Assembly: GCF_000337355.1 (NCBI RefSeq)
Contig: NZ_AOJH01000035.1
Span: 5,341-53,090 of the forward strand
Origin: Halorubrum kocurii JCM 14978
GTDB lineage: Archaea; Halobacteriota; Halobacteria; Halobacteriales; Haloferacaceae
Length of the DNA: 47,750 nt
Direction: 5' to 3'
In this document: one piece after another, positions 1-47,750 of the stretch
Position numbering within the stretch: the stretch's first letter is position 1
Layout: each line of letters begins with the position of its first letter
Position numbers and translations under genes: made by a program
Notes under the pieces: generated by a model
Databases searched by the model: none
Told to the model about the DNA's origin: nothing
The model's input: the letters and a program-made list of their open reading frames with translations, nothing else

Positions 1-1
1 C

Positions 2-373
2 CCGCCGTACCGGCTCTCGCGGGACGGCGCGTACATCGGCGCGCGCTTCCTCGAACTGCTCGCGGCCGCCGACGGCTCGGTCAGCGAGGCGGTCGCCCCC
101 TACGCCGACTACCACTTCGTGCGGCGTAACGTCGAGTACGCGGACGACGACGAGCGCGACGAGATGCTGTCGGCCGCGCGCGCCTACGTCGAGACCGCGG
201 ACGCCGAGCCGAACACGACCGACGGCTACCGGCTCGACTACGGGGACGCGTGGGTGCTCGTGCGCCCCTCCGGCACCGAGCCGAAGATCCGGATCTACGC
301 CGAGTCCGCCGACGCCGACCGCGCCGAGCGGCTCGCGACGGACATGTACGTCGCGGTCGAAAGCGGGCGGTAG
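2..373 (+). CDS. Phosphohexomutase (phosphoglucosamine/phosphomannomutase family), C-terminal part
   Basis: The reading frame is open from the left edge, so the 5' part of the gene lies outside the window. The visible 123 residues form the last domain of an alpha-D-phosphohexomutase. The key signature is RPSGTEPKIRIYAE near the end, the phosphate-binding loop that holds the sugar phosphate. Enzymes of this family move phosphate between C1 and C6 of hexose phosphates in the cytoplasm and feed cell-surface glycan or glucosamine synthesis. The catalytic phosphoserine loop is not in view, so the substrate (glucosamine, mannose or glucose phosphate) cannot be decided. The gene ends 51 bases before the convergent small gene that follows. 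Confidence 0.85.
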   Translation, partial: PPYRLSRDGAYIGARFLELLAAADGSVSEAVAPYADYHFVRRNVEYADDDERDEMLSAARAYVETADAEPNTTDGYRLDYGDAWVLVRPSGTEPKIRIYAESADADRAERLATDMYVAVESGR

Positions 374-423
374 GAGGGTACGGTAGTCCGAGCGGAGACG
401 GCGCCGCGAGCGACGCCGACCGC

Positions 424-822
424 TCACTCCGAGACGACTGACACCGCCGGCTCCGAGGGACACTTCGCCCACCGTAGCGCGGCCGCGGCGTCGTTAAAAG
501 GCTCGGCGTCGACCCCGTTGACGTCCATCGTCCGCTCGAGGTACCGCCGCTTGGGACGCTCGGCGACCACCGCGAACCGCGAGACGCCGCGCTCGGCGGC
601 CGCCCGCGCGGCGAGCCGGAGCGTCTGCCGGCCGGCGTCCGAGCAGGGGCGCGTCGTCCGCACGACGAGCACGACGGCGTCGACCCGCCGCTCGTCCGCG
701 AGCGTCCGCCACCGATCGAGGAGCGCCTCGCCGTCCGACGGGGAGAGCCCCGTCCCGTGCGGGAGCTCGACGACGAGCACCCCGTCGTCGACCCGGATCG
801 ACCATCGCTCGCTCGGTTCCAT
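424..822 (-). CDS. Uncharacterised small protein, possibly STAS/SpoIIAA-like
   Basis: A 132-residue protein if translation starts at the ATG giving MEPSERW. A longer frame exists upstream, but it begins in an AT-rich promoter-like stretch. The chain alternates predicted strands and helices: VLVVELPHG, then a helix, then VDAVVLVVRT, then a helix, then SRFAVVAERP. This order resembles STAS or SpoIIAA-like folds, but no diagnostic phosphorylatable Ser is certain. I do not recognise a specific family. It stands alone between the phosphohexomutase gene and hemD and converges with the former. Codon use is typical of the neighbouring GC-rich genes, which supports real coding. Confidence 0.6.
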   Translation of the reverse strand: MEPSERWSIRVDDGVLVVELPHGTGLSPSDGEALLDRWRTLADERRVDAVVLVVRTTRPCSDAGRQTLRLAARAAAERGVSRFAVVAERPKRRYLERTMDVNGVDAEPFNDAAAALRWAKCPSEPAVSVVSE

Positions 823-1035
823 GCTAACCCTTCGCATGTGTCGGTTAATAAATGTGCGCACTTCAGTATCAGATAAGATAATTAGATAGCTGCGAAGTAC
901 CGTTTGAACCCCACCGAAACGCCGTATAGAGCCAAAAAGAACACTTTTGCCGTTGGTGCGACGACTGTCTCACGTCCCACTATCGATCCTGAGACCTGTC
1001 CGTTCGAGCGATCGTTCGACGAGCGGTCTGCGCGT

Positions 1036-1914
1036 TCACCGCGAACTCCGGTCGTCGCCGCCCGCGGCTCCCTCGTCGCCACCCGCGCCTCCCTCGTCGT
1101 CACCCGCGCCTCCCTCTCCGCTTTCTCCGCCTCTCTCTCCGTCCCCTCGGCCTCCGCCGACCGCGTCGACGACGGCCCGCGCGAGCGCCTCGAAGTCGGC
1201 ATCGTCGGGGACCACGTCGACGTCGATCCCGCTGTCCGCGGCCGTCTCCGCGGTCGGCGGTCCGATCGCGCCCACGACCGCGTCGTTCAGGCCCCCGACC
1301 GCCGCCTCGCGGACCCCGCGCGCCGCCGCGGCGTCGAGGAAGTGGGTCACCGTGAGCGAGGAGGTGAACGCGGCGGCGTCGAGGTCGCCCGCGGCGGCCA
1401 ACTCCGCGGACCTCCCGGCTCCCTGCGGGCGCGTCAGGCGGTAGAGAACGGTCTCGTTCACCGTCGCGCCGGCCTCGCGGAGCCCCGCCAAGAGCACGTC
1501 GCTGCCGTGGTCCGAGCGCGCCACCTCGACGCGTTCGCCGTCGACGCGGCCCTCCAGCGCCGCCACCAGCCCGGCGGAGGTGTACTCGTCCGGGACGAGG
1601 TCGACGGTCCAGCCCGCCGCCCGCGCCGCGTCCGCGGTCGCGGGGCCGATGGCGACGAGCGTCGCGTCGCCCGGCTCCCAGCCCGCCGCGGCGGCGAGTT
1701 CGACGCCCGTCTTGCTCGTGAGGACGACGCACGGCGCCGACTCGGGGGTCTGACCCGTCGGCTCGACCGCGAGCATCGGGTCGGCGACGGGGTCGGCGCC
1801 GAGCGACGCCAACAGCGACTCGGCGTCGTCGATCCGCTCGTCGTCGGGCCGGAAGACGGCGACGCGAGGGGTATCCGAGTCGCCGTCGCCCGTGCCGTCG
1901 GACTCGTCGCTCAC
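1036..1914 (-). CDS. hemD: Uroporphyrinogen-III synthase
   Basis: Closes and inverts ring D of hydroxymethylbilane to give uroporphyrinogen III, the branch point to haem, sirohaem and cobamides. The 292-residue product has the loose HemD pattern: an N-terminal VAVFRPDDE strand, VVLTSKTGVELAAAA in the first lobe, VAIGPATADAARAAGW, and AAFTSSLTVTHFLDAA with VVGAIGPPTAETA in the second lobe. HemD enzymes have few invariant residues, so the call also rests on position. The start is a GTG that overlaps the cobA stop (GTGA), implying translational coupling. The last 35 or so residues are a Gly/Glu/Asp-rich low-complexity tail (GGESGEGGAGDDEGG), probably dispensable. It is the third gene of the hemC-cobA-hemD operon. 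Confidence 0.9.
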   Translation of the reverse strand: MSDESDGTGDGDSDTPRVAVFRPDDERIDDAESLLASLGADPVADPMLAVEPTGQTPESAPCVVLTSKTGVELAAAAGWEPGDATLVAIGPATADAARAAGWTVDLVPDEYTSAGLVAALEGRVDGERVEVARSDHGSDVLLAGLREAGATVNETVLYRLTRPQGAGRSAELAAAGDLDAAAFTSSLTVTHFLDAAAARGVREAAVGGLNDAVVGAIGPPTAETAADSGIDVDVVPDDADFEALARAVVDAVGGGRGDGERGGESGEGGAGDDEGGAGGDEGAAGGDDRSSR

Positions 1915-2696
1915 GCGTCGCCACCCCGATCCCCGTCGTTCTCGAGGAACTCCGCCACCCGGTCGCGCGTCGCGGCCACGTCGCCGATCACGGTGATCGC
2001 GGGGGGCTCGATCCCCGCCTCGTCGCGCACGTCGACGATCGTGTCCAGGGTGCCGGTCGCGACGCGCATGTCGGGCCACGTCGCGCGCTCGACCAGCGCG
2101 ACGGGGGTGTCGCCGTCGAGGCCCGCGTCGCGGAGCTCCGCGGTGTAGGCGGGGAGCTTGCCCACGCCCATCAGCACGACGATGGTGCCGCCGGTGGCCG
2201 CGAGCGCGTCCCAGTCGACCGCTGACTCCTCTTTGGTCGGGTCCTCGTGGCCCGTGACGAAGGAGACGGAGGAGGCGTGGTCGCGGTGCGTCACCGGGAT
2301 CCCGGCCACCGCGGGGCCCGCGATCGCGGAGGTGACGCCCGGGACGACCTCGAACGGGACTCCGGCCGCCGCGAGGTGTTCGGCCTCCTCGCCGCCGCGC
2401 CCGAAGACGAACGGGTCGCCGCCCTTCAGGCGGACGACCGACTTCCCCTCGCGCGCCAGTTCGACGAGGCGCCGGTTCGTGTACTCCTGCGGGGTCCACT
2501 CGCCGCCGGCGCGCTTGCCGACGTCCTCGCGCTTCGCCTCCGGAATCTGTCCGAGGATCTCCGGGCCGGGGAGCTTGTCGTGGAGGACCACGTCGGCCGA
2601 CTCGATCAGCTCGGCGGCCCGCACCGTCAGCAGGTCCGGGTCGCCCGGCCCGGAGCCGACGAGGTACACCGTTCCGAGGGCGTCTCCCTCACTCAT
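1911..2696 (-). CDS. cobA: Uroporphyrinogen-III C-methyltransferase (SUMT)
   Basis: Adds two methyl groups from S-adenosylmethionine to uroporphyrinogen III, giving precorrin-2 for sirohaem and cobalamin. In haloarchaea it may also feed the alternative sirohaem-based haem pathway. The 261 residues match a single-domain SUMT: VYLVGSGPGDPDLLTVRA (the SAM-binding GxGxGD start), DVVLHDKL, VVRLKGGDPFVFGRGGEE, VVPGVTSAIAGPA, GIPVTHRD, and TIVVLMGV in the C-terminal half. There is no CysG-type dehydrogenase domain fused to it. It overlaps hemC by 8 bases upstream and hemD by 4 bases downstream, so the three genes form a tight operon. Confidence 0.95.
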   Translation of the reverse strand: MSEGDALGTVYLVGSGPGDPDLLTVRAAELIESADVVLHDKLPGPEILGQIPEAKREDVGKRAGGEWTPQEYTNRRLVELAREGKSVVRLKGGDPFVFGRGGEEAEHLAAAGVPFEVVPGVTSAIAGPAVAGIPVTHRDHASSVSFVTGHEDPTKEESAVDWDALAATGGTIVVLMGVGKLPAYTAELRDAGLDGDTPVALVERATWPDMRVATGTLDTIVDVRDEAGIEPPAITVIGDVAATRDRVAEFLENDGDRGGDA

Positions 2697-3915
2697 CGTC
2701 CGCCCCTTCGCGGGTTCCCTCGTCGACTCCGGCCTCCTCGCGGGCGGCCTCGATGAGGTCCGCGGCCCCTCGGTCGGCCAGATCGGCCGCGAACTCCTCG
2801 GCGGCCTTCGCGTGCGACCGGATCGGGAGGTCGCGGGTGTCGGCCACCTCCTCGGTGCCGTCGGTCGAGAGGACGCGGACGCGGGTGTGGACGTGCTCGC
2901 CCTGCACGAGCGCCGAGACGCCGATCGGGGCGACGCAGCCCCCGTTGAGCTCGGCGAGGATCGTGCGCTCGACGGTGACGGCCACCCGGGTCCGCGGGTG
3001 GTCGATCGCGGAGCGCACGTCCTCGATCACGTCCGGGTCGGTCGCGGTCACCGCGATGGCGCCCTGCCCGGCCGCGGGGACGAACTCCTCGCGCGGGAGC
3101 CGGGTCGTGGGGACCTCGTAGAACAGCTCCGAGCGCCGGAGCCCGGCCTCCGCGAGGACGATGGCGTCGTACTCCGTCTCGACCTTCCGCTCCATCGCCG
3201 AGCGCTCCAGATCGGAGAGCGAGTCGAACCACTCCTCGACGCTCTGGTCGAACTCCTCGTCGACTTCGTTCTCCTCGTCGGCGTCTCCTTCGTCGCCCTC
3301 GCCGAGCGCGTCCCAGTTCGGCTCGTCGGCGTCTCCGTCGCTCTCGTCACCGTCGCTCCCCTCGCCGCCCTTCTCGGCCGTCGCCGCGCGCGACTCGCCC
3401 GAGGCGATCAGCCGGCGCTCGTGTTCCGCCTGCAGACGCGGGGCGAGCAGCTTCTCGATCCGGGTGTCGACGTTCCCCCGGAGCGGCTCGACCACGAGGT
3501 CGGGTCGCGCGGCCTTGATCTGGGCGGTCCGGCGGAGCGAGCCGGTCCCGACGACGGAGCCGGACGGGAGATCCTCGATGCCGAGCCCTTCGGGGTTGAC
3601 GACCACGTCGCCCGACGGGGCGCGCTCGGGGACGCCGGCGATCACCATGTCGTCCATCCCCTCGGTGGGCACGTCCTTCAGGGAGTGGACGGCGAGGTGG
3701 GCGTCGCCGTCGAGCACCTCCTCGTCGAGCGCGCGGACGAAGGCGCCGGTCTTGCCGAGGCGGTGGATCAGCTCGTCGGGGATCTGGTCGCCGCGGGTCT
3801 CGACGCGTCGGAGTTCCACGTCGCGGCGGCGGCTCGACAGGGCGTCGCGGACGGTCCCGGCCTGTCGGAGGGCCAGGTCTGACCCGCGCGTGGCGAGCCT
3901 GAGCGTATCGGTCAT
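2689..3915 (-). CDS. hemC: Hydroxymethylbilane synthase (porphobilinogen deaminase)
   Basis: Joins four porphobilinogen units into hydroxymethylbilane. The start MTDTLRLATRGSDLALRQA gives 408 residues and is chosen because it carries the family N-terminus; the frame runs further upstream but is not conserved in character. Family motifs seen are HSLKDVPTE, VVGTGSLRR, IVLAEAGLRR, VPAAGQGAIAV and LNGGCVAPIG, with Cys327 as the likely anchor of the dipyrromethane cofactor. Bacterial enzymes are about 310 residues. The extra length is an acidic insertion of roughly 75 residues (rich in Glu, Asp and Gly, for example GDESDGDADEP) between the GNVDTRI helix and the IVLAEAG strand. It is first in the hem operon. 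Confidence 0.95.
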   Translation of the reverse strand: MTDTLRLATRGSDLALRQAGTVRDALSSRRRDVELRRVETRGDQIPDELIHRLGKTGAFVRALDEEVLDGDAHLAVHSLKDVPTEGMDDMVIAGVPERAPSGDVVVNPEGLGIEDLPSGSVVGTGSLRRTAQIKAARPDLVVEPLRGNVDTRIEKLLAPRLQAEHERRLIASGESRAATAEKGGEGSDGDESDGDADEPNWDALGEGDEGDADEENEVDEEFDQSVEEWFDSLSDLERSAMERKVETEYDAIVLAEAGLRRSELFYEVPTTRLPREEFVPAAGQGAIAVTATDPDVIEDVRSAIDHPRTRVAVTVERTILAELNGGCVAPIGVSALVQGEHVHTRVRVLSTDGTEEVADTRDLPIRSHAKAAEEFAADLADRGAADLIEAAREEAGVDEGTREGADDE

Positions 3916-3937
3916 ACCCGAAGTGAGGTCCCCCGCG

Positions 3938-3946
3938 TTCAAAAGC
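3938..3946 (-). promoter_or_regulatory. TATA-like element of the hemC operon
   Basis: Read on the minus strand, CGCTTTTGAAC lies about 25 bases before the hemC ATG. CTTTTGA-type elements at this spacing are a common haloarchaeal promoter core and would give a leaderless or near-leaderless transcript. Confidence 0.45.
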
Positions 3947-4010
3947 GCACTAGTTCGGCCGTGGCGGTGGGATGCCGGCGGAACAGCGGGAGCCCGACGT
4001 GAGGGTTTAT

Positions 4011-4058
4011 AAATGTACTGCGGTGGAAATGTACTGCGGTGGAAATGTGCTGCGGTGG
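4011..4058 (+). repeat. 16-bp tandem repeat, three copies
   Basis: Three back-to-back copies of AAATGTACTGCGGTGG at 4011-4026, 4027-4042 and 4043-4058. The third has G for A at position 8. It directly follows a TTTATA element. Seen directly; function unknown. Confidence 0.9.
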
Positions 4059-4111
4059 CGCGTGCCTCCGAGCGGCCGCCTTTGGCGGCCGCGAAGAGCA
4101 CGCGCGAGGGA

Positions 4112-4144
4112 GTCAGTCGCCGGAGCGAAGCGGAGGCGACTGAC
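4112..4144. repeat. Perfect 10-bp inverted repeat (REP-like palindrome)
   Basis: Arms GTCAGTCGCC (4112-4121) and GGCGACTGAC (4135-4144) flank a 13-base spacer GGAGCGAAGCGGA. The spacer is itself nearly two copies of GGAGCGAA. No gene ends here, so a simple terminator role is doubtful; it resembles dispersed extragenic palindromes. Confidence 0.75.
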
Positions 4145-4338
4145 GAGGCTGGGGAGGTGTGAGGTGCGGTTGCTGTGCGGGGCGGGCGGGACTCAAAAGG
4201 GTAGCCGCGCTCGGCTGGGGCTTTGGCGGTGTTCGCCGTCGATCCGGTGTCAACGACTTATAACCAACATTCTAGTCGAGGATGTGCGGAACAAAATCAT
4301 CGCGAGCCCGAAACCGTCTGAACCGTCGCTGACAGTGA

Positions 4339-4504
4339 GAGAGTACATTTCGTGTGTTCTCCGAGGCGGTTGCAGGCTGTGTCGGATATCCAGTCCGACG
4401 AATTGCGAGAGTGGGTTTCGTGTGTTCGTGAGACGTTTACGTGGTGTATCGGGTAGCCGATATCCGCGAACTGCTCACAGTGAGAGAGTAGGTTTCGTGT
4501 GTTC
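4339..4504 (+). repeat. Origin-type 21-bp repeats, left cluster (three copies)
   Basis: Copies at 4339-4359, 4407-4427 and 4484-4504. Each starts GAGAGT and ends TTTCGTGTGTTC, with three variable bases between. These are the reverse complement of the cluster right of the initiator gene. The outer two copies are also preceded by CAGTGA. Spacing between starts is 68 and 77 bases. Confidence 0.9.
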
Positions 4505-4594
4505 TTGAGAAACCAACGTAGAAAACCGAGTGCAGGCAGGCCGGTTGTAGAAGATACGGTACGGATCGGTATCACACGAAACTCACGAACAGTA

Positions 4595-4606
4595 GTTTTA
4601 TAAATA
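4595..4606 (+). promoter_or_regulatory. TATA box of orc1/cdc6
   Basis: TTTTATAAATAAATAG lies about 27-37 bases before the ATG at 4632. The transcript would start close to the ATG, so translation is probably leaderless. Confidence 0.6.
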
Positions 4607-4631
4607 AATAGGTAGTTGCTGTTCTCAACGG

Positions 4632-5828
4632 ATGTCGGGGCCCTTCAGCAATATTACGGAAACGATTTTTGCCGACAAGTCGGTTCTCACGGAAAGCTAC
4701 CAACCGGAGACGATCCTCGAACGCGATGAGGAGATCGAAGCGTACAGCCATGCTCTTCAGGACGTACTGTTCGGACGCGAGCCTGAGAACGTCTTTCTGT
4801 ACGGAAAGGCCGGTCTCGGGAAGACCGCTGTCACCGAGTACATGATGGACGAGTTGCGGGAAGAGGCAGCGACCCGTGAGCAGGCGGACGACCTGCACAT
4901 CCACCAGATAAACTGTAACGGTCGAACGCTCTTTATGGTCGTTCGGCAGTTAGTCAACCGGCTGTTACCCGAAGGGGCGAGCGACTTCCCAAAGCGGGGG
5001 CTCGGGACGGGCGACGCGTTCGACGAACTGTACACACAGCTCGACCGAATCGGTGGGACCCACCTGTTTGTCATCGACGAGATCGACCACCTCGACGACG
5101 CAAACACGCTCTTGTACGAACTGCCGCGGGCACGTGCGAACAACCACATCTCGGAGGCGCTCGTCGGTATCGTCGGCATTAGCAACGACTACACGTTTCG
5201 CCAGTCGCTGTCGCCGAAGGTCAAGGATACGCTGATGGAGACGGAGATTTCGTTTAGCCCGTACGACGCGGGCGAACTCCAAACGATCCTTCGTCACCGG
5301 GCGGAGACGGCGTTCGTTGACGGTGTTTGCGACCAGTCGGCTATCGCGAAGGCGGCGGCACTCGCCGCACAGGACATGGGGAACGCACGACAAGCGATCG
5401 ACTTCCTCCGTGTCGGATCAGAAGTCGCAGAGCGGGAGGGCGACCGACACGTGATCGATGATCACATCGAGCGCGCGCGGGCGCTCGTCCAGCGGGGCCG
5501 TCTCCAGAACAAGATCCGTGATCAGACCCAGCATGGCCAGTATATTCTCGAAGCGATCGCCACGTTGGCCAAGAGCGATGAACTTCCGGCGCGATCGAAG
5601 GAGATCCAGACGGTGTACGAGACGGTTGCCAACGCCCACGGGGCGTCACCGTTGACGACGCTAAAAAGCGTGCAGGACCACCTCTCCGATCTCCACATGC
5701 TCGGCTTTCTCATCCGGCACGAACAGAACCAGGGCCGAAGCGGCGGACAGTACTACGAGTACGAATTGGATCTCGATCCGGACATCATCGTCCAAACACG
5801 GCAGAAGATCGTTGAGCAGACCAGCTGA
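4632..5828 (+). CDS. Orc1/Cdc6 family replication initiator
   Basis: Binds origin repeats and helps load the MCM helicase. The 398 residues show the expected order: an AAA+ domain with Walker A GKAGLGKT (58-65), Walker B LFVIDEID (145-152), sensor-1 IVGISNDYTFRQSL, the archaeal SPKVKDTL segment, and sensor-2 GNARQAIDFLRVGSEVAE. A winged-helix domain follows from about residue 285 (ILEAIATLAKSDELPARSKEI, then GASPLTTLKSVQDHLSDL). Length is typical of haloarchaeal paralogues. Haloarchaea carry many such genes, some on integrated or extrachromosomal elements. Its codon use is slightly less GC-rich than that of hemC or sufS, so it may be a secondary or acquired origin. Flanking inverted repeats strongly suggest that it acts on this locus. 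Confidence 0.95.
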   Translation: MSGPFSNITETIFADKSVLTESYQPETILERDEEIEAYSHALQDVLFGREPENVFLYGKAGLGKTAVTEYMMDELREEAATREQADDLHIHQINCNGRTLFMVVRQLVNRLLPEGASDFPKRGLGTGDAFDELYTQLDRIGGTHLFVIDEIDHLDDANTLLYELPRARANNHISEALVGIVGISNDYTFRQSLSPKVKDTLMETEISFSPYDAGELQTILRHRAETAFVDGVCDQSAIAKAAALAAQDMGNARQAIDFLRVGSEVAEREGDRHVIDDHIERARALVQRGRLQNKIRDQTQHGQYILEAIATLAKSDELPARSKEIQTVYETVANAHGASPLTTLKSVQDHLSDLHMLGFLIRHEQNQGRSGGQYYEYELDLDPDIIVQTRQKIVEQTS

Positions 5829-6003
5829 ATGGATTTTCGGCCGCAAGTCTGCAGTTAGATACGGAACCGAAGAACAAACGAAAGGTACTCTCTTCGAAGG
5901 TACCCACCGTCTTTCACAGAACAGACGAAACGTACTCTCTCCGAATGTGGACGGGATCACTTCCGAGTCTGCTGAGGAACAGACGAAACGTACTCTCTCG
6001 ATG

Positions 6004-6049
6004 TCAGTGACCCGCGATTGGAGTCGCGGGTTTCGACCTTGCTGATCTG
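6004..6049. repeat. 46-bp hairpin repeat, copy 1
   Basis: Begins TCAGTGACCCGCGA, with arms ACCCGCGA and TCGCGGGT around a short loop, and continues to CCTTGCTGATCTG. A diverged second copy is at 6117-6162. Hairpins with a CCCGCGA core occur at ends of IS200/IS605-type elements in haloarchaea, but no transposase is present here. Confidence 0.7.
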
Positions 6050-6116
6050 TGGGACGGCCGGGGTCTCTCAGTCACGAGGAACTCACGAAATGTACTCTCT
6101 GAGTCAGTGCTCTGAG

Positions 6117-6162
6117 TCAGTGACCCGCGACTTCAGTCGTGGGCTTCCGCCTTGTTTATCTG
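6117..6162. repeat. 46-bp hairpin repeat, copy 2
   Basis: Begins TCAGTGACCCGCGACTTCAG and ends CCTTGTTTATCTG. It matches copy 1 over most of its length, with arm CCCGCGAC pairing to GTCGTGGG through one G-T. It sits between the fourth and fifth right-hand origin repeats. Confidence 0.7.
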
Positions 6163-6332
6163 CGATCCCTACCACACAGCAAAGAACACACGAAACGTAC
6201 TCTCTTGTGCGAGAGTCATAACGGGGTTAATAAGGCCGAACCAGCGGTGGGGGCCAACGAAGCCGCCTCGCAGACACTGGCAACACGTACCGGACCGAAG
6301 GTGTGTTAGTGCTCGGGGCCCAAATCCGGGTA

Positions 6333-7610
6333 ATGGGAGTTCAGGAACAGTACCCGTTCGACGTCGAGGCCGTCCGCGCCGACTTCCCGATCCTCGATCG
6401 GAAGGTCGGCGGCGATCCGGAGTCGCCGGGCGAAGGTCCGGGCGACGACACCCCGCTCGTCTACCTCGACAGCGCGGCGACCTCGCACACGCCGGACCCG
6501 GTCGTCGACGCGATCGCGGACTACTACCGCAGCTACAACGCCAACGTCCACCGCGGGATCCACCAGCTGAGCCAGGAGGCCTCCGTCGCCTACGAGGAGG
6601 CCCACGACACCGTCGCCGACTTCATCGGGGCGTCGGGCCGCGAGGAAATCGTCTTCACGAAGAACACCACGGAGGCGATGAACCTCGTCGCGTACGCGTG
6701 GGGGCTCGAAGAGCTCGGGCCGGGCGACAACGTCGTCCTCTCGCAGATGGAGCACCACGCGTCGCTCGTGACGTGGCAGCAGATCGGGAAGCGCACCGGC
6801 GCCGACGTGCGCTTCATCGAGGTGACCGACGAGGGCCGGCTCGACATGGAGCACGCCGCCGAGTGCATCGACGACGACACGCAGATGGTGTCGGTCGTCC
6901 ACGTCTCGAACACGCTGGGCACGATCAACCCGATCGCGGAGCTGGCCGACCTCGCGCACGACCACGACGCGTACGTCTTCGCCGACGGCGCCCAGTCGGT
7001 CCCCACCCGCCCGGTCGACGTCGAGGACCTCGGCGTCGACTTCCTCGCCTTCTCCGGGCACAAGATGTGCGGTCCGACCGGCATCGGGGCGCTGTACGGC
7101 CGGGAGGAGATCCTCGAGTCCATGCAGCCGTACCTCTACGGCGGCGACATGATCCGGCGCGTCTCCTTCGAGGACTCCACGTGGGAGGACCTCCCGTGGA
7201 AGTTCGAGGCCGGCACGCCGTCGATCGCGCAGGGGATCGCCTTCGCGGCCGCGATCGAGTACATAGAGGAGATCGGCATGGAGAACGTCCGGGCCCACGA
7301 GGACCTGCTGGCGGAGTACGCGTACGACGAGCTCGACGCGCTCGGCGGCGTGGAGATCTACGGCCCGCCGGGCGACGACCGCGGCGGCCTCGTCGCGTTC
7401 AACGTCGAGGGCGTCCACGCGCACGACCTCTCCAGCATCCTCAACGACTACGGCGTCGCGATCCGCGCCGGCGACCACTGCACCCAGCCGCTCCACGACG
7501 AGCTGGGAGTCGCCGCCTCCGCGCGCGCCTCCTTCTACCTCTACAACACCACCGAGGAGGTCGACGCGCTCGTCGATGCGGTGGGTGAGGCGCGCGACCT
7601 GTTCGCGTAA
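6333..7610 (+). CDS. sufS: Cysteine desulfurase, SufS type
   Basis: A pyridoxal-phosphate enzyme that takes sulfur from cysteine and passes it as persulfide to the Fe-S scaffold. The start MGVQEQYPFDVEAVRADFP gives 425 residues, usual for SufS. Visible sites are VYLDSAATSHTP near the N-terminus, the cofactor-contacting MEHHASLVTW (139-148), FADGAQSVPT, Lys244 in FSGHKMCGPTG as the PLP Schiff base, and Cys383 in RAGDHCTQPL as the persulfide cysteine. Loop spacing around Cys383 is of the group II (SufS) kind. The likely acceptor SufU is encoded 3 kb downstream. The acidic segment at 25-40 is probably a haloadaptation. Confidence 0.95.
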   Translation: MGVQEQYPFDVEAVRADFPILDRKVGGDPESPGEGPGDDTPLVYLDSAATSHTPDPVVDAIADYYRSYNANVHRGIHQLSQEASVAYEEAHDTVADFIGASGREEIVFTKNTTEAMNLVAYAWGLEELGPGDNVVLSQMEHHASLVTWQQIGKRTGADVRFIEVTDEGRLDMEHAAECIDDDTQMVSVVHVSNTLGTINPIAELADLAHDHDAYVFADGAQSVPTRPVDVEDLGVDFLAFSGHKMCGPTGIGALYGREEILESMQPYLYGGDMIRRVSFEDSTWEDLPWKFEAGTPSIAQGIAFAAAIEYIEEIGMENVRAHEDLLAEYAYDELDALGGVEIYGPPGDDRGGLVAFNVEGVHAHDLSSILNDYGVAIRAGDHCTQPLHDELGVAASARASFYLYNTTEEVDALVDAVGEARDLFA

Positions 7611-7670
7611 GGATCAGCACGATCGAGGTGCTGTTTATAAACGCTCACGTCGCGGACGCCTACGATCACC

Positions 7671-9818
7671 TCACTCGAGCTCCGGCGGCCGCTCGCCGAC
7701 CAACAGTTTCACGCCGGCCAGACCGCCGGCCGGCTCAAACCCGAACGCCTCGCCGTAGAAGGCGAGTTCGGCGGCGTGCGCCCGGGCGATGTTGTCGGCG
7801 TCGCGGAAGCCGTGGCGCTCTTCGGGGAACTCCACGTAGGCGTACGGCGTCTCGTTCGCGACGAGCGCGTCGATCATCGACGCCGCCTGCGCCGGCGGCA
7901 CGACCTCGTCCTCGCCGCCCTGCAACAGGAGGAGCGGCGCGGAGATCCCCGCCGCGTGGGTCAGCGGCGAGCGCTCGCGGTAGGTCGCCTCGGCCTCGGG
8001 AAGCGGCCCGACGAGCCCGTCGAGGTAGCGCGACTCGAACTTGTGCGTCTCCTCGCTGAGCGCGCGCAGGTCCGCGACGCCGTAGTAGCTCGTGCCGGCG
8101 TCGAAGGCGTCGTGGAACGCCAGCGCGCTCAACACGGCGAACCCGCCGGCGCTCCCACCTGAGATCGCCAGCCGGTCGGGGTCGGCCAGTCCCTCCTCGG
8201 CCGCGTGGCGCGCGGCGTTGACGCAGTCGAGGATGTCGCGCACGCCCCACTCGCCGTCGAGGGCGTCGCGGTACGCGCGGCCGTACCCGGTCGACCCGCG
8301 GTAGTTCACGTCGAGGACGGCGATCCCGCGCGTGGTGAGGAACTGCGTCGACGGAGACAGCGTCGCGTCCGACCGGCTGGTCGGTCCCCCGTGAACGGTG
8401 ACGACGAGCGGGGGCCGTTCCCCCTCCGGCGGCGTCACGTCGGGGTTGTGCGGGGGGTAGTAGTACGCGTGCGCGACGGCGTCGTCCGCGCCGACCGCGT
8501 CGCCGGTGGGCACGGTGACGGACCGCGGGACCGAGACGAACGCGGGATCGAGCGGGTCGTCGGTGGACTCGCGGAGGCGCGCGACGGACGCGTCGGCCTC
8601 GGTGGTCGCGTCGGTTTCGACGGACGCGTCGGTTTCGACGGACGCGTCGGCCTCGCCCGGCCCGCCGGTGCCGACCTCGTCCGGCGGCGCCCACTCCACG
8701 ACGGCGCTCGGAGCGTCGGGCCGGTGCCCGAGGAAGGCGACGCGGTCGCCGGCCGACCGGACCGCCGCCGGCCGGAGCGAGGTGTACGGGAGGTCGGGGT
8801 CGACGAGGTCGAACGCCCCAGTGTCGGAGCCGGGATCGAGCAGCCGGAGGCTCGGCTCGCCCGCCTCGGTGTACAGCGTCGCGATCCGCCCGTCGTCGAG
8901 GAAGGCGTACGTCGATACCCCGAGCGTCCACATGGGAACCCCGAACTCCGCGTCCGCGGGATACAGGTTCTCGGCGTCGCCGTCCCCGACCCGGTAGAGG
9001 TTCCACCAGCCGGTCCGGTCGGAGACGGCGTGGAGGACGCCGTCGGGCGACCAAGCCGGCGAGCAGACCGACTCGTCGGGACCGCCGAGGGCGACCCGGC
9101 GGGAGCCCTCGACCGGGTCACCGTCGTCGTCGAGGTCGGCGACGACGAGCTCGGTGCCGTCCCAGGGCATGTTCGGGTGGTCCCACCGCAGGTACGCGAG
9201 CCGGTCGCCGTCAGGCGCTACCCGGGGAGCCGCGTAGAAGTCGCCGCCGGCGGCGACGACGGTCGGGTCCGGGATCGCGTCACCGCCGCCGGGATCGCCT
9301 CCCGGCCGGAGCGGGAGCCGAACGACCTCGTTGACGGGCTCGTCGTCGGTGCCGGGACCGGCGTGTCGCTCGCGGACCGCGTACGTCGTCTCCCCGTCGG
9401 GGGCGATCGCCACGTCGGCGTATCGGAGCGCGAGCGGCTCGGCGGGCTCCGGCGTGATCGGAACCGGGTCGGCGCTCCCGTCCGCCGGGAGGCGGTAGAG
9501 GCGCTGGTCGTCCATGCTCGCGGCGACGAGGGCGTCGCCGGCGACCGCGAAGTCGCCGCCGCCGTACTGATGGACGAGCGTCCGCGCGTCGAACTCCGCC
9601 GGGGCGAGTTCGGTCGGAGCGTCGTCGTCTCCGGCGGAGTCGCCCCCGGCGCTCCCGAGGGCTGACCGGCAGAGAACGCCGCGCCCGCCCTCCGAGGGGC
9701 GCCGCTCGAGCCAGTACGCGTGTCCGCCATCGACGCGGACGTCGGCGAAGCCGCGCCCGCCCTCGGCGACGTCCTCGGGTGCGATGGGCGAGGGCCACTC
9801 GCCGTATGGTGTCGACAT
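7671..9818 (-). CDS. S9 family serine peptidase (prolyl oligopeptidase / acylaminoacyl peptidase type)
   Basis: 715 residues. The N-terminal two thirds are a beta-propeller with repeated Trp/Asp-Gly strands (PAWSPDGVLHAVSD, APDGDRLAYLRW). The C-terminal third is an alpha/beta hydrolase. The oxyanion region is TVHGGPTSRSD; the catalytic triad reads as Ser556 in SGGSAGG, Asp637 in GGEDEVVPP and His669 in EERHGFRD. It would cleave short peptides after a propeller filter. There is no signal peptide, so it is cytoplasmic. Between propeller and hydrolase lies a haloarchaeal linker with repeated TDASVE units, encoded by an 18-bp DNA repeat near 8590-8650. It converges with sufS. Confidence 0.92.
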   Translation of the reverse strand: MSTPYGEWPSPIAPEDVAEGGRGFADVRVDGGHAYWLERRPSEGGRGVLCRSALGSAGGDSAGDDDAPTELAPAEFDARTLVHQYGGGDFAVAGDALVAASMDDQRLYRLPADGSADPVPITPEPAEPLALRYADVAIAPDGETTYAVRERHAGPGTDDEPVNEVVRLPLRPGGDPGGGDAIPDPTVVAAGGDFYAAPRVAPDGDRLAYLRWDHPNMPWDGTELVVADLDDDGDPVEGSRRVALGGPDESVCSPAWSPDGVLHAVSDRTGWWNLYRVGDGDAENLYPADAEFGVPMWTLGVSTYAFLDDGRIATLYTEAGEPSLRLLDPGSDTGAFDLVDPDLPYTSLRPAAVRSAGDRVAFLGHRPDAPSAVVEWAPPDEVGTGGPGEADASVETDASVETDATTEADASVARLRESTDDPLDPAFVSVPRSVTVPTGDAVGADDAVAHAYYYPPHNPDVTPPEGERPPLVVTVHGGPTSRSDATLSPSTQFLTTRGIAVLDVNYRGSTGYGRAYRDALDGEWGVRDILDCVNAARHAAEEGLADPDRLAISGGSAGGFAVLSALAFHDAFDAGTSYYGVADLRALSEETHKFESRYLDGLVGPLPEAEATYRERSPLTHAAGISAPLLLLQGGEDEVVPPAQAASMIDALVANETPYAYVEFPEERHGFRDADNIARAHAAELAFYGEAFGFEPAGGLAGVKLLVGERPPELE

Positions 9819-9952
9819 GGCGAACGGATCGTCCGGCGTCGTCTTAACTCTGGTCCGGCGGCGGCCTCCGCCCGATTCGACGCGCGGGTTCGGGCACCCG
9901 AACGGACGTCCGATCGGCGCCTCGAACCAGATCCCTCGATCTGAGCCGTGAC

Positions 9953-9973
9953 AACGGTGGTCCCACTACCGTT
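9953..9973. promoter_or_regulatory. Inverted repeat between divergent peptidase and receiver genes
   Basis: AACGGTGGT-CCC-ACTACCGTT, a 9-bp stem with one G-T pair, lies about 85 bases before the receiver-domain gene and 135 bases before the peptidase gene. It may be an operator or a transcript hairpin. Confidence 0.4.
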
Positions 9974-10058
9974 ATCTCCTCCGTGACCGATAATTCACGC
10001 GGAGAAGAATACCAACCCACGTCGCACCGCGCTGACGACCCGTCGCCCGGATCCCACT

Positions 10059-10637
10059 ATGCCCGACCGAAATCCGCCCACGCCGTCCGATACCCCTGAA
10101 CCGAGCCGGTTGACCGACTCCGCCGCCGCGTCACCTGTCGCGTCCGATGGCGCGACGACGCGTCCGGTCGACAGAGGCCCCGCTTCGCTCACCGTCCTCC
10201 ACGTCGAGCCCGACCCGCGGTCGGCGGAGCTCCTGGCGGCGTTCGCGGCGCACGTCGGCGGCCGAGTCGCCGTCAGATCGGTGGGCGGGGCGGCGGCGGC
10301 GCTGGCCGCGGTCGACGGCGCTGACTGCGTCGTGACCGAACAGCGGCTCCCCGACGGCTCCGGCGTGGAACTCGTCGAGCGGCTCAAGCGCACCGCGGGC
10401 GACCTCCCGGTCGTGTTCCACACCACCTGTCGAGAGGAGCGGATGGAGGCGCGGGCGTTCGGCGCCGGCGCGGATGCGTACTTCGAGAAGCGACCCGCGT
10501 GCGGGCAGTACGAACGCATTCTCGACCGGCTCCGGGCCCTCGTCGAAGAGCGCGACCCGCGTCGGTCCGAGCCGGCTGAGCCGACGTCCGTCGCCGGCTC
10601 GTCGGCCCTCTCGGAGACGGTCCGCTCGGAGGAGTGA
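10059..10637 (+). CDS. Receiver-domain protein with Glu at the phospho-acceptor site
   Basis: 192 residues. A disordered, Pro/Ser/Thr-rich start of about 45 residues precedes a CheY-like receiver (LTVLHVEPDPRSAELLAAF to LRALVEE), and a short acidic tail follows. In a normal receiver the third strand ends in the phospho-acceptor Asp before LPDGSG. Here it reads DCVVTEQRLPDGSGVELVERL, with Glu at that position. The first acidic pocket is also reduced to EPD. The conserved Lys survives in DAYFEKRP. Asp-to-Glu exchange often mimics the active state, so this may be a constitutive or non-phosphorylated pseudo-receiver. No output domain is seen. No histidine kinase is adjacent. Confidence 0.8.
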   Translation: MPDRNPPTPSDTPEPSRLTDSAAASPVASDGATTRPVDRGPASLTVLHVEPDPRSAELLAAFAAHVGGRVAVRSVGGAAAALAAVDGADCVVTEQRLPDGSGVELVERLKRTAGDLPVVFHTTCREERMEARAFGAGADAYFEKRPACGQYERILDRLRALVEERDPRRSEPAEPTSVAGSSALSETVRSEE

Positions 10638-10695
10638 CCCCGTCGTTCGGGACGACGGAACCCTTTTGACTCGCACGGACCTACTCGTGACCGAT

Positions 10696-11118
10696 ATGGG
10701 ACTGGGCTCGGACATGTACCGGCAGCAGATCCTCGACCACTACAAGAACCCGCGTAACTACGGGGAGCTCGAGGACCCCGACTTCACCCACGTCGGCGAG
10801 AACCCCTCCTGCGGCGACACAATCCGGATGGAGGTCGCGCTCGACGACGCGGGCGAGGCGATCGACGCGGTGCGGTTCACCGGCGATGGCTGTGCCATCT
10901 CGATGGCCTCGGCGAGCATGCTCTCCGAGCGGCTCCACGGGATGTCGATCGACGAGCTCGACGCGCTCGACACGGACGACGTCACCGAGATGCTCGGCGT
11001 CGACATCTCGCCGATGCGCGTGAAGTGCGCGGTGCTCGGCCGGCAGGTCGCGCAGGACGGCTCGAAGATCCACCGCGGCGAGCTCGACCCCGACGACCGC
11101 ACGAAGACCGAGGATTGA
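10696..11118 (+). CDS. sufU: Fe-S cluster assembly scaffold, SufU/IscU family
   Basis: 140 residues starting MGLGSDMYRQQILDHYKNPR, the classic SufU N-terminus. An in-frame GTG three codons upstream is a possible alternative. The three ligand cysteines are Cys39 in NPSCGD (followed by Asp41), Cys66 in GDGCAISMAS and Cys111 in RVKCAVLG. The gap between the second and third cysteine and the GCAIS motif fit SufU rather than IscU. It should accept sulfur from SufS encoded at 6333. A CCCTTTTGACTCG element about 25 bases upstream is the probable promoter. Confidence 0.93.
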   Translation: MGLGSDMYRQQILDHYKNPRNYGELEDPDFTHVGENPSCGDTIRMEVALDDAGEAIDAVRFTGDGCAISMASASMLSERLHGMSIDELDALDTDDVTEMLGVDISPMRVKCAVLGRQVAQDGSKIHRGELDPDDRTKTED

Positions 11119-11132
11119 CGCCCTCGCTGCCG

Positions 11133-11260
11133 CCTCGCCTCGCTCTGCTCGACGCGCCTCCCCCCAGCTCGCCTCGCTCCGCTCGACGCGCCTCCCCCCA
11201 GCTCGCCTCGCTCCGCTCGACGCGCCTCCCCCCAGCTCGCCTCGCTCCGCTCGACGCGCC
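11133..11260 (+). repeat. 34-bp GC-rich tandem repeat, about 3.8 copies
   Basis: Unit begins GCTCGCCTCGCTCCGCTC and continues GACGCGCCTCCCCCCA. Copies at 11133-11166, 11167-11200, 11201-11234 and 11235-11260 (partial). It lies right after the sufU stop in non-coding DNA. The run is open in several frames but shows no protein-like character. Confidence 0.9.
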
Positions 11261-11334
11261 CGCCCTCCGCCCGACGCGCTCCGGCTCGTCCCGAGCCCAC
11301 CGGACTTTTGCTCGTGAGTCACGTTCGTCCGCCC

Positions 11335-12042
11335 ATGAGCGACGGATTCGACAAGGAGGCCGAACGCGAGAAGCTCCGCGAGAAGCTCGCGGAGGACGAA
11401 CAGAAGCGCGAACACACCCAGCGGATGTCCGAGCTGCTGTTGCAGGGCGCAACGATGACGAACCGCCACTGCGACGACTGCGGCGACCCGATTTTCCGCC
11501 ACGACGGGCAGGAGTTCTGTCCGACCTGTCAGGCGACCGGTTCGGGCGGCGGGACGCAGGGTGACGACGCACAGCCCGCGGACGCCGACGCGAAGCGCCC
11601 GCCGCAGGGGGACGGCCGAGACACGTCGACGGCTCCGGGGGGAGGGGAGACGGCTCCCTCGACCGCGAGTCAGGACGCGACGGCTCAGAGCGGAACAAAC
11701 GCGAACGCGGCAAGCGCGAACGCGGCAAGCGCGAACGCGGCAAACGCGAACGCGGCAAACGCGAACGCGGCAAACGCAGTCCCGGAACCCCCGAACGCGG
11801 CGCCCTCGCCCGCGTCGAACGCCGAGCAGTCGGGCGAGCCACCGGCTTCGGGCCCGCCGGCAGCGCCGGCAGCGCCGGCAGCGCCGGCCGAGCCGGGAAC
11901 CGTCGCCGACGCCCGCGCGTCGCTGACGCGGACGCTGGCGCGGTTCGCTCGCGCGGCCGAGGAGACGGACGACCCGCGCCGCGCCCGCGACCACCTGCGG
12001 GCGGCTCGCGAGGCGGCGGAGGCGCTGGCGGCGCTGGACTGA
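11335..12042 (+). CDS. Zinc-ribbon protein of the autoantigen p27 (Sjogren/scleroderma) type
   Basis: 235 residues from MSDGFDKEAEREKLREKL. A charged N-terminal helix is followed by one zinc ribbon, CDDCGDPIFRHDGQEFCPTC (residues 45-64), in the pattern of archaeal homologues of SSSCA1. Then comes about 110 residues of low complexity: Asn/Ala repeats (ANAASANAAS) and Ala-Pro repeats (APAAPAAPA). A C-terminal helical segment (TLARFARAAEETDDPRRARD) closes the chain. The Asn/Ala part is written by a GCGAACGCGGCAA-type DNA repeat (11700-11775). Role unknown; the family may bind nucleic acid or ribosomes. A GGACTTTTGC element lies about 25 bases upstream. Confidence 0.8.
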   Translation: MSDGFDKEAEREKLREKLAEDEQKREHTQRMSELLLQGATMTNRHCDDCGDPIFRHDGQEFCPTCQATGSGGGTQGDDAQPADADAKRPPQGDGRDTSTAPGGGETAPSTASQDATAQSGTNANAASANAASANAANANAANANAANAVPEPPNAAPSPASNAEQSGEPPASGPPAAPAAPAAPAEPGTVADARASLTRTLARFARAAEETDDPRRARDHLRAAREAAEALAALD

Positions 12043-12058
12043 CGCGCTCCGCGCCCGC

Positions 12059-12652
12059 TCAGCGTCCGAAGACGAGCCCGTAGTGATACGGCGGGAGGTC
12101 GACCTCCCGCGCGAGACGCAGGTCGCTCGCCTCCTCGACAGCCCGCCGGGTCGCCTCCGGCCCGAGGCGCATGTCGGTCGGCGGTCCCCTCGGCTCGCCG
12201 CCGATCGTCGTCTCCTCTCGCGGCCGATCGTGCCAGTTCACCACGACGAATCGACCGTCGACGGCGAGCGCCGCCGAGACCGCCTCGACGAACGCGGCGC
12301 GGCCTCCGACCCCGTGGAACGCGTTCGCGAGCAGCGCGACGTCCGCGGGCTCCGGAAGCAGCTCCGGAAGGGCGCGTGCGTCCCCCTCGACGGTAGTGAC
12401 GTTGTCGATCCCCTGCTCCGCCGCGAGCGCGGCGAGCTCGTCGAGCAGCGACCCGTCGACGTCGACGGCGTACACCGTCGCCGGGTCGGCGATCCGCGCG
12501 GCGGGCAGCGCGAAGTACCCGTTCCCGCTGCCGATTTCGACGACGCGGTCCCCCGGCGAGAGTCCGAGCCGTCTGAGGGTGGCGCCCGGCGTCGGCCACA
12601 CCCGACCCCACCAGTCCCAGTCCGGCTGCCCCGTGTTCTGGAAGCGGTCCAT
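12059..12652 (-). CDS. Class I SAM-dependent methyltransferase
   Basis: 197 residues from MDRFQNTGQPDWDWWGRVWP. The frame can be extended upstream to a TTG near 12757, but that part has no fold-like content, so the ATG is preferred. A Rossmann methyltransferase is clear: motif I VVEIGSGNGYFALPA, motif II AVDVDGSLLDEL, VEGDARALP, and the motif IV/V region DVALLANAFHGV. The end (YHYGLVFGR) is the seventh strand. Substrate unknown; the Trp-rich start suggests a hydrophobic or aromatic ligand. It converges with the zinc-ribbon gene, 16 bases apart. Confidence 0.85.
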   Translation of the reverse strand: MDRFQNTGQPDWDWWGRVWPTPGATLRRLGLSPGDRVVEIGSGNGYFALPAARIADPATVYAVDVDGSLLDELAALAAEQGIDNVTTVEGDARALPELLPEPADVALLANAFHGVGGRAAFVEAVSAALAVDGRFVVVNWHDRPREETTIGGEPRGPPTDMRLGPEATRRAVEEASDLRLAREVDLPPYHYGLVFGR

Positions 12653-13257
12653 GTCCGGGCGTGGGACACGGGGGGAGTTACCGGTTCGGATCCGATTCCC
12701 GAACGAATCCGAGTCTTTTCGGGTGAGCGACTGGGTCTGTTCGTGTGTCTCTGTCAATATATCATATCTCAGTATTAAAAAGGTATCTGCTAATTAGTCT
12801 TGCTACTATCTGTCAAATTCACTCCACTGACGCTACGAGATCTGAATCTGAGGCACAGTAATGAGCGGCACACAGTGAATTCGGCGGAATCTTGTGTCTA
12901 AATAAACTGGTAGAACTCACTAAATTTATGTGTTTATTTAAAACATGGGCTCTATATACCAATTATTCGGTATTCTTGCCATTTCTGATTGTACAGTGTA
13001 TTTCTGCATGCGAATACGGAAGTTTTGACCAAATATCTGATCCTTGTCTATCTCGAATTCCAGTAACGAAATAATATATTTATTCTTATATCATTTCTAA
13101 ATACTACATTTTCATAAATAATGTCTGCGACGACGCGGGCTGATATCCGTCCGCCGACCCCCCGCGAACCGACGCCGGCGGATCGGCTCGTCACCTCGGT
13201 GGCCCGGTGAACGAAGGATACATTTAACACCACGAACATCGTTTTCGGTCCATATCG
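12653..13257. other. AT-rich intergenic island
   Basis: The stretch from about 12770 to 13125 is far richer in A and T than either flank (runs such as ATAATATATTTATTC and TTTATTTAAAACATG). No reading frame in it looks like a protein: the longest, 60 codons at 12892, has no start context and unrelated codon use. The final 130 bases are GC-rich again and contain the promoter of the SMC-like gene. It may be a relic of foreign DNA or a structural or segregation site. Confidence 0.7.
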
Positions 13258-15192
13258 ATGGCTCAGATCTCGAAACCCTCCGTTCACGTCGACGTCCGAA
13301 ACGTCGGCGGGATCGACGAGGCGTCCGTCACGCTTTCCGACGGCGTCTCGATCTTGACCGGGCGAAACGCGACGAACCGGACGTCCTTCCTGCAGGCGCT
13401 GATGGCCGGACTGGGGAGCCGGCAGACCTCGTTGAAAGGCGACGCCGAGGAGGGCGGGGTGACGCTCGAACTCGGCGACGAAACGTACACGCGGACGCTG
13501 ACACGTCGGGGCGATTCCGTCGCGTTCGGCGGCGATCCTTACCTCGACGACCCGGAACTCGCCGACCTGTTCGCGTTCCTGTTAGAGGACAACGAGGCGC
13601 GCCGCGCGGTCGCGCGCGGCGACGACCTCCGCGAGATCATCATGCGTCCGATCGACACCGACGCGATCGACGCGGAGATCCGCGAGTGCAAGCGCGAGCG
13701 TGACGAGCTGGAGAGCGAAATCGAACAGCTCGACAGCCTCGAACGCGACCTGCCCGACCTCGAGGCCGACCGCCGCGAGAAGGCCGAGGAGCTGGAGGCG
13801 GCACAAGAGAAGCTCGAGTCGGTCCGCGAGGAGCTCGACGAGCTCGACGCCGGCGTCGAGGAGAGCCGAACGCGCAAAGAGGAGATGGAGGAGGCGTTCC
13901 AGCGGGTCCGTGACGCCCGGTCCGAGCTCGACGACCTCGAGTTCGACCTCGAAACGGAACGCTCGACGCTCACGGAGCTCAAATCGGAGCGCGAGGAGCT
14001 GCAGGAGACGGTCGAAGCGGCGGAGGACCCCGACGAGAACCCGGATCGCCTCGCCGGCCGCATCGACGAGCTCCGCCGCCGGAAGCGCTCGCTCGACGAC
14101 GACATCAACGAGCTCGGCAGCGTCATCGGCTTCAACGAGGACCTGGTGGACGGCTCGGGCATCGATGTCGACATCGACGAGGAGGCGGCCGGCGACGACC
14201 CGACGGCCGCGCTGACCACGGGCGACCGGACGGTGTGTTGGACCTGCGGGTCCGAGGTCGAGACCGACCAGATCGAGTCGACCCTCGACCGCCTCCGCCA
14301 GCTCCGCTCCGACAAGCTCGACGAGCGCAACGAGATCCGCGCGGAGATACAGGAGCTCACAGACCGGCAGTCGTCGATCCGCGAGGCCCAGCGCGAGATC
14401 GAGCGCGCCGAGGAGCGGCTCGACGCGGTCGCCGAGGAGATCGGGTCGACCGAGTCGCGGATCGCCGACCTCGAAGAGCGGATCGAGTCGAAACGAGCGG
14501 AGATCGAGGAGCTGGAGGAAGAAGCCGAGTCAGTCGACGTCGACGGCTACGACGAGGCGCTGGAGCTCCACCGCGAGGCGAACGGGATCGAGCTCCGGAT
14601 CGAGCGGCTCGAAGACGAGATCGACGAGATCGACGCGGAGATCGACGAGCGGGAGGCCGCGATTGATCGCCGCGAGGACCTGAAGGCCGAGCGCGAGGAG
14701 CTCGCCGACCGGCTGACGGAGCTGCGGACGCGCGTCGACCGCATCGAGGACGACGCCGTCGAGGAGTTCAACGAGCACATGGAGACCGTCCTCGACATCC
14801 TGGAGTACGAGAACCTCGACCGGATCTGGATCGAGCGCCGAGAGACCGAGGTACGCGAGGGGCGCCGCAAGGTCACGCGCACCCGGTTCGACCTCCATAT
14901 CGTCCGCTCGTCGCCCGACGGGACGGCCTACGAGGACACGGTCGACCACCTCTCGGAGAGCGAGCGCGAGGTGACGGGGCTCGTGTTCGCGCTCGCGGGG
15001 TACCTCGTCCACAACGTCCACGAGACGGTCCCGTTCGTCCTGCTCGACTCGCTCGAAGCGATCGACTCGGACCGGATCGCGCGTGTCGTCGACTACTTCC
15101 GGACGCACGCCGACTACTTCGTCGCCGCGCTCCTGCCGGAGGACGCCGCCGCCCTCTCTGACGAGTACGCCTACGTCGAACAGATCGACTGA
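13258..15192 (+). CDS. Archaea-specific SMC/Rad50-related protein with degenerate P-loop
   Basis: 644 residues arranged like Rad50: N-terminal ATPase half (1-130), coiled coil, a central CxxC (Cys327 and Cys330 in TVCWTCGSE), returning coiled coil, C-terminal ATPase half. The Walker A site reads GRNATNRTS (35-43), where SMC proteins have GxNGxGKS, so the key Lys is replaced by Arg. The C-terminal signature is SESEREVTG and Walker B is FVLLDSLEAID. One CxxC can pair two hinges through zinc, as in Rad50 hooks. The next gene on the same strand encodes an RdfA-like protein, and such pairs are a known haloarchaeal arrangement linked to cell shape. ATP hydrolysis is doubtful. Confidence 0.85.
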   Translation: MAQISKPSVHVDVRNVGGIDEASVTLSDGVSILTGRNATNRTSFLQALMAGLGSRQTSLKGDAEEGGVTLELGDETYTRTLTRRGDSVAFGGDPYLDDPELADLFAFLLEDNEARRAVARGDDLREIIMRPIDTDAIDAEIRECKRERDELESEIEQLDSLERDLPDLEADRREKAEELEAAQEKLESVREELDELDAGVEESRTRKEEMEEAFQRVRDARSELDDLEFDLETERSTLTELKSEREELQETVEAAEDPDENPDRLAGRIDELRRRKRSLDDDINELGSVIGFNEDLVDGSGIDVDIDEEAAGDDPTAALTTGDRTVCWTCGSEVETDQIESTLDRLRQLRSDKLDERNEIRAEIQELTDRQSSIREAQREIERAEERLDAVAEEIGSTESRIADLEERIESKRAEIEELEEEAESVDVDGYDEALELHREANGIELRIERLEDEIDEIDAEIDEREAAIDRREDLKAEREELADRLTELRTRVDRIEDDAVEEFNEHMETVLDILEYENLDRIWIERRETEVREGRRKVTRTRFDLHIVRSSPDGTAYEDTVDHLSESEREVTGLVFALAGYLVHNVHETVPFVLLDSLEAIDSDRIARVVDYFRTHADYFVAALLPEDAAALSDEYAYVEQID

Positions 15193-15261
15193 TCGACGCC
15201 CGGCTGCGGGTCCGGATCCGCGACGACCCGCCCGTTTTCAAGGAGCCGTTGGGAAGAAAAA

Positions 15262-15281
15262 TTACAAAGTTACGTTTGTAA
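15262..15281. promoter_or_regulatory. Palindrome TTACAAA-N6-TTTGTAA
   Basis: Perfect 7-bp arms around GTTACG, 70 bases past the SMC-like stop. The size and symmetry suit a dimeric regulator; it could also act in transcript ending. No regulator is assigned. Confidence 0.45.
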
Positions 15282-15540
15282 CAGTGTCCGGTCGCAACGA
15301 CGGAACGGCCCGGCGGTCGGCAAGCGCGCGGTAAGTCGGTCGCGTCACGGCCGGTGTCGGTCCGATGCGCCGTCGCCGATGTTATCTGTATATTGCACGT
15401 TCGACGAATTATGTGTATTCTGAAATAACTTCTCGTCCGGAGCGCAGTTCGGTGCGCTCGGTCCTCGATCGGGACGAGCGGACGGGCCCGGCGGTCGCCG
15501 TCGCCGGGCGGTCGGAGGGTCGGGCCGCCGAGTCGCCGTC

Positions 15541-15655
15541 GCCGAGTGGTCGGAGGGTCGGACCGCCGAGTGGTCGGAGGGTCGGGTTGCCGAGTCGCCG
15601 GGCTGCCGAGTCGCCGTCGCCGAGTCGCCGGGCTGCCGAGTCGCCGGGGGTCGCA
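15541..15655 (+). repeat. Degenerate GC-rich tandem repeats
   Basis: GCCGAGTGGTCGGAGGGTCG occurs at 15541 and again at 15565 (period 24). It is followed by several GCCGAGTCGCCGGGCT units with shorter GCCGAGTCGCCGTC variants. Simple-sequence type; no coding sense in any frame. Confidence 0.75.
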
Positions 15656-15708
15656 TCGCCGGGTCGGAACACCGATGTTTTTGTCACGCTCGGGGGTGAA
15701 GTCACAGT

Positions 15709-16335
15709 ATGAGCAACGAAGCGAGCGGGACGAACACGAAGGTCGCCCGGGTGATCCGGGAGTACGATCTCGAGGGCATGGGCGCGAGCTTGGAGGCCGC
15801 GTGGACCGGCGAGGCGGGCGAGCGGACGAGCCTGCGGGACCTCGCTGACGAGTTCAACGAGGCGGTGCTGGAGGCGGCCCTCCGCGAGGCGAGCGTCTCG
15901 TCGCTCAGCGTCGACGTGTCGAGCACGTACGAGGCGCTCAGCGGCGACTCCGGCTCGTCGTCGACGCGGGCGCGCCGCCGACTGGAACGCGAGGGCGTCG
16001 ACGTCGACGAGCTGACCGGGAACTTCGTCACCCACCAGGCGGTCCACACGTACCTCACGAAGGAGCGCGAGGCGAGCCTCCCGGCGGCCGCCGACGGCAT
16101 GGCCGACCGGAAGGTCGAGACCATCGAGAAGCTCCAAGGGCGGGTCTCCGCGGTCGCCGAGTCGGCCATCTCCTCGCTCGCGAACGCGGACGAACTGGAC
16201 CGGGGCGACTACGACGTGCTCGTCGACGTGCGCGCCGTCTGCCCCAACTGCGGGGCCGACGCGCCGGTCGGCGAACTGATCCGGCGCGGCGGCTGCGAGT
16301 GCACGGCGGGGTCCGAGCCCGGCGACGACGAGTGA
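15709..16335 (+). CDS. rdfA: Rod-determining factor RdfA-like protein
   Basis: 208 residues. N-terminal KVARVIREYDLEGMG and the helix-rich TSLRDLADEFNEAVLEAAL fit RdfA-type proteins, which in Haloferax promote rod shape. The middle contains a conserved-looking RRRLEREGVDVDELTGNFVTHQAVHTYLT. The end is a small zinc-binding unit, CPNCGADAPVGELIRRGGCEC. It lies 516 bases after the SMC-related gene on the same strand. The family name comes from memory of the motifs and neighbourhood, not a search. Confidence 0.8.
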   Translation: MSNEASGTNTKVARVIREYDLEGMGASLEAAWTGEAGERTSLRDLADEFNEAVLEAALREASVSSLSVDVSSTYEALSGDSGSSSTRARRRLEREGVDVDELTGNFVTHQAVHTYLTKEREASLPAAADGMADRKVETIEKLQGRVSAVAESAISSLANADELDRGDYDVLVDVRAVCPNCGADAPVGELIRRGGCECTAGSEPGDDE

Positions 16336-16639
16336 ACCGGCGCCCGCGAGCATTTATAAGCGATCCGCGGCGTTCGGCGAGCGTGTTACCAGCGCTCCAC
16401 GGGGCTCGGCGCCGCTTCGCGAGCGACGAGAGGGCAGATACATAAGGAATCGAGGTATCATTCAGATCTGATATTAAATGGCCGCTCGGCGGGCCCGCCG
16501 AGCGGACGACTCGCCTCCGGGAGTCGCTCGCGGCGTTCCGCCCCGCGAGAGGGCGGAGTCGGGGACCCGCGACCGGGCGGACGCGTCTGCGGAGGGCGCC
16601 GGCGTCGACGCCGACACCGGCCCGCGGTCGCGGAGTCCG
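16336..16639. other. Intergenic region after the RdfA-like gene
   Basis: Contains a TATA-like CATTTATAAGC at about 16350 and an AT-rich patch at 16436-16478 (ATACATAAGG, GATATTAAATGG), followed by GC-rich DNA open in several frames. No gene supported; it may be the former promoter of the decayed gene that follows. Confidence 0.5.
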
Positions 16640-16843
16640 GGGAGTGGCGCGGGGAACTTGACGGTTCCGCGGGACGACGGCGAGGACGTGCCCGTCCGGG
16701 CGTCGGTGACGGGGCTGGAGCACGACGAACCGCGCGAGCCCGGCGTCGAGTTCGTGATGGAGTCGACGGCGTTCGGCGACCTGCGGATCGCGTTCCTGAC
16801 TGATCCCGGTGGCGTCCGCGTGGTGCTCATCGAGCACGCGTAG
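16640..16843 (+). pseudogene. VOC/glyoxalase-family gene remnant
   Basis: The frame ending at 16843 finishes with VEFVMESTAFGDLRIAF, then LTDPGGVRVVLIEHA. That is the last two strands of a vicinal-oxygen-chelate (glyoxalase/bleomycin-resistance) protein, including the terminal metal-ligand Glu in LIE. The preceding 25 residues (PVRASVTGLEHDEPREP) look like a scrambled remainder. The first three quarters of a normal 120-130 residue domain is missing: upstream the frame is Arg/Ser/Gly-rich and not VOC-like. I read this as a truncated relic, although a very diverged intact gene starting near 16478 cannot be excluded. Confidence 0.5.
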
Positions 16844-16920
16844 CGCCGCTCCCGAGGCCGTTGGACGTAGCGGGTCGCTCGATTGCGACACCGTATCGCT
16901 CGGTGACCGCACGGTCGGTC

Positions 16921-17325
16921 CTACTTCGCCGCGAGGTCGTTCAATACCAGTTCGAAGTTGCGTTTGTTGGCCTTCCAGACGGCGTCGAAGATGTCGCCCG
17001 CGACCGGGACCGTCCCCGCGACCACGTCCACGGCGACGTTCGCGATCATCCTGAGCAGCGTCGCGTAGGACACGCCGAGGCGGGCCGCCTCGAGCACGAT
17101 ATACAGCGAGAACCCGCCGGTGACCACGTCGCCCGCGCCCGGGAGGACGCCGAGCAGCGGATCGACACCGATTCGGTAGTTCGTCCCCGGAACGCGGACT
17201 CCCTCGTCGAGAACGTACGCCGCGAACCGCATCCGCTCGATCGCCGCTCGGTCGACCGACTCCGGCAGGCGCGCTATCCGTTCATCGAACTCGGTCAGGA
17301 GCTCGCTCTCCCGTTCACCCGTCAT
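16921..17325 (-). CDS. DUF4112 family membrane protein
   Basis: 134 residues from MTGERESELLTEFDERIARL. The DUF4112 core is plain: VLDEGVRVPGTNYRIGVDPL, LGVLPGAGDVVTGGFSLYIV, a hydrophobic middle (GVSYATLLRMIANVAVDVV), then GTVPVAGDIFDAVWKANKRN. Two hydrophobic stretches suggest a small membrane-associated protein. Function unknown. A decayed relative lies at 27804-27983 in this same window. Confidence 0.85.
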   Translation of the reverse strand: MTGERESELLTEFDERIARLPESVDRAAIERMRFAAYVLDEGVRVPGTNYRIGVDPLLGVLPGAGDVVTGGFSLYIVLEAARLGVSYATLLRMIANVAVDVVAGTVPVAGDIFDAVWKANKRNFELVLNDLAAK

Positions 17326-17427
17326 GGACTCCGTACGCGGTCCCGCCCGATAACCGTGGTGTCGGCGCGTCCCATCGGCGGGACCGCTGGAGCCCGTCAC
17401 CCCCGGTGAGCTTCGGCGGGCCGCCGG

Positions 17428-17640
17428 TCAGTCTCCCTCCCCGTCGGGCGCGAGCCCGAACGCCTCGCCGCGGACGTGGCTCTCGACGAGCAGCACGTAC
17501 GCCGCCTGGCTCCGTTGGAGGTTCGAGTTCCACCTGACCCGGCCGCTCCCGTCGACGCGCTGCGAGAGGCCGGCCCCGTCCGCGACAAGGAAGTCCCCGG
17601 GATCCCGGACGAGCTGCTCGAACAGGCGGTCGACTTCCAC
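17428..17640 (-). CDS. Uncharacterised 70-residue protein
   Basis: Read from a GTG: VEVDRLFEQLVRDPGDFLVA, then a segment ending RVRWNSNLQRSQAAYV and LLVESHVRGEAFG. The pattern of a short helix, a strand pair and a C-terminal helix with acidic end looks like a genuine small haloarchaeal protein rather than a shadow. Codon third positions are strongly G/C in this frame. I do not recognise a family. It lies between DUF4112 and the cupin gene, same strand, with 41 bases to the cupin stop. Confidence 0.5.
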   Translation of the reverse strand: MEVDRLFEQLVRDPGDFLVADGAGLSQRVDGSGRVRWNSNLQRSQAAYVLLVESHVRGEAFGLAPDGEGD

Positions 17641-17681
17641 ACGTACGGCGGCGACTGAGCCGCGATCGGCGCCCCGTCGAC

Positions 17682-18179
17682 TCAGGGGACCTCCCCGTCC
17701 ATCGACCCGCGGTACCAGCGCCCCGTCTCGGCCCCGCACTCGACACACCGGGCGACGACGGCGTCCTCCCCGTCCTCGACGGCGCTCAGGTCGGCGTCCG
17801 TCTCGGCGTCGCACGCCGCGCAGTACCGGAGCGTCTCCTGGCTCCCGTACTCCAGCGGCGCGCCGATCGCGACTGCGCGGACGCGCTCGTCGCCGCGGTT
17901 CCACCCGCGCTGGAACTCCCCGGGATTGAACCGCACGGCCTCGTCGGAGCCCAACTCGACCGGCCCGTCCGCCGTCTCGAACGTCGCCGTGCCGGAGATG
18001 ATGTAAAACACCTCCTCCTGGATCTCGTGGCTGTGGTAGGCGAACGCGAAGCTGTCGCCCGGGTCCAGCTCGTAGTAGTTGATCGCGGCGTCGGTGAGCC
18101 CGAGGGCGTCCGTGAGCGGCCGCATCACGGCCGCCGGCTGGACTGAGTTCTCGACGTCGTCGACGCTGACGCGTTCCAT
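17682..18179 (-). CDS. Cupin-domain protein with C-terminal zinc ribbon
   Basis: 165 residues. The cupin barrel covers about 30-115, with motif 1 HSHEIQEEVFYIISGTATF (two His and a Glu for a metal) and motif 2 around FNPGEFQRGWNRGDERV, where the usual His is replaced. After the barrel comes a zinc ribbon: CAACDAE, then CVECGAE. The combination suggests a metal-dependent sensor or sugar-type enzyme with an added zinc clamp. A perfect TATA element sits 20 bases upstream, so the mRNA should be leaderless. Confidence 0.82.
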   Translation of the reverse strand: MERVSVDDVENSVQPAAVMRPLTDALGLTDAAINYYELDPGDSFAFAYHSHEIQEEVFYIISGTATFETADGPVELGSDEAVRFNPGEFQRGWNRGDERVRAVAIGAPLEYGSQETLRYCAACDAETDADLSAVEDGEDAVVARCVECGAETGRWYRGSMDGEVP

Positions 18180-18198
18180 GCGCCCTCGTTCGAGTCCG

Positions 18199-18210
18199 CT
18201 ATTTAAATAG
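18199..18210 (-). promoter_or_regulatory. TATA box of the cupin gene
   Basis: CTATTTAAATAG, a perfect palindrome, 20-31 bases before the ATG at 18179. Confidence 0.6.
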
Positions 18211-18489
18211 TGGGTCGTCGTCGCCGGAGCCGCGGCGGCTCACCCGACCGGCGCCGGTTCTGTCGATCACGGCGAGCGCCGTTCGCCACGCCCGACGCCC
18301 CCGTACTCGACGTCGGTGAGGTCGGCGCCCTCTGTCCGGTCTGGAGCATACCTGAAACTCGGCGGGCGACCCGTATGAGGCTCGGCCGATCGTGCGGGTT
18401 CGTCACACACATGCGAAAGGGACCGATGGAAAGAACCGACGCCGTCGTCGACCGCCGAGCGTGTCTCGCCGCCGCACACCCAACTGCGG
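18211..18489. other. Intergenic region between divergent cupin and TauE genes
   Basis: About 340 bases separate the two ATGs. Apart from the two TATA elements at its ends I see no gene and no clear repeat. The open frames through it are arginine-rich translations of GC-rich DNA. Confidence 0.5.
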
Positions 18490-18498
18490 TTTATAAAT
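18490..18498 (+). promoter_or_regulatory. TATA box of the TauE/SafE gene
   Basis: TTTATAAAT centred about 25 bases before the ATG at 18519. Confidence 0.6.
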
Positions 18499-18518
18499 GC
18501 CCGCCCCGTCTCAGACGT

Positions 18519-19304
18519 ATGACCCTCGCGCTCTCCGTCGAACTGGTGGCGACGATCGCTCTCGTCGTCGCGGTCGCGGGCGCCGTCAACGGGGTCGCGG
18601 GGTTCGGCTTCGCCGTCGTCGGGACGATGGTGCTCGCGTCGGCGCTCGACCCGGCCACCGCCGTCGCGTTCATGATCCTCCCGATGTTCGCCGTGAACGT
18701 CGCGCTCGTCGGGGAGCTCACCCGCGAGGAGCTCCGCACGTGCGGAACCCGGTTCGCCCCGCTGCTCGTCGCCGCGCTCGTCGGGACCATCGCCGGGATG
18801 GCGCTGCTCGACCGGCTCCCGGCGGCCCCGCTCCGCGTCCTGCTCGGACTCGTCTCGCTCGGTTTCGTCGCGACCGCCCAGCGGGCGGTCCCGCTCCCGG
18901 CGCTCCCCGGGCCGACCGACCGGACGCTCGCCGAGTCGCCCCTCGTCATGGCGGCCGTCGGGGCCGTCTCCGGCGTCCTGTTCGGCGCGACGAACGTCGG
19001 CGTGCAGCTCGTCGCGTTCGTCCGGAGCTTCGACCTCTCGCACGGCCTGTTCGTCGGCGTCGTCGCGCTCGTGTTCGTCGGAATCAACGGGCTCCGCGTC
19101 GTCGCCGCCGGCGCGCTCGGGCTCTATCCCGGCCTCGGCCTCGTCCTCGCGTCGGTCGCCGCCGCGGTCCCCGCGGTCGCGGGCGTCGCCGTTGGGAAGC
19201 GCCTCCGAGGCCGCGTGAGCAAGCGCCTCCGGCGCGGGACCGTCCTCGGGCTGTTGACGCTCATCGGCGTCCGGCTGATTCTCGGCGGCGCGGGAGTCCT
19301 CTGA
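18519..19304 (+). CDS. TauE/SafE-family membrane exporter
   Basis: 261 residues starting MTLALSVELVATIALVVAVA. The whole chain is hydrophobic with about eight membrane spans and the duplicated family signature: AGAVNGVAGFGFAVVGTMVL in the first half and VGAVSGVLFGATNVGVQLVA in the second. Members export sulfite, sulfoacetate or related anions, or import sulfur compounds. A TATA box at about -25 supports this start; longer upstream extensions have no membrane character. It stands alone, so the substrate cannot be inferred. Confidence 0.88.
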   Translation: MTLALSVELVATIALVVAVAGAVNGVAGFGFAVVGTMVLASALDPATAVAFMILPMFAVNVALVGELTREELRTCGTRFAPLLVAALVGTIAGMALLDRLPAAPLRVLLGLVSLGFVATAQRAVPLPALPGPTDRTLAESPLVMAAVGAVSGVLFGATNVGVQLVAFVRSFDLSHGLFVGVVALVFVGINGLRVVAAGALGLYPGLGLVLASVAAAVPAVAGVAVGKRLRGRVSKRLRRGTVLGLLTLIGVRLILGGAGVL

Positions 19305-19349
19305 GGCCGGTCAGCGCCGCCGCGCGTCCGCAGGGTCCGGGCCATCGGC

Positions 19350-19580
19350 TCACCGGTTCAGGTGCCACCGGATCGCGACGGCCGCGACGAACACCGTCGC
19401 GAAGGTGACGGCCCCCGAGATCAGCGCACCGCGGGCGCTCGACGCGCCCGTGGTGACGACGGTGGCGGAGGCGGTCCCGCCGGCGAGGGCCGCGCCGCCG
19501 GCGATCCCGCCGAACCCGATACAACAGAGGCTCAGCAGTCCGACGACCGACAGCGAGCCCAACAGGCCGTCGTCGCTCAC
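19350..19580 (-). CDS. Small two-span membrane protein
   Basis: 76 residues from a GTG that overlaps the stop of the DUF547 gene (GTGA), implying coupled translation. Two membrane helices: VVGLLSLCCIGFGGIAGGAA and SGAVTFATVFVAAVAIRWHL. The first carries a Cys-Cys pair in the membrane, reminiscent of MerT-like metal carriers, but the family cannot be assigned from this alone. Its tight link with DUF547 suggests that the two act together. Confidence 0.6.
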   Translation of the reverse strand: MSDDGLLGSLSVVGLLSLCCIGFGGIAGGAALAGGTASATVVTTGASSARGALISGAVTFATVFVAAVAIRWHLNR

Positions 19581-20380
19581 CGGTCGCTCCCCCCGTCGCG
19601 GACGGCGTCGAGCGCGAGCGACCAGTCGTACTCGCGGTACCGTATCCGGGAGACCGCGTCGGGGTCGATCGCGTCGTACTTCCGGAGGAGCGCGCGGACG
19701 CCCGACCCGCCGCCGAAGTCGCCGCGGTACCACAGGAGGTGTCGGGGGACGCGGGCGGTCCCGCCCTCGACGACCGTCTCGCTTTTCAGATACGAAGCGG
19801 CGGCGCGGTCGAGTTGGTCGTCCACGTCGCCCGTGTCGTAGGCCACGACCGCCGGACAGGAGGCGGCGCCGCAGTTGAGCGCGAAGTGGACGCGCGGGTC
19901 GGGGTCGGCGACCCGGTGTCGCCGTACGAACGCCGTGGGGACGGGGTTCGGGACGTACCCCAACCCGTACTTCCACTGGGCCCCGCGGAGGATCCCGTGT
20001 TCGATCCGGTCGAGGCTCAGGTCGGTCCCGGCGACGGTGACGACCGGCTCCCCGAAGAACCGGCGACGGTCCGCGAACCGGTCCGGGTCCGCCAGCAGCG
20101 CGTCCCCAGCCGCGGCGTTGTAGACGTTGAGCCAGAAGGCGAGGCGTTCGTCGGGACCGAGCGCGTCGAGCGCGGCCTGCGGGGCGTCGGCGAGCCGCTC
20201 GCGGACGGCGTCGAGCGCCGACCCGTGATCGCCGGGGGACCGGACCGAGCGGAGGAACCGTCGCGAGTCCGCGACGAGGTCGGCCCCGTCGGGCTCTCGG
20301 GCTGAGTCGGCATCGAGCGCCGGGGCGTCGTCGACTCCGCGGACCGAGTCCGGCGCGAGCGTCGACTCGGGAACAGTCAT
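19577..20380 (-). CDS. DUF547 domain protein
   Basis: 267 residues from MTVPESTLAPDSVRG; further upstream the frame is not protein-like. DUF547 marks: AFWLNVYNAAAGDALL, GILRGAQW, and HFALNCGAASCPAV with two cysteines and a His in a possible active site. The fold is thought to be related to papain-like thiol hydrolases, but the activity is unproven. It is first of a two-gene unit with the small membrane protein and diverges from the redoxin gene. Confidence 0.85.
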   Translation of the reverse strand: MTVPESTLAPDSVRGVDDAPALDADSAREPDGADLVADSRRFLRSVRSPGDHGSALDAVRERLADAPQAALDALGPDERLAFWLNVYNAAAGDALLADPDRFADRRRFFGEPVVTVAGTDLSLDRIEHGILRGAQWKYGLGYVPNPVPTAFVRRHRVADPDPRVHFALNCGAASCPAVVAYDTGDVDDQLDRAAASYLKSETVVEGGTARVPRHLLWYRGDFGGGSGVRALLRKYDAIDPDAVSRIRYREYDWSLALDAVRDGGSDR

Positions 20381-20479
20381 GTGGAGAGGTTTGTCTCCGC
20401 GTGCGAATAGGTGCCGCGGTCTGGCGCGCCGCGCGTCAGACCGACCCGACGTTATCCCGCGGCTCCGCGTATCGGACGC

Positions 20480-21001
20480 ATGAGCGACACGAACGCGTCC
20501 CGGACCGCCGACGTGCCCGATTTCGAACTGCGGAACGTCGCGGCCGGTCCCGACACGTTCTCGCTGGCCGCGGCCGCCGCCGACTCGGACACCGACGCGA
20601 TCGTCCTGCTGTTCCAGCGGGACTACCACTGCGGCAACTGCCGGAAGCAGGTGCAGGCGGTCGCCGACCGATACGGCGAGTTCGAGGCGCTGTGCGCCTC
20701 GGTCGTCTCGATCCTTCCGGAGTCGATCGAGCGCGCCCGCTCTTGGCAGGCCTCGTACGACCTCCCCTTCCCGCTGCTCGCGGACCCGAACACCGACGTG
20801 AGCGACGCGTACGACCAGCCGGTGCGGTTCGGCGTCCTCGGCTCGCTCCACGACCTCGTCGGGCGGATGCCGGTGGCGCTGGTGCTCGATACCCGGTCAG
20901 GCGAGCCGCGGGTGGCGTACACCTACGAGGGCCGCATGCCCGCCGACCGCCCGGAGATCGACGACCTGCTCGACGAGATCCGGGCGCTGCGCGACGACTG
21001 A
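20480..21001 (+). CDS. Peroxiredoxin/redoxin-family protein
   Basis: 173 residues starting MSDTNASRTADVPDFELRNV. The thioredoxin-like AhpC/TSA fold is seen in VPDFELRNV, AIVLLFQRDYHCGNCRKQVQ (a CxxC active site, here CGNC), the SILPESIERARSWQ helix, LPFPLLADPNTDVSDAY and a C-terminal helix. The CxxC on the helix start is more like a thiol-disulfide redoxin than a one-Cys peroxiredoxin. Cytoplasmic, no signal. The decayed prenyltransferase gene begins four bases past the stop. Confidence 0.85.
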   Translation: MSDTNASRTADVPDFELRNVAAGPDTFSLAAAAADSDTDAIVLLFQRDYHCGNCRKQVQAVADRYGEFEALCASVVSILPESIERARSWQASYDLPFPLLADPNTDVSDAYDQPVRFGVLGSLHDLVGRMPVALVLDTRSGEPRVAYTYEGRMPADRPEIDDLLDEIRALRDD

Positions 21002-21004
21002 GGG

Positions 21005-21437
21005 ATGGGCGGGTCAGACCCTCGCACCGTCCTCGTCGCCCTCTGGCGGATGTCGCGGCCCGCACAGATCGTCGCTGATCGCGCTCGTGTACACCCTCGG
21101 CGTCGCGATGGCGCTCGGGCGGGGGCGACGGCGGAGGCGGGAGCGGTCGCGCTCGGGCTGGCGGCGCTCCTGCCGGTCGCCGCGAGCGTCCACTACGCCA
21201 ACGAGTACGCCGACGTCGAGACCGACGCTGACGCCTGTTACCGACGCTGACGCCTGTCACCGACGCTGACGCCTGTCACCGACGCTGACGCCTGTCACCG
21301 ACGGTCCGACCGCGAACGTCGTCTCCGTGCTCCCGAAGGTCGCCATCCCGAGCGTCGACGACCCGACGTTCGGGGACGGCTACGTCGGCGACCCGGACCA
21401 CGGTCCCGACGCGTTCTCCGGCGCCTCGGGCTCGTGA
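21005..21437 (+). pseudogene. UbiA-family prenyltransferase relic with inserted repeats and a foreign C-terminal remnant
   Basis: The piece begins MGGSDPRTVLVALWRMSRPA, a UbiA-like start. The following membrane helix (LIALVYTLGVAMALG) is only readable in a shifted frame. After another shift the frame gives GAVALGLAALLPVAASVHYA and NEYADVETDA, the first Asp-rich prenyl-binding region. It then runs into four copies of a 19-bp repeat and stops at 21250. A separate short frame (21303-21437) reads VVSVLPKVAIPSVDDPTFG and stops; it looks like the C-terminus of another gene. Most of the 280-300 residues of a real UbiA protein are absent. Confidence 0.7.
21222..21297 (+). repeat. 19-bp tandem repeat, four copies
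   Basis: CCGACGCTGACGCCTGTCA at 21222, 21241, 21260 and 21279. The first copy has TTA at its end instead of TCA. It sits exactly where the prenyltransferase reading breaks off. Confidence 0.93.
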
Positions 21438-21566
21438 GAAAGCGCGAGACGCCGACGTCGGAGGCTCCGGCCGGGATCGTCTCTTGGGCCATCGCCGCGG
21501 GGTCGGTTCGACGGGAACCGCGATCGGAATGCAAATAGCCGGACGGTCGTAACCGCATGTATCCGA

Positions 21567-21782
21567 ATGACAAAAGACGGCAGTTCCAACCGCGTTCCCA
21601 GTCAGCCGGTCGTCGTCCAAGAGGACACCCATCAGAACGAGATTCCGGAGAACATCGACTCAGAGCTGTACTCGGCGGACAGCCCCTCCAACTCGTTCCA
21701 CGAGTTCGAAATCGAACCCGAGGACGACCTCGTCGAAGCGCTCCGCGACAACGGCTACACGGTGGAGTTCAGAGACCGCTGA
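21567..21782 (+). CDS. Uncharacterised small acidic protein
   Basis: 71 residues from MTKDGSSNRVPSQPVVVQED, with a Ser/Asn-rich front and an acidic back half (FHEFEIEPEDDLVEALRDNG). It ends YTVEFRDR. The composition is protein-like and unlike the arginine-rich shadows around it. No family recognised and no membrane span. The DNA here is less GC-rich than the neighbours. Confidence 0.5.
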   Translation: MTKDGSSNRVPSQPVVVQEDTHQNEIPENIDSELYSADSPSNSFHEFEIEPEDDLVEALRDNGYTVEFRDR

Positions 21783-21857
21783 GGCGCGACTTCCGCCCTC
21801 AGCGACCGGCCGTCTCAGACGACCCCCTCACGGCTGCAACGCGGAGCTCCCGGTGAC

Positions 21858-22580
21858 TCACTCGAGCCCGATTCGGTCGACCGCGCGCGCCAGACACCCC
21901 TCCTCGGGCTCGACGTACGAGTAGTGGTCCGCGACCAGATCGGTGACGTCGACGTCCGCGTACCCGGCCGGCGGGCTCGCGGACGCCGCGAGCCCGCCGT
22001 GGCCGACCGCCCGGGTCCGGTCCGAGGCGCGGTACACCCACCCCAAGACCCGGTCGTTCCGGCTGTGGAAGTTGAAGACGGGAGCGTCGACCGCCGCGAT
22101 GGCCGACCCGTACCGCCCGTCGACCGCGACGCCGTCGCTCGGAATCGCCCCGCCGAACAGCGACACGGAGGCGAGGGCGTCCGCCCGCCCGCGGTCGGCG
22201 AGCTCCCGGAGCGTCGCCCCCGTCACGCGGGCACCGAGCGAGTGGGCGAACAGGTGGACCGGTCGACCGTCGTCGGCCGCCCACGCCGTCAGCCAGTCGG
22301 CGAGCGGAGCGGCGTTGGCGTCCGCGGTCCGCTTCGCCGGCCCCCAGTCGACGTTCGACGCCCACGAGTAGCCGACCACCGGCGGGGCGTCAGCGGCCGC
22401 GGCAGCCCCCGTCGCCGCCGCGAGCCCCAACCGGGCAGTGTACGCCAGATCGCGTGCCGATTCGGCGTCCGCGCCCAGTCCGTGGACGAACAGGACCACC
22501 GCGTCGGCCCCGCCGAAGTCCCACGAGCCCGCTCGCTCCGTCGGGTCCGCCGCGTCGAGACGCCCTCGCGTCGTCACCAT
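21858..22580 (-). CDS. Alpha/beta hydrolase (lipase-like), start uncertain
   Basis: From the ATG giving MVTTRGRLDAADPTERAGSW it has 240 residues: VVLFVHGLGADAESA (oxyanion strand), VVGYSWASNVDWGPA, the nucleophile elbow HLFAHSLGARVTGA, a catalytic Asp/His region at VFNFHSRNDRVLGWVY and ADHYSYVEPEEG. The same frame continues upstream through an obvious Tat-type N-terminus (TRRRLLLGLAGGVGLLGGGG) and an Asp/Ser-rich stretch. However, it has no ATG, GTG or TTG before it meets the divergent FKBP gene. Either the gene uses a rare start, or one base has been lost or gained near 22860, where another frame has an ATG. Probably membrane-anchored or exported in its intact form. Confidence 0.75.
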   Translation of the reverse strand: MVTTRGRLDAADPTERAGSWDFGGADAVVLFVHGLGADAESARDLAYTARLGLAAATGAAAAADAPPVVGYSWASNVDWGPAKRTADANAAPLADWLTAWAADDGRPVHLFAHSLGARVTGATLRELADRGRADALASVSLFGGAIPSDGVAVDGRYGSAIAAVDAPVFNFHSRNDRVLGWVYRASDRTRAVGHGGLAASASPPAGYADVDVTDLVADHYSYVEPEEGCLARAVDRIGLE

Positions 22581-22896
22581 CGGCTGCGTCTCCGGGGCGT
22601 CGTACCCGCCGGAATCGCCGTCCAGCGATCGCGCGACGTAGAGCCCGCCGCCCCCGAGGAGGCCGACGCCGCCCGCGAGACCGAGGAGGAGTCGCCGGCG
22701 AGTGACGACACCGCCTGAGGCGTCGGCCGTGCCGTCCGAGTCGTCTGCCCCCGATGAGGCGGTCGGTCCGTTCGGGTCGTCCGGAGCGGTGTTCGATGCG
22801 ATGTCGGAGTATCGGTCCGACCGATCAAATAGCTGACGCGGCGGCGACGGATCTCTCGATGCAACAGACTTTCCGTGTGGCGCGTTTCGTTTTCGT

Positions 22897-23367
22897 ATGA
22901 CGATAGCTATCGGCGATTCGGTGACGCTCGAGTACACGGGTCGACTGGACGACGAAACGGTGTTCGACACCTCGCGGGAATCCGTCGCCGAGGAGGCCGG
23001 CCTCACCGAGGCCCAGCCCGACCGCGAGTACGCGCCCCTGACCGTCGACGTCGGCGACGAACAGGTCATCGAGGGGATGGAGGAGGGGCTGATCGGGTTG
23101 GAGGCCGGAGAGACGGAGACCCTCACGATCCCGCCGGAGAAGGCCTACGGCGAGCCCAGCGACGACCGCGTTCAGGAGTTCGAAACCGAGGAGCTCCGCG
23201 AGATGCTCGGCGGCCAGACGCCCGAGGAGGGCACGTACCTCGAGGCTCAGAACGGCAGCCAAGGCGAAGTCGTCCACGTCGACGAGGACGTCGTCCGGGT
23301 GGATTTCAACCCGCGCCTCGCCGGCGAGACGCTGAAGTTCGACGTCGAAATCATCGACGTCAACTGA
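22897..23367 (+). CDS. FKBP-type peptidyl-prolyl isomerase (SlyD-like)
   Basis: 156 residues. The FKBP core VTLEYTGRLDDETVFDTS and EQVIEGMEEGLIGLEAGETE is split by an insert-in-flap of the SlyD type (AYGEPSDDRVQEFE to GEVVHVDEDVVRVDF). The domain closes with NPRLAGETLKFDVEIIDV. These proteins speed proline isomerisation and chaperone folding in the cytoplasm. There is no His-rich metal tail. It starts 20-30 bases downstream of a TTTCGTTTTCG element, consistent with a leaderless transcript. Confidence 0.92.
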   Translation: MTIAIGDSVTLEYTGRLDDETVFDTSRESVAEEAGLTEAQPDREYAPLTVDVGDEQVIEGMEEGLIGLEAGETETLTIPPEKAYGEPSDDRVQEFETEELREMLGGQTPEEGTYLEAQNGSQGEVVHVDEDVVRVDFNPRLAGETLKFDVEIIDVN

Positions 23368-23406
23368 ACGCGAGCGGGTGCGACGCTCGCACCGACCAGA
23401 ACTCAG

Positions 23407-23625
23407 TCAACAGCAGTCGTCGGTGTCGCACACGCCGCCGTAGTCGATCCCGGTCTCGTCGCCGATCGCCTCGTTACACTGCCTCACCATCGTGGTGAAC
23501 TCGAACTCCGAGGACGACGCTCTCGCCGCCGCGAGCGCCTCGCCGAGCGTTTCGGCGGCCGCGACGACCTCGTCGTCCGTGACCCCGTCCTCGACGGCGC
23601 CCTGATCGGAAGCGCTCAACAGCAC
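23407..23625 (-). CDS. Small Cys-Cys-ended protein of the arsenic cluster
   Basis: 72 residues from a GTG (or 70 from a TTG two codons on). It is mainly helical (DDEVVAAAETLGEALAAARA, FTTMVRQCNEAIGDETGIDY) and ends GVCDTDDCC. The start overlaps the stop of the YlbF-like gene, so it is the last gene of the arsD-arsA operon. The Cys triad at the tail could bind arsenite, copper or another thiophilic metal. Family not recognised. Confidence 0.65.
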   Translation of the reverse strand: MLLSASDQGAVEDGVTDDEVVAAAETLGEALAAARASSSEFEFTTMVRQCNEAIGDETGIDYGGVCDTDDCC

Positions 23626-24032
23626 CCACCTCCGGTGGACCGCGCGAACTCCTCGCCGATCACGTCGCTAATGGCGTCGTTCGTCCGCTGGAGGAGTGCT
23701 ATCAGCTCGGCCTGTGCGGCCTGCTGACGCTGGATCGTCTCGTCGTTCGACAGCTCGGTCTGGAGCTGCTTCAGCTCGGCCATCACCGAGTCGTCGAAGC
23801 CGCCGCGCTGCAGCTCCTGTTGCTTCCGCTGGTACTCGCGAAGCAGCGCCATCGCGTCGTCGTCGTCCTGTAACGCCTCGTCGGCCGCAACGAACTGTTG
23901 GTACGTCTCCGACTCGCCGAGAGCGTCGAGGAACTCGCGGAGCGCCGCCTCGACGTTCGTCTCCACGGCGTCCTCGTCGGGTCCACTCGCGACGCCCTCA
24001 GTCGCGTCGTCTGCATCCTGCGCGTCGCTCAC
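23616..24032 (-). CDS. YlbF/YmcA-like helical protein with Gly-Gly-Gly-Cys-Cys tail
   Basis: 138 residues. After an acidic leader, a long helical hairpin (ETNVEAALREFLDALGESET, LLREYQRKQQELQRGGFD, MAELKQLQTELSNDETIQRQ) resembles the YlbF/YmcA (Com_YlbF) fold. It ends STGGGCC. Bacterial YlbF-type proteins form complexes that modulate RNase Y; in this cluster the Cys-Cys tail suggests a metalloid link instead. It overlaps arsA by four bases (ATGA) and the next small gene by ten. The coupling implies that the product is made together with ArsA. Confidence 0.75.
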   Translation of the reverse strand: MSDAQDADDATEGVASGPDEDAVETNVEAALREFLDALGESETYQQFVAADEALQDDDDAMALLREYQRKQQELQRGGFDDSVMAELKQLQTELSNDETIQRQQAAQAELIALLQRTNDAISDVIGEEFARSTGGGCC

Positions 24033-25987
24033 GAGGGCGTCACCTCCGGTGCGTCTGCCTCGGTGATGTCCGCGAGCCCGGTGATCTCCTCGCCGAAGGC
24101 GCTGAGTTCGTCGAGCCCGATCGGTTCGTCCTGCCGGAGCGGCGCCGACATCAGCGGCGCGTCGAAGCGGTCGCGAATCTCCTCGAGATACCGCGCCTGC
24201 TGAGCGCGCCGATTCGCGAAGAAGGCGTTGTCGCCGTACTCCTCGGGGAGGAGGTAGTTGGCGACGACCAACGAGGTCTCGATGCCGACCTGATCTTCGA
24301 GGTCGGCGGCGGCCCGGTAGGCTTCCATCATAGGCGTGTACTCGGGGTACATCACGAACGCGAACGTGCTCCGTTCGGGGTCTTTCATCGTCTCGATGAC
24401 CTCGTCGTACTGGTCGCCCTTCGCGGGGGCGGCGCCCTTCGTCAGCGAGCCGAGGTCCATGAACCCCTTCCAGTCGGAGGGGAGTTCGAGCAAGCGGAGC
24501 GTGTGGCCCGTGGGGGCGGTGTCGAAGACGACCACGTCGTAGCCGTCCTCGTCGAAGTAGCTCACGAACTTCTCGAGGGCGGCCATCTCCTCGGCACAGG
24601 GGGACTCCAACTCCTCTTCGACGTTCGCGATTGCGGCGTCGACGTCGATCTGGGTGTCCTCTTTGTCCGCGTACATCTCGGTGACGTGGTCGAGGACCTG
24701 CTCCCGGTACTCGGCGAGCGCCTTTTCTTGGTCGATCCGCGCCGCGTCGAGGTTCTCCCGGCCGACCGAGGTGGGCTCGTGGCCCACTGGTTCGCCGAAG
24801 ATGTCCTCGAGATGCGCGGCCGGGTCGGTCGTGACGACGAGCGTCTCGTGGCCCGCCTCAGCGAGCTTCGTCGCCGCCGTCGAGGCGATCGTGCTCTTAC
24901 CGACGCCGCCCTTGCCGGTGAAAAAGAGGTACTGCGTCTCCTCGCCCGGCGTGAGCTGGTCGACGACCGCGTTGGGGTCCGCCATCGAATCGAAGTCGAC
25001 CGCGCCGTCGGCGTCGACGCGGCCCGTCTCCTCAGCGTCGGTCGCCGCGCCGACGTCGACGGTCGCTTCCCTGCCATCGTAGAGGACGCCACCCACGTCC
25101 GCGAGCAGGTCGAGGCCGGCGATCTCGCCGGGCTGAAGCGGGTACGTCGCCGTCGCGTCGGCGTCGAACTCCTCTCGCGCGCGCTCGACGACGGCCTGCT
25201 CGTCCGCGCGTTTCCCCTCGAAGAACGGGTCGTCACACACCGACTCAGGGAGGTAGCCGTTGAGGACCAGCAGCTGCGACTCGATCCCGAGATCAGCGAG
25301 GTCGCTCGCGCTGCGTTCGACCTCGTCGATCGAGGAGTCTTCGGGCTTGCCGACGAAGGCGAACGAGGTGCGCTCGTCGTCCTGAAGCGTGTCGATCGCG
25401 CGCTCGTAATCCTGTTTTTTGTCCTCCATCGAGGCCGCCGGCCCGATACAGGTCGAGCCGCCCTTCTCGAGTTCGGCGTTCCAGTCGGAGGGGAGCTCCA
25501 TGAGCCGGATGGTGTGACCCGTCGGCGCCGTGTCGAAGACCACGACGTCGTACTCGGGGCTGTCCATGAAGTCGACGAAGTTGTCGAAGGCGGCGATCTC
25601 CTCGACGCAGGGGCTGTTGAGCTGCTCTTCGACCGTCTGTATCTCCTCCTCGCCGAGCAGTTCGCGCATCGGCTCGATCGTCTCCTGGCGGTACTCCTCC
25701 GCGGCGGTGTCCGGGTCGATCTCGATCGCCGAGAGGTTCCCGACCCCGTCGATCGCGGTGACCTCGTGGCCGATGTCCTGCCCGAAGATGTCCGAGAGGT
25801 TCGGCGCGGGGTCGGTGGTCACCAGCAGCGTCTCGTAGTCGTTGTCGGCGAGCCACGTCGCGGTCGCACAGCTCACCGTGCTCTTGCCGACGCCGCCTTT
25901 CCCGCTGAAGAAGACGAACTCGGTCTCGTCGCTACTCGGTTCGACGACGTCACGCGCGCTCGTCGCCGTCGACTGTGATTGTGCCAT
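24029..25987 (-). CDS. arsA: Arsenite-stimulated ATPase ArsA (duplicated)
   Basis: 652 residues with two homologous ATPase halves. Each has a deviant Walker A GKGGVGKST (29-37 and 358-366) and a DTAPTGHT signal loop (152-159, and again near 490). The three arsenite-binding cysteines of bacterial ArsA have plausible counterparts at Cys127 (NSPC), Cys180 (GSTC) and Cys464 (ESPC). ArsA couples ATP to arsenite export through ArsB. It follows arsD by three bases. The two halves are joined by an acidic linker (about 310-345). No arsB or acr3 gene is seen within the window. Confidence 0.96.
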   Translation of the reverse strand: MAQSQSTATSARDVVEPSSDETEFVFFSGKGGVGKSTVSCATATWLADNDYETLLVTTDPAPNLSDIFGQDIGHEVTAIDGVGNLSAIEIDPDTAAEEYRQETIEPMRELLGEEEIQTVEEQLNSPCVEEIAAFDNFVDFMDSPEYDVVVFDTAPTGHTIRLMELPSDWNAELEKGGSTCIGPAASMEDKKQDYERAIDTLQDDERTSFAFVGKPEDSSIDEVERSASDLADLGIESQLLVLNGYLPESVCDDPFFEGKRADEQAVVERAREEFDADATATYPLQPGEIAGLDLLADVGGVLYDGREATVDVGAATDAEETGRVDADGAVDFDSMADPNAVVDQLTPGEETQYLFFTGKGGVGKSTIASTAATKLAEAGHETLVVTTDPAAHLEDIFGEPVGHEPTSVGRENLDAARIDQEKALAEYREQVLDHVTEMYADKEDTQIDVDAAIANVEEELESPCAEEMAALEKFVSYFDEDGYDVVVFDTAPTGHTLRLLELPSDWKGFMDLGSLTKGAAPAKGDQYDEVIETMKDPERSTFAFVMYPEYTPMMEAYRAAADLEDQVGIETSLVVANYLLPEEYGDNAFFANRRAQQARYLEEIRDRFDAPLMSAPLRQDEPIGLDELSAFGEEITGLADITEADAPEVTPS

Positions 25988-25990
25988 TCG

Positions 25991-26320
25991 TTAGGCCTCC
26001 TGGGGCGCCGGGCTCTCGTCGATGGCCGCGGTCAGTTCGTCGTACGAGAGGTACTCGCCCTCGGCGACGATCTCGTCGTCGACGACCGTGATCGGGAGGA
26101 TCGACGGGCCGTCCTCCTGGACGCGGTCGTAGATCCACTGTGTTTCGAGGAACTGGTCGATGTTGTGCTGCATGTTCGCACGGGTGACCTCGAGGTCGTC
26201 GAACGCGTCCTCGAGCTGGTCGAGCGCCGCGCTGACCTCGACGAGTTCGTCGTCGGGGTCGGGACCGCAGACGCCGGTGGAGCAACACATCGCTTCTTCG
26301 TACAGGGTGAGTTCGGTCAT
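25991..26320 (-). CDS. arsD: Arsenical metallochaperone ArsD
   Basis: 109 residues starting MTELTLYEEAMCCSTGVCG. Cys12, Cys13 and Cys18 are exactly where ArsD binds arsenite before handing it to ArsA. The thioredoxin-like remainder includes DQLEDAFDDLEVTRANMQHN and LPITVVDDEIVAEGEY. The extra C-terminal vicinal Cys pairs of some bacterial ArsD are missing. The frame extends upstream to other ATGs, but the family N-terminus fixes this start. First gene of the operon. Confidence 0.95.
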   Translation of the reverse strand: MTELTLYEEAMCCSTGVCGPDPDDELVEVSAALDQLEDAFDDLEVTRANMQHNIDQFLETQWIYDRVQEDGPSILPITVVDDEIVAEGEYLSYDELTAAIDESPAPQEA

Positions 26321-26738
26321 GGTGGAGTCGGATCGTCGTCGATCGCCTGAGCTGTCGTTCACAGGGAGACGCGCTGTCCGCGCGTCCGCTGCGACCGATT
26401 CATCTGAACAAATCTTCATACAATGATAAGGGCTTCGGTCGGGTTTCCCGTGTCGGCCGTGCGGTCGAGAGCTCAGTACGGTCCGGCACAGCACACTCGA
26501 TCTGTTGGTAGCTGTGATCTCTATCCGTCGCACGAGACGCTTTTGAACGCCGTCGAACCGGGACTCTCACCGGGACGAACGCCGTTCGCCGTCACACTCC
26601 TCACGGGTCTCGGCGTCGGTTCGACCGTCTCAAACGAGACGGTACGGCTGAACGATCTCTCTATCGTCTGTGTCGATGGCTACCGGAGTTGAGACGGGAG
26701 TCCACAACGCTTAATCTCGTATCGGCTCAATCGACTGT
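26321..26738. other. Divergent arsD/arsR control region
   Basis: 418 bases. On the minus strand CCTTATCATTG (about 26420-26431) is a candidate TATA for arsD, implying an untranslated leader of some 70 bases. On the plus strand CGCTTAATCTC (about 26708-26718) lies 20-30 bases before the arsR ATG. A perfect 8-bp hairpin is at 26624-26643. Frames through the middle do not look coding. Confidence 0.5.
26624..26643. promoter_or_regulatory. Hairpin or operator between arsD and arsR
   Basis: Arms ACCGTCTC and GAGACGGT around AAAC, about 95 bases upstream of arsR. A candidate ArsR operator, but it lies further from both starts than usual. Confidence 0.4.
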
Positions 26739-27134
26739 ATGTCATCGACCGATCGGCTGCGGCGGTACGTCGCCGACGAGTGCGGCTCTTGTACCGACGA
26801 GGATCTGTCTGAACGGCTGGCGGAATTGGAGGAGTTGACCGATGCCGCAGGCGGGTCAGCCCTCGAGACCGACATCGAACTGCTGTCGGCGCTCGGGAAC
26901 GAGACGCGGTACAAGATCGTTCGGATGCTCCACACGGCCGACGACGAGGAGCTGTGCGTGTGCGAGCTCTCGCCGCTGTTGGACGTGAGCGACAGCGCGA
27001 TCAGCCACGCGCTCTCGAAGCTCACCGACGCCGGTCTCGTCACGCGCCGGAAGGAGGGCAAGTGGCGGATGTACCGCGCTACGCCGCGTGCGAACGCCGT
27101 CCTCGTCGCGCTCGACGGCTCGCGATCGCTGTGA
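26739..27134 (+). CDS. arsR: ArsR-family metalloregulator
   Basis: 131 residues: about 45 residues of N-terminal extension with a Cys pair (ADECGSCTDE), then the winged helix ELLSALGNETRYKIVRMLH, with LCVCELSPLLDVSDSAISHA as the metal-binding helix (Cys-Val-Cys) running into the recognition helix, and RRKEGKWRMYRATPRA as the wing. ELCVCEL is the arsenite/antimonite site of classical ArsR. It should repress the divergent arsD-arsA operon until arsenite binds. Leaderless promoter likely. Confidence 0.93.
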   Translation: MSSTDRLRRYVADECGSCTDEDLSERLAELEELTDAAGGSALETDIELLSALGNETRYKIVRMLHTADDEELCVCELSPLLDVSDSAISHALSKLTDAGLVTRRKEGKWRMYRATPRANAVLVALDGSRSL

Positions 27135-27205
27135 GCAGAGTCAGGAGCGCTCCCGAATTCTCGCGTTCGTTTCGAACACCGCCGAGCGAGCGGTAGCCGT
27201 CGGCG

Positions 27206-27583
27206 TCACCCGTGAAACCGGTACAGCGACGTGACGTACGGCAGCCGGTTGAGCATCCAGATCGCGACCGGGAGCCCTATGACGGTGATCGCGAGGAACG
27301 ACGCCACGTTCGCCCACAGCAGGCTCAGCCACCACCCGACGACGACGAAGTAGATCGCCCGGACGACGAGCGAGCGTTGCCCGCTCGCCGACTCGGGCTC
27401 CGAAAGCGACCGCGGCTCCGCGAGCGTGAGCACCGTCGGCACGAGGTTGATCAGCTTGATGCCGATCGGAAGCAGGACGACCGTGACGTTGAGCAGCCAC
27501 GCGGTGTTGACGACGATCGGCGTCGCCCACCAGCCGACGAACACGAACCACAGCGCACGGACGAGGAGGGATCGTTGTGTCAT
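27206..27583 (-). CDS. YccF-domain membrane protein
   Basis: 125 residues from MTQRSLLVRALWFVFVGWWA. Two copies of the YccF motif: the first at the N-terminus, and RSLVVRAIYFVVVGWWLSLL in the second half. Four membrane helices in all; each copy ends with GIKLINLVPTVLTL or GLPVAIWMLNRLPYV. The function is unknown; bacterial YccF sits in the inner membrane. The internal symmetry indicates a duplicated two-helix unit. It converges with arsR, 71 bases apart. Confidence 0.88.
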   Translation of the reverse strand: MTQRSLLVRALWFVFVGWWATPIVVNTAWLLNVTVVLLPIGIKLINLVPTVLTLAEPRSLSEPESASGQRSLVVRAIYFVVVGWWLSLLWANVASFLAITVIGLPVAIWMLNRLPYVTSLYRFHG

Positions 27584-27755
27584 TGGTTCCGCTAGACGCC
27601 CCGGCGGTAAATCCGTATCGTCGATCCCGGCGGTCTCGACTCCCTCGGACGGGGACGACCGCAAACCGGGGCGTCAGCGGCGGCGAGCACGGAGCGGTCC
27701 ACGGATGCGCTGCGGCGACGGGCTGTTCCGCTGCGGCTGTGCGTGCGCAGCCCGA

Positions 27756-27804
27756 CACGAGGCGGCGCTCCGCCGGAGGGAACACGAGGCGGCGCTCCGC
27801 CGGA
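27756..27804 (+). repeat. 22-bp direct repeat, two copies
   Basis: CACGAGGCGGCGCTCCGCCG plus two more bases at 27756-27777 and 27783-27804 (period 27). Each contains the palindrome GGCGGCGCTCCGCC. It abuts the DUF4112 relic. Confidence 0.85.
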
Positions 27805-27983
27805 TGAAAATCGTCGCGCACGCGCTGGACGAAAGCGTCCAGATTCCGGGGACGAACGCCAGCGTCGGGATCGATCCGATTCTCGACGTCGTCCCGGTCA
27901 CCGGCGACCTGGTCAGCGCCTCGACCCCGTGCGTCGGCACGCTCTTCGACGCGTTCTGGAAGGCGAACGTGCGCAACGTCTAG
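27804..27983 (+). pseudogene. Truncated DUF4112 gene copy
   Basis: 59 codons beginning MKIVAHALDESVQIPGTNAS, then VGIDPILDVVPVTGDLVSAS, and ending TLFDAFWKANVRNV. The first part matches the N-terminal core of the DUF4112 gene at 16921-17325 (VLDEGVRVPGTNYRIGVDPL) and the end matches its FDAVWKANKRN. The hydrophobic middle of about 35 residues is deleted and replaced by a few unrelated codons. A TAG cuts the chain just after the match. This is an internally deleted relic; expression as a micro-protein is possible but unsupported. Confidence 0.75.
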
Positions 27984-28276
27984 GGCGTGCTCGCGGACCT
28001 CGGCGTCTCCGCGTCTCGCCTGTGACGGGGCGCGAGGGGCAGCGGCCGGTCGGCGGACCCCACGTTCTCGTCCACGAGGTTTCGGAAGACGCCTTCCATC
28101 ACATCCTCGAACTCGAAACCGGAGAGATCATCCAAGACGGGTATCGAGGAACGGACGGTACCCGTCTGTCACCGCCTTCGCGGCAACGCTTTCTCGACAA
28201 ACGTGTCACCGACTGACACGACCGCCGATCAGTCCACGCCGACGGTGCAGTTGCGCCGAGCGGGTGCCTACGCTGA
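27984..28276. other. Relic-bearing intergenic region before livF
   Basis: Between the DUF4112 relic and livF I see only the nuclease relic. No intact gene. The last 60 bases before the livF stop hold no clear terminator. Confidence 0.5.
28061..28142 (-). pseudogene. N-terminal relic of an Mrr-like nuclease gene
   Basis: On the minus strand this stretch reads VLDDLSGFEFEDVMEGVFRN followed by LVDENV, almost identical to the first 27 residues of the Mrr-like gene at 40169-41533 (VLDDLSGFEFEDVMEDVFRN, then LGYENV). The homology stops abruptly on both sides and the ATG is lost (ATA in its place). Confidence 0.75.
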
Positions 28277-28981
28277 TCACCCGCCGAGGAACCGCTCGCG
28301 GACCTCCTGATCGTGTAGCAACTCGTCGCCCAGCCCTTCGTATGCGTTTTCGCCGTTCACGAGGACGTACCCTCGGTCGCACCGTCGTAAGGCCTTCTTG
28401 GCGTTCTGTTCGACCATCAGAACCGCTGTTCCCGCAGCATTGATCTCGTCGATCCGGTCGAACATGTCCTCGACGAGGTCTGGCGCTAACCCCGCGGACG
28501 GCTCGTCCAGTAACAGGATGTCTGGGTCTACCATCAGCGCCGACCCCATCGCTAGCATCTGCTGTTGGCCGCCGCTCATGGTTCCGGCGCGCTGCCGTTG
28601 TCGCTCTTTCAGAATCGGGAACCGGTTGAGAATCTCCTCCAGCCGGTCCTCGGGGACCTCCGGCAGACTGAACGCGCCCATAAGGAGGTTTTCTCGAACC
28701 GTCATCGAGGGAAAGAGGTTGTCGCTCTGTGGCACGTAGCTAACCCCTCGCTCGATGACGGCGTTCGTGTCCATGCCCTCGACGGATTCTCCGTTGAGCG
28801 TGATCGACCCGTCCATGTACGTCGTCAGCCCGAGGACGGATTTCATCGCCGTGGACTTCCCCGCGCCGTTCGGCCCGACGATCGTCACGTATTCGTCGTC
28901 TTCAACGGTCATATCGACGTTCGAGAGGATCTGAAGGTCTCCGTACCCGGCGTCCAACCCCTCGATTTCGAGCACCGTCAT
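28277..28981 (-). CDS. livF: Branched-chain-type ABC transporter ATPase, LivF
   Basis: 234 residues. Walker A GPNGAGKS (36-43), Q-loop near SYVPQSDNLFPSMTV, signature MSGGQQQMLAMGSALM, Walker B DILLLDEPSAGLAP, and switch His replaced by Gln in LMVEQNAKKAL, all normal for LivF. The short C-terminus (DQEVRERFLGG) is the LivF ending. It overlaps livG by four bases and is the last gene of the eight-gene operon that starts at 38724. It powers import together with LivG. Confidence 0.95.
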   Translation of the reverse strand: MTVLEIEGLDAGYGDLQILSNVDMTVEDDEYVTIVGPNGAGKSTAMKSVLGLTTYMDGSITLNGESVEGMDTNAVIERGVSYVPQSDNLFPSMTVRENLLMGAFSLPEVPEDRLEEILNRFPILKERQRQRAGTMSGGQQQMLAMGSALMVDPDILLLDEPSAGLAPDLVEDMFDRIDEINAAGTAVLMVEQNAKKALRRCDRGYVLVNGENAYEGLGDELLHDQEVRERFLGG

Positions 28982-29814
28982 ACGTCATCACCGCCGAGGT
29001 ACGCCTCGATCACACGCTCGTCTGACTGGACCGCTTCCGGAGCGCCCGTCGTCAGGACCGCGCCTTGGTGCATGACCACGACGCGCTCGCAGTTGTCCAT
29101 GATGAGATCGATGTCGTGCTCGATGAGGAGGAACGAGTAGCCATCCTCGACGAGGGCTTCGATCCGACCGAGAATCTTCTGTTCGAGGGTCGGATTCACC
29201 CCGGCCAACGGCTCGTCCAACAACACGATATCTGGGTCAGTCAACAGCGCACGGGCGATTTCGAGGAGTTTCCGCTGGCCTCCTGAAAGGCTGCCGGCGG
29301 GCTCGTCGAGTAGGTGGTCGATCTCGAAGAACACCGCGATTTCGCGGGCTCGGTCCCGGATCACCTGCTCTTCCTCGACGAACTGGTCTCCCCGGATCCA
29401 CGCCCCGCGGAGCCGTTCACCGTGTTGGTTCATCGGGGCCAGCAGCAGGTTCTCGAACACGGTCATGTCGGCGAGCTCACGCGGGATTTGGAAGGTCCGA
29501 ACCATGCCCTGCTGGGCGATGGCCGGCGGCTCCTTACCAGTAATATCCGTCTCGTACAGGTGGACTCGCCCGTCGTCCGGCTTATGGAAGCCGGTGAGGC
29601 AGTTGAACAGGGTCGTTTTCCCGGCACCGTTCGGGCCGATCAGTCCGGTGATACCGGGATCGACGGTCAGATCGACGCCGTCGAGCGCTGTGATGCCGCC
29701 GAACTGCTTTGTGATCCCTTCTATTCGGAGAATCGGGTCGCCGTCGTCTCCGATTTTCGGGCTGTCAGTTGGCGTTACGCCGGGTGTCGGAGTCGGTGTG
29801 TTCTGTTCAGACAT
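28978..29814 (-). CDS. livG: Branched-chain-type ABC transporter ATPase, LivG
   Basis: 278 residues. A Thr/Pro-rich leader of about 25 residues precedes ILRIEGITKQFGGITALDGV and Walker A GPNGAGKTTLFN. The LivG-specific GMVRTFQIPRELADMTVFEN follows, then LSGGQRKLLEIARALL, Walker B DIVLLDEPLAGVNP and the switch region LLIEHDIDLIM. The C-terminal helix (EAVQSDERVIEAYLGG) is typical. It overlaps livM upstream by eight bases. Confidence 0.95.
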   Translation of the reverse strand: MSEQNTPTPTPGVTPTDSPKIGDDGDPILRIEGITKQFGGITALDGVDLTVDPGITGLIGPNGAGKTTLFNCLTGFHKPDDGRVHLYETDITGKEPPAIAQQGMVRTFQIPRELADMTVFENLLLAPMNQHGERLRGAWIRGDQFVEEEQVIRDRAREIAVFFEIDHLLDEPAGSLSGGQRKLLEIARALLTDPDIVLLDEPLAGVNPTLEQKILGRIEALVEDGYSFLLIEHDIDLIMDNCERVVVMHQGAVLTTGAPEAVQSDERVIEAYLGGDDV

Positions 29815-31066
29815 CGTCGGTCCCTCCCGAGGAGTCCCGCGACGGTAGCGGGATGTCGTAGTCCTGTTCGCCGAGGAGGCCCTCGGGCCGGTAGTACAGG
29901 ATGAGTATCAGCACGACGCCGATCAGCATGAGCCGGGACGCTGCGAGCTGAATGGAGTACTGAGACGGGACGTCGATGAACCGCGTTCCGTTGCGGATGC
30001 CCCAGAAGAACGCGGTGCCGAGAATGACGCCTTTGTTGTTGGCGGTGCCGCCGACGATGACGGCCGTGAAGGCGTAAAACGTGATCGTCGCGGCGAACTG
30101 GTCGGGCGCGATGAACCCGATGTTGATCGCCCACAGCGCCCCGGCGGCCCCCGCGAGCGCCGACCCGAGCATCAGCGCTTGCAACTTGTACTGGAACGTC
30201 TCCTTACCGAGCGCTCGCGGGACGTCTTCGTCTTCGCGGATCGCTCGCAAGACCCTGCCGTACGGGCTGTTGATCGTCCGTTCGACTAACCAGTACCCGC
30301 CACCGAGCGCCGCGACCGATAGCAGGAGGACGAACCGGTCGTAATCCATTCCGCCCTTGGGGCCGGCCGTCGGGTCGAACAGCCAGAGCGTGTTCCGGGT
30401 CAGTTCGACCATGCCGTCGCTCAGCGTCGGAAGGACGAAGTACCAGACGGCGACGAGGGGAACTAAGACGCCGAGGACGAGTTTCCCGCGGCGACCCTGT
30501 CGTCGGAACGCCCTCGCGAGCCAGTAGCCGGTGAGCCCGAACGCGGCGAGTGACAGGATACCGAAGACGGCCATGTTCAGCGTGAAGCTGCCCAGGCTGA
30601 GCGGGAAGACGTCTCGAAGCGGTGCGTGAACGGTGTTGATACCGAAGGGCCCGTTGAACAGCCATTCCTCGTCGTTCACCACGGTGGTGAGGATCGTGGC
30701 GATTCCGAGCGCCGTGATCGCCAGGTAGTCTTCCCGGAGGCGCAGCGTCGGGACCCCCACTGCGAGAGAGACTAACGCGGCGGCGATCATGCCGCCGAGG
30801 ACGCCGAGTAGCCAGCCGAAGAGACTCCCGATCGGGCCGAGCACACCGAATAGCTCCGGGAGTGCGAATCCGCCGATGCCGCTGTACCCGGCGGCACCGG
30901 CGGGCATCGTCAGGACCACGGTCACGTACGCGCCGATCATGAAGTACGCGACGTGGCCGAAGTCGATGAGGCCGGTAAACCCGAATTTGAGGTTCAGCCC
31001 GATACCGAACAGGCTGTAAATCGCAATGAACGTCAGGAGCGAGATGATGAAGTCAGCGACCGCCAT
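29807..31066 (-). CDS. livM: Branched-chain-type ABC transporter permease, LivM
   Basis: 419 residues with about ten membrane helices. The LivM marks are the N-terminal LNLKFGFTGLIDFGHVAYFM, then VGVPTLRLREDYLAITALG and the ATPase-contacting RAIREDEDVPRALGKETFQY (EAA-like loop). A 100-residue internal segment (PLRDVFPLSLGS to YDRFVLLLSV) contains extra helices, longer than in most LivM. The short tail after YYRPEGLL is hydrophilic. It shares one base with the livH stop (TAATG). Confidence 0.94.
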   Translation of the reverse strand: MAVADFIISLLTFIAIYSLFGIGLNLKFGFTGLIDFGHVAYFMIGAYVTVVLTMPAGAAGYSGIGGFALPELFGVLGPIGSLFGWLLGVLGGMIAAALVSLAVGVPTLRLREDYLAITALGIATILTTVVNDEEWLFNGPFGINTVHAPLRDVFPLSLGSFTLNMAVFGILSLAAFGLTGYWLARAFRRQGRRGKLVLGVLVPLVAVWYFVLPTLSDGMVELTRNTLWLFDPTAGPKGGMDYDRFVLLLSVAALGGGYWLVERTINSPYGRVLRAIREDEDVPRALGKETFQYKLQALMLGSALAGAAGALWAINIGFIAPDQFAATITFYAFTAVIVGGTANNKGVILGTAFFWGIRNGTRFIDVPSQYSIQLAASRLMLIGVVLILILYYRPEGLLGEQDYDIPLPSRDSSGGTDDV

Positions 31067-32271
31067 TAGACATCACCCCAGATGCCTTCGGGTTTGACGA
31101 GCAGGACGCCGATCAGGATGACGAACGCGATCGCCACTCTGTACGTCGACGAGCCCGGTATCAGATAGACGCCGACGTCCATGCTCAGCCCGATGATCAG
31201 CGCGCCCGCGACGGCCCCGTACGGCGAGGAGATCCCGCCGAGAATCACGGCCGCGAAGATGGGCAGCAACAACGCGAATCCCATGTTCGGCGTGAGGTTC
31301 GTTGCGAACCACCCGGTGAGGATCCCGGCGAGCGCGGCGAGCATCGCGGCGACGACCCACACGACGAGCTGAACTCTGTCAGCGTCAACGCCGCGGACCT
31401 CCGCGAGAGCCATGTTGTCCGCGGTCGCGCGCATCGCACGCCCCAGTTTGGTGGTTTTCAAGATCACGTTCAGGATGAACATCGCCACGATGACCACCGC
31501 GAGTATCGTGATGTGCTTGACGTTCAGACCGATCTGCGTGCCGAGAATGTAATCGGTACCCTGCGGGTCGAGCCGGGCGAACACGCCGAGGAGGAGGACG
31601 GTACCGATGCTCCCGGCGGCACCCAGGATTTTCGGCGGGATGAGGGAAACCGTGGTGAAATCTTCCTCTTCGCGGTAGAGCGCGAAGACCGCGTACCCGA
31701 CCGCGACGGCGGCGAGAATCCCGGCGACGATGAGCCACCACGGGTACCCCCACTCCCCGGTCGTGACGAGCTCACCGGCCTGTCGTTGGGTCGTGATGAC
31801 GGTGAGACCGGTCTGCGTGACGAGGAAATCGAAGTTCGTGGTGATGACGCGCGGCGTTTGGTACTGGATGTTCTTCGAGCCGACGAGGAACAACACGGCG
31901 TTCCGTAACACGAGCGCGAGGCCGAGCGACACGATCACCATGGTGATCAGGTCTGCGTCGTTGTCGCGGAACTTCCGGAAGATAGCGAGTTCGTACACCG
32001 CGCCGAGGACCCCGGCCAGTACGACTCCGATGATCGCTGCGAGCACGAACGGCACGGATCCGAAGTCCGGGAGGAACGGTATCTCTCCCGGGTTGTTGAA
32101 GACGAGCGCGAGGTACGCGCCGATCGTGATCATGTCACCGTGTGCGAAGTTCGGGACCTCCGCGATGTCGTAAATGAGTGAGAGTCCCAGCGCTCCGCCG
32201 GCGATCACTGCACCGGTGATTAGCCCTTGGACCGTCGCGTCCAGGAGACCGGCGCTAACCATGGAGTGCAC
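31066..32271 (-). CDS. livH: Branched-chain-type ABC transporter permease, LivH
   Basis: 401 residues (398 if the second ATG is used). LivH pattern: DATVQGLITGAVIAGGALGL, EVPNFAHGDMITIGAYLALV, the coupling loop TKLGRAMRATADNMALAEVR with GVDADRV, and SPYGAVAGALIIGL near the end. A central expansion (about 140-230), with a soluble piece and an extra helix pair, makes it longer than the usual 290-310 residues. It follows the MFS gene by 45 bases. Confidence 0.94.
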   Translation of the reverse strand: MHSMVSAGLLDATVQGLITGAVIAGGALGLSLIYDIAEVPNFAHGDMITIGAYLALVFNNPGEIPFLPDFGSVPFVLAAIIGVVLAGVLGAVYELAIFRKFRDNDADLITMVIVSLGLALVLRNAVLFLVGSKNIQYQTPRVITTNFDFLVTQTGLTVITTQRQAGELVTTGEWGYPWWLIVAGILAAVAVGYAVFALYREEEDFTTVSLIPPKILGAAGSIGTVLLLGVFARLDPQGTDYILGTQIGLNVKHITILAVVIVAMFILNVILKTTKLGRAMRATADNMALAEVRGVDADRVQLVVWVVAAMLAALAGILTGWFATNLTPNMGFALLLPIFAAVILGGISSPYGAVAGALIIGLSMDVGVYLIPGSSTYRVAIAFVILIGVLLVKPEGIWGDV

Positions 32272-32316
32272 CTCCGCAAGCGGGACGACTCCGGTATGGC
32301 GGCGAGTGTCGTGTCA

Positions 32317-33465
32317 TTAGCGTGTTCGTGTGATGAGGACCGCTGCACCGATTGCGAGTACGTTCAGTCCGACCAGTAGCATAAATGCGCCCTCGTACCC
32401 CCCGGTGGCGTCCCGGATGGAGCCGGTGACGACCGGCAACACGAGTGCGACGAGATTGCCGACCGCGATGACCATCGCTAGCGCGCTGCCTTCGGCGGCA
32501 GTCGTGTCCGCGGCGACGTTGTATATCGCCCCGAACGGGAGTGACACCGCCAACATGGTGAGGAGCGGCAGTCCGACGCGAAACTGGCCCGAAGGCGCTG
32601 CGGCGAGTGTGCCAAACCCGAGTGCGGCCACTGTCGACGCTCCCGCGATGATTTTCGGGTCGGTTATCCGAAAGCCGACGACTGCGCTTCCGCCGGCCGC
32701 CCGGCCGAGCGTTGCGACCCCGAGAACGAGCGCGTTCAGCGGACCGAGGATTCCGAGGTCTTCGAAGTACGAGGTGATGAACGCTGAGAGCGTCAGGTAC
32801 GACCCGATGGCGGCGACGTAGCAGAGCGACGCGAGAACGACGACCGGGTTCGTCAGCACCGATGCGCCGGCTGCGTCGGACGCCGTTTCCGACGGGGCTG
32901 TCAGTCGGTCGGCACGATTGAGATACAAGGTCCCGACGGCGGGAATCGCAATGAGCGTGCCGAGCGCGTGGATACCGATCCCGTTCGTCGCCGTCACGAG
33001 CCACGGCGTGATCAGGAAGCCGAATGCCCCGCCGAGCGTCAGCATCCCGCCGTACACGCCTTGCTGCCGGCTCGCGGCGTCCCCACTGTAGAGGCGAGCG
33101 ACGTGTGTCGCACCGACACTGAGAACCAGCCCGGCGGCGATTCCCCACAGGAACCGGAGGCCGAGTACCGTTGGGAACGTCGGAGCGAAGTCCACGGTCA
33201 CCGCGAGCCCCGCTTGGACGACCGTCGCAGTAATCAGCAGTCGGGTCGTCGTGGTTCGCTCCACGAGTCTGCTCGCTGGCCACTGCACCAAGACGAACGG
33301 AAGCAGGGTCGCTGAGAGCATGAGGCCGAACGACGCGTAGCTGATGTCGTACTGATTCAGATAGAAGTCCGGGACGCCGGCGTACCCGAACATCACGTAG
33401 CCCATGCTCACAACGGCGAGGTGAGGCGCAAGCCGCAGGCCAAGCGGGGAGTTGGTGTGGCTCAT
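32317..33465 (-). CDS. MFS transporter
   Basis: 382 residues, about twelve membrane helices, no signal peptide. The half-way loop is Ala/Ser-rich (RLTAPSETASDAAGASVLTN). MFS features: FGYAGVPDFYLNQYDISYAS after helix 1, PASRLVERTTTTRLLIT in loop 2-3, and GLRFLWGIAAGLVLSVGATH in helix 4. The substrate is unknown. It overlaps hyuB by four bases, so it belongs to the hydantoinase operon and may export a product or offer a second uptake route. Confidence 0.88.
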   Translation of the reverse strand: MSHTNSPLGLRLAPHLAVVSMGYVMFGYAGVPDFYLNQYDISYASFGLMLSATLLPFVLVQWPASRLVERTTTTRLLITATVVQAGLAVTVDFAPTFPTVLGLRFLWGIAAGLVLSVGATHVARLYSGDAASRQQGVYGGMLTLGGAFGFLITPWLVTATNGIGIHALGTLIAIPAVGTLYLNRADRLTAPSETASDAAGASVLTNPVVVLASLCYVAAIGSYLTLSAFITSYFEDLGILGPLNALVLGVATLGRAAGGSAVVGFRITDPKIIAGASTVAALGFGTLAAAPSGQFRVGLPLLTMLAVSLPFGAIYNVAADTTAAEGSALAMVIAVGNLVALVLPVVTGSIRDATGGYEGAFMLLVGLNVLAIGAAVLITRTR

Positions 33466-35201
33466 TCATCGGATTGTCCACCGTTGTTCACGGAGTTGGT
33501 GTCCGACCCAGTGATCTCGTTGATAACCACGTCACCGTACGCGTCTCGGGCCTGCTCGATCGAGAGTTTCTCCGTGCGAAGGTCCCGTTCGATCGCCGCC
33601 TTCGACCGGGCGGCCGGATCGCCGTACCCGCCGGCTCCGGGCGTTCGAATACTCACCGTCGTCCCCGGACGCAGTGAGTGAGTGGATTTCTGCGGCAGGC
33701 GCTCAGTCCCACCGTCTGGGTCGATACGGACTGCGCTCCCGGACTCACCGTCGGTGCCGCCCAGCAGTCCGTACGGACGGTGCGTTTGCCGGTCCGCGAG
33801 GAGGCTAAATGATGCCGTGTGGTCCCTGACGGTGATGTCACGACGCAGTCCGAGTCCACCGCGGAACTCGCCCGCCCCGCCCGAATCCTCTCGGAGCTCG
33901 TACCGGGCAACGCGGAGCGGGTACGCGGTTTCGAGCACCTCCGCCGGCGTGTTCATCGTGTTCGACATGTGGACGTGCACACCGTCCAGTCCGTCTTTCC
34001 CGGCGCGTCCACCGAACCCGCCGCCCTGGGTCTCGTAGAACGCGTACGGTTCGTTCGACCGGGGATCCTCCCCGCCGAAGGTGACGTTGTTCATGGTGCC
34101 TTGCGACCCCGCGACGACTTTCTCAGGGACGACGTCGGCGAACGCGCCTAACACGACGTCCGTCACGCGTTGCGACGTCTCCAGATTCCCGCCGACGACG
34201 GCCGCGGGCGGGTCCGGATTCACGATGCTCTTTTCCGGGGCATCGATCGTGATCGGTCGGTAACACCCGTGGTTCGGTGGTATCTCCGGGTCGGTCACGC
34301 ATCGAACCGCGTAGTACGTCGCGGACGCGGTCACGGCGAAGACCGCGTTGACTGGACCAGCGGTCTGATCTGCGGAGCCGGTGAAATCGACGAGGATCTC
34401 GTCGCCGTCGATCGTCAGCGCGACTTCGATGGGGAGGTCGACGTTCCCAGCGCCGTCGTCATCGAGTACGTCCGCGAACGAGTACGTCCCGTCGGGCAGC
34501 GACTCGATCTCCGACCGCATGCGGCGTTCGGAGTAGTTTTTGATCTCTTCCAGCGCGACTCCCAATTTGGCTGCCCCGTACCGGTCCGCGAGTTCGCCGA
34601 AGCGACGCCGCCCGGTCTCGTTCGCGGCTTCCTGCGCCCGGAGGTCGCCGCGGCGTTCGTTTGGCGTCCGGACGTTCGAGAGGATCATCTCGAAAACGGC
34701 GTCGTTCGGGTCGCCCCCTTCGAAGAGTTTCACCGGCGGGATCCGGAGACCCTCCTGATAGATCTCGGTCGAATCCGCGGAGACGCTCCCGGCGTGTGAC
34801 CCGCCGACGTCCGCGTGGTGCGCGCGGTTCGCGGTGAACGCGATGAGCTCGCCGTCGTGATACACCGGCGTGACGAGCGTGAGATCCGGGAGATGCGCCC
34901 CGCCGTAAAACGGGTCGTTAAGCAGTATCGCATCGCCGGGGTCCAGCGACTCTCGCGGGAACCGATCGATCGCGGCCCGAACCGAGAACGGCATCGAACC
35001 GAGGTGGACGGGCATGTTCTCCGCCTGCGCGATCATCTCGGCGTCCGCGTCGAACAGGGCACACGAGCAGTCGCGTCGTTCCTTGATGTTCGGCGAGTAC
35101 CCCGTTCGAATCAGGTTCGCGTTCATCTCCTCGCAGACCGCCGCGGCCGCGTTCCGGGTCACCTCAAGCGTTACCGAATCGATGGGTGGGGAGTCGCTCA
35201 T
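33462..35201 (-). CDS. hyuB: Hydantoinase B / oxoprolinase subunit (HyuB)
   Basis: 579 residues. HyuB motifs: SPNIKERRDCSCALFDADAE near the N-terminus, HLGSMPFSVRAAI, GDAILLNDPFYGGAHLPDLT, TANRAHHADVGGSHAGSVSA (His cluster for metal), and the C-terminal YETQGGGFGGRAGKDGLDGV and RKSTP-like PGTTVSIRTPGAGGYGDP. With HyuA it forms an ATP-dependent ring-opening enzyme for N-methylhydantoin, 5-oxoproline or similar cyclic amides; some relatives are acetone or acetophenone carboxylases. It overlaps hyuA and the MFS gene by ATGA on each side. Confidence 0.93.
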   Translation of the reverse strand: MSDSPPIDSVTLEVTRNAAAAVCEEMNANLIRTGYSPNIKERRDCSCALFDADAEMIAQAENMPVHLGSMPFSVRAAIDRFPRESLDPGDAILLNDPFYGGAHLPDLTLVTPVYHDGELIAFTANRAHHADVGGSHAGSVSADSTEIYQEGLRIPPVKLFEGGDPNDAVFEMILSNVRTPNERRGDLRAQEAANETGRRRFGELADRYGAAKLGVALEEIKNYSERRMRSEIESLPDGTYSFADVLDDDGAGNVDLPIEVALTIDGDEILVDFTGSADQTAGPVNAVFAVTASATYYAVRCVTDPEIPPNHGCYRPITIDAPEKSIVNPDPPAAVVGGNLETSQRVTDVVLGAFADVVPEKVVAGSQGTMNNVTFGGEDPRSNEPYAFYETQGGGFGGRAGKDGLDGVHVHMSNTMNTPAEVLETAYPLRVARYELREDSGGAGEFRGGLGLRRDITVRDHTASFSLLADRQTHRPYGLLGGTDGESGSAVRIDPDGGTERLPQKSTHSLRPGTTVSIRTPGAGGYGDPAARSKAAIERDLRTEKLSIEQARDAYGDVVINEITGSDTNSVNNGGQSDE

Positions 35202-37249
35202 GATTGGACCTCCACGATGAGACTGCCGTACTCGTCGACCTCGACGGACTGCTCCGGACGGACGACAACCGTGCTCTCTGCGCCTTCCACGATCGCCGGC
35301 CCGGTGAAACTGCCAGCGGCCGGTAACTGCTCCCGCCGGTACACGCGCGTGTCACGCACCTCGCCGTCGAAGTGAACCGGGCGCTCCTCGGTGATCGCGT
35401 CCGCAGTGTCGCCCGTGGTCGTGTCGTGCCGGAGATTCGGCGTCTCGACGAGGCCGCGAGCGCGTGTGCGAAGCGTGACCAACTCAATCGGCTCGTCGTC
35501 GTAGGCGTGCCCGTAGCGCTGCCGGTGCGTGGTGTGGAACCGGTCTCGAATCGTGGCTTTGGTCTGTGAATCAAGTTCCCCGTCAGGGACTGGGACGGAC
35601 AGTTCGAAGGACTGCCCGGCGTAGCGCAGATCGACTGACCGCTCGAACCGCATCTGTGACTCCGCCAGGTTCTCGTTCTCCAGCTGCTCGCGGCCTTGAG
35701 CGACGAACTCGTCGAAGGTCGCTTGGAGGGAGCTCGGATCGACACTCTCCCAGTTCCGAACGCGGGAGGTACTGTAGTCGTACAGGATGTCGCTGATCAG
35801 TAACCCGAGCGCAGAAAGCACACCGGCGGTCCGCGGGATGAGTACCCGCGGGATATCGAGTTCAGCCGCGAGCGTCGTCGCGTGGAGCGGCCCGGCCCCG
35901 CCGAACGCGACGAGCCCGAACTCCCGCGGGTCGTACCCGCGTTCGACCGACACCACGCGTAACGCCCGCTCCATGCTCGCATTGGCGACGTCGAGCACGC
36001 CCTGCGCGGCACCCTCGACGGACTTCCCGAGCGGGCCGGCGAGCTCCCGTTCGAAGATCTCCTCGACGCGATCCACATCGACTGACAGCGCATCGGACAG
36101 GAACGCGTCCGGGTTCAAACGCCCTAAGAGGAGCTGCGCGTCCGTGATTGTCGGGCTGGTCCCGCCGCGACCGTAACAGATCGGCCCCGGTTCAGCGCCC
36201 GCGGACCGCGGTCCGACGCGGAGCGCGTCACCGTCGTCGATCCACGCGATCGAGCCGCCGCCGGCACCGACCGTGTGGATATCGATCATCGGTACGTTGA
36301 CCGGGTACTCGCCGACCTCCACGTCGGTGGCGACCATCGGATCGCCGCCCTCGACGAGCGAGACGTCACACGACGTGCCGCCCATATCCATCGTGATGAG
36401 ATTCTCGATCCCGGCGAGCCCGGCCACGTAACTCGCCCCCTGGACGCCCGCTGCCGGGCCCGAAAGCAGCGTGTTGACCGGGCGCGTCCGTGCGATATCG
36501 GCGGTGATGATACCCCCGTTCGACTGCATGATCTCAAGATCCGGGCGGATACCGAGATCGGCGATCTCGGTTTCGAGACTTCCGAGATACCGGTCCATCA
36601 CCGGCTTCAGCGCCGCGTTAAGCGCTGTCGTCAGCGTCCGCTCGTACTCGCGGATCTCGGGCAGTACCTCGCTCGACAACGAGAACGACGCGTCAACGCC
36701 CTCTGCCTGCAGTATCTCTTTGATACGACGCTCATGCACGTCGTTCTCGTACGAGAAGAGGAGGCTGATCGCAACGCTCGAAATATCCGCGTCAACGAGT
36801 CGCGCTGCGACGTCACGAGCGGCCGCTTCATCGAGCGGTGTCGAAACGTCGCCCCGTTCGTCTAGCCGTTCCGGGATCTCATACCGGTGGTTTCGCGGAA
36901 CGACGGTCGCCGGTTTCTCCGTTTGGAAATCGTAGATGTCGGGGCGCGCCTGCCGGCCGATTTCGAGCACGTCACGGAACCCGCCGGTCGTGACCAACGC
37001 GGTGTCCGCCCACTCTTCCTCAAGTACTGCGTTCGTCGCGACCGTCGTCCCGTGTGCGAAGAAATCGACGGCATCGAACTGAACCCCGGTTTTCTCGCGC
37101 GTTTTTTCGAGGCCATCCGTTACTCCGTCTTCCGGCGCTGCAGGCGTCGACGACGTCTTCGTAACGTCAAGCGTTCCGTCCGAGATCGTGACAAGATCGG
37201 TGAACGTGCCCCCGATATCCACACCGACACGGATATCGCTGTCAGTCAT
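35198..37249 (-). CDS. hyuA: Hydantoinase A / oxoprolinase subunit (HyuA)
   Basis: 683 residues. The N-terminal ATP-binding half starts IRVGVDIGGTFTDLVTISDG (actin-like phosphate loop). FFAHGTTVATNAVLE and the hydrophobic TLLSGPAAGVQGASYVAGLA are followed by LITMDMGGTSCDVSLVEGGD (second phosphate loop) and VGAGGGSIAWID. The C-terminal portion (ELSVPVPDGELDSQTKA, RQRYGHAYDDEPIELVTLRT) is the HyuA closing domain. It phosphorylates the cyclic substrate, which HyuB then helps hydrolyse. Gap to the upstream binding-protein gene is 113 bases. Confidence 0.94.
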   Translation of the reverse strand: MTDSDIRVGVDIGGTFTDLVTISDGTLDVTKTSSTPAAPEDGVTDGLEKTREKTGVQFDAVDFFAHGTTVATNAVLEEEWADTALVTTGGFRDVLEIGRQARPDIYDFQTEKPATVVPRNHRYEIPERLDERGDVSTPLDEAAARDVAARLVDADISSVAISLLFSYENDVHERRIKEILQAEGVDASFSLSSEVLPEIREYERTLTTALNAALKPVMDRYLGSLETEIADLGIRPDLEIMQSNGGIITADIARTRPVNTLLSGPAAGVQGASYVAGLAGIENLITMDMGGTSCDVSLVEGGDPMVATDVEVGEYPVNVPMIDIHTVGAGGGSIAWIDDGDALRVGPRSAGAEPGPICYGRGGTSPTITDAQLLLGRLNPDAFLSDALSVDVDRVEEIFERELAGPLGKSVEGAAQGVLDVANASMERALRVVSVERGYDPREFGLVAFGGAGPLHATTLAAELDIPRVLIPRTAGVLSALGLLISDILYDYSTSRVRNWESVDPSSLQATFDEFVAQGREQLENENLAESQMRFERSVDLRYAGQSFELSVPVPDGELDSQTKATIRDRFHTTHRQRYGHAYDDEPIELVTLRTRARGLVETPNLRHDTTTGDTADAITEERPVHFDGEVRDTRVYRREQLPAAGSFTGPAIVEGAESTVVVRPEQSVEVDEYGSLIVEVQS

Positions 37250-37362
37250 TGGCTCCCCCGCCGCGGAGCGGTCGATGCACCCGTTGAGTGTAGCTGCTAG
37301 TCATGGATGGGTTGGTGATAGAGCGCGGGCATCCCGTAGTGCGGCTACAGGATGCGAAACCG

Positions 37363-38724
37363 TTAGATCAGGTCACCGGCCGGGATCGTTTCCTGATCGA
37401 CGAACTCGCCGTCTTCGACTTGCACGATGACCATGTCACTGGCGACGTCGCCGTTCTCGTCGTAATTCACCTCGCCGCTCGGCCCCGAGTAATCGATCGC
37501 CGTCCCGTCATCGATCAGGTCGAACCCGTCACCGACCGCCGCGTAACTCACGCCCTCGCCCTCGGGATTCGAGACCGGCCGCATGCTTTCTTTGACCGTG
37601 TTGGGATCGGTCGTGCCAGCGTGATGGACCGCGAGCGCGTAGGAGACGAGCGCGTCGTACGAGTTCCACGAGTACGGCGAGAACAGGTCGGCGTCCGGGT
37701 ACGCGTCGGCGTAATCCTCCTCGAAAGTACTCGTTGCGTCGCCGGTCGGCGGGAGCGTCCGCACGCCGTACATCCCGTTGAGGATATCCGCGCCGACGTT
37801 GGTGAGGAAGTCCTGTGAGAGGAGACTCGTGTGCAGCACCCAGTTCCCACCGTACCCTTCTTCGTTCCACTGATTCAGAATGGTGGTCCCGCTTTCCGGA
37901 TACCCTGCGTACGCGATGAACTCCGGGTCGTCAGCGTACAGCTCGGACAACGCCTGCTGGTACGAGGACTGTCCGGACTCGTACCCGACCGTGGCCGTCG
38001 TCGTCCCGCTAAACGTTTCCTCGAACGTGTCCGCGAGCGCCGCCCCGAAATCGTTGTTAATGTAGAGAACTGCCGCGGAGTCCACTCCCTCGTCTTCGAT
38101 GACCTGCGCCATGACCTGTGCGATAAACCGGTCGTTCGTCCGCGTCCGGAACACGAGGTCGTTGTCGTCTAGCGTGCTGATCGTCGGTGACGACGACGCG
38201 GACGTGATGTGTAGAATCTCGTTCGGGATACTCACTGACTGGGCGATACTGATCGTCACGCCGCTCGAAACCGCCCCGATCAGTCCTGAGACATTCTGCG
38301 TGTTCACGAGGGAGTTCGCCGAGTTGACCCCCGCAGTCGAATTGGTTTCCGAATCCTCATCGAACAGTTCGATCTCTCTGCCGAGCGGCCCACCGGCGGC
38401 GTTGATATCCTCTTGTGCCATTTCCAGGCCATTCAACATCGGTTGCCCGAAGTCACTCAGATCACCGCTGAACGGGATCACGACACCGACACCGATCGGG
38501 TCGCCGCCGTTTGACCCGTCGTCATCGCCGTCGTCGCCGTCACCGCCATCATCACCGTCATCGCCGTCGTCGGACCCGTCACCGCCGTCTCCACCGTCAC
38601 CACCGTCGCCTTGGAGGTCCTCCTGACTACTGCACCCTGCCAAGGCTGCGACGCCGGCAGCTCCACTCAGCCGAACGAACCGGCGCCGTTTGAGCCGCAC
38701 CGCAAACGTGCTATCATCTGACAT
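37363..38724 (-). CDS. livK: Substrate-binding lipoprotein of the Liv-type ABC transporter
   Basis: 453 residues from MSDDSTFAVRLKRRRFVRLS. The N-terminus has a Tat-type charged motif (KRRRFVRLSGAAG) and a lipobox LAGC with Cys31, so it should be exported folded and lipid-anchored. A 45-residue Gly/Asp linker (GDGGDGGDGSDD-type) then leads to a periplasmic-binding fold of the LivJ/K type: IGVGVVIPFSGDLSDFGQPM, NGLEMAQEDINAAGGPLGRE and FDEDSETNSTAGVN. The ligand is probably the compound processed by HyuA/HyuB. It is the first gene of the operon, with a TATA element about 27 bases upstream. Confidence 0.94.
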   Translation of the reverse strand: MSDDSTFAVRLKRRRFVRLSGAAGVAALAGCSSQEDLQGDGGDGGDGGDGSDDGDDGDDGGDGDDGDDDGSNGGDPIGVGVVIPFSGDLSDFGQPMLNGLEMAQEDINAAGGPLGREIELFDEDSETNSTAGVNSANSLVNTQNVSGLIGAVSSGVTISIAQSVSIPNEILHITSASSSPTISTLDDNDLVFRTRTNDRFIAQVMAQVIEDEGVDSAAVLYINNDFGAALADTFEETFSGTTTATVGYESGQSSYQQALSELYADDPEFIAYAGYPESGTTILNQWNEEGYGGNWVLHTSLLSQDFLTNVGADILNGMYGVRTLPPTGDATSTFEEDYADAYPDADLFSPYSWNSYDALVSYALAVHHAGTTDPNTVKESMRPVSNPEGEGVSYAAVGDGFDLIDDGTAIDYSGPSGEVNYDENGDVASDMVIVQVEDGEFVDQETIPAGDLI

Positions 38725-38750
38725 GGCTACGAGACACATATGTATCTCTG

Positions 38751-38763
38751 TATAAATATATAG
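38751..38763 (-). promoter_or_regulatory. TATA box of the hyu/liv operon
   Basis: On the minus strand CTATATATTTATA lies 27-39 bases before the ATG at 38724. The transcript would be leaderless and could run about 10.4 kb through livF. Confidence 0.6.
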
Positions 38764-38867
38764 TTGTTAGAAACTCACACGTAATGCGCCGCGCGATGTT
38801 GCCGTATGAATCAGTATGAATTCTGCATACTACTGGAGTATCGCCGATTACCGACCAGGGATTGCTC

Positions 38868-39422
38868 TCAGTTGTCCGGTCTCGTCTCAGTGATTAGCAC
38901 CTTCGTTAACCCCTCCTCAATGACGATGTCGAAGGGGAGATTCGCCGCGCTCCGTTCGATGAAGCGAGTCATAAACCATCGGATCTGATCTGACGGGAAC
39001 ACGACGTGATACCGATTATCGTCGCTACGGCGGACACTCAAAAACCCGCACAGCGAGAGCCACTCCAGCAACTCATCGAGCGTCTCAAACTCACCGTCGT
39101 ACTCGTGTGCGTGATACTCAGAGACTTGGTCCGCTTTCGCTAAGAAGTCGGGATCCGGCTCGTCGTCGCTATCGGACACGTAATCGAGGAAGCAGTGGAG
39201 GAAGTCGACGTCAAGAAGAACGTGTTCACCGCCCGAGAGCATTTTATGATAATCGCCGAGTTTCGTCCCCGCGTCAGTCGCTGCGGCCTGGTAATTAGCC
39301 GCGTAGAACGTCAACGCACGCCGCAGTAGCTCGCTTTGCCCGTGTCCCGTTCGTTCAGTGAGATCATCAAGTGCCTCCTTCGCATCCTTATCGAGTGAAA
39401 CGGTCACACGGTCAATCGCCAT
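38868..39422 (-). CDS. Ribbon-helix-helix regulator with C-terminal sensor-like domain
   Basis: 184 residues. The first 40 form an RHH DNA-binding unit: DRVTVSLDKDAKEALDDLTE, then GHGQSELLRRALTFYAANYQ. The rest (about 55-184) is an alpha/beta domain with GEHVLLDVDFLHCFLDYVSD, a Cys at LSLCGFLSV, and a final strand pair (FDIVIEEGLTKVLITET). RHH dimers bind short palindromes. It lies 143 bases upstream of the binding-protein gene, same strand, so regulation of the hyu/liv operon is the natural guess. Confidence 0.85.
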   Translation of the reverse strand: MAIDRVTVSLDKDAKEALDDLTERTGHGQSELLRRALTFYAANYQAAATDAGTKLGDYHKMLSGGEHVLLDVDFLHCFLDYVSDSDDEPDPDFLAKADQVSEYHAHEYDGEFETLDELLEWLSLCGFLSVRRSDDNRYHVVFPSDQIRWFMTRFIERSAANLPFDIVIEEGLTKVLITETRPDN

Positions 39423-39728
39423 ATGCTACTGCCATCACTCAGCACGTGAATAGTCAACGGTTGCCATAACTAACTGACGAGGCTGAATAAATCAGTAGGC
39501 ACCCTTAGACTCTGGTCACCACCCCCGCCGTACTTCGCTCAGTCTACCGACTTCGCTCGGTGAGGGAGGGAGCTGTCCGTGTGCTCAGGCCCGAACCCGT
39601 CCGGGTGGGCGGTGAATCCGTCACTCGGCGTCGCTGCTTGGCCCTCTCGGCGATACCCTCGGTCGTTGCCTCACTTTTACTAATCGCCAGACAGCGGTAG
39701 GTTCGATACACCTTTGGAGTCGTATTGC

Positions 39729-39763
39729 CCGTGAACATCGGTTTACCTCTGGTTAGTTCACGG
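39729..39763. repeat. Inverted repeat CCGTGAAC / GTTCACGG
   Basis: Perfect 8-bp arms around 19 bases, about 30 bases left of the tRNA fragment. Might be a transposon-end hairpin or an integrase arm site. Confidence 0.55.
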
Positions 39764-39793
39764 CAAAAATCGGGAGAAGGCGTCGGATTAGGA

Positions 39794-39837
39794 TGCTCCG
39801 GCTGGGATTCGAACCCAGGTCATTGCCGTGAGAGGGC
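39794..39837 (-). other. tRNA-Glu(CUC) 3'-half fragment, candidate attachment site
   Basis: On the minus strand this 44-base stretch begins at the 5' arm of the anticodon stem (GCC), has the loop CTCTCAC with anticodon CTC, then GGCAATGACC, a perfect T arm CTGGGTTCGAATCCCAG and the acceptor 3' strand CCGGAGC plus A. The D arm and the 5' acceptor strand are absent: upstream bases do not fold into a tRNA. Integrases of archaeal elements often recombine in this part of a tRNA gene and leave such a fragment at the far end. The intact tRNA should lie beyond the right edge. Confidence 0.75.
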
Positions 39838-39940
39838 TACCGTTGCCTGTGCGGCATTGATCCGCCCTCGTTCAGATCCGACGTCTGAAACTCCGTTTTT
39901 TCGCCGTGTGAGCGACCATATGGTCTGCAGGTTAAAAAGG

Positions 39941-39962
39941 GACCCAGGTAATTGCCCTAGAG
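39941..39962 (-). repeat. Degenerate echo of the tRNA-Glu fragment
   Basis: GACCCAGGTAATTGCCCTAG resembles ACCCAGGTCATTGCCGTGAG at 39813 with three or four changes. It could be a decayed older att site or chance. Confidence 0.4.
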
Positions 39963-40017
39963 TAATATTCGACTCGGCGGGTCGATTTCTGACCGGGGGG
40001 TGGGCGACCCGCGTGAC

Positions 40018-40041
40018 TGCCCGTCGAGACAGCGACGGGCA
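40018..40041. terminator. Strong 9-bp hairpin
   Basis: TGCCCGTCG-AGACAG-CGACGGGCA, perfect. It lies about 130 bases past the stop of the Mrr-like gene and may end that transcript, although no T-run follows directly. Confidence 0.4.
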
Positions 40042-40168
40042 ACGATCCGGGTTCGGCGATTCCGCCGTTCGTTTATATATACGACGGGTTGTATTCGGTG
40101 CGCACCCCTGTTCCAATAACGAATCTGCGGTTGCGCTTATAAACGGAACTACACGCGGACTAACCGGG

Positions 40169-41533
40169 TTATATTCCACCGAGACTGACCAGCACTCCGA
40201 GTAAGATGAGCACGGCTACGACGACCGTGCCGACGGCGAGTAGCGTGTTCTCCATCGCTTTCTCGTAGAACGGCATCGACTCGTACTCTTCGCGGAACGC
40301 GTCCCGGTTCTCCGCGTCGTAGAAGTACTTGGTCTTGAACGCGAACCGCTCGGTCACCGCGCACCCGGTACAGACGGGAGTGCCCTCCAACCGCTCGGTC
40401 TTGATATGCGAGTCGCAGTTGATACTCCCGCAGTTCGCACAGTACGTGTAGTCGTTATTGGGTCCGGCTGTATCACAGTGAACACACTGATGAATCCCGT
40501 CTTCGCTCGTCACGCGTGACGGTCCCGCCGCGAAGTACTCGTACGGATACGCGTACTCCCGCAGTTCAGTCGTGTGTCGTACCTGCGGGAGATACACCGG
40601 TTCGATCGACTGTACTGAGACGTCGGAGCTCTTCGGTTCGCACGTTTTCGTGTACGTGACGTTGTTGTCTCCCGTGTAGGAGACCGTCGTCGTGTGGCGT
40701 TCTCTGAGCCGGTCGACAGCCCAGTCTTTGTACTCGGTCTGCGTCTGCCCGAATCGTCGCTCTTCGATGGTATCGTACAGCTTCTTGAACTGCTCCGTGT
40801 CGAGATCGACGGTCGCGTGGAGGTTCTCTACCACCAGATCCGAGACGTCTTCTCCCGCGTTTTTCGGGTGGCCGCGTTCGGTGTGGGCAACTAACTGAGA
40901 CCGGTCGTTGACCCGGTGAATCACGCCGACCGACGTTTCGAAGACCGCGTTTGTGTCCGCTGTCACAGCAACGACCGGCCGGAACGTAATTTGAGAATGT
41001 GGATCGGGGAGATCCGCTGACTCGATGTTGTCGATGTCGTGGAACGCTTCCTTGACGGGTGCCGTCACCGACGTCGCCGGATCGTACGGCCGGAGCGTCT
41101 CGTCGCACAGGATTTCTATCCGACCGTTGTACAGGTCCAACCCGATCTCGTCAGCGATCTCACGCAGGTCCTCGCCGTCGATGAGCTCGATCGGGTACGG
41201 GTCGTCGTTCCGCCGCAGCCGCTGGGCGTAGTCGATGGCCGGGCCGGTGAATCGACCGGTCGTTGCCACCATCCCGCGTTTCGGCCCATCGAACTCGAAG
41301 GTTGCAATCGCTGAGTGCAGTTTCTGCACGACTGGCCGCCCGACTGTTCCCGTGTGCTTACACTCGATGACAATCCCTCTCCGGGTTCCGTCAACGACCT
41401 CTTCCATCAGGATATCGCGCCCCTCGTCGGCCGTCCGTTCCGCCTGCCGGACGTTCTCGTACCCGAGGTTCCGGAAGACGTCCTCCATCACGTCCTCGAA
41501 CTCGAATCCGGAGAGATCATCGAGGACAGACAT
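40169..41533 (-). CDS. Membrane-anchored Mrr-like restriction endonuclease
   Basis: 454 residues. The N-terminal domain is an Mrr-type PD-(D/E)XK nuclease: SGFEFEDVMEDVFRNLGYEN, Asp40 in DEGRD, Glu57 and Lys59 in IVIECKH, and VVQKLHSAIATF as the Gln-containing helix. A middle region without a recognised fold (about 140-340) is followed by a double zinc ribbon (CVHCDTAG, CANCGSINCDSH, VCTGC). One membrane helix (LLAVGTVVVAVLILLGVLVS) comes just before the end. Mrr enzymes cut modified DNA; a membrane anchor is unusual and could aim it at incoming DNA. It is the first gene inside the presumed island. Confidence 0.85.
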   Translation of the reverse strand: MSVLDDLSGFEFEDVMEDVFRNLGYENVRQAERTADEGRDILMEEVVDGTRRGIVIECKHTGTVGRPVVQKLHSAIATFEFDGPKRGMVATTGRFTGPAIDYAQRLRRNDDPYPIELIDGEDLREIADEIGLDLYNGRIEILCDETLRPYDPATSVTAPVKEAFHDIDNIESADLPDPHSQITFRPVVAVTADTNAVFETSVGVIHRVNDRSQLVAHTERGHPKNAGEDVSDLVVENLHATVDLDTEQFKKLYDTIEERRFGQTQTEYKDWAVDRLRERHTTTVSYTGDNNVTYTKTCEPKSSDVSVQSIEPVYLPQVRHTTELREYAYPYEYFAAGPSRVTSEDGIHQCVHCDTAGPNNDYTYCANCGSINCDSHIKTERLEGTPVCTGCAVTERFAFKTKYFYDAENRDAFREEYESMPFYEKAMENTLLAVGTVVVAVLILLGVLVSLGGI

Positions 41534-41567
41534 CGAGTGTACTCCAATGTGTCAGTTCCGCTGTAAA

Positions 41568-41584
41568 GGGTCTATTGAAACCCT
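41568..41584 (+). repeat. Dispersed pseudo-palindrome GGGTCTATTGAAACCCT
   Basis: A second copy with G for A (GGGTCTGTTGAAACCCT) is at 44427. The matching tract continues loosely beyond. Here it overlaps the promoter zone of the Mrr-like gene; GGGT/ACCC arms make it a possible operator. Confidence 0.65.
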
Positions 41585-41621
41585 CTCCAAGTAACACGCC
41601 CTCACAAAATGGAGCTCCCAG

Positions 41622-41666
41622 TTTCGGAAACGACGATTTCCGAAATCGTGATTTCTGAAATACCGT
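41622..41666 (+). repeat. 15-bp imperfect iterons, three copies
   Basis: TTTCGGAAACGACGA, TTTCCGAAATCGTGA and TTTCTGAAATACCGT in direct succession. Each unit starts with the small palindrome TTTCnGAAA. They lie between the Mrr-like promoter and the stop of the PLD-ATPase gene. Confidence 0.75.
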
Positions 41667-41784
41667 TCCGATTTTAGACCCAATATGAGGCCCCATGGTT
41701 GGTGTACAGAGAAGTGTGAGAGTATCGTACCGAGTTCGAGGTATTCTGATGGATACTACCCGAAACGCTCCGACGCCGCAATCG

Positions 41785-44067
41785 CTATGACCTGCCGAGA
41801 AGCCGAGAGAGGAACCCGCTTGACTCGTCAGCGTTGCTGTCGTCGGTTTCGTTTTCTACTGAGTGTTCTGGCCGTGTCTCGGTCTCCGCGGGATTCCCGA
41901 GAAGATCTTCGACGGAGTACCCGATCCATTCTGCGAACTCGTTCGGTGCGCCGATGTACACGCTCGTTGAGGACTTCTCCGACATGAACCGCTTAGGGAG
42001 TCGCTTCTCGTAGTCGTACACCTCGTACTCCTCGCGGTCGAAATCAGCCGTGATCGCGTCGGGCTCCGACTCGAACGTGACGCGGCCGCCCTGAATGTCG
42101 CGCTGCCATTTGAGCCGCCCCGTGTCGTACGTTTTCTCAGCAGGTTCGTCGGCAGGGAAGTACTCCGGTTGCTCTCTTCCGGCCTCTTTGTAGAACTCCC
42201 GAACGATACGGCGAACGTCTTCGATCGTGCCGTTTCCGTCGGTCCACGGTTTGTCGGTGAGCATGCGTCGCGCGACGTAACTGAAGATCGGATTCTGCCG
42301 TTCGAGCACGTCTGCGAGGTCTTCTTGCGCCTCGCGGAATCCCGGATCCTCTGGGTTTGACGGGAACGACACGTCCATGCTGAGAATCTTCATTCTGTTC
42401 CGGAACTCAGATTTCGGGAGCGCATCGTTCGTCGTGAAAATCAGGCACGGCTGATCGACGCTCGTCGGCGTCCAATCGCCCCAGTAGTTCCGGATCGGGC
42501 TCCACCGCTGTATCTTCTCTTTCTCCGCGTCAATGATAGCGTAGGGGAAGCTCGTGTTCCACTCACGAATCCCGCGGATCTCTTTGACGCCGACGTCGTC
42601 GGCGTCCACCCCGGAAATCACGGTGTTGTCGGACACCAGTCGGAGGATGTACTCGGTGAGTTTGTCCTTCCCAGCGTCGCTCTTCCCTTCGATGTACAGG
42701 TGCTGCAGGACGTTATCGAGTGTGCGTGACGGCGATGATAACGCTTCGGCGTACTGGTTTGCGAACGGGGCCCAGAACCCGTAGAGGAACGCCTCGTACA
42801 TCTGTGCCATCACCGCCGTCTCGGACTGCGTGTGGCCGTGATTTTCCACGGTCTCGATGTAGTCCTCGATCGTTTCGAGGCAGTGATCCAACACCGCAGG
42901 AGTCGGTTCCTCGGTAGCGACGAGAATCATCTCATCTTGCTCACCGATCACGACTTGCTCCGCGTCCGGCAACACCGTCATTGTCGGAATCGCCGTCGAT
43001 TCCTTCACCTGCGTGTTGTATGCGCTGAGCGGCGCGGTGATGCTGTGATCCTCAATTGTCGCGCCGCGATCGCGGAGACTCGCCCCGAACTCGTCCGCCG
43101 TGTCTTTATCGACCTTGCTCGTCCCTATCCGTATCCGCTCGTCGGGCGTCCTGACACGAGGGCGATCGAGCGTGTCCGTCAGCCCGGTTTCGTGCTCTGA
43201 TTCGACGAGCCCCACGTCTGGTTCCGTCTCCTCGTCGTCGGGTTCGTCGGAGTCCTCGCTTTCGGTCTCTTCTGGTTCGACGACGGTTCGATCAGCAGTG
43301 TCGGGGTCTTCGACGAACGCGACTGTTTCCTCGGCCTCGTCAGGATCATCGACGACGGCCGTGACGTGGTCTGCGACCGCTTTCAGATCCTCGACCGCGT
43401 CCTGATTGAGTGCCGCAGTGTCACTCACGTCGAGGTCGCCGGCTCCGACCCAGTACTCGATCCGATTTTCACGCTCTTCGGGAGAGTCCGCATCTTCGAG
43501 CGCTTCGACCAGTCCCTCGAGCAGCGTCTGGCTACTGTACCCCTCTCGGTATTGATCGATGAACCGTTCGAACGACTCGTCCAACTCCGTGCCGAGTTCG
43601 GTTGTCATCACCGAGATCTGGTTCGTATGGTACTCCCACGAATTCCGCGACAGATTCGCCGATCCTTGAACGAGTTTCACCGTGTCGTCCGGCATGACGA
43701 TCCGGTAGATCTTCGAGTGTACTGTCTTCCGATTCTTCAGACGCACAACGAGCCGGTCGTCCTGCCGGAGCTGTACCAATGACCGAGCCGTCGCCACCTC
43801 GTTCACCTGACCGGCGTAATCGTCGGCGTTCCCGATGAGCACGTCGAGCGACCCGATACCGTACTCGGTCAGCATCTGCACCATCAGTTCAGGCGTCTCC
43901 GCGTACGTCACTGCGTCCACGTGGTCTGCGCCTTCGAACAACTCTAAGAAGTCATCACGGCTTTTCACCATCGCTAACCGGTACTTCGCCGCACCTGACC
44001 CGTAGAATTCTGGCATATCTGCGAACCGATCAAACGAGATGTTCGCCGTCAGTTCGTCCATAAACAT
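41785..44067 (-). CDS. PLD-type nuclease fused to SF3-like P-loop ATPase
   Basis: 760 residues. N-terminal PLD domain: His117 and Lys119 in KTVHSKIYRIV, followed by VKLVQGSANLSRNSWEYHTN, one HKD-type active site. A long acidic linker (240-310, Glu/Asp-rich) and an unassigned domain (310-450) follow. Then comes an ATPase: Walker A EGKSDAGKDKLTEY (460-473), Walker B FPYAIIDAEK (507-516), a sensor CLIFTTNDAL (541-550) and an arginine-finger-like FRNRMK (555-560), as in phage/plasmid SF3 helicases. A C-terminal winged-helix-like part is likely (VYIGAPNEFAEWIG). One HKD implies a dimer. It may be an anti-phage effector or a replication protein of the integrated element. Confidence 0.8.
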   Translation of the reverse strand: MFMDELTANISFDRFADMPEFYGSGAAKYRLAMVKSRDDFLELFEGADHVDAVTYAETPELMVQMLTEYGIGSLDVLIGNADDYAGQVNEVATARSLVQLRQDDRLVVRLKNRKTVHSKIYRIVMPDDTVKLVQGSANLSRNSWEYHTNQISVMTTELGTELDESFERFIDQYREGYSSQTLLEGLVEALEDADSPEERENRIEYWVGAGDLDVSDTAALNQDAVEDLKAVADHVTAVVDDPDEAEETVAFVEDPDTADRTVVEPEETESEDSDEPDDEETEPDVGLVESEHETGLTDTLDRPRVRTPDERIRIGTSKVDKDTADEFGASLRDRGATIEDHSITAPLSAYNTQVKESTAIPTMTVLPDAEQVVIGEQDEMILVATEEPTPAVLDHCLETIEDYIETVENHGHTQSETAVMAQMYEAFLYGFWAPFANQYAEALSSPSRTLDNVLQHLYIEGKSDAGKDKLTEYILRLVSDNTVISGVDADDVGVKEIRGIREWNTSFPYAIIDAEKEKIQRWSPIRNYWGDWTPTSVDQPCLIFTTNDALPKSEFRNRMKILSMDVSFPSNPEDPGFREAQEDLADVLERQNPIFSYVARRMLTDKPWTDGNGTIEDVRRIVREFYKEAGREQPEYFPADEPAEKTYDTGRLKWQRDIQGGRVTFESEPDAITADFDREEYEVYDYEKRLPKRFMSEKSSTSVYIGAPNEFAEWIGYSVEDLLGNPAETETRPEHSVENETDDSNADESSGFLSRLLGRS

Positions 44068-44542
44068 GCCATCCGTCTGCGACGAATAAACCCGTGCCGT
44101 GGAGTGGTAGTAGAGTATCTTCGGTCCCCCAAAGACATCTCGACACCATCAGGAAGGTCTGTAGAGAGTAGTCAAGCGACCCGAGAGAACGTAGCTAGCC
44201 ATCAAAAAATCGCATATCGTTATCGACCTGAACCAAGGTCTCATTTTGGTAGAGTTCTGATGGGGACGATGCTCAAAACTGGTACTGATCGCGTTCGAAA
44301 TGAATCACTCCTCCAACGATTGTCTCCAAGGGGGAGGGGGGTGTCCCGAGTGTAAACGGTTGTAAGCAGGCGACTCAAGCTATCTCTAGCGGATTCGTTT
44401 TGATAGGTCTGAATATACACTCTATCGGGTCTGTTGAAACCCTTAGGAAGTGATACATTCTGACCGGAGTGTGGTCAGTACAGACGAAGTGGAAATCACC
44501 CGTATCTGACGGTTTTAATGCTGTTGTTGAAAATGAAGCAAC
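44068..44542. other. Intergenic region upstream of the PLD-ATPase gene
   Basis: 475 bases. The minus-strand promoter GGTTTATTCG (about 44083) precedes the PLD-ATPase ATG by some 20 bases. The pseudo-palindrome GGGTCTGTTGAAACCCT is at 44427-44443. Frames here are short and not protein-like. AT content rises to the right. Confidence 0.55.
44427..44443 (+). repeat. Second copy of GGGTCTRTTGAAACCCT
   Basis: Same orientation as the copy at 41568-41584; about 100 bases before the small membrane gene at 44543. The two copies bracket the PLD-ATPase gene. Confidence 0.65.
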
Positions 44543-44734
44543 ATGACCCCGAAGAAGGCTATTACAGTATACATTACGCTCCCTTGTCTCCTATACGGCG
44601 TATTCTTTATGTTAGCAGTCACACGGTATTCCGGCATGATTGAAAGAGAGACGCTGTATGCCGCACACACAGTGTTTGGTGGTTACATTACCCTCATTGT
44701 CTACACAAAACGAGACCAACTGACCACGGTATAA
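44543..44734 (+). CDS. Small two-span membrane protein
   Basis: 63 residues, MTPKKAITVYITLPCLLYGV onward. Two hydrophobic helices (9-26 and about 39-53) are separated by a charged loop (RYSGMIERETLYA) and a short Lys/Arg tail. No family recognised. DNA is clearly less GC-rich than in the core region, in keeping with the island. It may partner one of the nuclease systems, as small membrane proteins often do in defence loci. Confidence 0.5.
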   Translation: MTPKKAITVYITLPCLLYGVFFMLAVTRYSGMIERETLYAAHTVFGGYITLIVYTKRDQLTTV

Positions 44735-44805
44735 GCACCCTTCAGCGACTGGGTGTTTCATCTCAATTTATGTCTGAAAATAGTATTTCAACAGAGCTTC
44801 TGAAA

Positions 44806-45885
44806 TCAATTCCCTCCCCAGCGCGTACGTGTACTGGCGAATGGGTCGGTTACTGACTCTGCTCGTTTTTTGTGCTCGATATCGACCGCTTCGTACCCAC
44901 GATCGGTCTCACGGATATCATACTGTAGTAGGTCGTCCTCAGTGGGGAATCGACCTGCAACGTCGCTCACGTGGAAAAACACATCATCAGTCACCTCACT
45001 TGTCGAAATGAACCCATACCCATCCTCCGGATTAGAGTGGTCAACAACACCGACATCGTCCCGAGCCACGAATTCGTCGTTCAGCTGCTGTCCACCAGTT
45101 GGTGCTGAGGAGTCGTCCATGTCAGCGGTTTTGTTCGAGTGCCCCGTGTGACTCGCTCTGTGGCTGAGGAGATCCATCGGCGCATCGAACTCATCGCCAC
45201 AGTCAGCGCAGCGATGCACTGTTTTCTCCTCTGGCTCCGGATCATGAGTGCGTTCGACATGGCGGTCTACTGCGTGCTGAGAGTGATATGTGCGGTCACA
45301 GTGGTCGCACCCGAAGCGAGCACCATCGGGCCGCTCAGTACACGACGTTAGATGAGACATCAACTCACGCTCCCTAGCAAATGGCTCCGCACAAAACTCA
45401 CACTCGTAGTTTTTCTCAAGATTGTTTTGCCCGCCTTCGTCTTCGTGTATGTCCCTCGTAGTCGGGTTCGAACTATCGACGTTCGAGTCGACACTCTCGC
45501 CCGTCTCGCTCGTTTGGGCCCTCTCGGACTCAGACCCTTCTGGCGTGTTCAAACCCGAAGCGGAGAGTACCGTTCCGATCGCCTGTTTGCGCTCCTCCGA
45601 AAGTGATTCTCGAACCTTGCTAAGCAACCAGAGAGTTCGCTTAACCGTCTCAACGGGTGCCTCAGCAGACGGTGGGTCTGTAATCGTCGCCGCTGTTTCT
45701 CGATGCTCTGATGGATCGGTATCGACAGGGGTTAGCTCACGAGTCAGAATCCCGACTATCACCAACGCTTCCGGGACCGTCGAATCTGGGAGTGTCTCTA
45801 GAACCTTTTTGAATCGGTTCCCTACCTGGTAATCAGTACGGTCCGGATTTCGGATTCGATCTCCACCGTCATATTGGAGGGACAT
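44806..45885 (-). CDS. Protein with three C2H2-type zinc fingers and a cold-shock domain
   Basis: 359 residues. An N-terminal helical region (1-110, FKKVLETLPDSTVPEALVIV) and a disordered acidic stretch lead to three zinc fingers. Finger 1 is C162/C165/H178/C182; finger 2 is C193/C196/H209/H214; finger 3 is C226/C229/H242/H246. The C-terminal cold-shock domain (about 275-336) has GYGFISTSEVTDDVFFHVSD, carrying both RNP-type aromatic motifs. Both halves bind nucleic acid. A palindrome overlaps its promoter. Known archaeal C2H2 proteins are generally small with one or two fingers, so this build is unusual. Confidence 0.85.
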   Translation of the reverse strand: MSLQYDGGDRIRNPDRTDYQVGNRFKKVLETLPDSTVPEALVIVGILTRELTPVDTDPSEHRETAATITDPPSAEAPVETVKRTLWLLSKVRESLSEERKQAIGTVLSASGLNTPEGSESERAQTSETGESVDSNVDSSNPTTRDIHEDEGGQNNLEKNYECEFCAEPFARERELMSHLTSCTERPDGARFGCDHCDRTYHSQHAVDRHVERTHDPEPEEKTVHRCADCGDEFDAPMDLLSHRASHTGHSNKTADMDDSSAPTGGQQLNDEFVARDDVGVVDHSNPEDGYGFISTSEVTDDVFFHVSDVAGRFPTEDDLLQYDIRETDRGYEAVDIEHKKRAESVTDPFASTRTRWGGN

Positions 45886-45911
45886 CGACTGTTATGCTAA
45901 CTGACCAGTTC

Positions 45912-45924
45912 ACATATAATATGT
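45912..45924. promoter_or_regulatory. Perfect palindrome over the promoter of the zinc-finger/cold-shock gene
   Basis: ACATATAATATGT, 6-bp arms around one base, 27-39 bases before the ATG at 45885. It both contains the TATA-like core and could be an operator, for instance for self-control. Confidence 0.5.
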
Positions 45925-45991
45925 TTGTGACTGATTGCCCCAATTGAGCTTGTTTCGTCCGAGGTCATGATCAACGGTAACCCGCCCGGCT

Positions 45992-46540
45992 TCAGTCCCC
46001 GCTGTACCGTCCACCAAATGTAGCGAAGTGGTCAACGAGTTCCGCCTGCGCCGCCTCGAGCTCGTCGACAGATCCGACATGCTTGTAGAAAACCGTGTTC
46101 GAGTCGAACGGATTACCGGCAGTTGAAAGCGACCAGTCTTCCTCTCGCGTGCTGTCAACAACCGCTTGGTCATCAGCTTCGTCAGCACCTTTGATTTTGT
46201 AGCCGAACGCTCGTAATGCACCGTCGACATCGGTCCGATCGTAGTCCGTCGGGGACATCCAATACAGGTGTACATTCAGTCGCTGCCTGCGATCCGCCGG
46301 TGCCTTCGGCCCCTCCATCTCGTGATTAATGCGATGGATCGTGAGCGCCGACCCGGTGCTTCGATTGGTCTTCACGCTAATATCCGTCTCCGGGTCGAAA
46401 AGTTCCGGCTGTTCGTCGACCAACGCTTGGTCGAACACGCGGAGGCGTGCCTCGATCTCGTCTTCAAACTGCGAAATCAGTTGGAGTGCCTTCAGGTAGC
46501 GATCCGAACGCAACCCCTCGGTCAGAAACTCGTCGGTCAT
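45992..46540 (-). CDS. Uncharacterised partner of the adjacent nuclease
   Basis: 182 residues, MTDEFLTEGLRSDRYLKALQ onward. N-terminal helices are followed by strands such as ALTIHRINHEMEGPK and RLNVHLYWMSPTDYDRTDVD, then an acidic helical region and a final helix (VDELEAAQAELVDHFATFGG). I do not recognise a family. It overlaps the upstream nuclease gene by four bases (ATGA), so the two are made together and probably act as a pair. Small alpha/beta partners in such pairs are sometimes immunity or specificity subunits. Confidence 0.7.
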   Translation of the reverse strand: MTDEFLTEGLRSDRYLKALQLISQFEDEIEARLRVFDQALVDEQPELFDPETDISVKTNRSTGSALTIHRINHEMEGPKAPADRRQRLNVHLYWMSPTDYDRTDVDGALRAFGYKIKGADEADDQAVVDSTREEDWSLSTAGNPFDSNTVFYKHVGSVDELEAAQAELVDHFATFGGRYSGD

Positions 46541-47613
46541 AGGCCGAGTCTCGACCGGAGATATGTTAACTGTTCGTCGAGTGCGTCTGAGACAACGATC
46601 GGTCGCACCGTCTCAACGACACCTGATGGATCGACCATTCGGTCGATCACCGGCTGCGATTGGAAGCCCGAGATGTGCTGTTCAACCGTCGCACAGAAGA
46701 GATACGCGTTGGCTGCCCAGTGATCGTCGACAACATCACCTCGCTGTAGTACCGCTCGAACCGCTGTAGCGACGTCCTGCCAGTACAGGACGGTAATTGG
46801 TCCCGATTCGTCCCACACGATCTCACGCGTCCCGTCCGCGTGCTCATCGATACTTGGCGACACAACTGCGTTGAGACGACCACGCTGCCGCTTTGGTAAC
46901 AGGAGGATGTGATCCCACCGCACGTCATCGTAGTGCCGTTCGATGAGCCGCGCCGTCTCCGGCGTTTTTCGATAGTTCTCATCGCCGAGTTTCACTTCGA
47001 TTGAGACCCCGTAGTCGGGATGCCGAACCAGAATATCTGCCCGGCGTCGCCCACCGTCTTCTTTCGGGAGTCGAGCCTCACGGAGTACTTTGTTCGGTGG
47101 TTCGTCACTTGGAACACCAAACAATTCTCTGACGAGCGCCGCAGATGGTTCAAGTAACTGCGCGAGCCACTGCGACCAGTCTAGTTCACCGCTCGGTCGT
47201 ACTGGCCCCCTAAGCGTTCGCGTCCCCGTTATGTCCGCAGCCAACGGGTCCGTCTCGAAGGGAGCCGCGGATGTTGCCCACGACTCGTTGGATTGTTCAA
47301 GTAGATCAGCGATCTCAATTGCATTCTGGTGGCCCGCTTTACTGAAGGTATCCCACCACGTATCGAGTTCGGTCCACCACTCGGTCAATTGGTCTTGGTT
47401 CGTAACTTGTAGGGGTGGACTACAGAACAGCGTGGACTTTGAGTTCAATCCGGCTTGGGCCACTGAATCAATCGCTTCCCACTCCTGTCCCGGTTCCCGG
47501 AGTACTCTCTCCCGATCAGACCGCTGCGTCCCCGCACCGCTTCCGGAGCCGAGGTACGCCTCAAACCACGGATCAAGACGTGCCCAGTCACTCGGCTCAA
47601 CGTCGCTACTCAC
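46537..47613 (-). CDS. PD-(D/E)XK nuclease-domain protein
   Basis: 358 residues from a GTG (VSSDVEPSDWARLDPW). The N-terminal half is Trp-rich and has no assigned fold. The nuclease core lies in the middle: Asp193 in RRRADILVRHPDYG, Glu206 and Lys208 in VSIEVKLGDENYRK, with a preceding helix SAALVRELFGV that could supply a first acidic residue. The rest (VRWDHILLLPKRQRGRLNAV and onward) is an alpha/beta continuation. Likely cuts DNA; the target is unknown. It forms a two-gene unit with the protein at 45992 and diverges from the gene at 47707. Confidence 0.8.
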   Translation of the reverse strand: MSSDVEPSDWARLDPWFEAYLGSGSGAGTQRSDRERVLREPGQEWEAIDSVAQAGLNSKSTLFCSPPLQVTNQDQLTEWWTELDTWWDTFSKAGHQNAIEIADLLEQSNESWATSAAPFETDPLAADITGTRTLRGPVRPSGELDWSQWLAQLLEPSAALVRELFGVPSDEPPNKVLREARLPKEDGGRRRADILVRHPDYGVSIEVKLGDENYRKTPETARLIERHYDDVRWDHILLLPKRQRGRLNAVVSPSIDEHADGTREIVWDESGPITVLYWQDVATAVRAVLQRGDVVDDHWAANAYLFCATVEQHISGFQSQPVIDRMVDPSGVVETVRPIVVSDALDEQLTYLRSRLGL

Positions 47614-47631
47614 AAGCCGACAGACTCAACG

Positions 47632-47643
47632 AAATTATAAAAC
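47632..47643 (-). promoter_or_regulatory. TATA box of the nuclease pair
   Basis: Minus strand TTTTATAATTTC lies 19-30 bases before the GTG at 47613. Confidence 0.5.
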
Positions 47644-47706
47644 TGCTTGCCAGGCTCACCGGGTCGCGTTAAGTTAGAGGATGAGGCGGACGAGTTCTGA
47701 GTGTCT

Positions 47707-47750
47707 ATGGCAGAATTCGACCGCCTCAACGATGGTATCGCGTGGATTGA
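47707..47750 (+). CDS. Start of an unidentified gene, cut by the window edge
   Basis: ATG followed by MAEFDRLNDGIAWI, open to the edge. Divergent from the nuclease gene with 93 bases between starts. Too short to identify. Confidence 0.5.
   Translation, partial: MAEFDRLNDGIAWI

Follow-up and report, generated by a model that had tools for sequence, protein, structure and literature searches.

The SMC-like protein Sph of Halorubrum kocurii JCM 14978 belongs to a class of haloarchaeal proteins in which two residues of the ATP site are replaced together, i.e., the Walker A Lys by Arg and the catalytic Walker B Glu by Ser. New here is that these paired changes are class-wide in haloarchaea and apparently under selection, and that relatives in methanogens point to an older partnership with RdfA, the rod-determining factor encoded next to Sph. 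The Sph/RdfA locus itself is an ordinary member of an already published pair.

The Sph/RdfA locus

Within the analyzed window, a stretch of 47,750 nucleotides, the range 13258-16335 spans both genes (Table 1). Sph matched the NCBIfam model NF045487 (ASRP) with 683.3 bits at a cut-off of 300, with residues 15-628 aligned to profile positions 1-593 of 593. RdfA matched PF21811 over its full length with 237.3 bits at a gathering score of 27. Both proteins are hence members of their families by the family models, and each is the sole copy in the genome above the respective cut-off. This confirms the original prediction, made from the sequence, of an SMC-like protein beside an RdfA-like one; the coiled coils and the LSESE signature of Sph agree with it as well.

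Table 1. Features of the Sph/RdfA locus, in window positions
Feature	Position	Strand	Basis
ASRP/Sph, SMC-like protein, 644 aa	13258..15192	+	NF045487 match
Non-canonical Walker A GRNATNRTS, residues 35-43: Asn40 for Gly, Arg41 for Lys	13360..13386	+	Alignment with relatives
CWTC zinc-hook motif, C327-C330, at coiled-coil turn	14236..14247	+	Sequence, alignment
Signature motif LSESE, residues 565-569	14950..14964	+	Alignment
Non-canonical Walker B and D-loop FVLLDSLEAID, residues 593-603: Ser598 for catalytic Glu; new invariant Glu600	15034..15066	+	Alignment
Spacer between Sph and RdfA, 516 bp	15193..15708	+	Sequence
RdfA, rod-determining factor A family, 208 aa	15709..16335	+	PF21811 match
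RdfA C-terminal zinc-ribbon-like CPNC...CEC, Cys178, 181, 196, 198	16240..16302	+	Sequence

GC-rich tandem repeats were found at 15494-15648, inside the spacer between the two genes, and an AT-rich island (12700-13299, GC 0.40-0.47, neighbors 0.64-0.80) lies just 5' of Sph. The window also encodes a replication initiator of the Cdc6/Orc1 type (4632-5825, +) and a tandem ArsA-type anion-transporting ATPase (24032-25987, -).

In Haloferax volcanii, rod formation requires both RdfA (HVO_2174) and the adjacent Sph3, and rods are abolished by deletion of rdfA; in haloarchaea, 42 of 54 RdfA and 42 of 50 SMC-like Sph were reported to be adjacent (PMC10869688). The present locus has the same two families side by side. 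Unlike the Hfx. volcanii pair, Sph here precedes RdfA on the same strand, 516 bp apart, with one of each per genome. The link to rod shape that had been suggested for this DNA thus finds its support in published homologues. Since Sph paralogues have other or opposite roles (PMC11276520), a rod-shape role of the present copy can only be presumed. Sph1 and Sph2 of Halobacterium salinarum, both plasmid copies, belong to the ASRP family too, with RdfA just upstream of each.

The ATP site of Sph and its relatives

In the definition of the ASRP family, the N-terminal region carries Walker A, the C-terminal region carries Walker B and the signature, and a zinc-hooked coiled coil lies in between; the consulted parts of that paper state both Walker motifs to be present and carry no comment on their residues (PMC9389158). 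Sph has the same layout. As originally predicted, long coiled coils flank a central C327-W-T-C330, and the zinc-hook CxxC was found in 84/84 aligned haloarchaeal ASRPs. The alignment placed Arg41 of GRNATNRTS on the Walker A Lys, which the prediction had also proposed, and Asn40 on the Gly just before. A second change had been missed there: in Walker B, D597 is followed by S598, so that Ser occupies the position of the catalytic Glu. Sph hence has Arg41 and Ser598 in place of the Lys and catalytic Glu of an active SMC/Rad50-type ATPase, and the earlier suggestion that it is perhaps ATPase-inactive is strengthened by the loss of the Glu.

The genome also encodes SMC and Rad50 heads, whose P-loops are normal (GPNGSGKSN and GLNGSGKSS, respectively). 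Together with the open reading frame and the invariance of the altered residues in 73 homologues, this rules out a sequencing error or a pseudogene. Apart from the coiled coil, the Sph sequence gave no hint of a cytoskeletal filament protein of the Arcadin-4/CCRP type, and the filament or scaffold of the earlier suggestion gained no direct support. Single-sequence structure models reached pLDDT values of 59 for Sph and 51 for RdfA; the Sph model was below 50 at residues 1-131 and 511-644, i.e., in the heads, and neither model was used. Sph is treated as an SMC-superfamily ATPase in those parts of the literature that we consulted. In the open literature, we found no title or abstract on a replaced Sph Lys and Glu; the first Sph publications, from 1998 and 2002, may mention the motif.

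We gathered 125 ORFs and aligned 117, i.e., 108 ASRPs (84 haloarchaeal, 24 others) and nine outgroup proteins. Omitted were four Rad50-like proteins (L106, L107, L108, L110), the unrelated L109, the duplicate L111 and the fragments L254 and L255. One Methanosarcinales ASRP (L264) was added after the alignment, which gave 25 non-haloarchaeal ASRPs. The haloarchaeal set comprises all 55 full matches in the haloarchaeal genomes of one even sample, with a partial match over 178 profile positions (G034:C24) omitted, and 29 best-scoring matches of a second sample, all of them Arg-Ser and biased to that type.

Of the 84 haloarchaeal ASRPs, 73 carry Arg at residue 41 and 11 carry Lys. At residue 598 we found Ser in 73, Gly in five, Ala in three, Arg in three and Glu in none. 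Arg41 was always paired with Ser598 (73/73), and Lys41 occurred with Ala598 (three proteins) or with Gly598 or Arg598 (eight proteins). The even sample of 55 contained 44 Arg-Ser, three Lys-Ala and eight Lys-Gly/Arg proteins. The Arg in the P-loop is class-wide in haloarchaea and not peculiar to this Sph. For the eight Sph1-like ASRPs (L089-L096), a regular-expression reading had indicated a destroyed Walker A; the alignment overturned this, as GKS is intact, with the Walker B Glu replaced by Gly or Arg and the D-loop Asp gone in 7/8. H. salinarum Sph2 has GRNATGRTS and DSLEAID, i.e., Gly is kept and Lys lost, and Sph1 has ASNFQGKSS and DGIGQLA, i.e., Lys is kept and Glu lost. Given DSLEAID and DGIGQLA, both founding members from H. 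salinarum are hence without the Walker B Glu.

Outside haloarchaea, the Walker A Lys was present in 25/25 and the Walker B Glu in 22/25 ASRPs. Coalescin ClsN of Sulfolobales is an ASRP with a CxxC hook like Sph, but has both Lys and Glu intact (15/15, including sequences of Candidatus Aramenus and Metallosphaera javensis). Both residues were also kept in the Methanosarcinales ASRPs (4/4). Among the six remaining non-haloarchaeal ASRPs the Walker B Glu was found in three; in the ASRP-like proteins L100, L102 and L103 it is replaced, by Asp in one and by Asn in two. Loss of the Walker B Glu is thus not confined to haloarchaea.

At a sampled mean pairwise identity of about 50%, R41 and S598 were invariant in 73/73 R-type ASRPs. 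Invariant head columns amounted to 42/269 and included G35, N37, A38, T39, R41, S43, S566-E569, D597, S598, E600 and D603. Active-site positions were invariant in 14/20 cases versus 28/249 elsewhere in the head (p ~1e-8), with the 20 positions chosen by hand after the list of invariant columns had been seen. Moreover, across the 73 R-type genes Arg41 is encoded by all six Arg codons and Ser598 by all six Ser codons, from both codon blocks. Such strict conservation of the altered site speaks against a lesion or dead relic and argues that the site is held by selection rather than decaying.

In a FastTree analysis of head sequences, the haloarchaeal ASRPs formed one clade (support 0.96) with the Methanosarcinales clade as sister, in a tree that omits L235 and has weak deeper nodes and a non-monophyletic outgroup. 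Sph grouped with haloarchaeal Sph, and the ATP-site changes fall inside the haloarchaeal clade. Since the sister Methanosarcinales have Lys and Glu, the ancestral site was probably intact. With ClsN keeping both residues as well, the change in the site seems to have arisen within the haloarchaea and to have been maintained by selection since. The haloarchaeal Sph head is probably poor in hydrolysis but still used.

The partnership with RdfA

RdfA was present within the examined flank of 64/73 R-type genes and 10/11 other haloarchaeal ASRP genes; the flanks without RdfA (9/73 R-type genes) mostly covered about 1.4 kb, and 0.3 kb for L073. In R-type pairs, RdfA lay upstream on the same strand in 39, downstream on the same strand in 13, downstream on the opposite strand in nine and upstream on the opposite strand in three cases. 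Over all 77 pairs, R-type and other, the median gap between Sph and RdfA was 54 bp. Adjacency was kept through rearrangement, which argues for Sph and RdfA forming a working unit rather than a frozen operon. RdfA and Sph protein distances agreed with r 0.90 (77 pairs, 0/2000 permutations), an r that shared ancestry and linkage alone would raise. The C-terminal zinc-ribbon-like motif is common to most RdfA homologues.

As at the present locus, an RdfA-like gene follows the ASRP in Methanosarcinales, directly downstream in 4/4 cases (L097, L098, L099, L264). L098 is from Methanomethylovorans hollandica pMETHO01, where the RdfA-like gene METHO_RS12125 is annotated as a hypothetical protein; L097, L099 and L264 were assigned to Methanosarcinales by family label and tree only. 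L264 was reached via the RdfA search, upon which the adjoining ASRP with intact Lys and Glu was found. The Pfam RdfA model gave 6e-9, 6e-6 and 1e-4 on three of the Methanosarcinales proteins, one of them above the cut-off, and genome-wide the standard model recovered two of the four (1.3e-8 and 1.6e-5). A C-terminal CxxC was present in 3/4, and an N-terminal CxxC with a Cys after a conserved HL in 4/4 of these proteins. Unlike the Sph locus, the Methanosarcinales pair thus combines an ASRP with intact Lys and Glu and an RdfA-like protein with N-terminal CxxC and HxxxC. An RdfA homologue beside intact ASRPs suggests a partnership older than the loss of Lys and Glu from the ATP site; judged from these homologues, the ASRP-RdfA pairing predates the haloarchaea.

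Arg41 and the absence of the N-terminal Cys and HxxxC from the RdfA partner did not go together: the R-type partners L016, L039, L062, L064, L075 and L082 keep both, and the partner of the K-type L065 is without them. On the ClsN side, unlike at the present locus, a search of 23 Thermoproteota genomes carrying ASRP or related matches, some of these matches being probably Arcadin-4, gave no RdfA. We attribute an RdfA match in G386 to chance similarity in a SurA-like protein. RdfA-like proteins with CxxC and HxxxC are encoded in two genomes from another family of the phylum (L258:1529-2101, L259:4276-4887), with no ASRP neighbor within the fetched stretches.

A proposed rebuilt head and its alternatives

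We favor as rather probable that Sph is a hook-joined dimer with a rebuilt, non-hydrolyzing head that serves as an RdfA-bound clamp or scaffold. Two chains would join through the CWTC hook as in Rad50, which shares the zinc hook and bipartite head with Sph and whose archaeal chains rank among the closest solved structures in sequence-profile comparison; Rad50 has a canonical ATPase site, Mre11 as partner and a longer coiled coil than Sph. The Sph heads would form an SMC-type sandwich with a rebuilt nucleotide site (Gly40 to Asn, Lys41 to Arg, Glu598 to Ser). This site may still bind nucleotide, or an Arg-acidic contact may hold the head-head interface instead. ATP would no longer be hydrolyzed at a useful rate, so that the complex would presumably work as a stable clamp or scaffold rather than as a cycling motor, and RdfA would be bound to Sph as a non-SMC subunit in a physical complex. 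In other P-loop proteins, a Lys-to-Arg change with loss of the catalytic Glu often leaves ATP bound and unhydrolyzed.

Some P-loop enzymes, however, stay active despite changed residues, and the invariant Glu600 of the R-type proteins could substitute for the lost Glu. Sph would then be an altered but active ATPase that still cycles, with Arg41 contacting the phosphates and Glu600 (DSLE for DELT) as catalytic acid. The entire site is strongly constrained, and every haloarchaeal ASRP of R or N-K type has Glu600 (76/76), whereas the eight Sph1-like proteins, Methanosarcinales and ClsN lack it. We nevertheless consider continued cycling improbable, as Gly40 is lost too and the catalytic acid of SMC and ABC heads is the residue directly after the Walker B Asp; we know of no precedent for its move by two residues into the D-loop. 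At the other extreme stands a pure pseudo-ATPase with a nucleotide-free head, in which Arg41 forms a fixed salt bridge to Asp597 or Glu600 and only coiled coil, hook and interface matter. Such a head would agree with the combined loss of Lys, Gly40 and Glu, and a motor is not required for the published shape role. It is quite improbable in our view, because those residues of signature, D-loop and P-loop that contact nucleotide in relatives are invariant, although an interface role could explain this too.

A further alternative concerns the target of Sph and is compatible with either head state. Here, Sph would be mainly directed at DNA like ClsN, i.e., at gene conversion or chromosome contacts, with an indirect effect on shape via gene regulation and RdfA as a DNA-binding zinc protein. 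Each of the four Hfx. volcanii sph deletions lowers gene conversion (PMC11276520), ClsN organizes chromosomes (PMC9764264), and the C-terminal end of RdfA is zinc-ribbon-like. Deletion of sph3 or rdfA, however, causes a clean loss of rods, and deletion of sph2 does the opposite and yields rods (PMC10869688, PMC11276520), which makes a mainly DNA-directed role doubtful. Moreover, Pfam and PDB sequence profiles detected no DNA-binding domain in RdfA.

For the clamp or scaffold reading, we tentatively propose that an ancestral ATP-cycling ASRP-RdfA complex, which would persist with its site intact in Methanosarcinales, gave rise to the non-cycling SMC clamps of haloarchaea when coupled, selected changes remodeled its ATP site (Gly-Lys to Asn-Arg, Glu to Ser, a new Glu at +2). 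Sph might thereby have abandoned ATP cycling, with heads, hook and partner retained, as it moved toward a role in cell shape, a course for which we know of no other example in an SMC-superfamily lineage. If hydrolysis was indeed lost branch-wide and the site is selected, experimental and modeling work that presumes a motor would be misdirected, and the intact methanogen pair would offer a natural before-and-after comparison. RdfA, so far a haloarchaeal family without a described molecular role, would date back further and would probably be a subunit of an SMC-like complex.

A virus origin of Sph/RdfA was rejected. The phages collection gave no match, and the viral_contigs collection gave a single stretch of 19% identity (L257) and nothing for RdfA or alignment A2. 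The nearest named relative of Sph (87% identity) is encoded on a megaplasmid of Halorubrum ezzemoulense, with RdfA in the same order. ASRP matches were found on 136 plasmid records, often of large plasmids. Within the genus Halorubrum, the distribution is patchy, with ASRP in 21 of 35 sampled genomes. One Halorubrum genome without an ASRP match carries a pair of RdfA-like genes separated by about 1 kb (G072:C26:9957-11997).

Follow-up and report, generated by a model that had tools for sequence, protein, structure and literature searches.

Cold-shock domains (CSDs) and C2H2 zinc fingers bind nucleic acids in most of their well-studied relatives, and fingers of the PF00096 type can equally well have DNA or protein as ligand. 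To our knowledge only a few post-transcriptional regulators have been described in haloarchaea (e.g. Lsm and small zinc proteins). Lin28, a known protein that combines a CSD with zinc-binding modules, carries the CSD at its N-terminus and, after it, two CCHC knuckles of the retroviral type (PMC3759924). Predicted zinc-finger proteins of archaea and archaeal viruses are mostly shorter than 100 aa, and about 74% of them have one finger and about 20% two (PMC3541406), so that three or more fingers are left to about 6% of those predicted in archaea. AFV1p06, the sole characterised archaeal-virus C2H2 finger found, binds DNA (PMC3541406). A CSD-type protein is also encoded by the accessory ORF of retron Se72 (PMC6868368).

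The window, the whole 47,750-nt stretch of DNA that was analysed, lies at the end of a 53-kb contig from a 3.6-Mb Halorubrum genome. The initial annotation placed here an archaeal protein combining three C2H2 fingers with a CSD. Its coordinates and minus strand matched exactly the open reading frame found, which starts with ATG and encodes 359 aa, and its archaeal nature agrees with the finding of the gene in Halorubrum. The presence of both domain types in one protein was confirmed by PF00313 and zf-C2H2_4 matches above the Pfam cut-offs. The conserved N-terminal domain of ~110 aa and the C-terminal tail were not part of that annotation. The gene is organised as follows.

44806..45885, minus strand: whole gene, ATG start; 359-aa protein with N-domain, three C2H2/C2HC fingers, CSD and tail
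45541..45885, minus strand: new N-terminal domain, residues 1-115; conserved, 13 full-length copies in 391 genomes
45415..45540, minus strand: acidic, fast-evolving linker, residues 116-157; dN/dS > 1 where computable, pLDDT < 50
45340..45402, minus strand: finger 1, C2HC, residues 162-182; ligands C162, C165, H178, C182
45244..45309, minus strand: finger 2, C2H2, residues 193-214; ligands C193, C196, H209, H214
45148..45210, minus strand: finger 3, C2H2, residues 226-246; ligands C226, C229, H242, H246
44875..45051, minus strand: CSD, residues 279-337; PF00313, RNP1-like DGYGFI and RNP2-like DVFFH
44809..44844, minus strand: C-terminal signature tail PFASTRTRWGGN, residues 348-359; near-invariant in all eight full-length members

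The pattern C-x2-C-x12-H-x3-5-[HC], with a hydrophobic core, occurs three times in the 359-aa protein. When the residues were shuffled 20,000 times, one match appeared in 13 shuffles and two matches in none. The finger region scores above the Pfam cut-off with zf-C2H2_4 (PF13894; E 1.1e-6, 29.2 bits against 27) and with zf-C2H2_jaz, a dsRNA-type model (25.3 against 22.6 bits). The last ligand of finger 1 is a cysteine, as had been noticed before. All 12 ligand positions are kept in each of the eight full-length members of the family described below, with H/C swaps at the last ligand; the ligand sets are complete and zinc binding is predicted. A classical-fold finger with one altered ligand is likewise found in AFV1p06 and other archaeal and archaeal-virus C2H2 proteins (PMC3541406). 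Those proteins however are short and mostly have one or two fingers, which agrees with the earlier statement that multi-finger C2H2 proteins are unusual in archaea, and a CSD fusion was not seen described there.

The fingers share with classical C2H2 proteins (PF00096/PF13894) the ligand pattern, the aromatic and aliphatic core and a modelled beta-beta-alpha fold. The differences are the C2HC variants, the archaeal host and the spacing: the linkers between the fingers are 10 and 11 residues long and lack TGEKP, whereas classical DNA arrays have ~7. In addition, the contact positions of finger 1 differ among the members in the alignment. The long linkers without TGEKP and the variable contacts fit structured nucleic acid better than a fixed DNA word. 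They also speak against a DNA-binding transcription regulator, in which the fingers would read an island promoter or operator and the CSD would stabilise the opened strand in a Y-box-like manner. We consider such a regulator unlikely, even with the classical finger fold, the matches of the finger profile to DNA-binding arrays such as ZNF568 and CTCF, and the DNA binding of AFV1p06 in its favour.

The CSD matches PF00313 with an E-value of 6.8e-9 (35.9 bits against a Pfam cut-off of 27), and the cut-off is passed too at loci L023-L026. It is the same domain as in CspA/CspB and YB-1, a five-stranded barrel with RNP1/RNP2-like motifs, and residues Y290, F292, F303 and H305, which correspond to RNP1/RNP2 positions in CspB, are kept in all members. 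In contrast to those proteins, the CSD here is a single module near the C-terminus of a 359-aa protein, the equivalent of W8 is replaced, and the equivalents of K7 and K13 are acidic residues. As read from the alignment, W8 and F9 of CspB become H283 and S284 in the window protein. The tryptophan equivalent is lost from the CSD, and the next aromatic is also lost in the window protein's own clade; these losses could weaken ssRNA binding. The entire protein is very acidic, with 75 D/E versus 37 K/R, and haloarchaeal proteins are acidic in general.

An AlphaFold model was computed from an input of five sequences and has low overall confidence (mean pLDDT 54). The model predicts three beta-beta-alpha fingers (pLDDT ~75 for fingers 1 and 2 and ~60 for finger 3, with the finger region at ~60-83) and a five-stranded CSD barrel (pLDDT ~65). 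Foldseek matched the CSD model to B. caldolyticus Csp (TM 0.85) and YB-1 (TM 0.74) and the finger model to CTCF/ZFAT fingers. Among the 60 best profile matches there was no PDB chain spanning both fingers and CSD. The initial annotation had likened the build to Lin28. The likeness holds for a CSD plus zinc-binding modules in one protein; kinship is not supported, since the fingers are of another type, the modules come in another order and further domains are present. Three C-x2-C-x12-H-x3-5-[HC] fingers stand in place of the C-x2-C-x4-H-x4-C knuckles, the fingers (162-246) precede the CSD (279-337), and the N-domain and tail are additional. Lin28 is thus at best an analogy of working, and the fusion protein is not a member of its family.

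Against three close orthologues, the dN/dS of the whole gene is 0.18-0.28 and that of the fingers and CSD mostly well below 0.4, while purifying selection is not visible in the linker 116-157. Because the whole-gene ratio is ~0.2, the domains are conserved and the linker is unconstrained, the substitution pattern indicates a functional protein in which the domains, not the spacers, matter. The tail follows the pattern FASTRxRWG, which in 146 genomes was found at a plausible protein C-terminus only in the finger-CSD fusion family. A docking motif common to other proteins was rejected, since a FASTRxRW search of 146 genomes returned the family plus chance-like or out-of-frame matches.

A profile of the fingers and CSD, searched against 391 haloarchaeal genomes, retrieved eight full-length members, all with E <= 1.6e-76. 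The next E-value was 3e-21, and from there on the matches that were read were all one-finger CSD proteins or plain CspA-type genes. Six members are from Halorubrum, one from another genus of the same family (genome G240) and one from another family (G386), and the ligands and core are kept down to 36% identity. The finger-CSD fusion is a true, conserved and rare gene family. Its occurrence is patchy, with six Halorubrum carriers against at least 41 Halorubrum genomes in the sample. The proposed rarity of the fusion in archaea is therefore borne out by the homology search (8/391 sampled haloarchaeal genomes); the fusion is not common, and no earlier description of it was found in the literature searched. 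A scan of 84,980 species, which required conserved peptides and would miss distant relatives, found relatives only in Halorubrum. There are no paralogues in the same genome, where the only matches are ordinary CspA-type proteins. A viral origin was rejected: no relatives were present in IMG/VR viral contigs or phages, and the fusion was absent from the plasmids searched. One candidate C2H2-CSD protein (L018) was also rejected, being an ordinary CspA gene whose reading had run on into the codons upstream of it.

A separate small haloarchaeal family has one finger and a CSD (L057/L112 and L058/L113). The order of finger and CSD is the same as in the fusion protein, but these proteins have one finger, ~180 aa, no N-domain and another tail. 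Finger and CSD are hence fused in two or more different builds among haloarchaea, and one such build is encoded beside the candidate defence genes PDC-M45. At L112 (9780-11582) the one-finger CSD gene is directly upstream of homologues of PDC-M45C and PDC-M45A (dual-OB), a candidate phage defence, and its product is a possible extra component of the PDC-M45 system.

The N-domain gave no matches in Pfam, NCBIfam or PHROGs. A fold search against the PDB using a predicted model of low-to-moderate confidence (pLDDT 63) gave no match either (best E 0.55). It is a new domain without known relatives in these four collections. Besides the 13 full-length copies that its profile found in the 391 genomes, there are two closely related copies, L110 and L111. 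The N-domain is seen in five arrangements: joined to three fingers and a CSD; joined to two finger-like repeats, of which the first lacks one ligand in L027, and a different tail (L027, L028); joined to a CSD without fingers (L045); followed by nothing but a tail (L044, L046); and by itself (L047). Because the N-domain recurs with two fingers, with CSD only, or alone or with another tail, it appears to be the core, and the binders exchangeable. At L110 and L111 the N-domain gene adjoins DnaK-like and DnaJ-like genes and a NERD/UvrD-type helicase, and in L111 it is interrupted by a transposase-like gene with a zinc-ribbon-like N-terminus. At L108 (5309-10168, minus strand) an N-domain protein is followed by an RNase_H_2/HHH protein and a DEAD helicase with a MrfA zinc-binding domain, the latter two resembling the MrfA/MrfB repair pair.

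The sequence upstream of the gene contains a promoter element.

45913..45923, minus strand: TATA box (CATATTATATG), ~33 nt upstream of the ATG

An AT-rich TATA element is present at about the same distance in six Halorubrum loci. With this element ~33 nt before the ATG, the gene is predicted to have its own promoter and a separate, almost leaderless transcript. Four close orthologues share an AT-rich near-palindrome (CACAAACATATTATATGTGAAC) that overlaps the TATA box and differs by a single base in L022, as would suit the fingers of a transcription regulator. L023 and L024 however do not preserve it, and it did not come up as an inverted repeat. A conserved palindromic operator was rejected because the near-palindrome is not kept beyond the closest orthologues, and no operator-like sequence other than the TATA box is conserved in the promoter. 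The regulator would also lack a common neighbour to regulate across the loci; over the compared loci no partner gene is conserved with the family.

The gene lies in a stretch of lower GC content, 48-60% compared with mostly 62-76% earlier in the window. An integrase is found within 7 kb at six of 11 independent N-domain loci (0.51 expected; P 3.3e-6) and at four of five independent full-length loci (P 2.2e-5), where locus independence and the 7-kb limit are choices fixed after the loci were inspected and the integrase background is 6-20 Pfam matches per genome. The same tRNA-Glu (CTC) is upstream of the full-length member in G386 and of a two-finger member in G057, which are of different genera and have the same flanking genes. 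No attachment-site repeats were found beside tRNA-Glu (L025, L028) or tRNA-Arg (L107). The family is associated with mobile elements, and we read this as carriage by integrative elements. At L027 (5792-7621) the 3' end of tRNA-Ala and a 24-nt exact copy of it 1.7 kb away flank a tyrosine integrase, forming a tiny integrated element. The strong proximity to tyrosine integrases and the tRNA sites at some loci could also point to a helper of the integrative element, one that binds ssDNA or attachment-site DNA while the element excises, transfers or integrates. We regard this as very improbable: cargo genes likewise cluster near integrases, the integrases at different loci fall in different clusters, and the 1.8-kb stretch at L027 holds the integrase, not the N-domain gene.

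Since both domain types do so in most well-studied relatives, the fusion protein very probably binds nucleic acid. The reading we prefer, though tentatively, is that of a stand-alone accessory nucleic-acid-binding protein, with RNA or single-stranded nucleic acid as its main target, acting as a post-transcriptional regulator or RNA chaperone. The long linkers, the variable finger 1 contacts and the kept CSD aromatics favour such a target over a fixed DNA word. We infer the binding and regulatory steps as follows. The gene would have moved from one haloarchaeon to another on islands and integrative elements. With its OB-fold barrel and most of the aromatic contact residues kept, the CSD would grip single-stranded RNA or DNA, and the three widely spaced fingers would in addition hold nucleic acid that is structured or duplex. 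The N-domain, as the shared core, may self-associate or contact a cellular partner, and the FASTRxRWG tail may serve as a docking peptide. Because the gene is autonomous, with its own promoter and no fixed partner, the protein would work with host components through these two parts, as a regulator or RNA chaperone for the host or the element, and not as a classical promoter-reading zinc-finger array. The outcome may be regulation, defence or element maintenance. The initial annotation suggested that the protein may sense foreign RNA or control the island; its surroundings are mobile and of restriction type, but the family has no constant partner gene and its promoter no conserved operator-like sequence beyond the TATA box. 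A broader proposal, and a highly doubtful one, is a modular family of nucleic-acid sensors borne by integrative elements, in which the N-domain swaps finger and CSD readers and which would serve in defence or in control at the RNA level, as an archaeal equivalent, independent in origin, of RNA regulators of the Lin28 type. A mobile family that mounts eukaryote-style fingers and a cold-shock barrel on a core that is new and exchangeable gives archaeal regulation or defence at the RNA level a clear point of entry for testing, and an example of the way in which nucleic-acid readers get shuffled.

The neighbours of the gene in the window include several nuclease-like genes.

40169-41533: Mrr-type nuclease (Mrr_cat E 4.6e-24)
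41785-44067, minus strand: 760-aa protein with a weak PLD/NgoFVII-type match (E 3e-4)
46537-47613 and 45992-46540, minus strand: gene pair (cl2-cl3) with a 4-nt overlap; 358 aa and 182 aa, without profile matches

The first member of the pair (46537-47613) reads as PD-(D/E)XK-like from an ADILV...EVK motif without a profile match, and the pair (45992-47613) looks like an undescribed nuclease module. In such restriction-type surroundings the fusion protein might be an anti-virus sensor or effector: on meeting nucleic acid that is invading or damaged, it would switch on the adjacent nucleases or stop growth. The position of the one-finger relative at L112 next to the candidate-defence homologues, and the CSD protein of retron Se72 as a CSD relative in a similarly mobile, defence-linked setting, are consistent with such a role, which we nevertheless think quite unlikely. 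Among ten window neighbours PADLOC recognised a generic Mrr-like nuclease only and no known anti-phage system. The nuclease genes next to it are not retained across the family, and several members lie beside ordinary chromosomal genes (L027, L028). The model of the retron Se72 effector (NF038236) gives the fusion protein 24.9 bits, below its cut-off of 82; the Se72 protein has no fingers, and no reverse transcriptase was recognised among the neighbours scanned.

The cl2-cl3 pair is upstream of the fusion gene and beside it in the four closest genomes, and occurs elsewhere, in other genera, without the gene; cl3 has 56-63% identity in several other haloarchaeal genera, where the pair is intact (also L118, L119 and L120). 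An operon with the pair as a general rule was rejected, as the pair elsewhere lacks the gene (within 1.5-kb flanks) and the gene has its own TATA. An Mrr gene is also near the fusion gene at L023. The Mrr proteins are 88% identical and the fusion proteins 52%, and because these identities differ the two appear to be separate modules that meet in the same islands. The protein encoded at 41785-44067 is 96-98% identical in two other Halorubrum species. It has a C-terminal P-loop-like GKSDAGKDKL stretch after the PLD-type N-terminus and may be an ATPase fused to a PLD nuclease. Upstream of the nuclease pair, the same Halorubrum island contains a RecQ-like helicase gene and, after it, an ADP-ribosylglycohydrolase-like gene (L022, 1626-4775; L021, 3131-6280; names read from sequence), and in L021 the helicase gene is in two frames.
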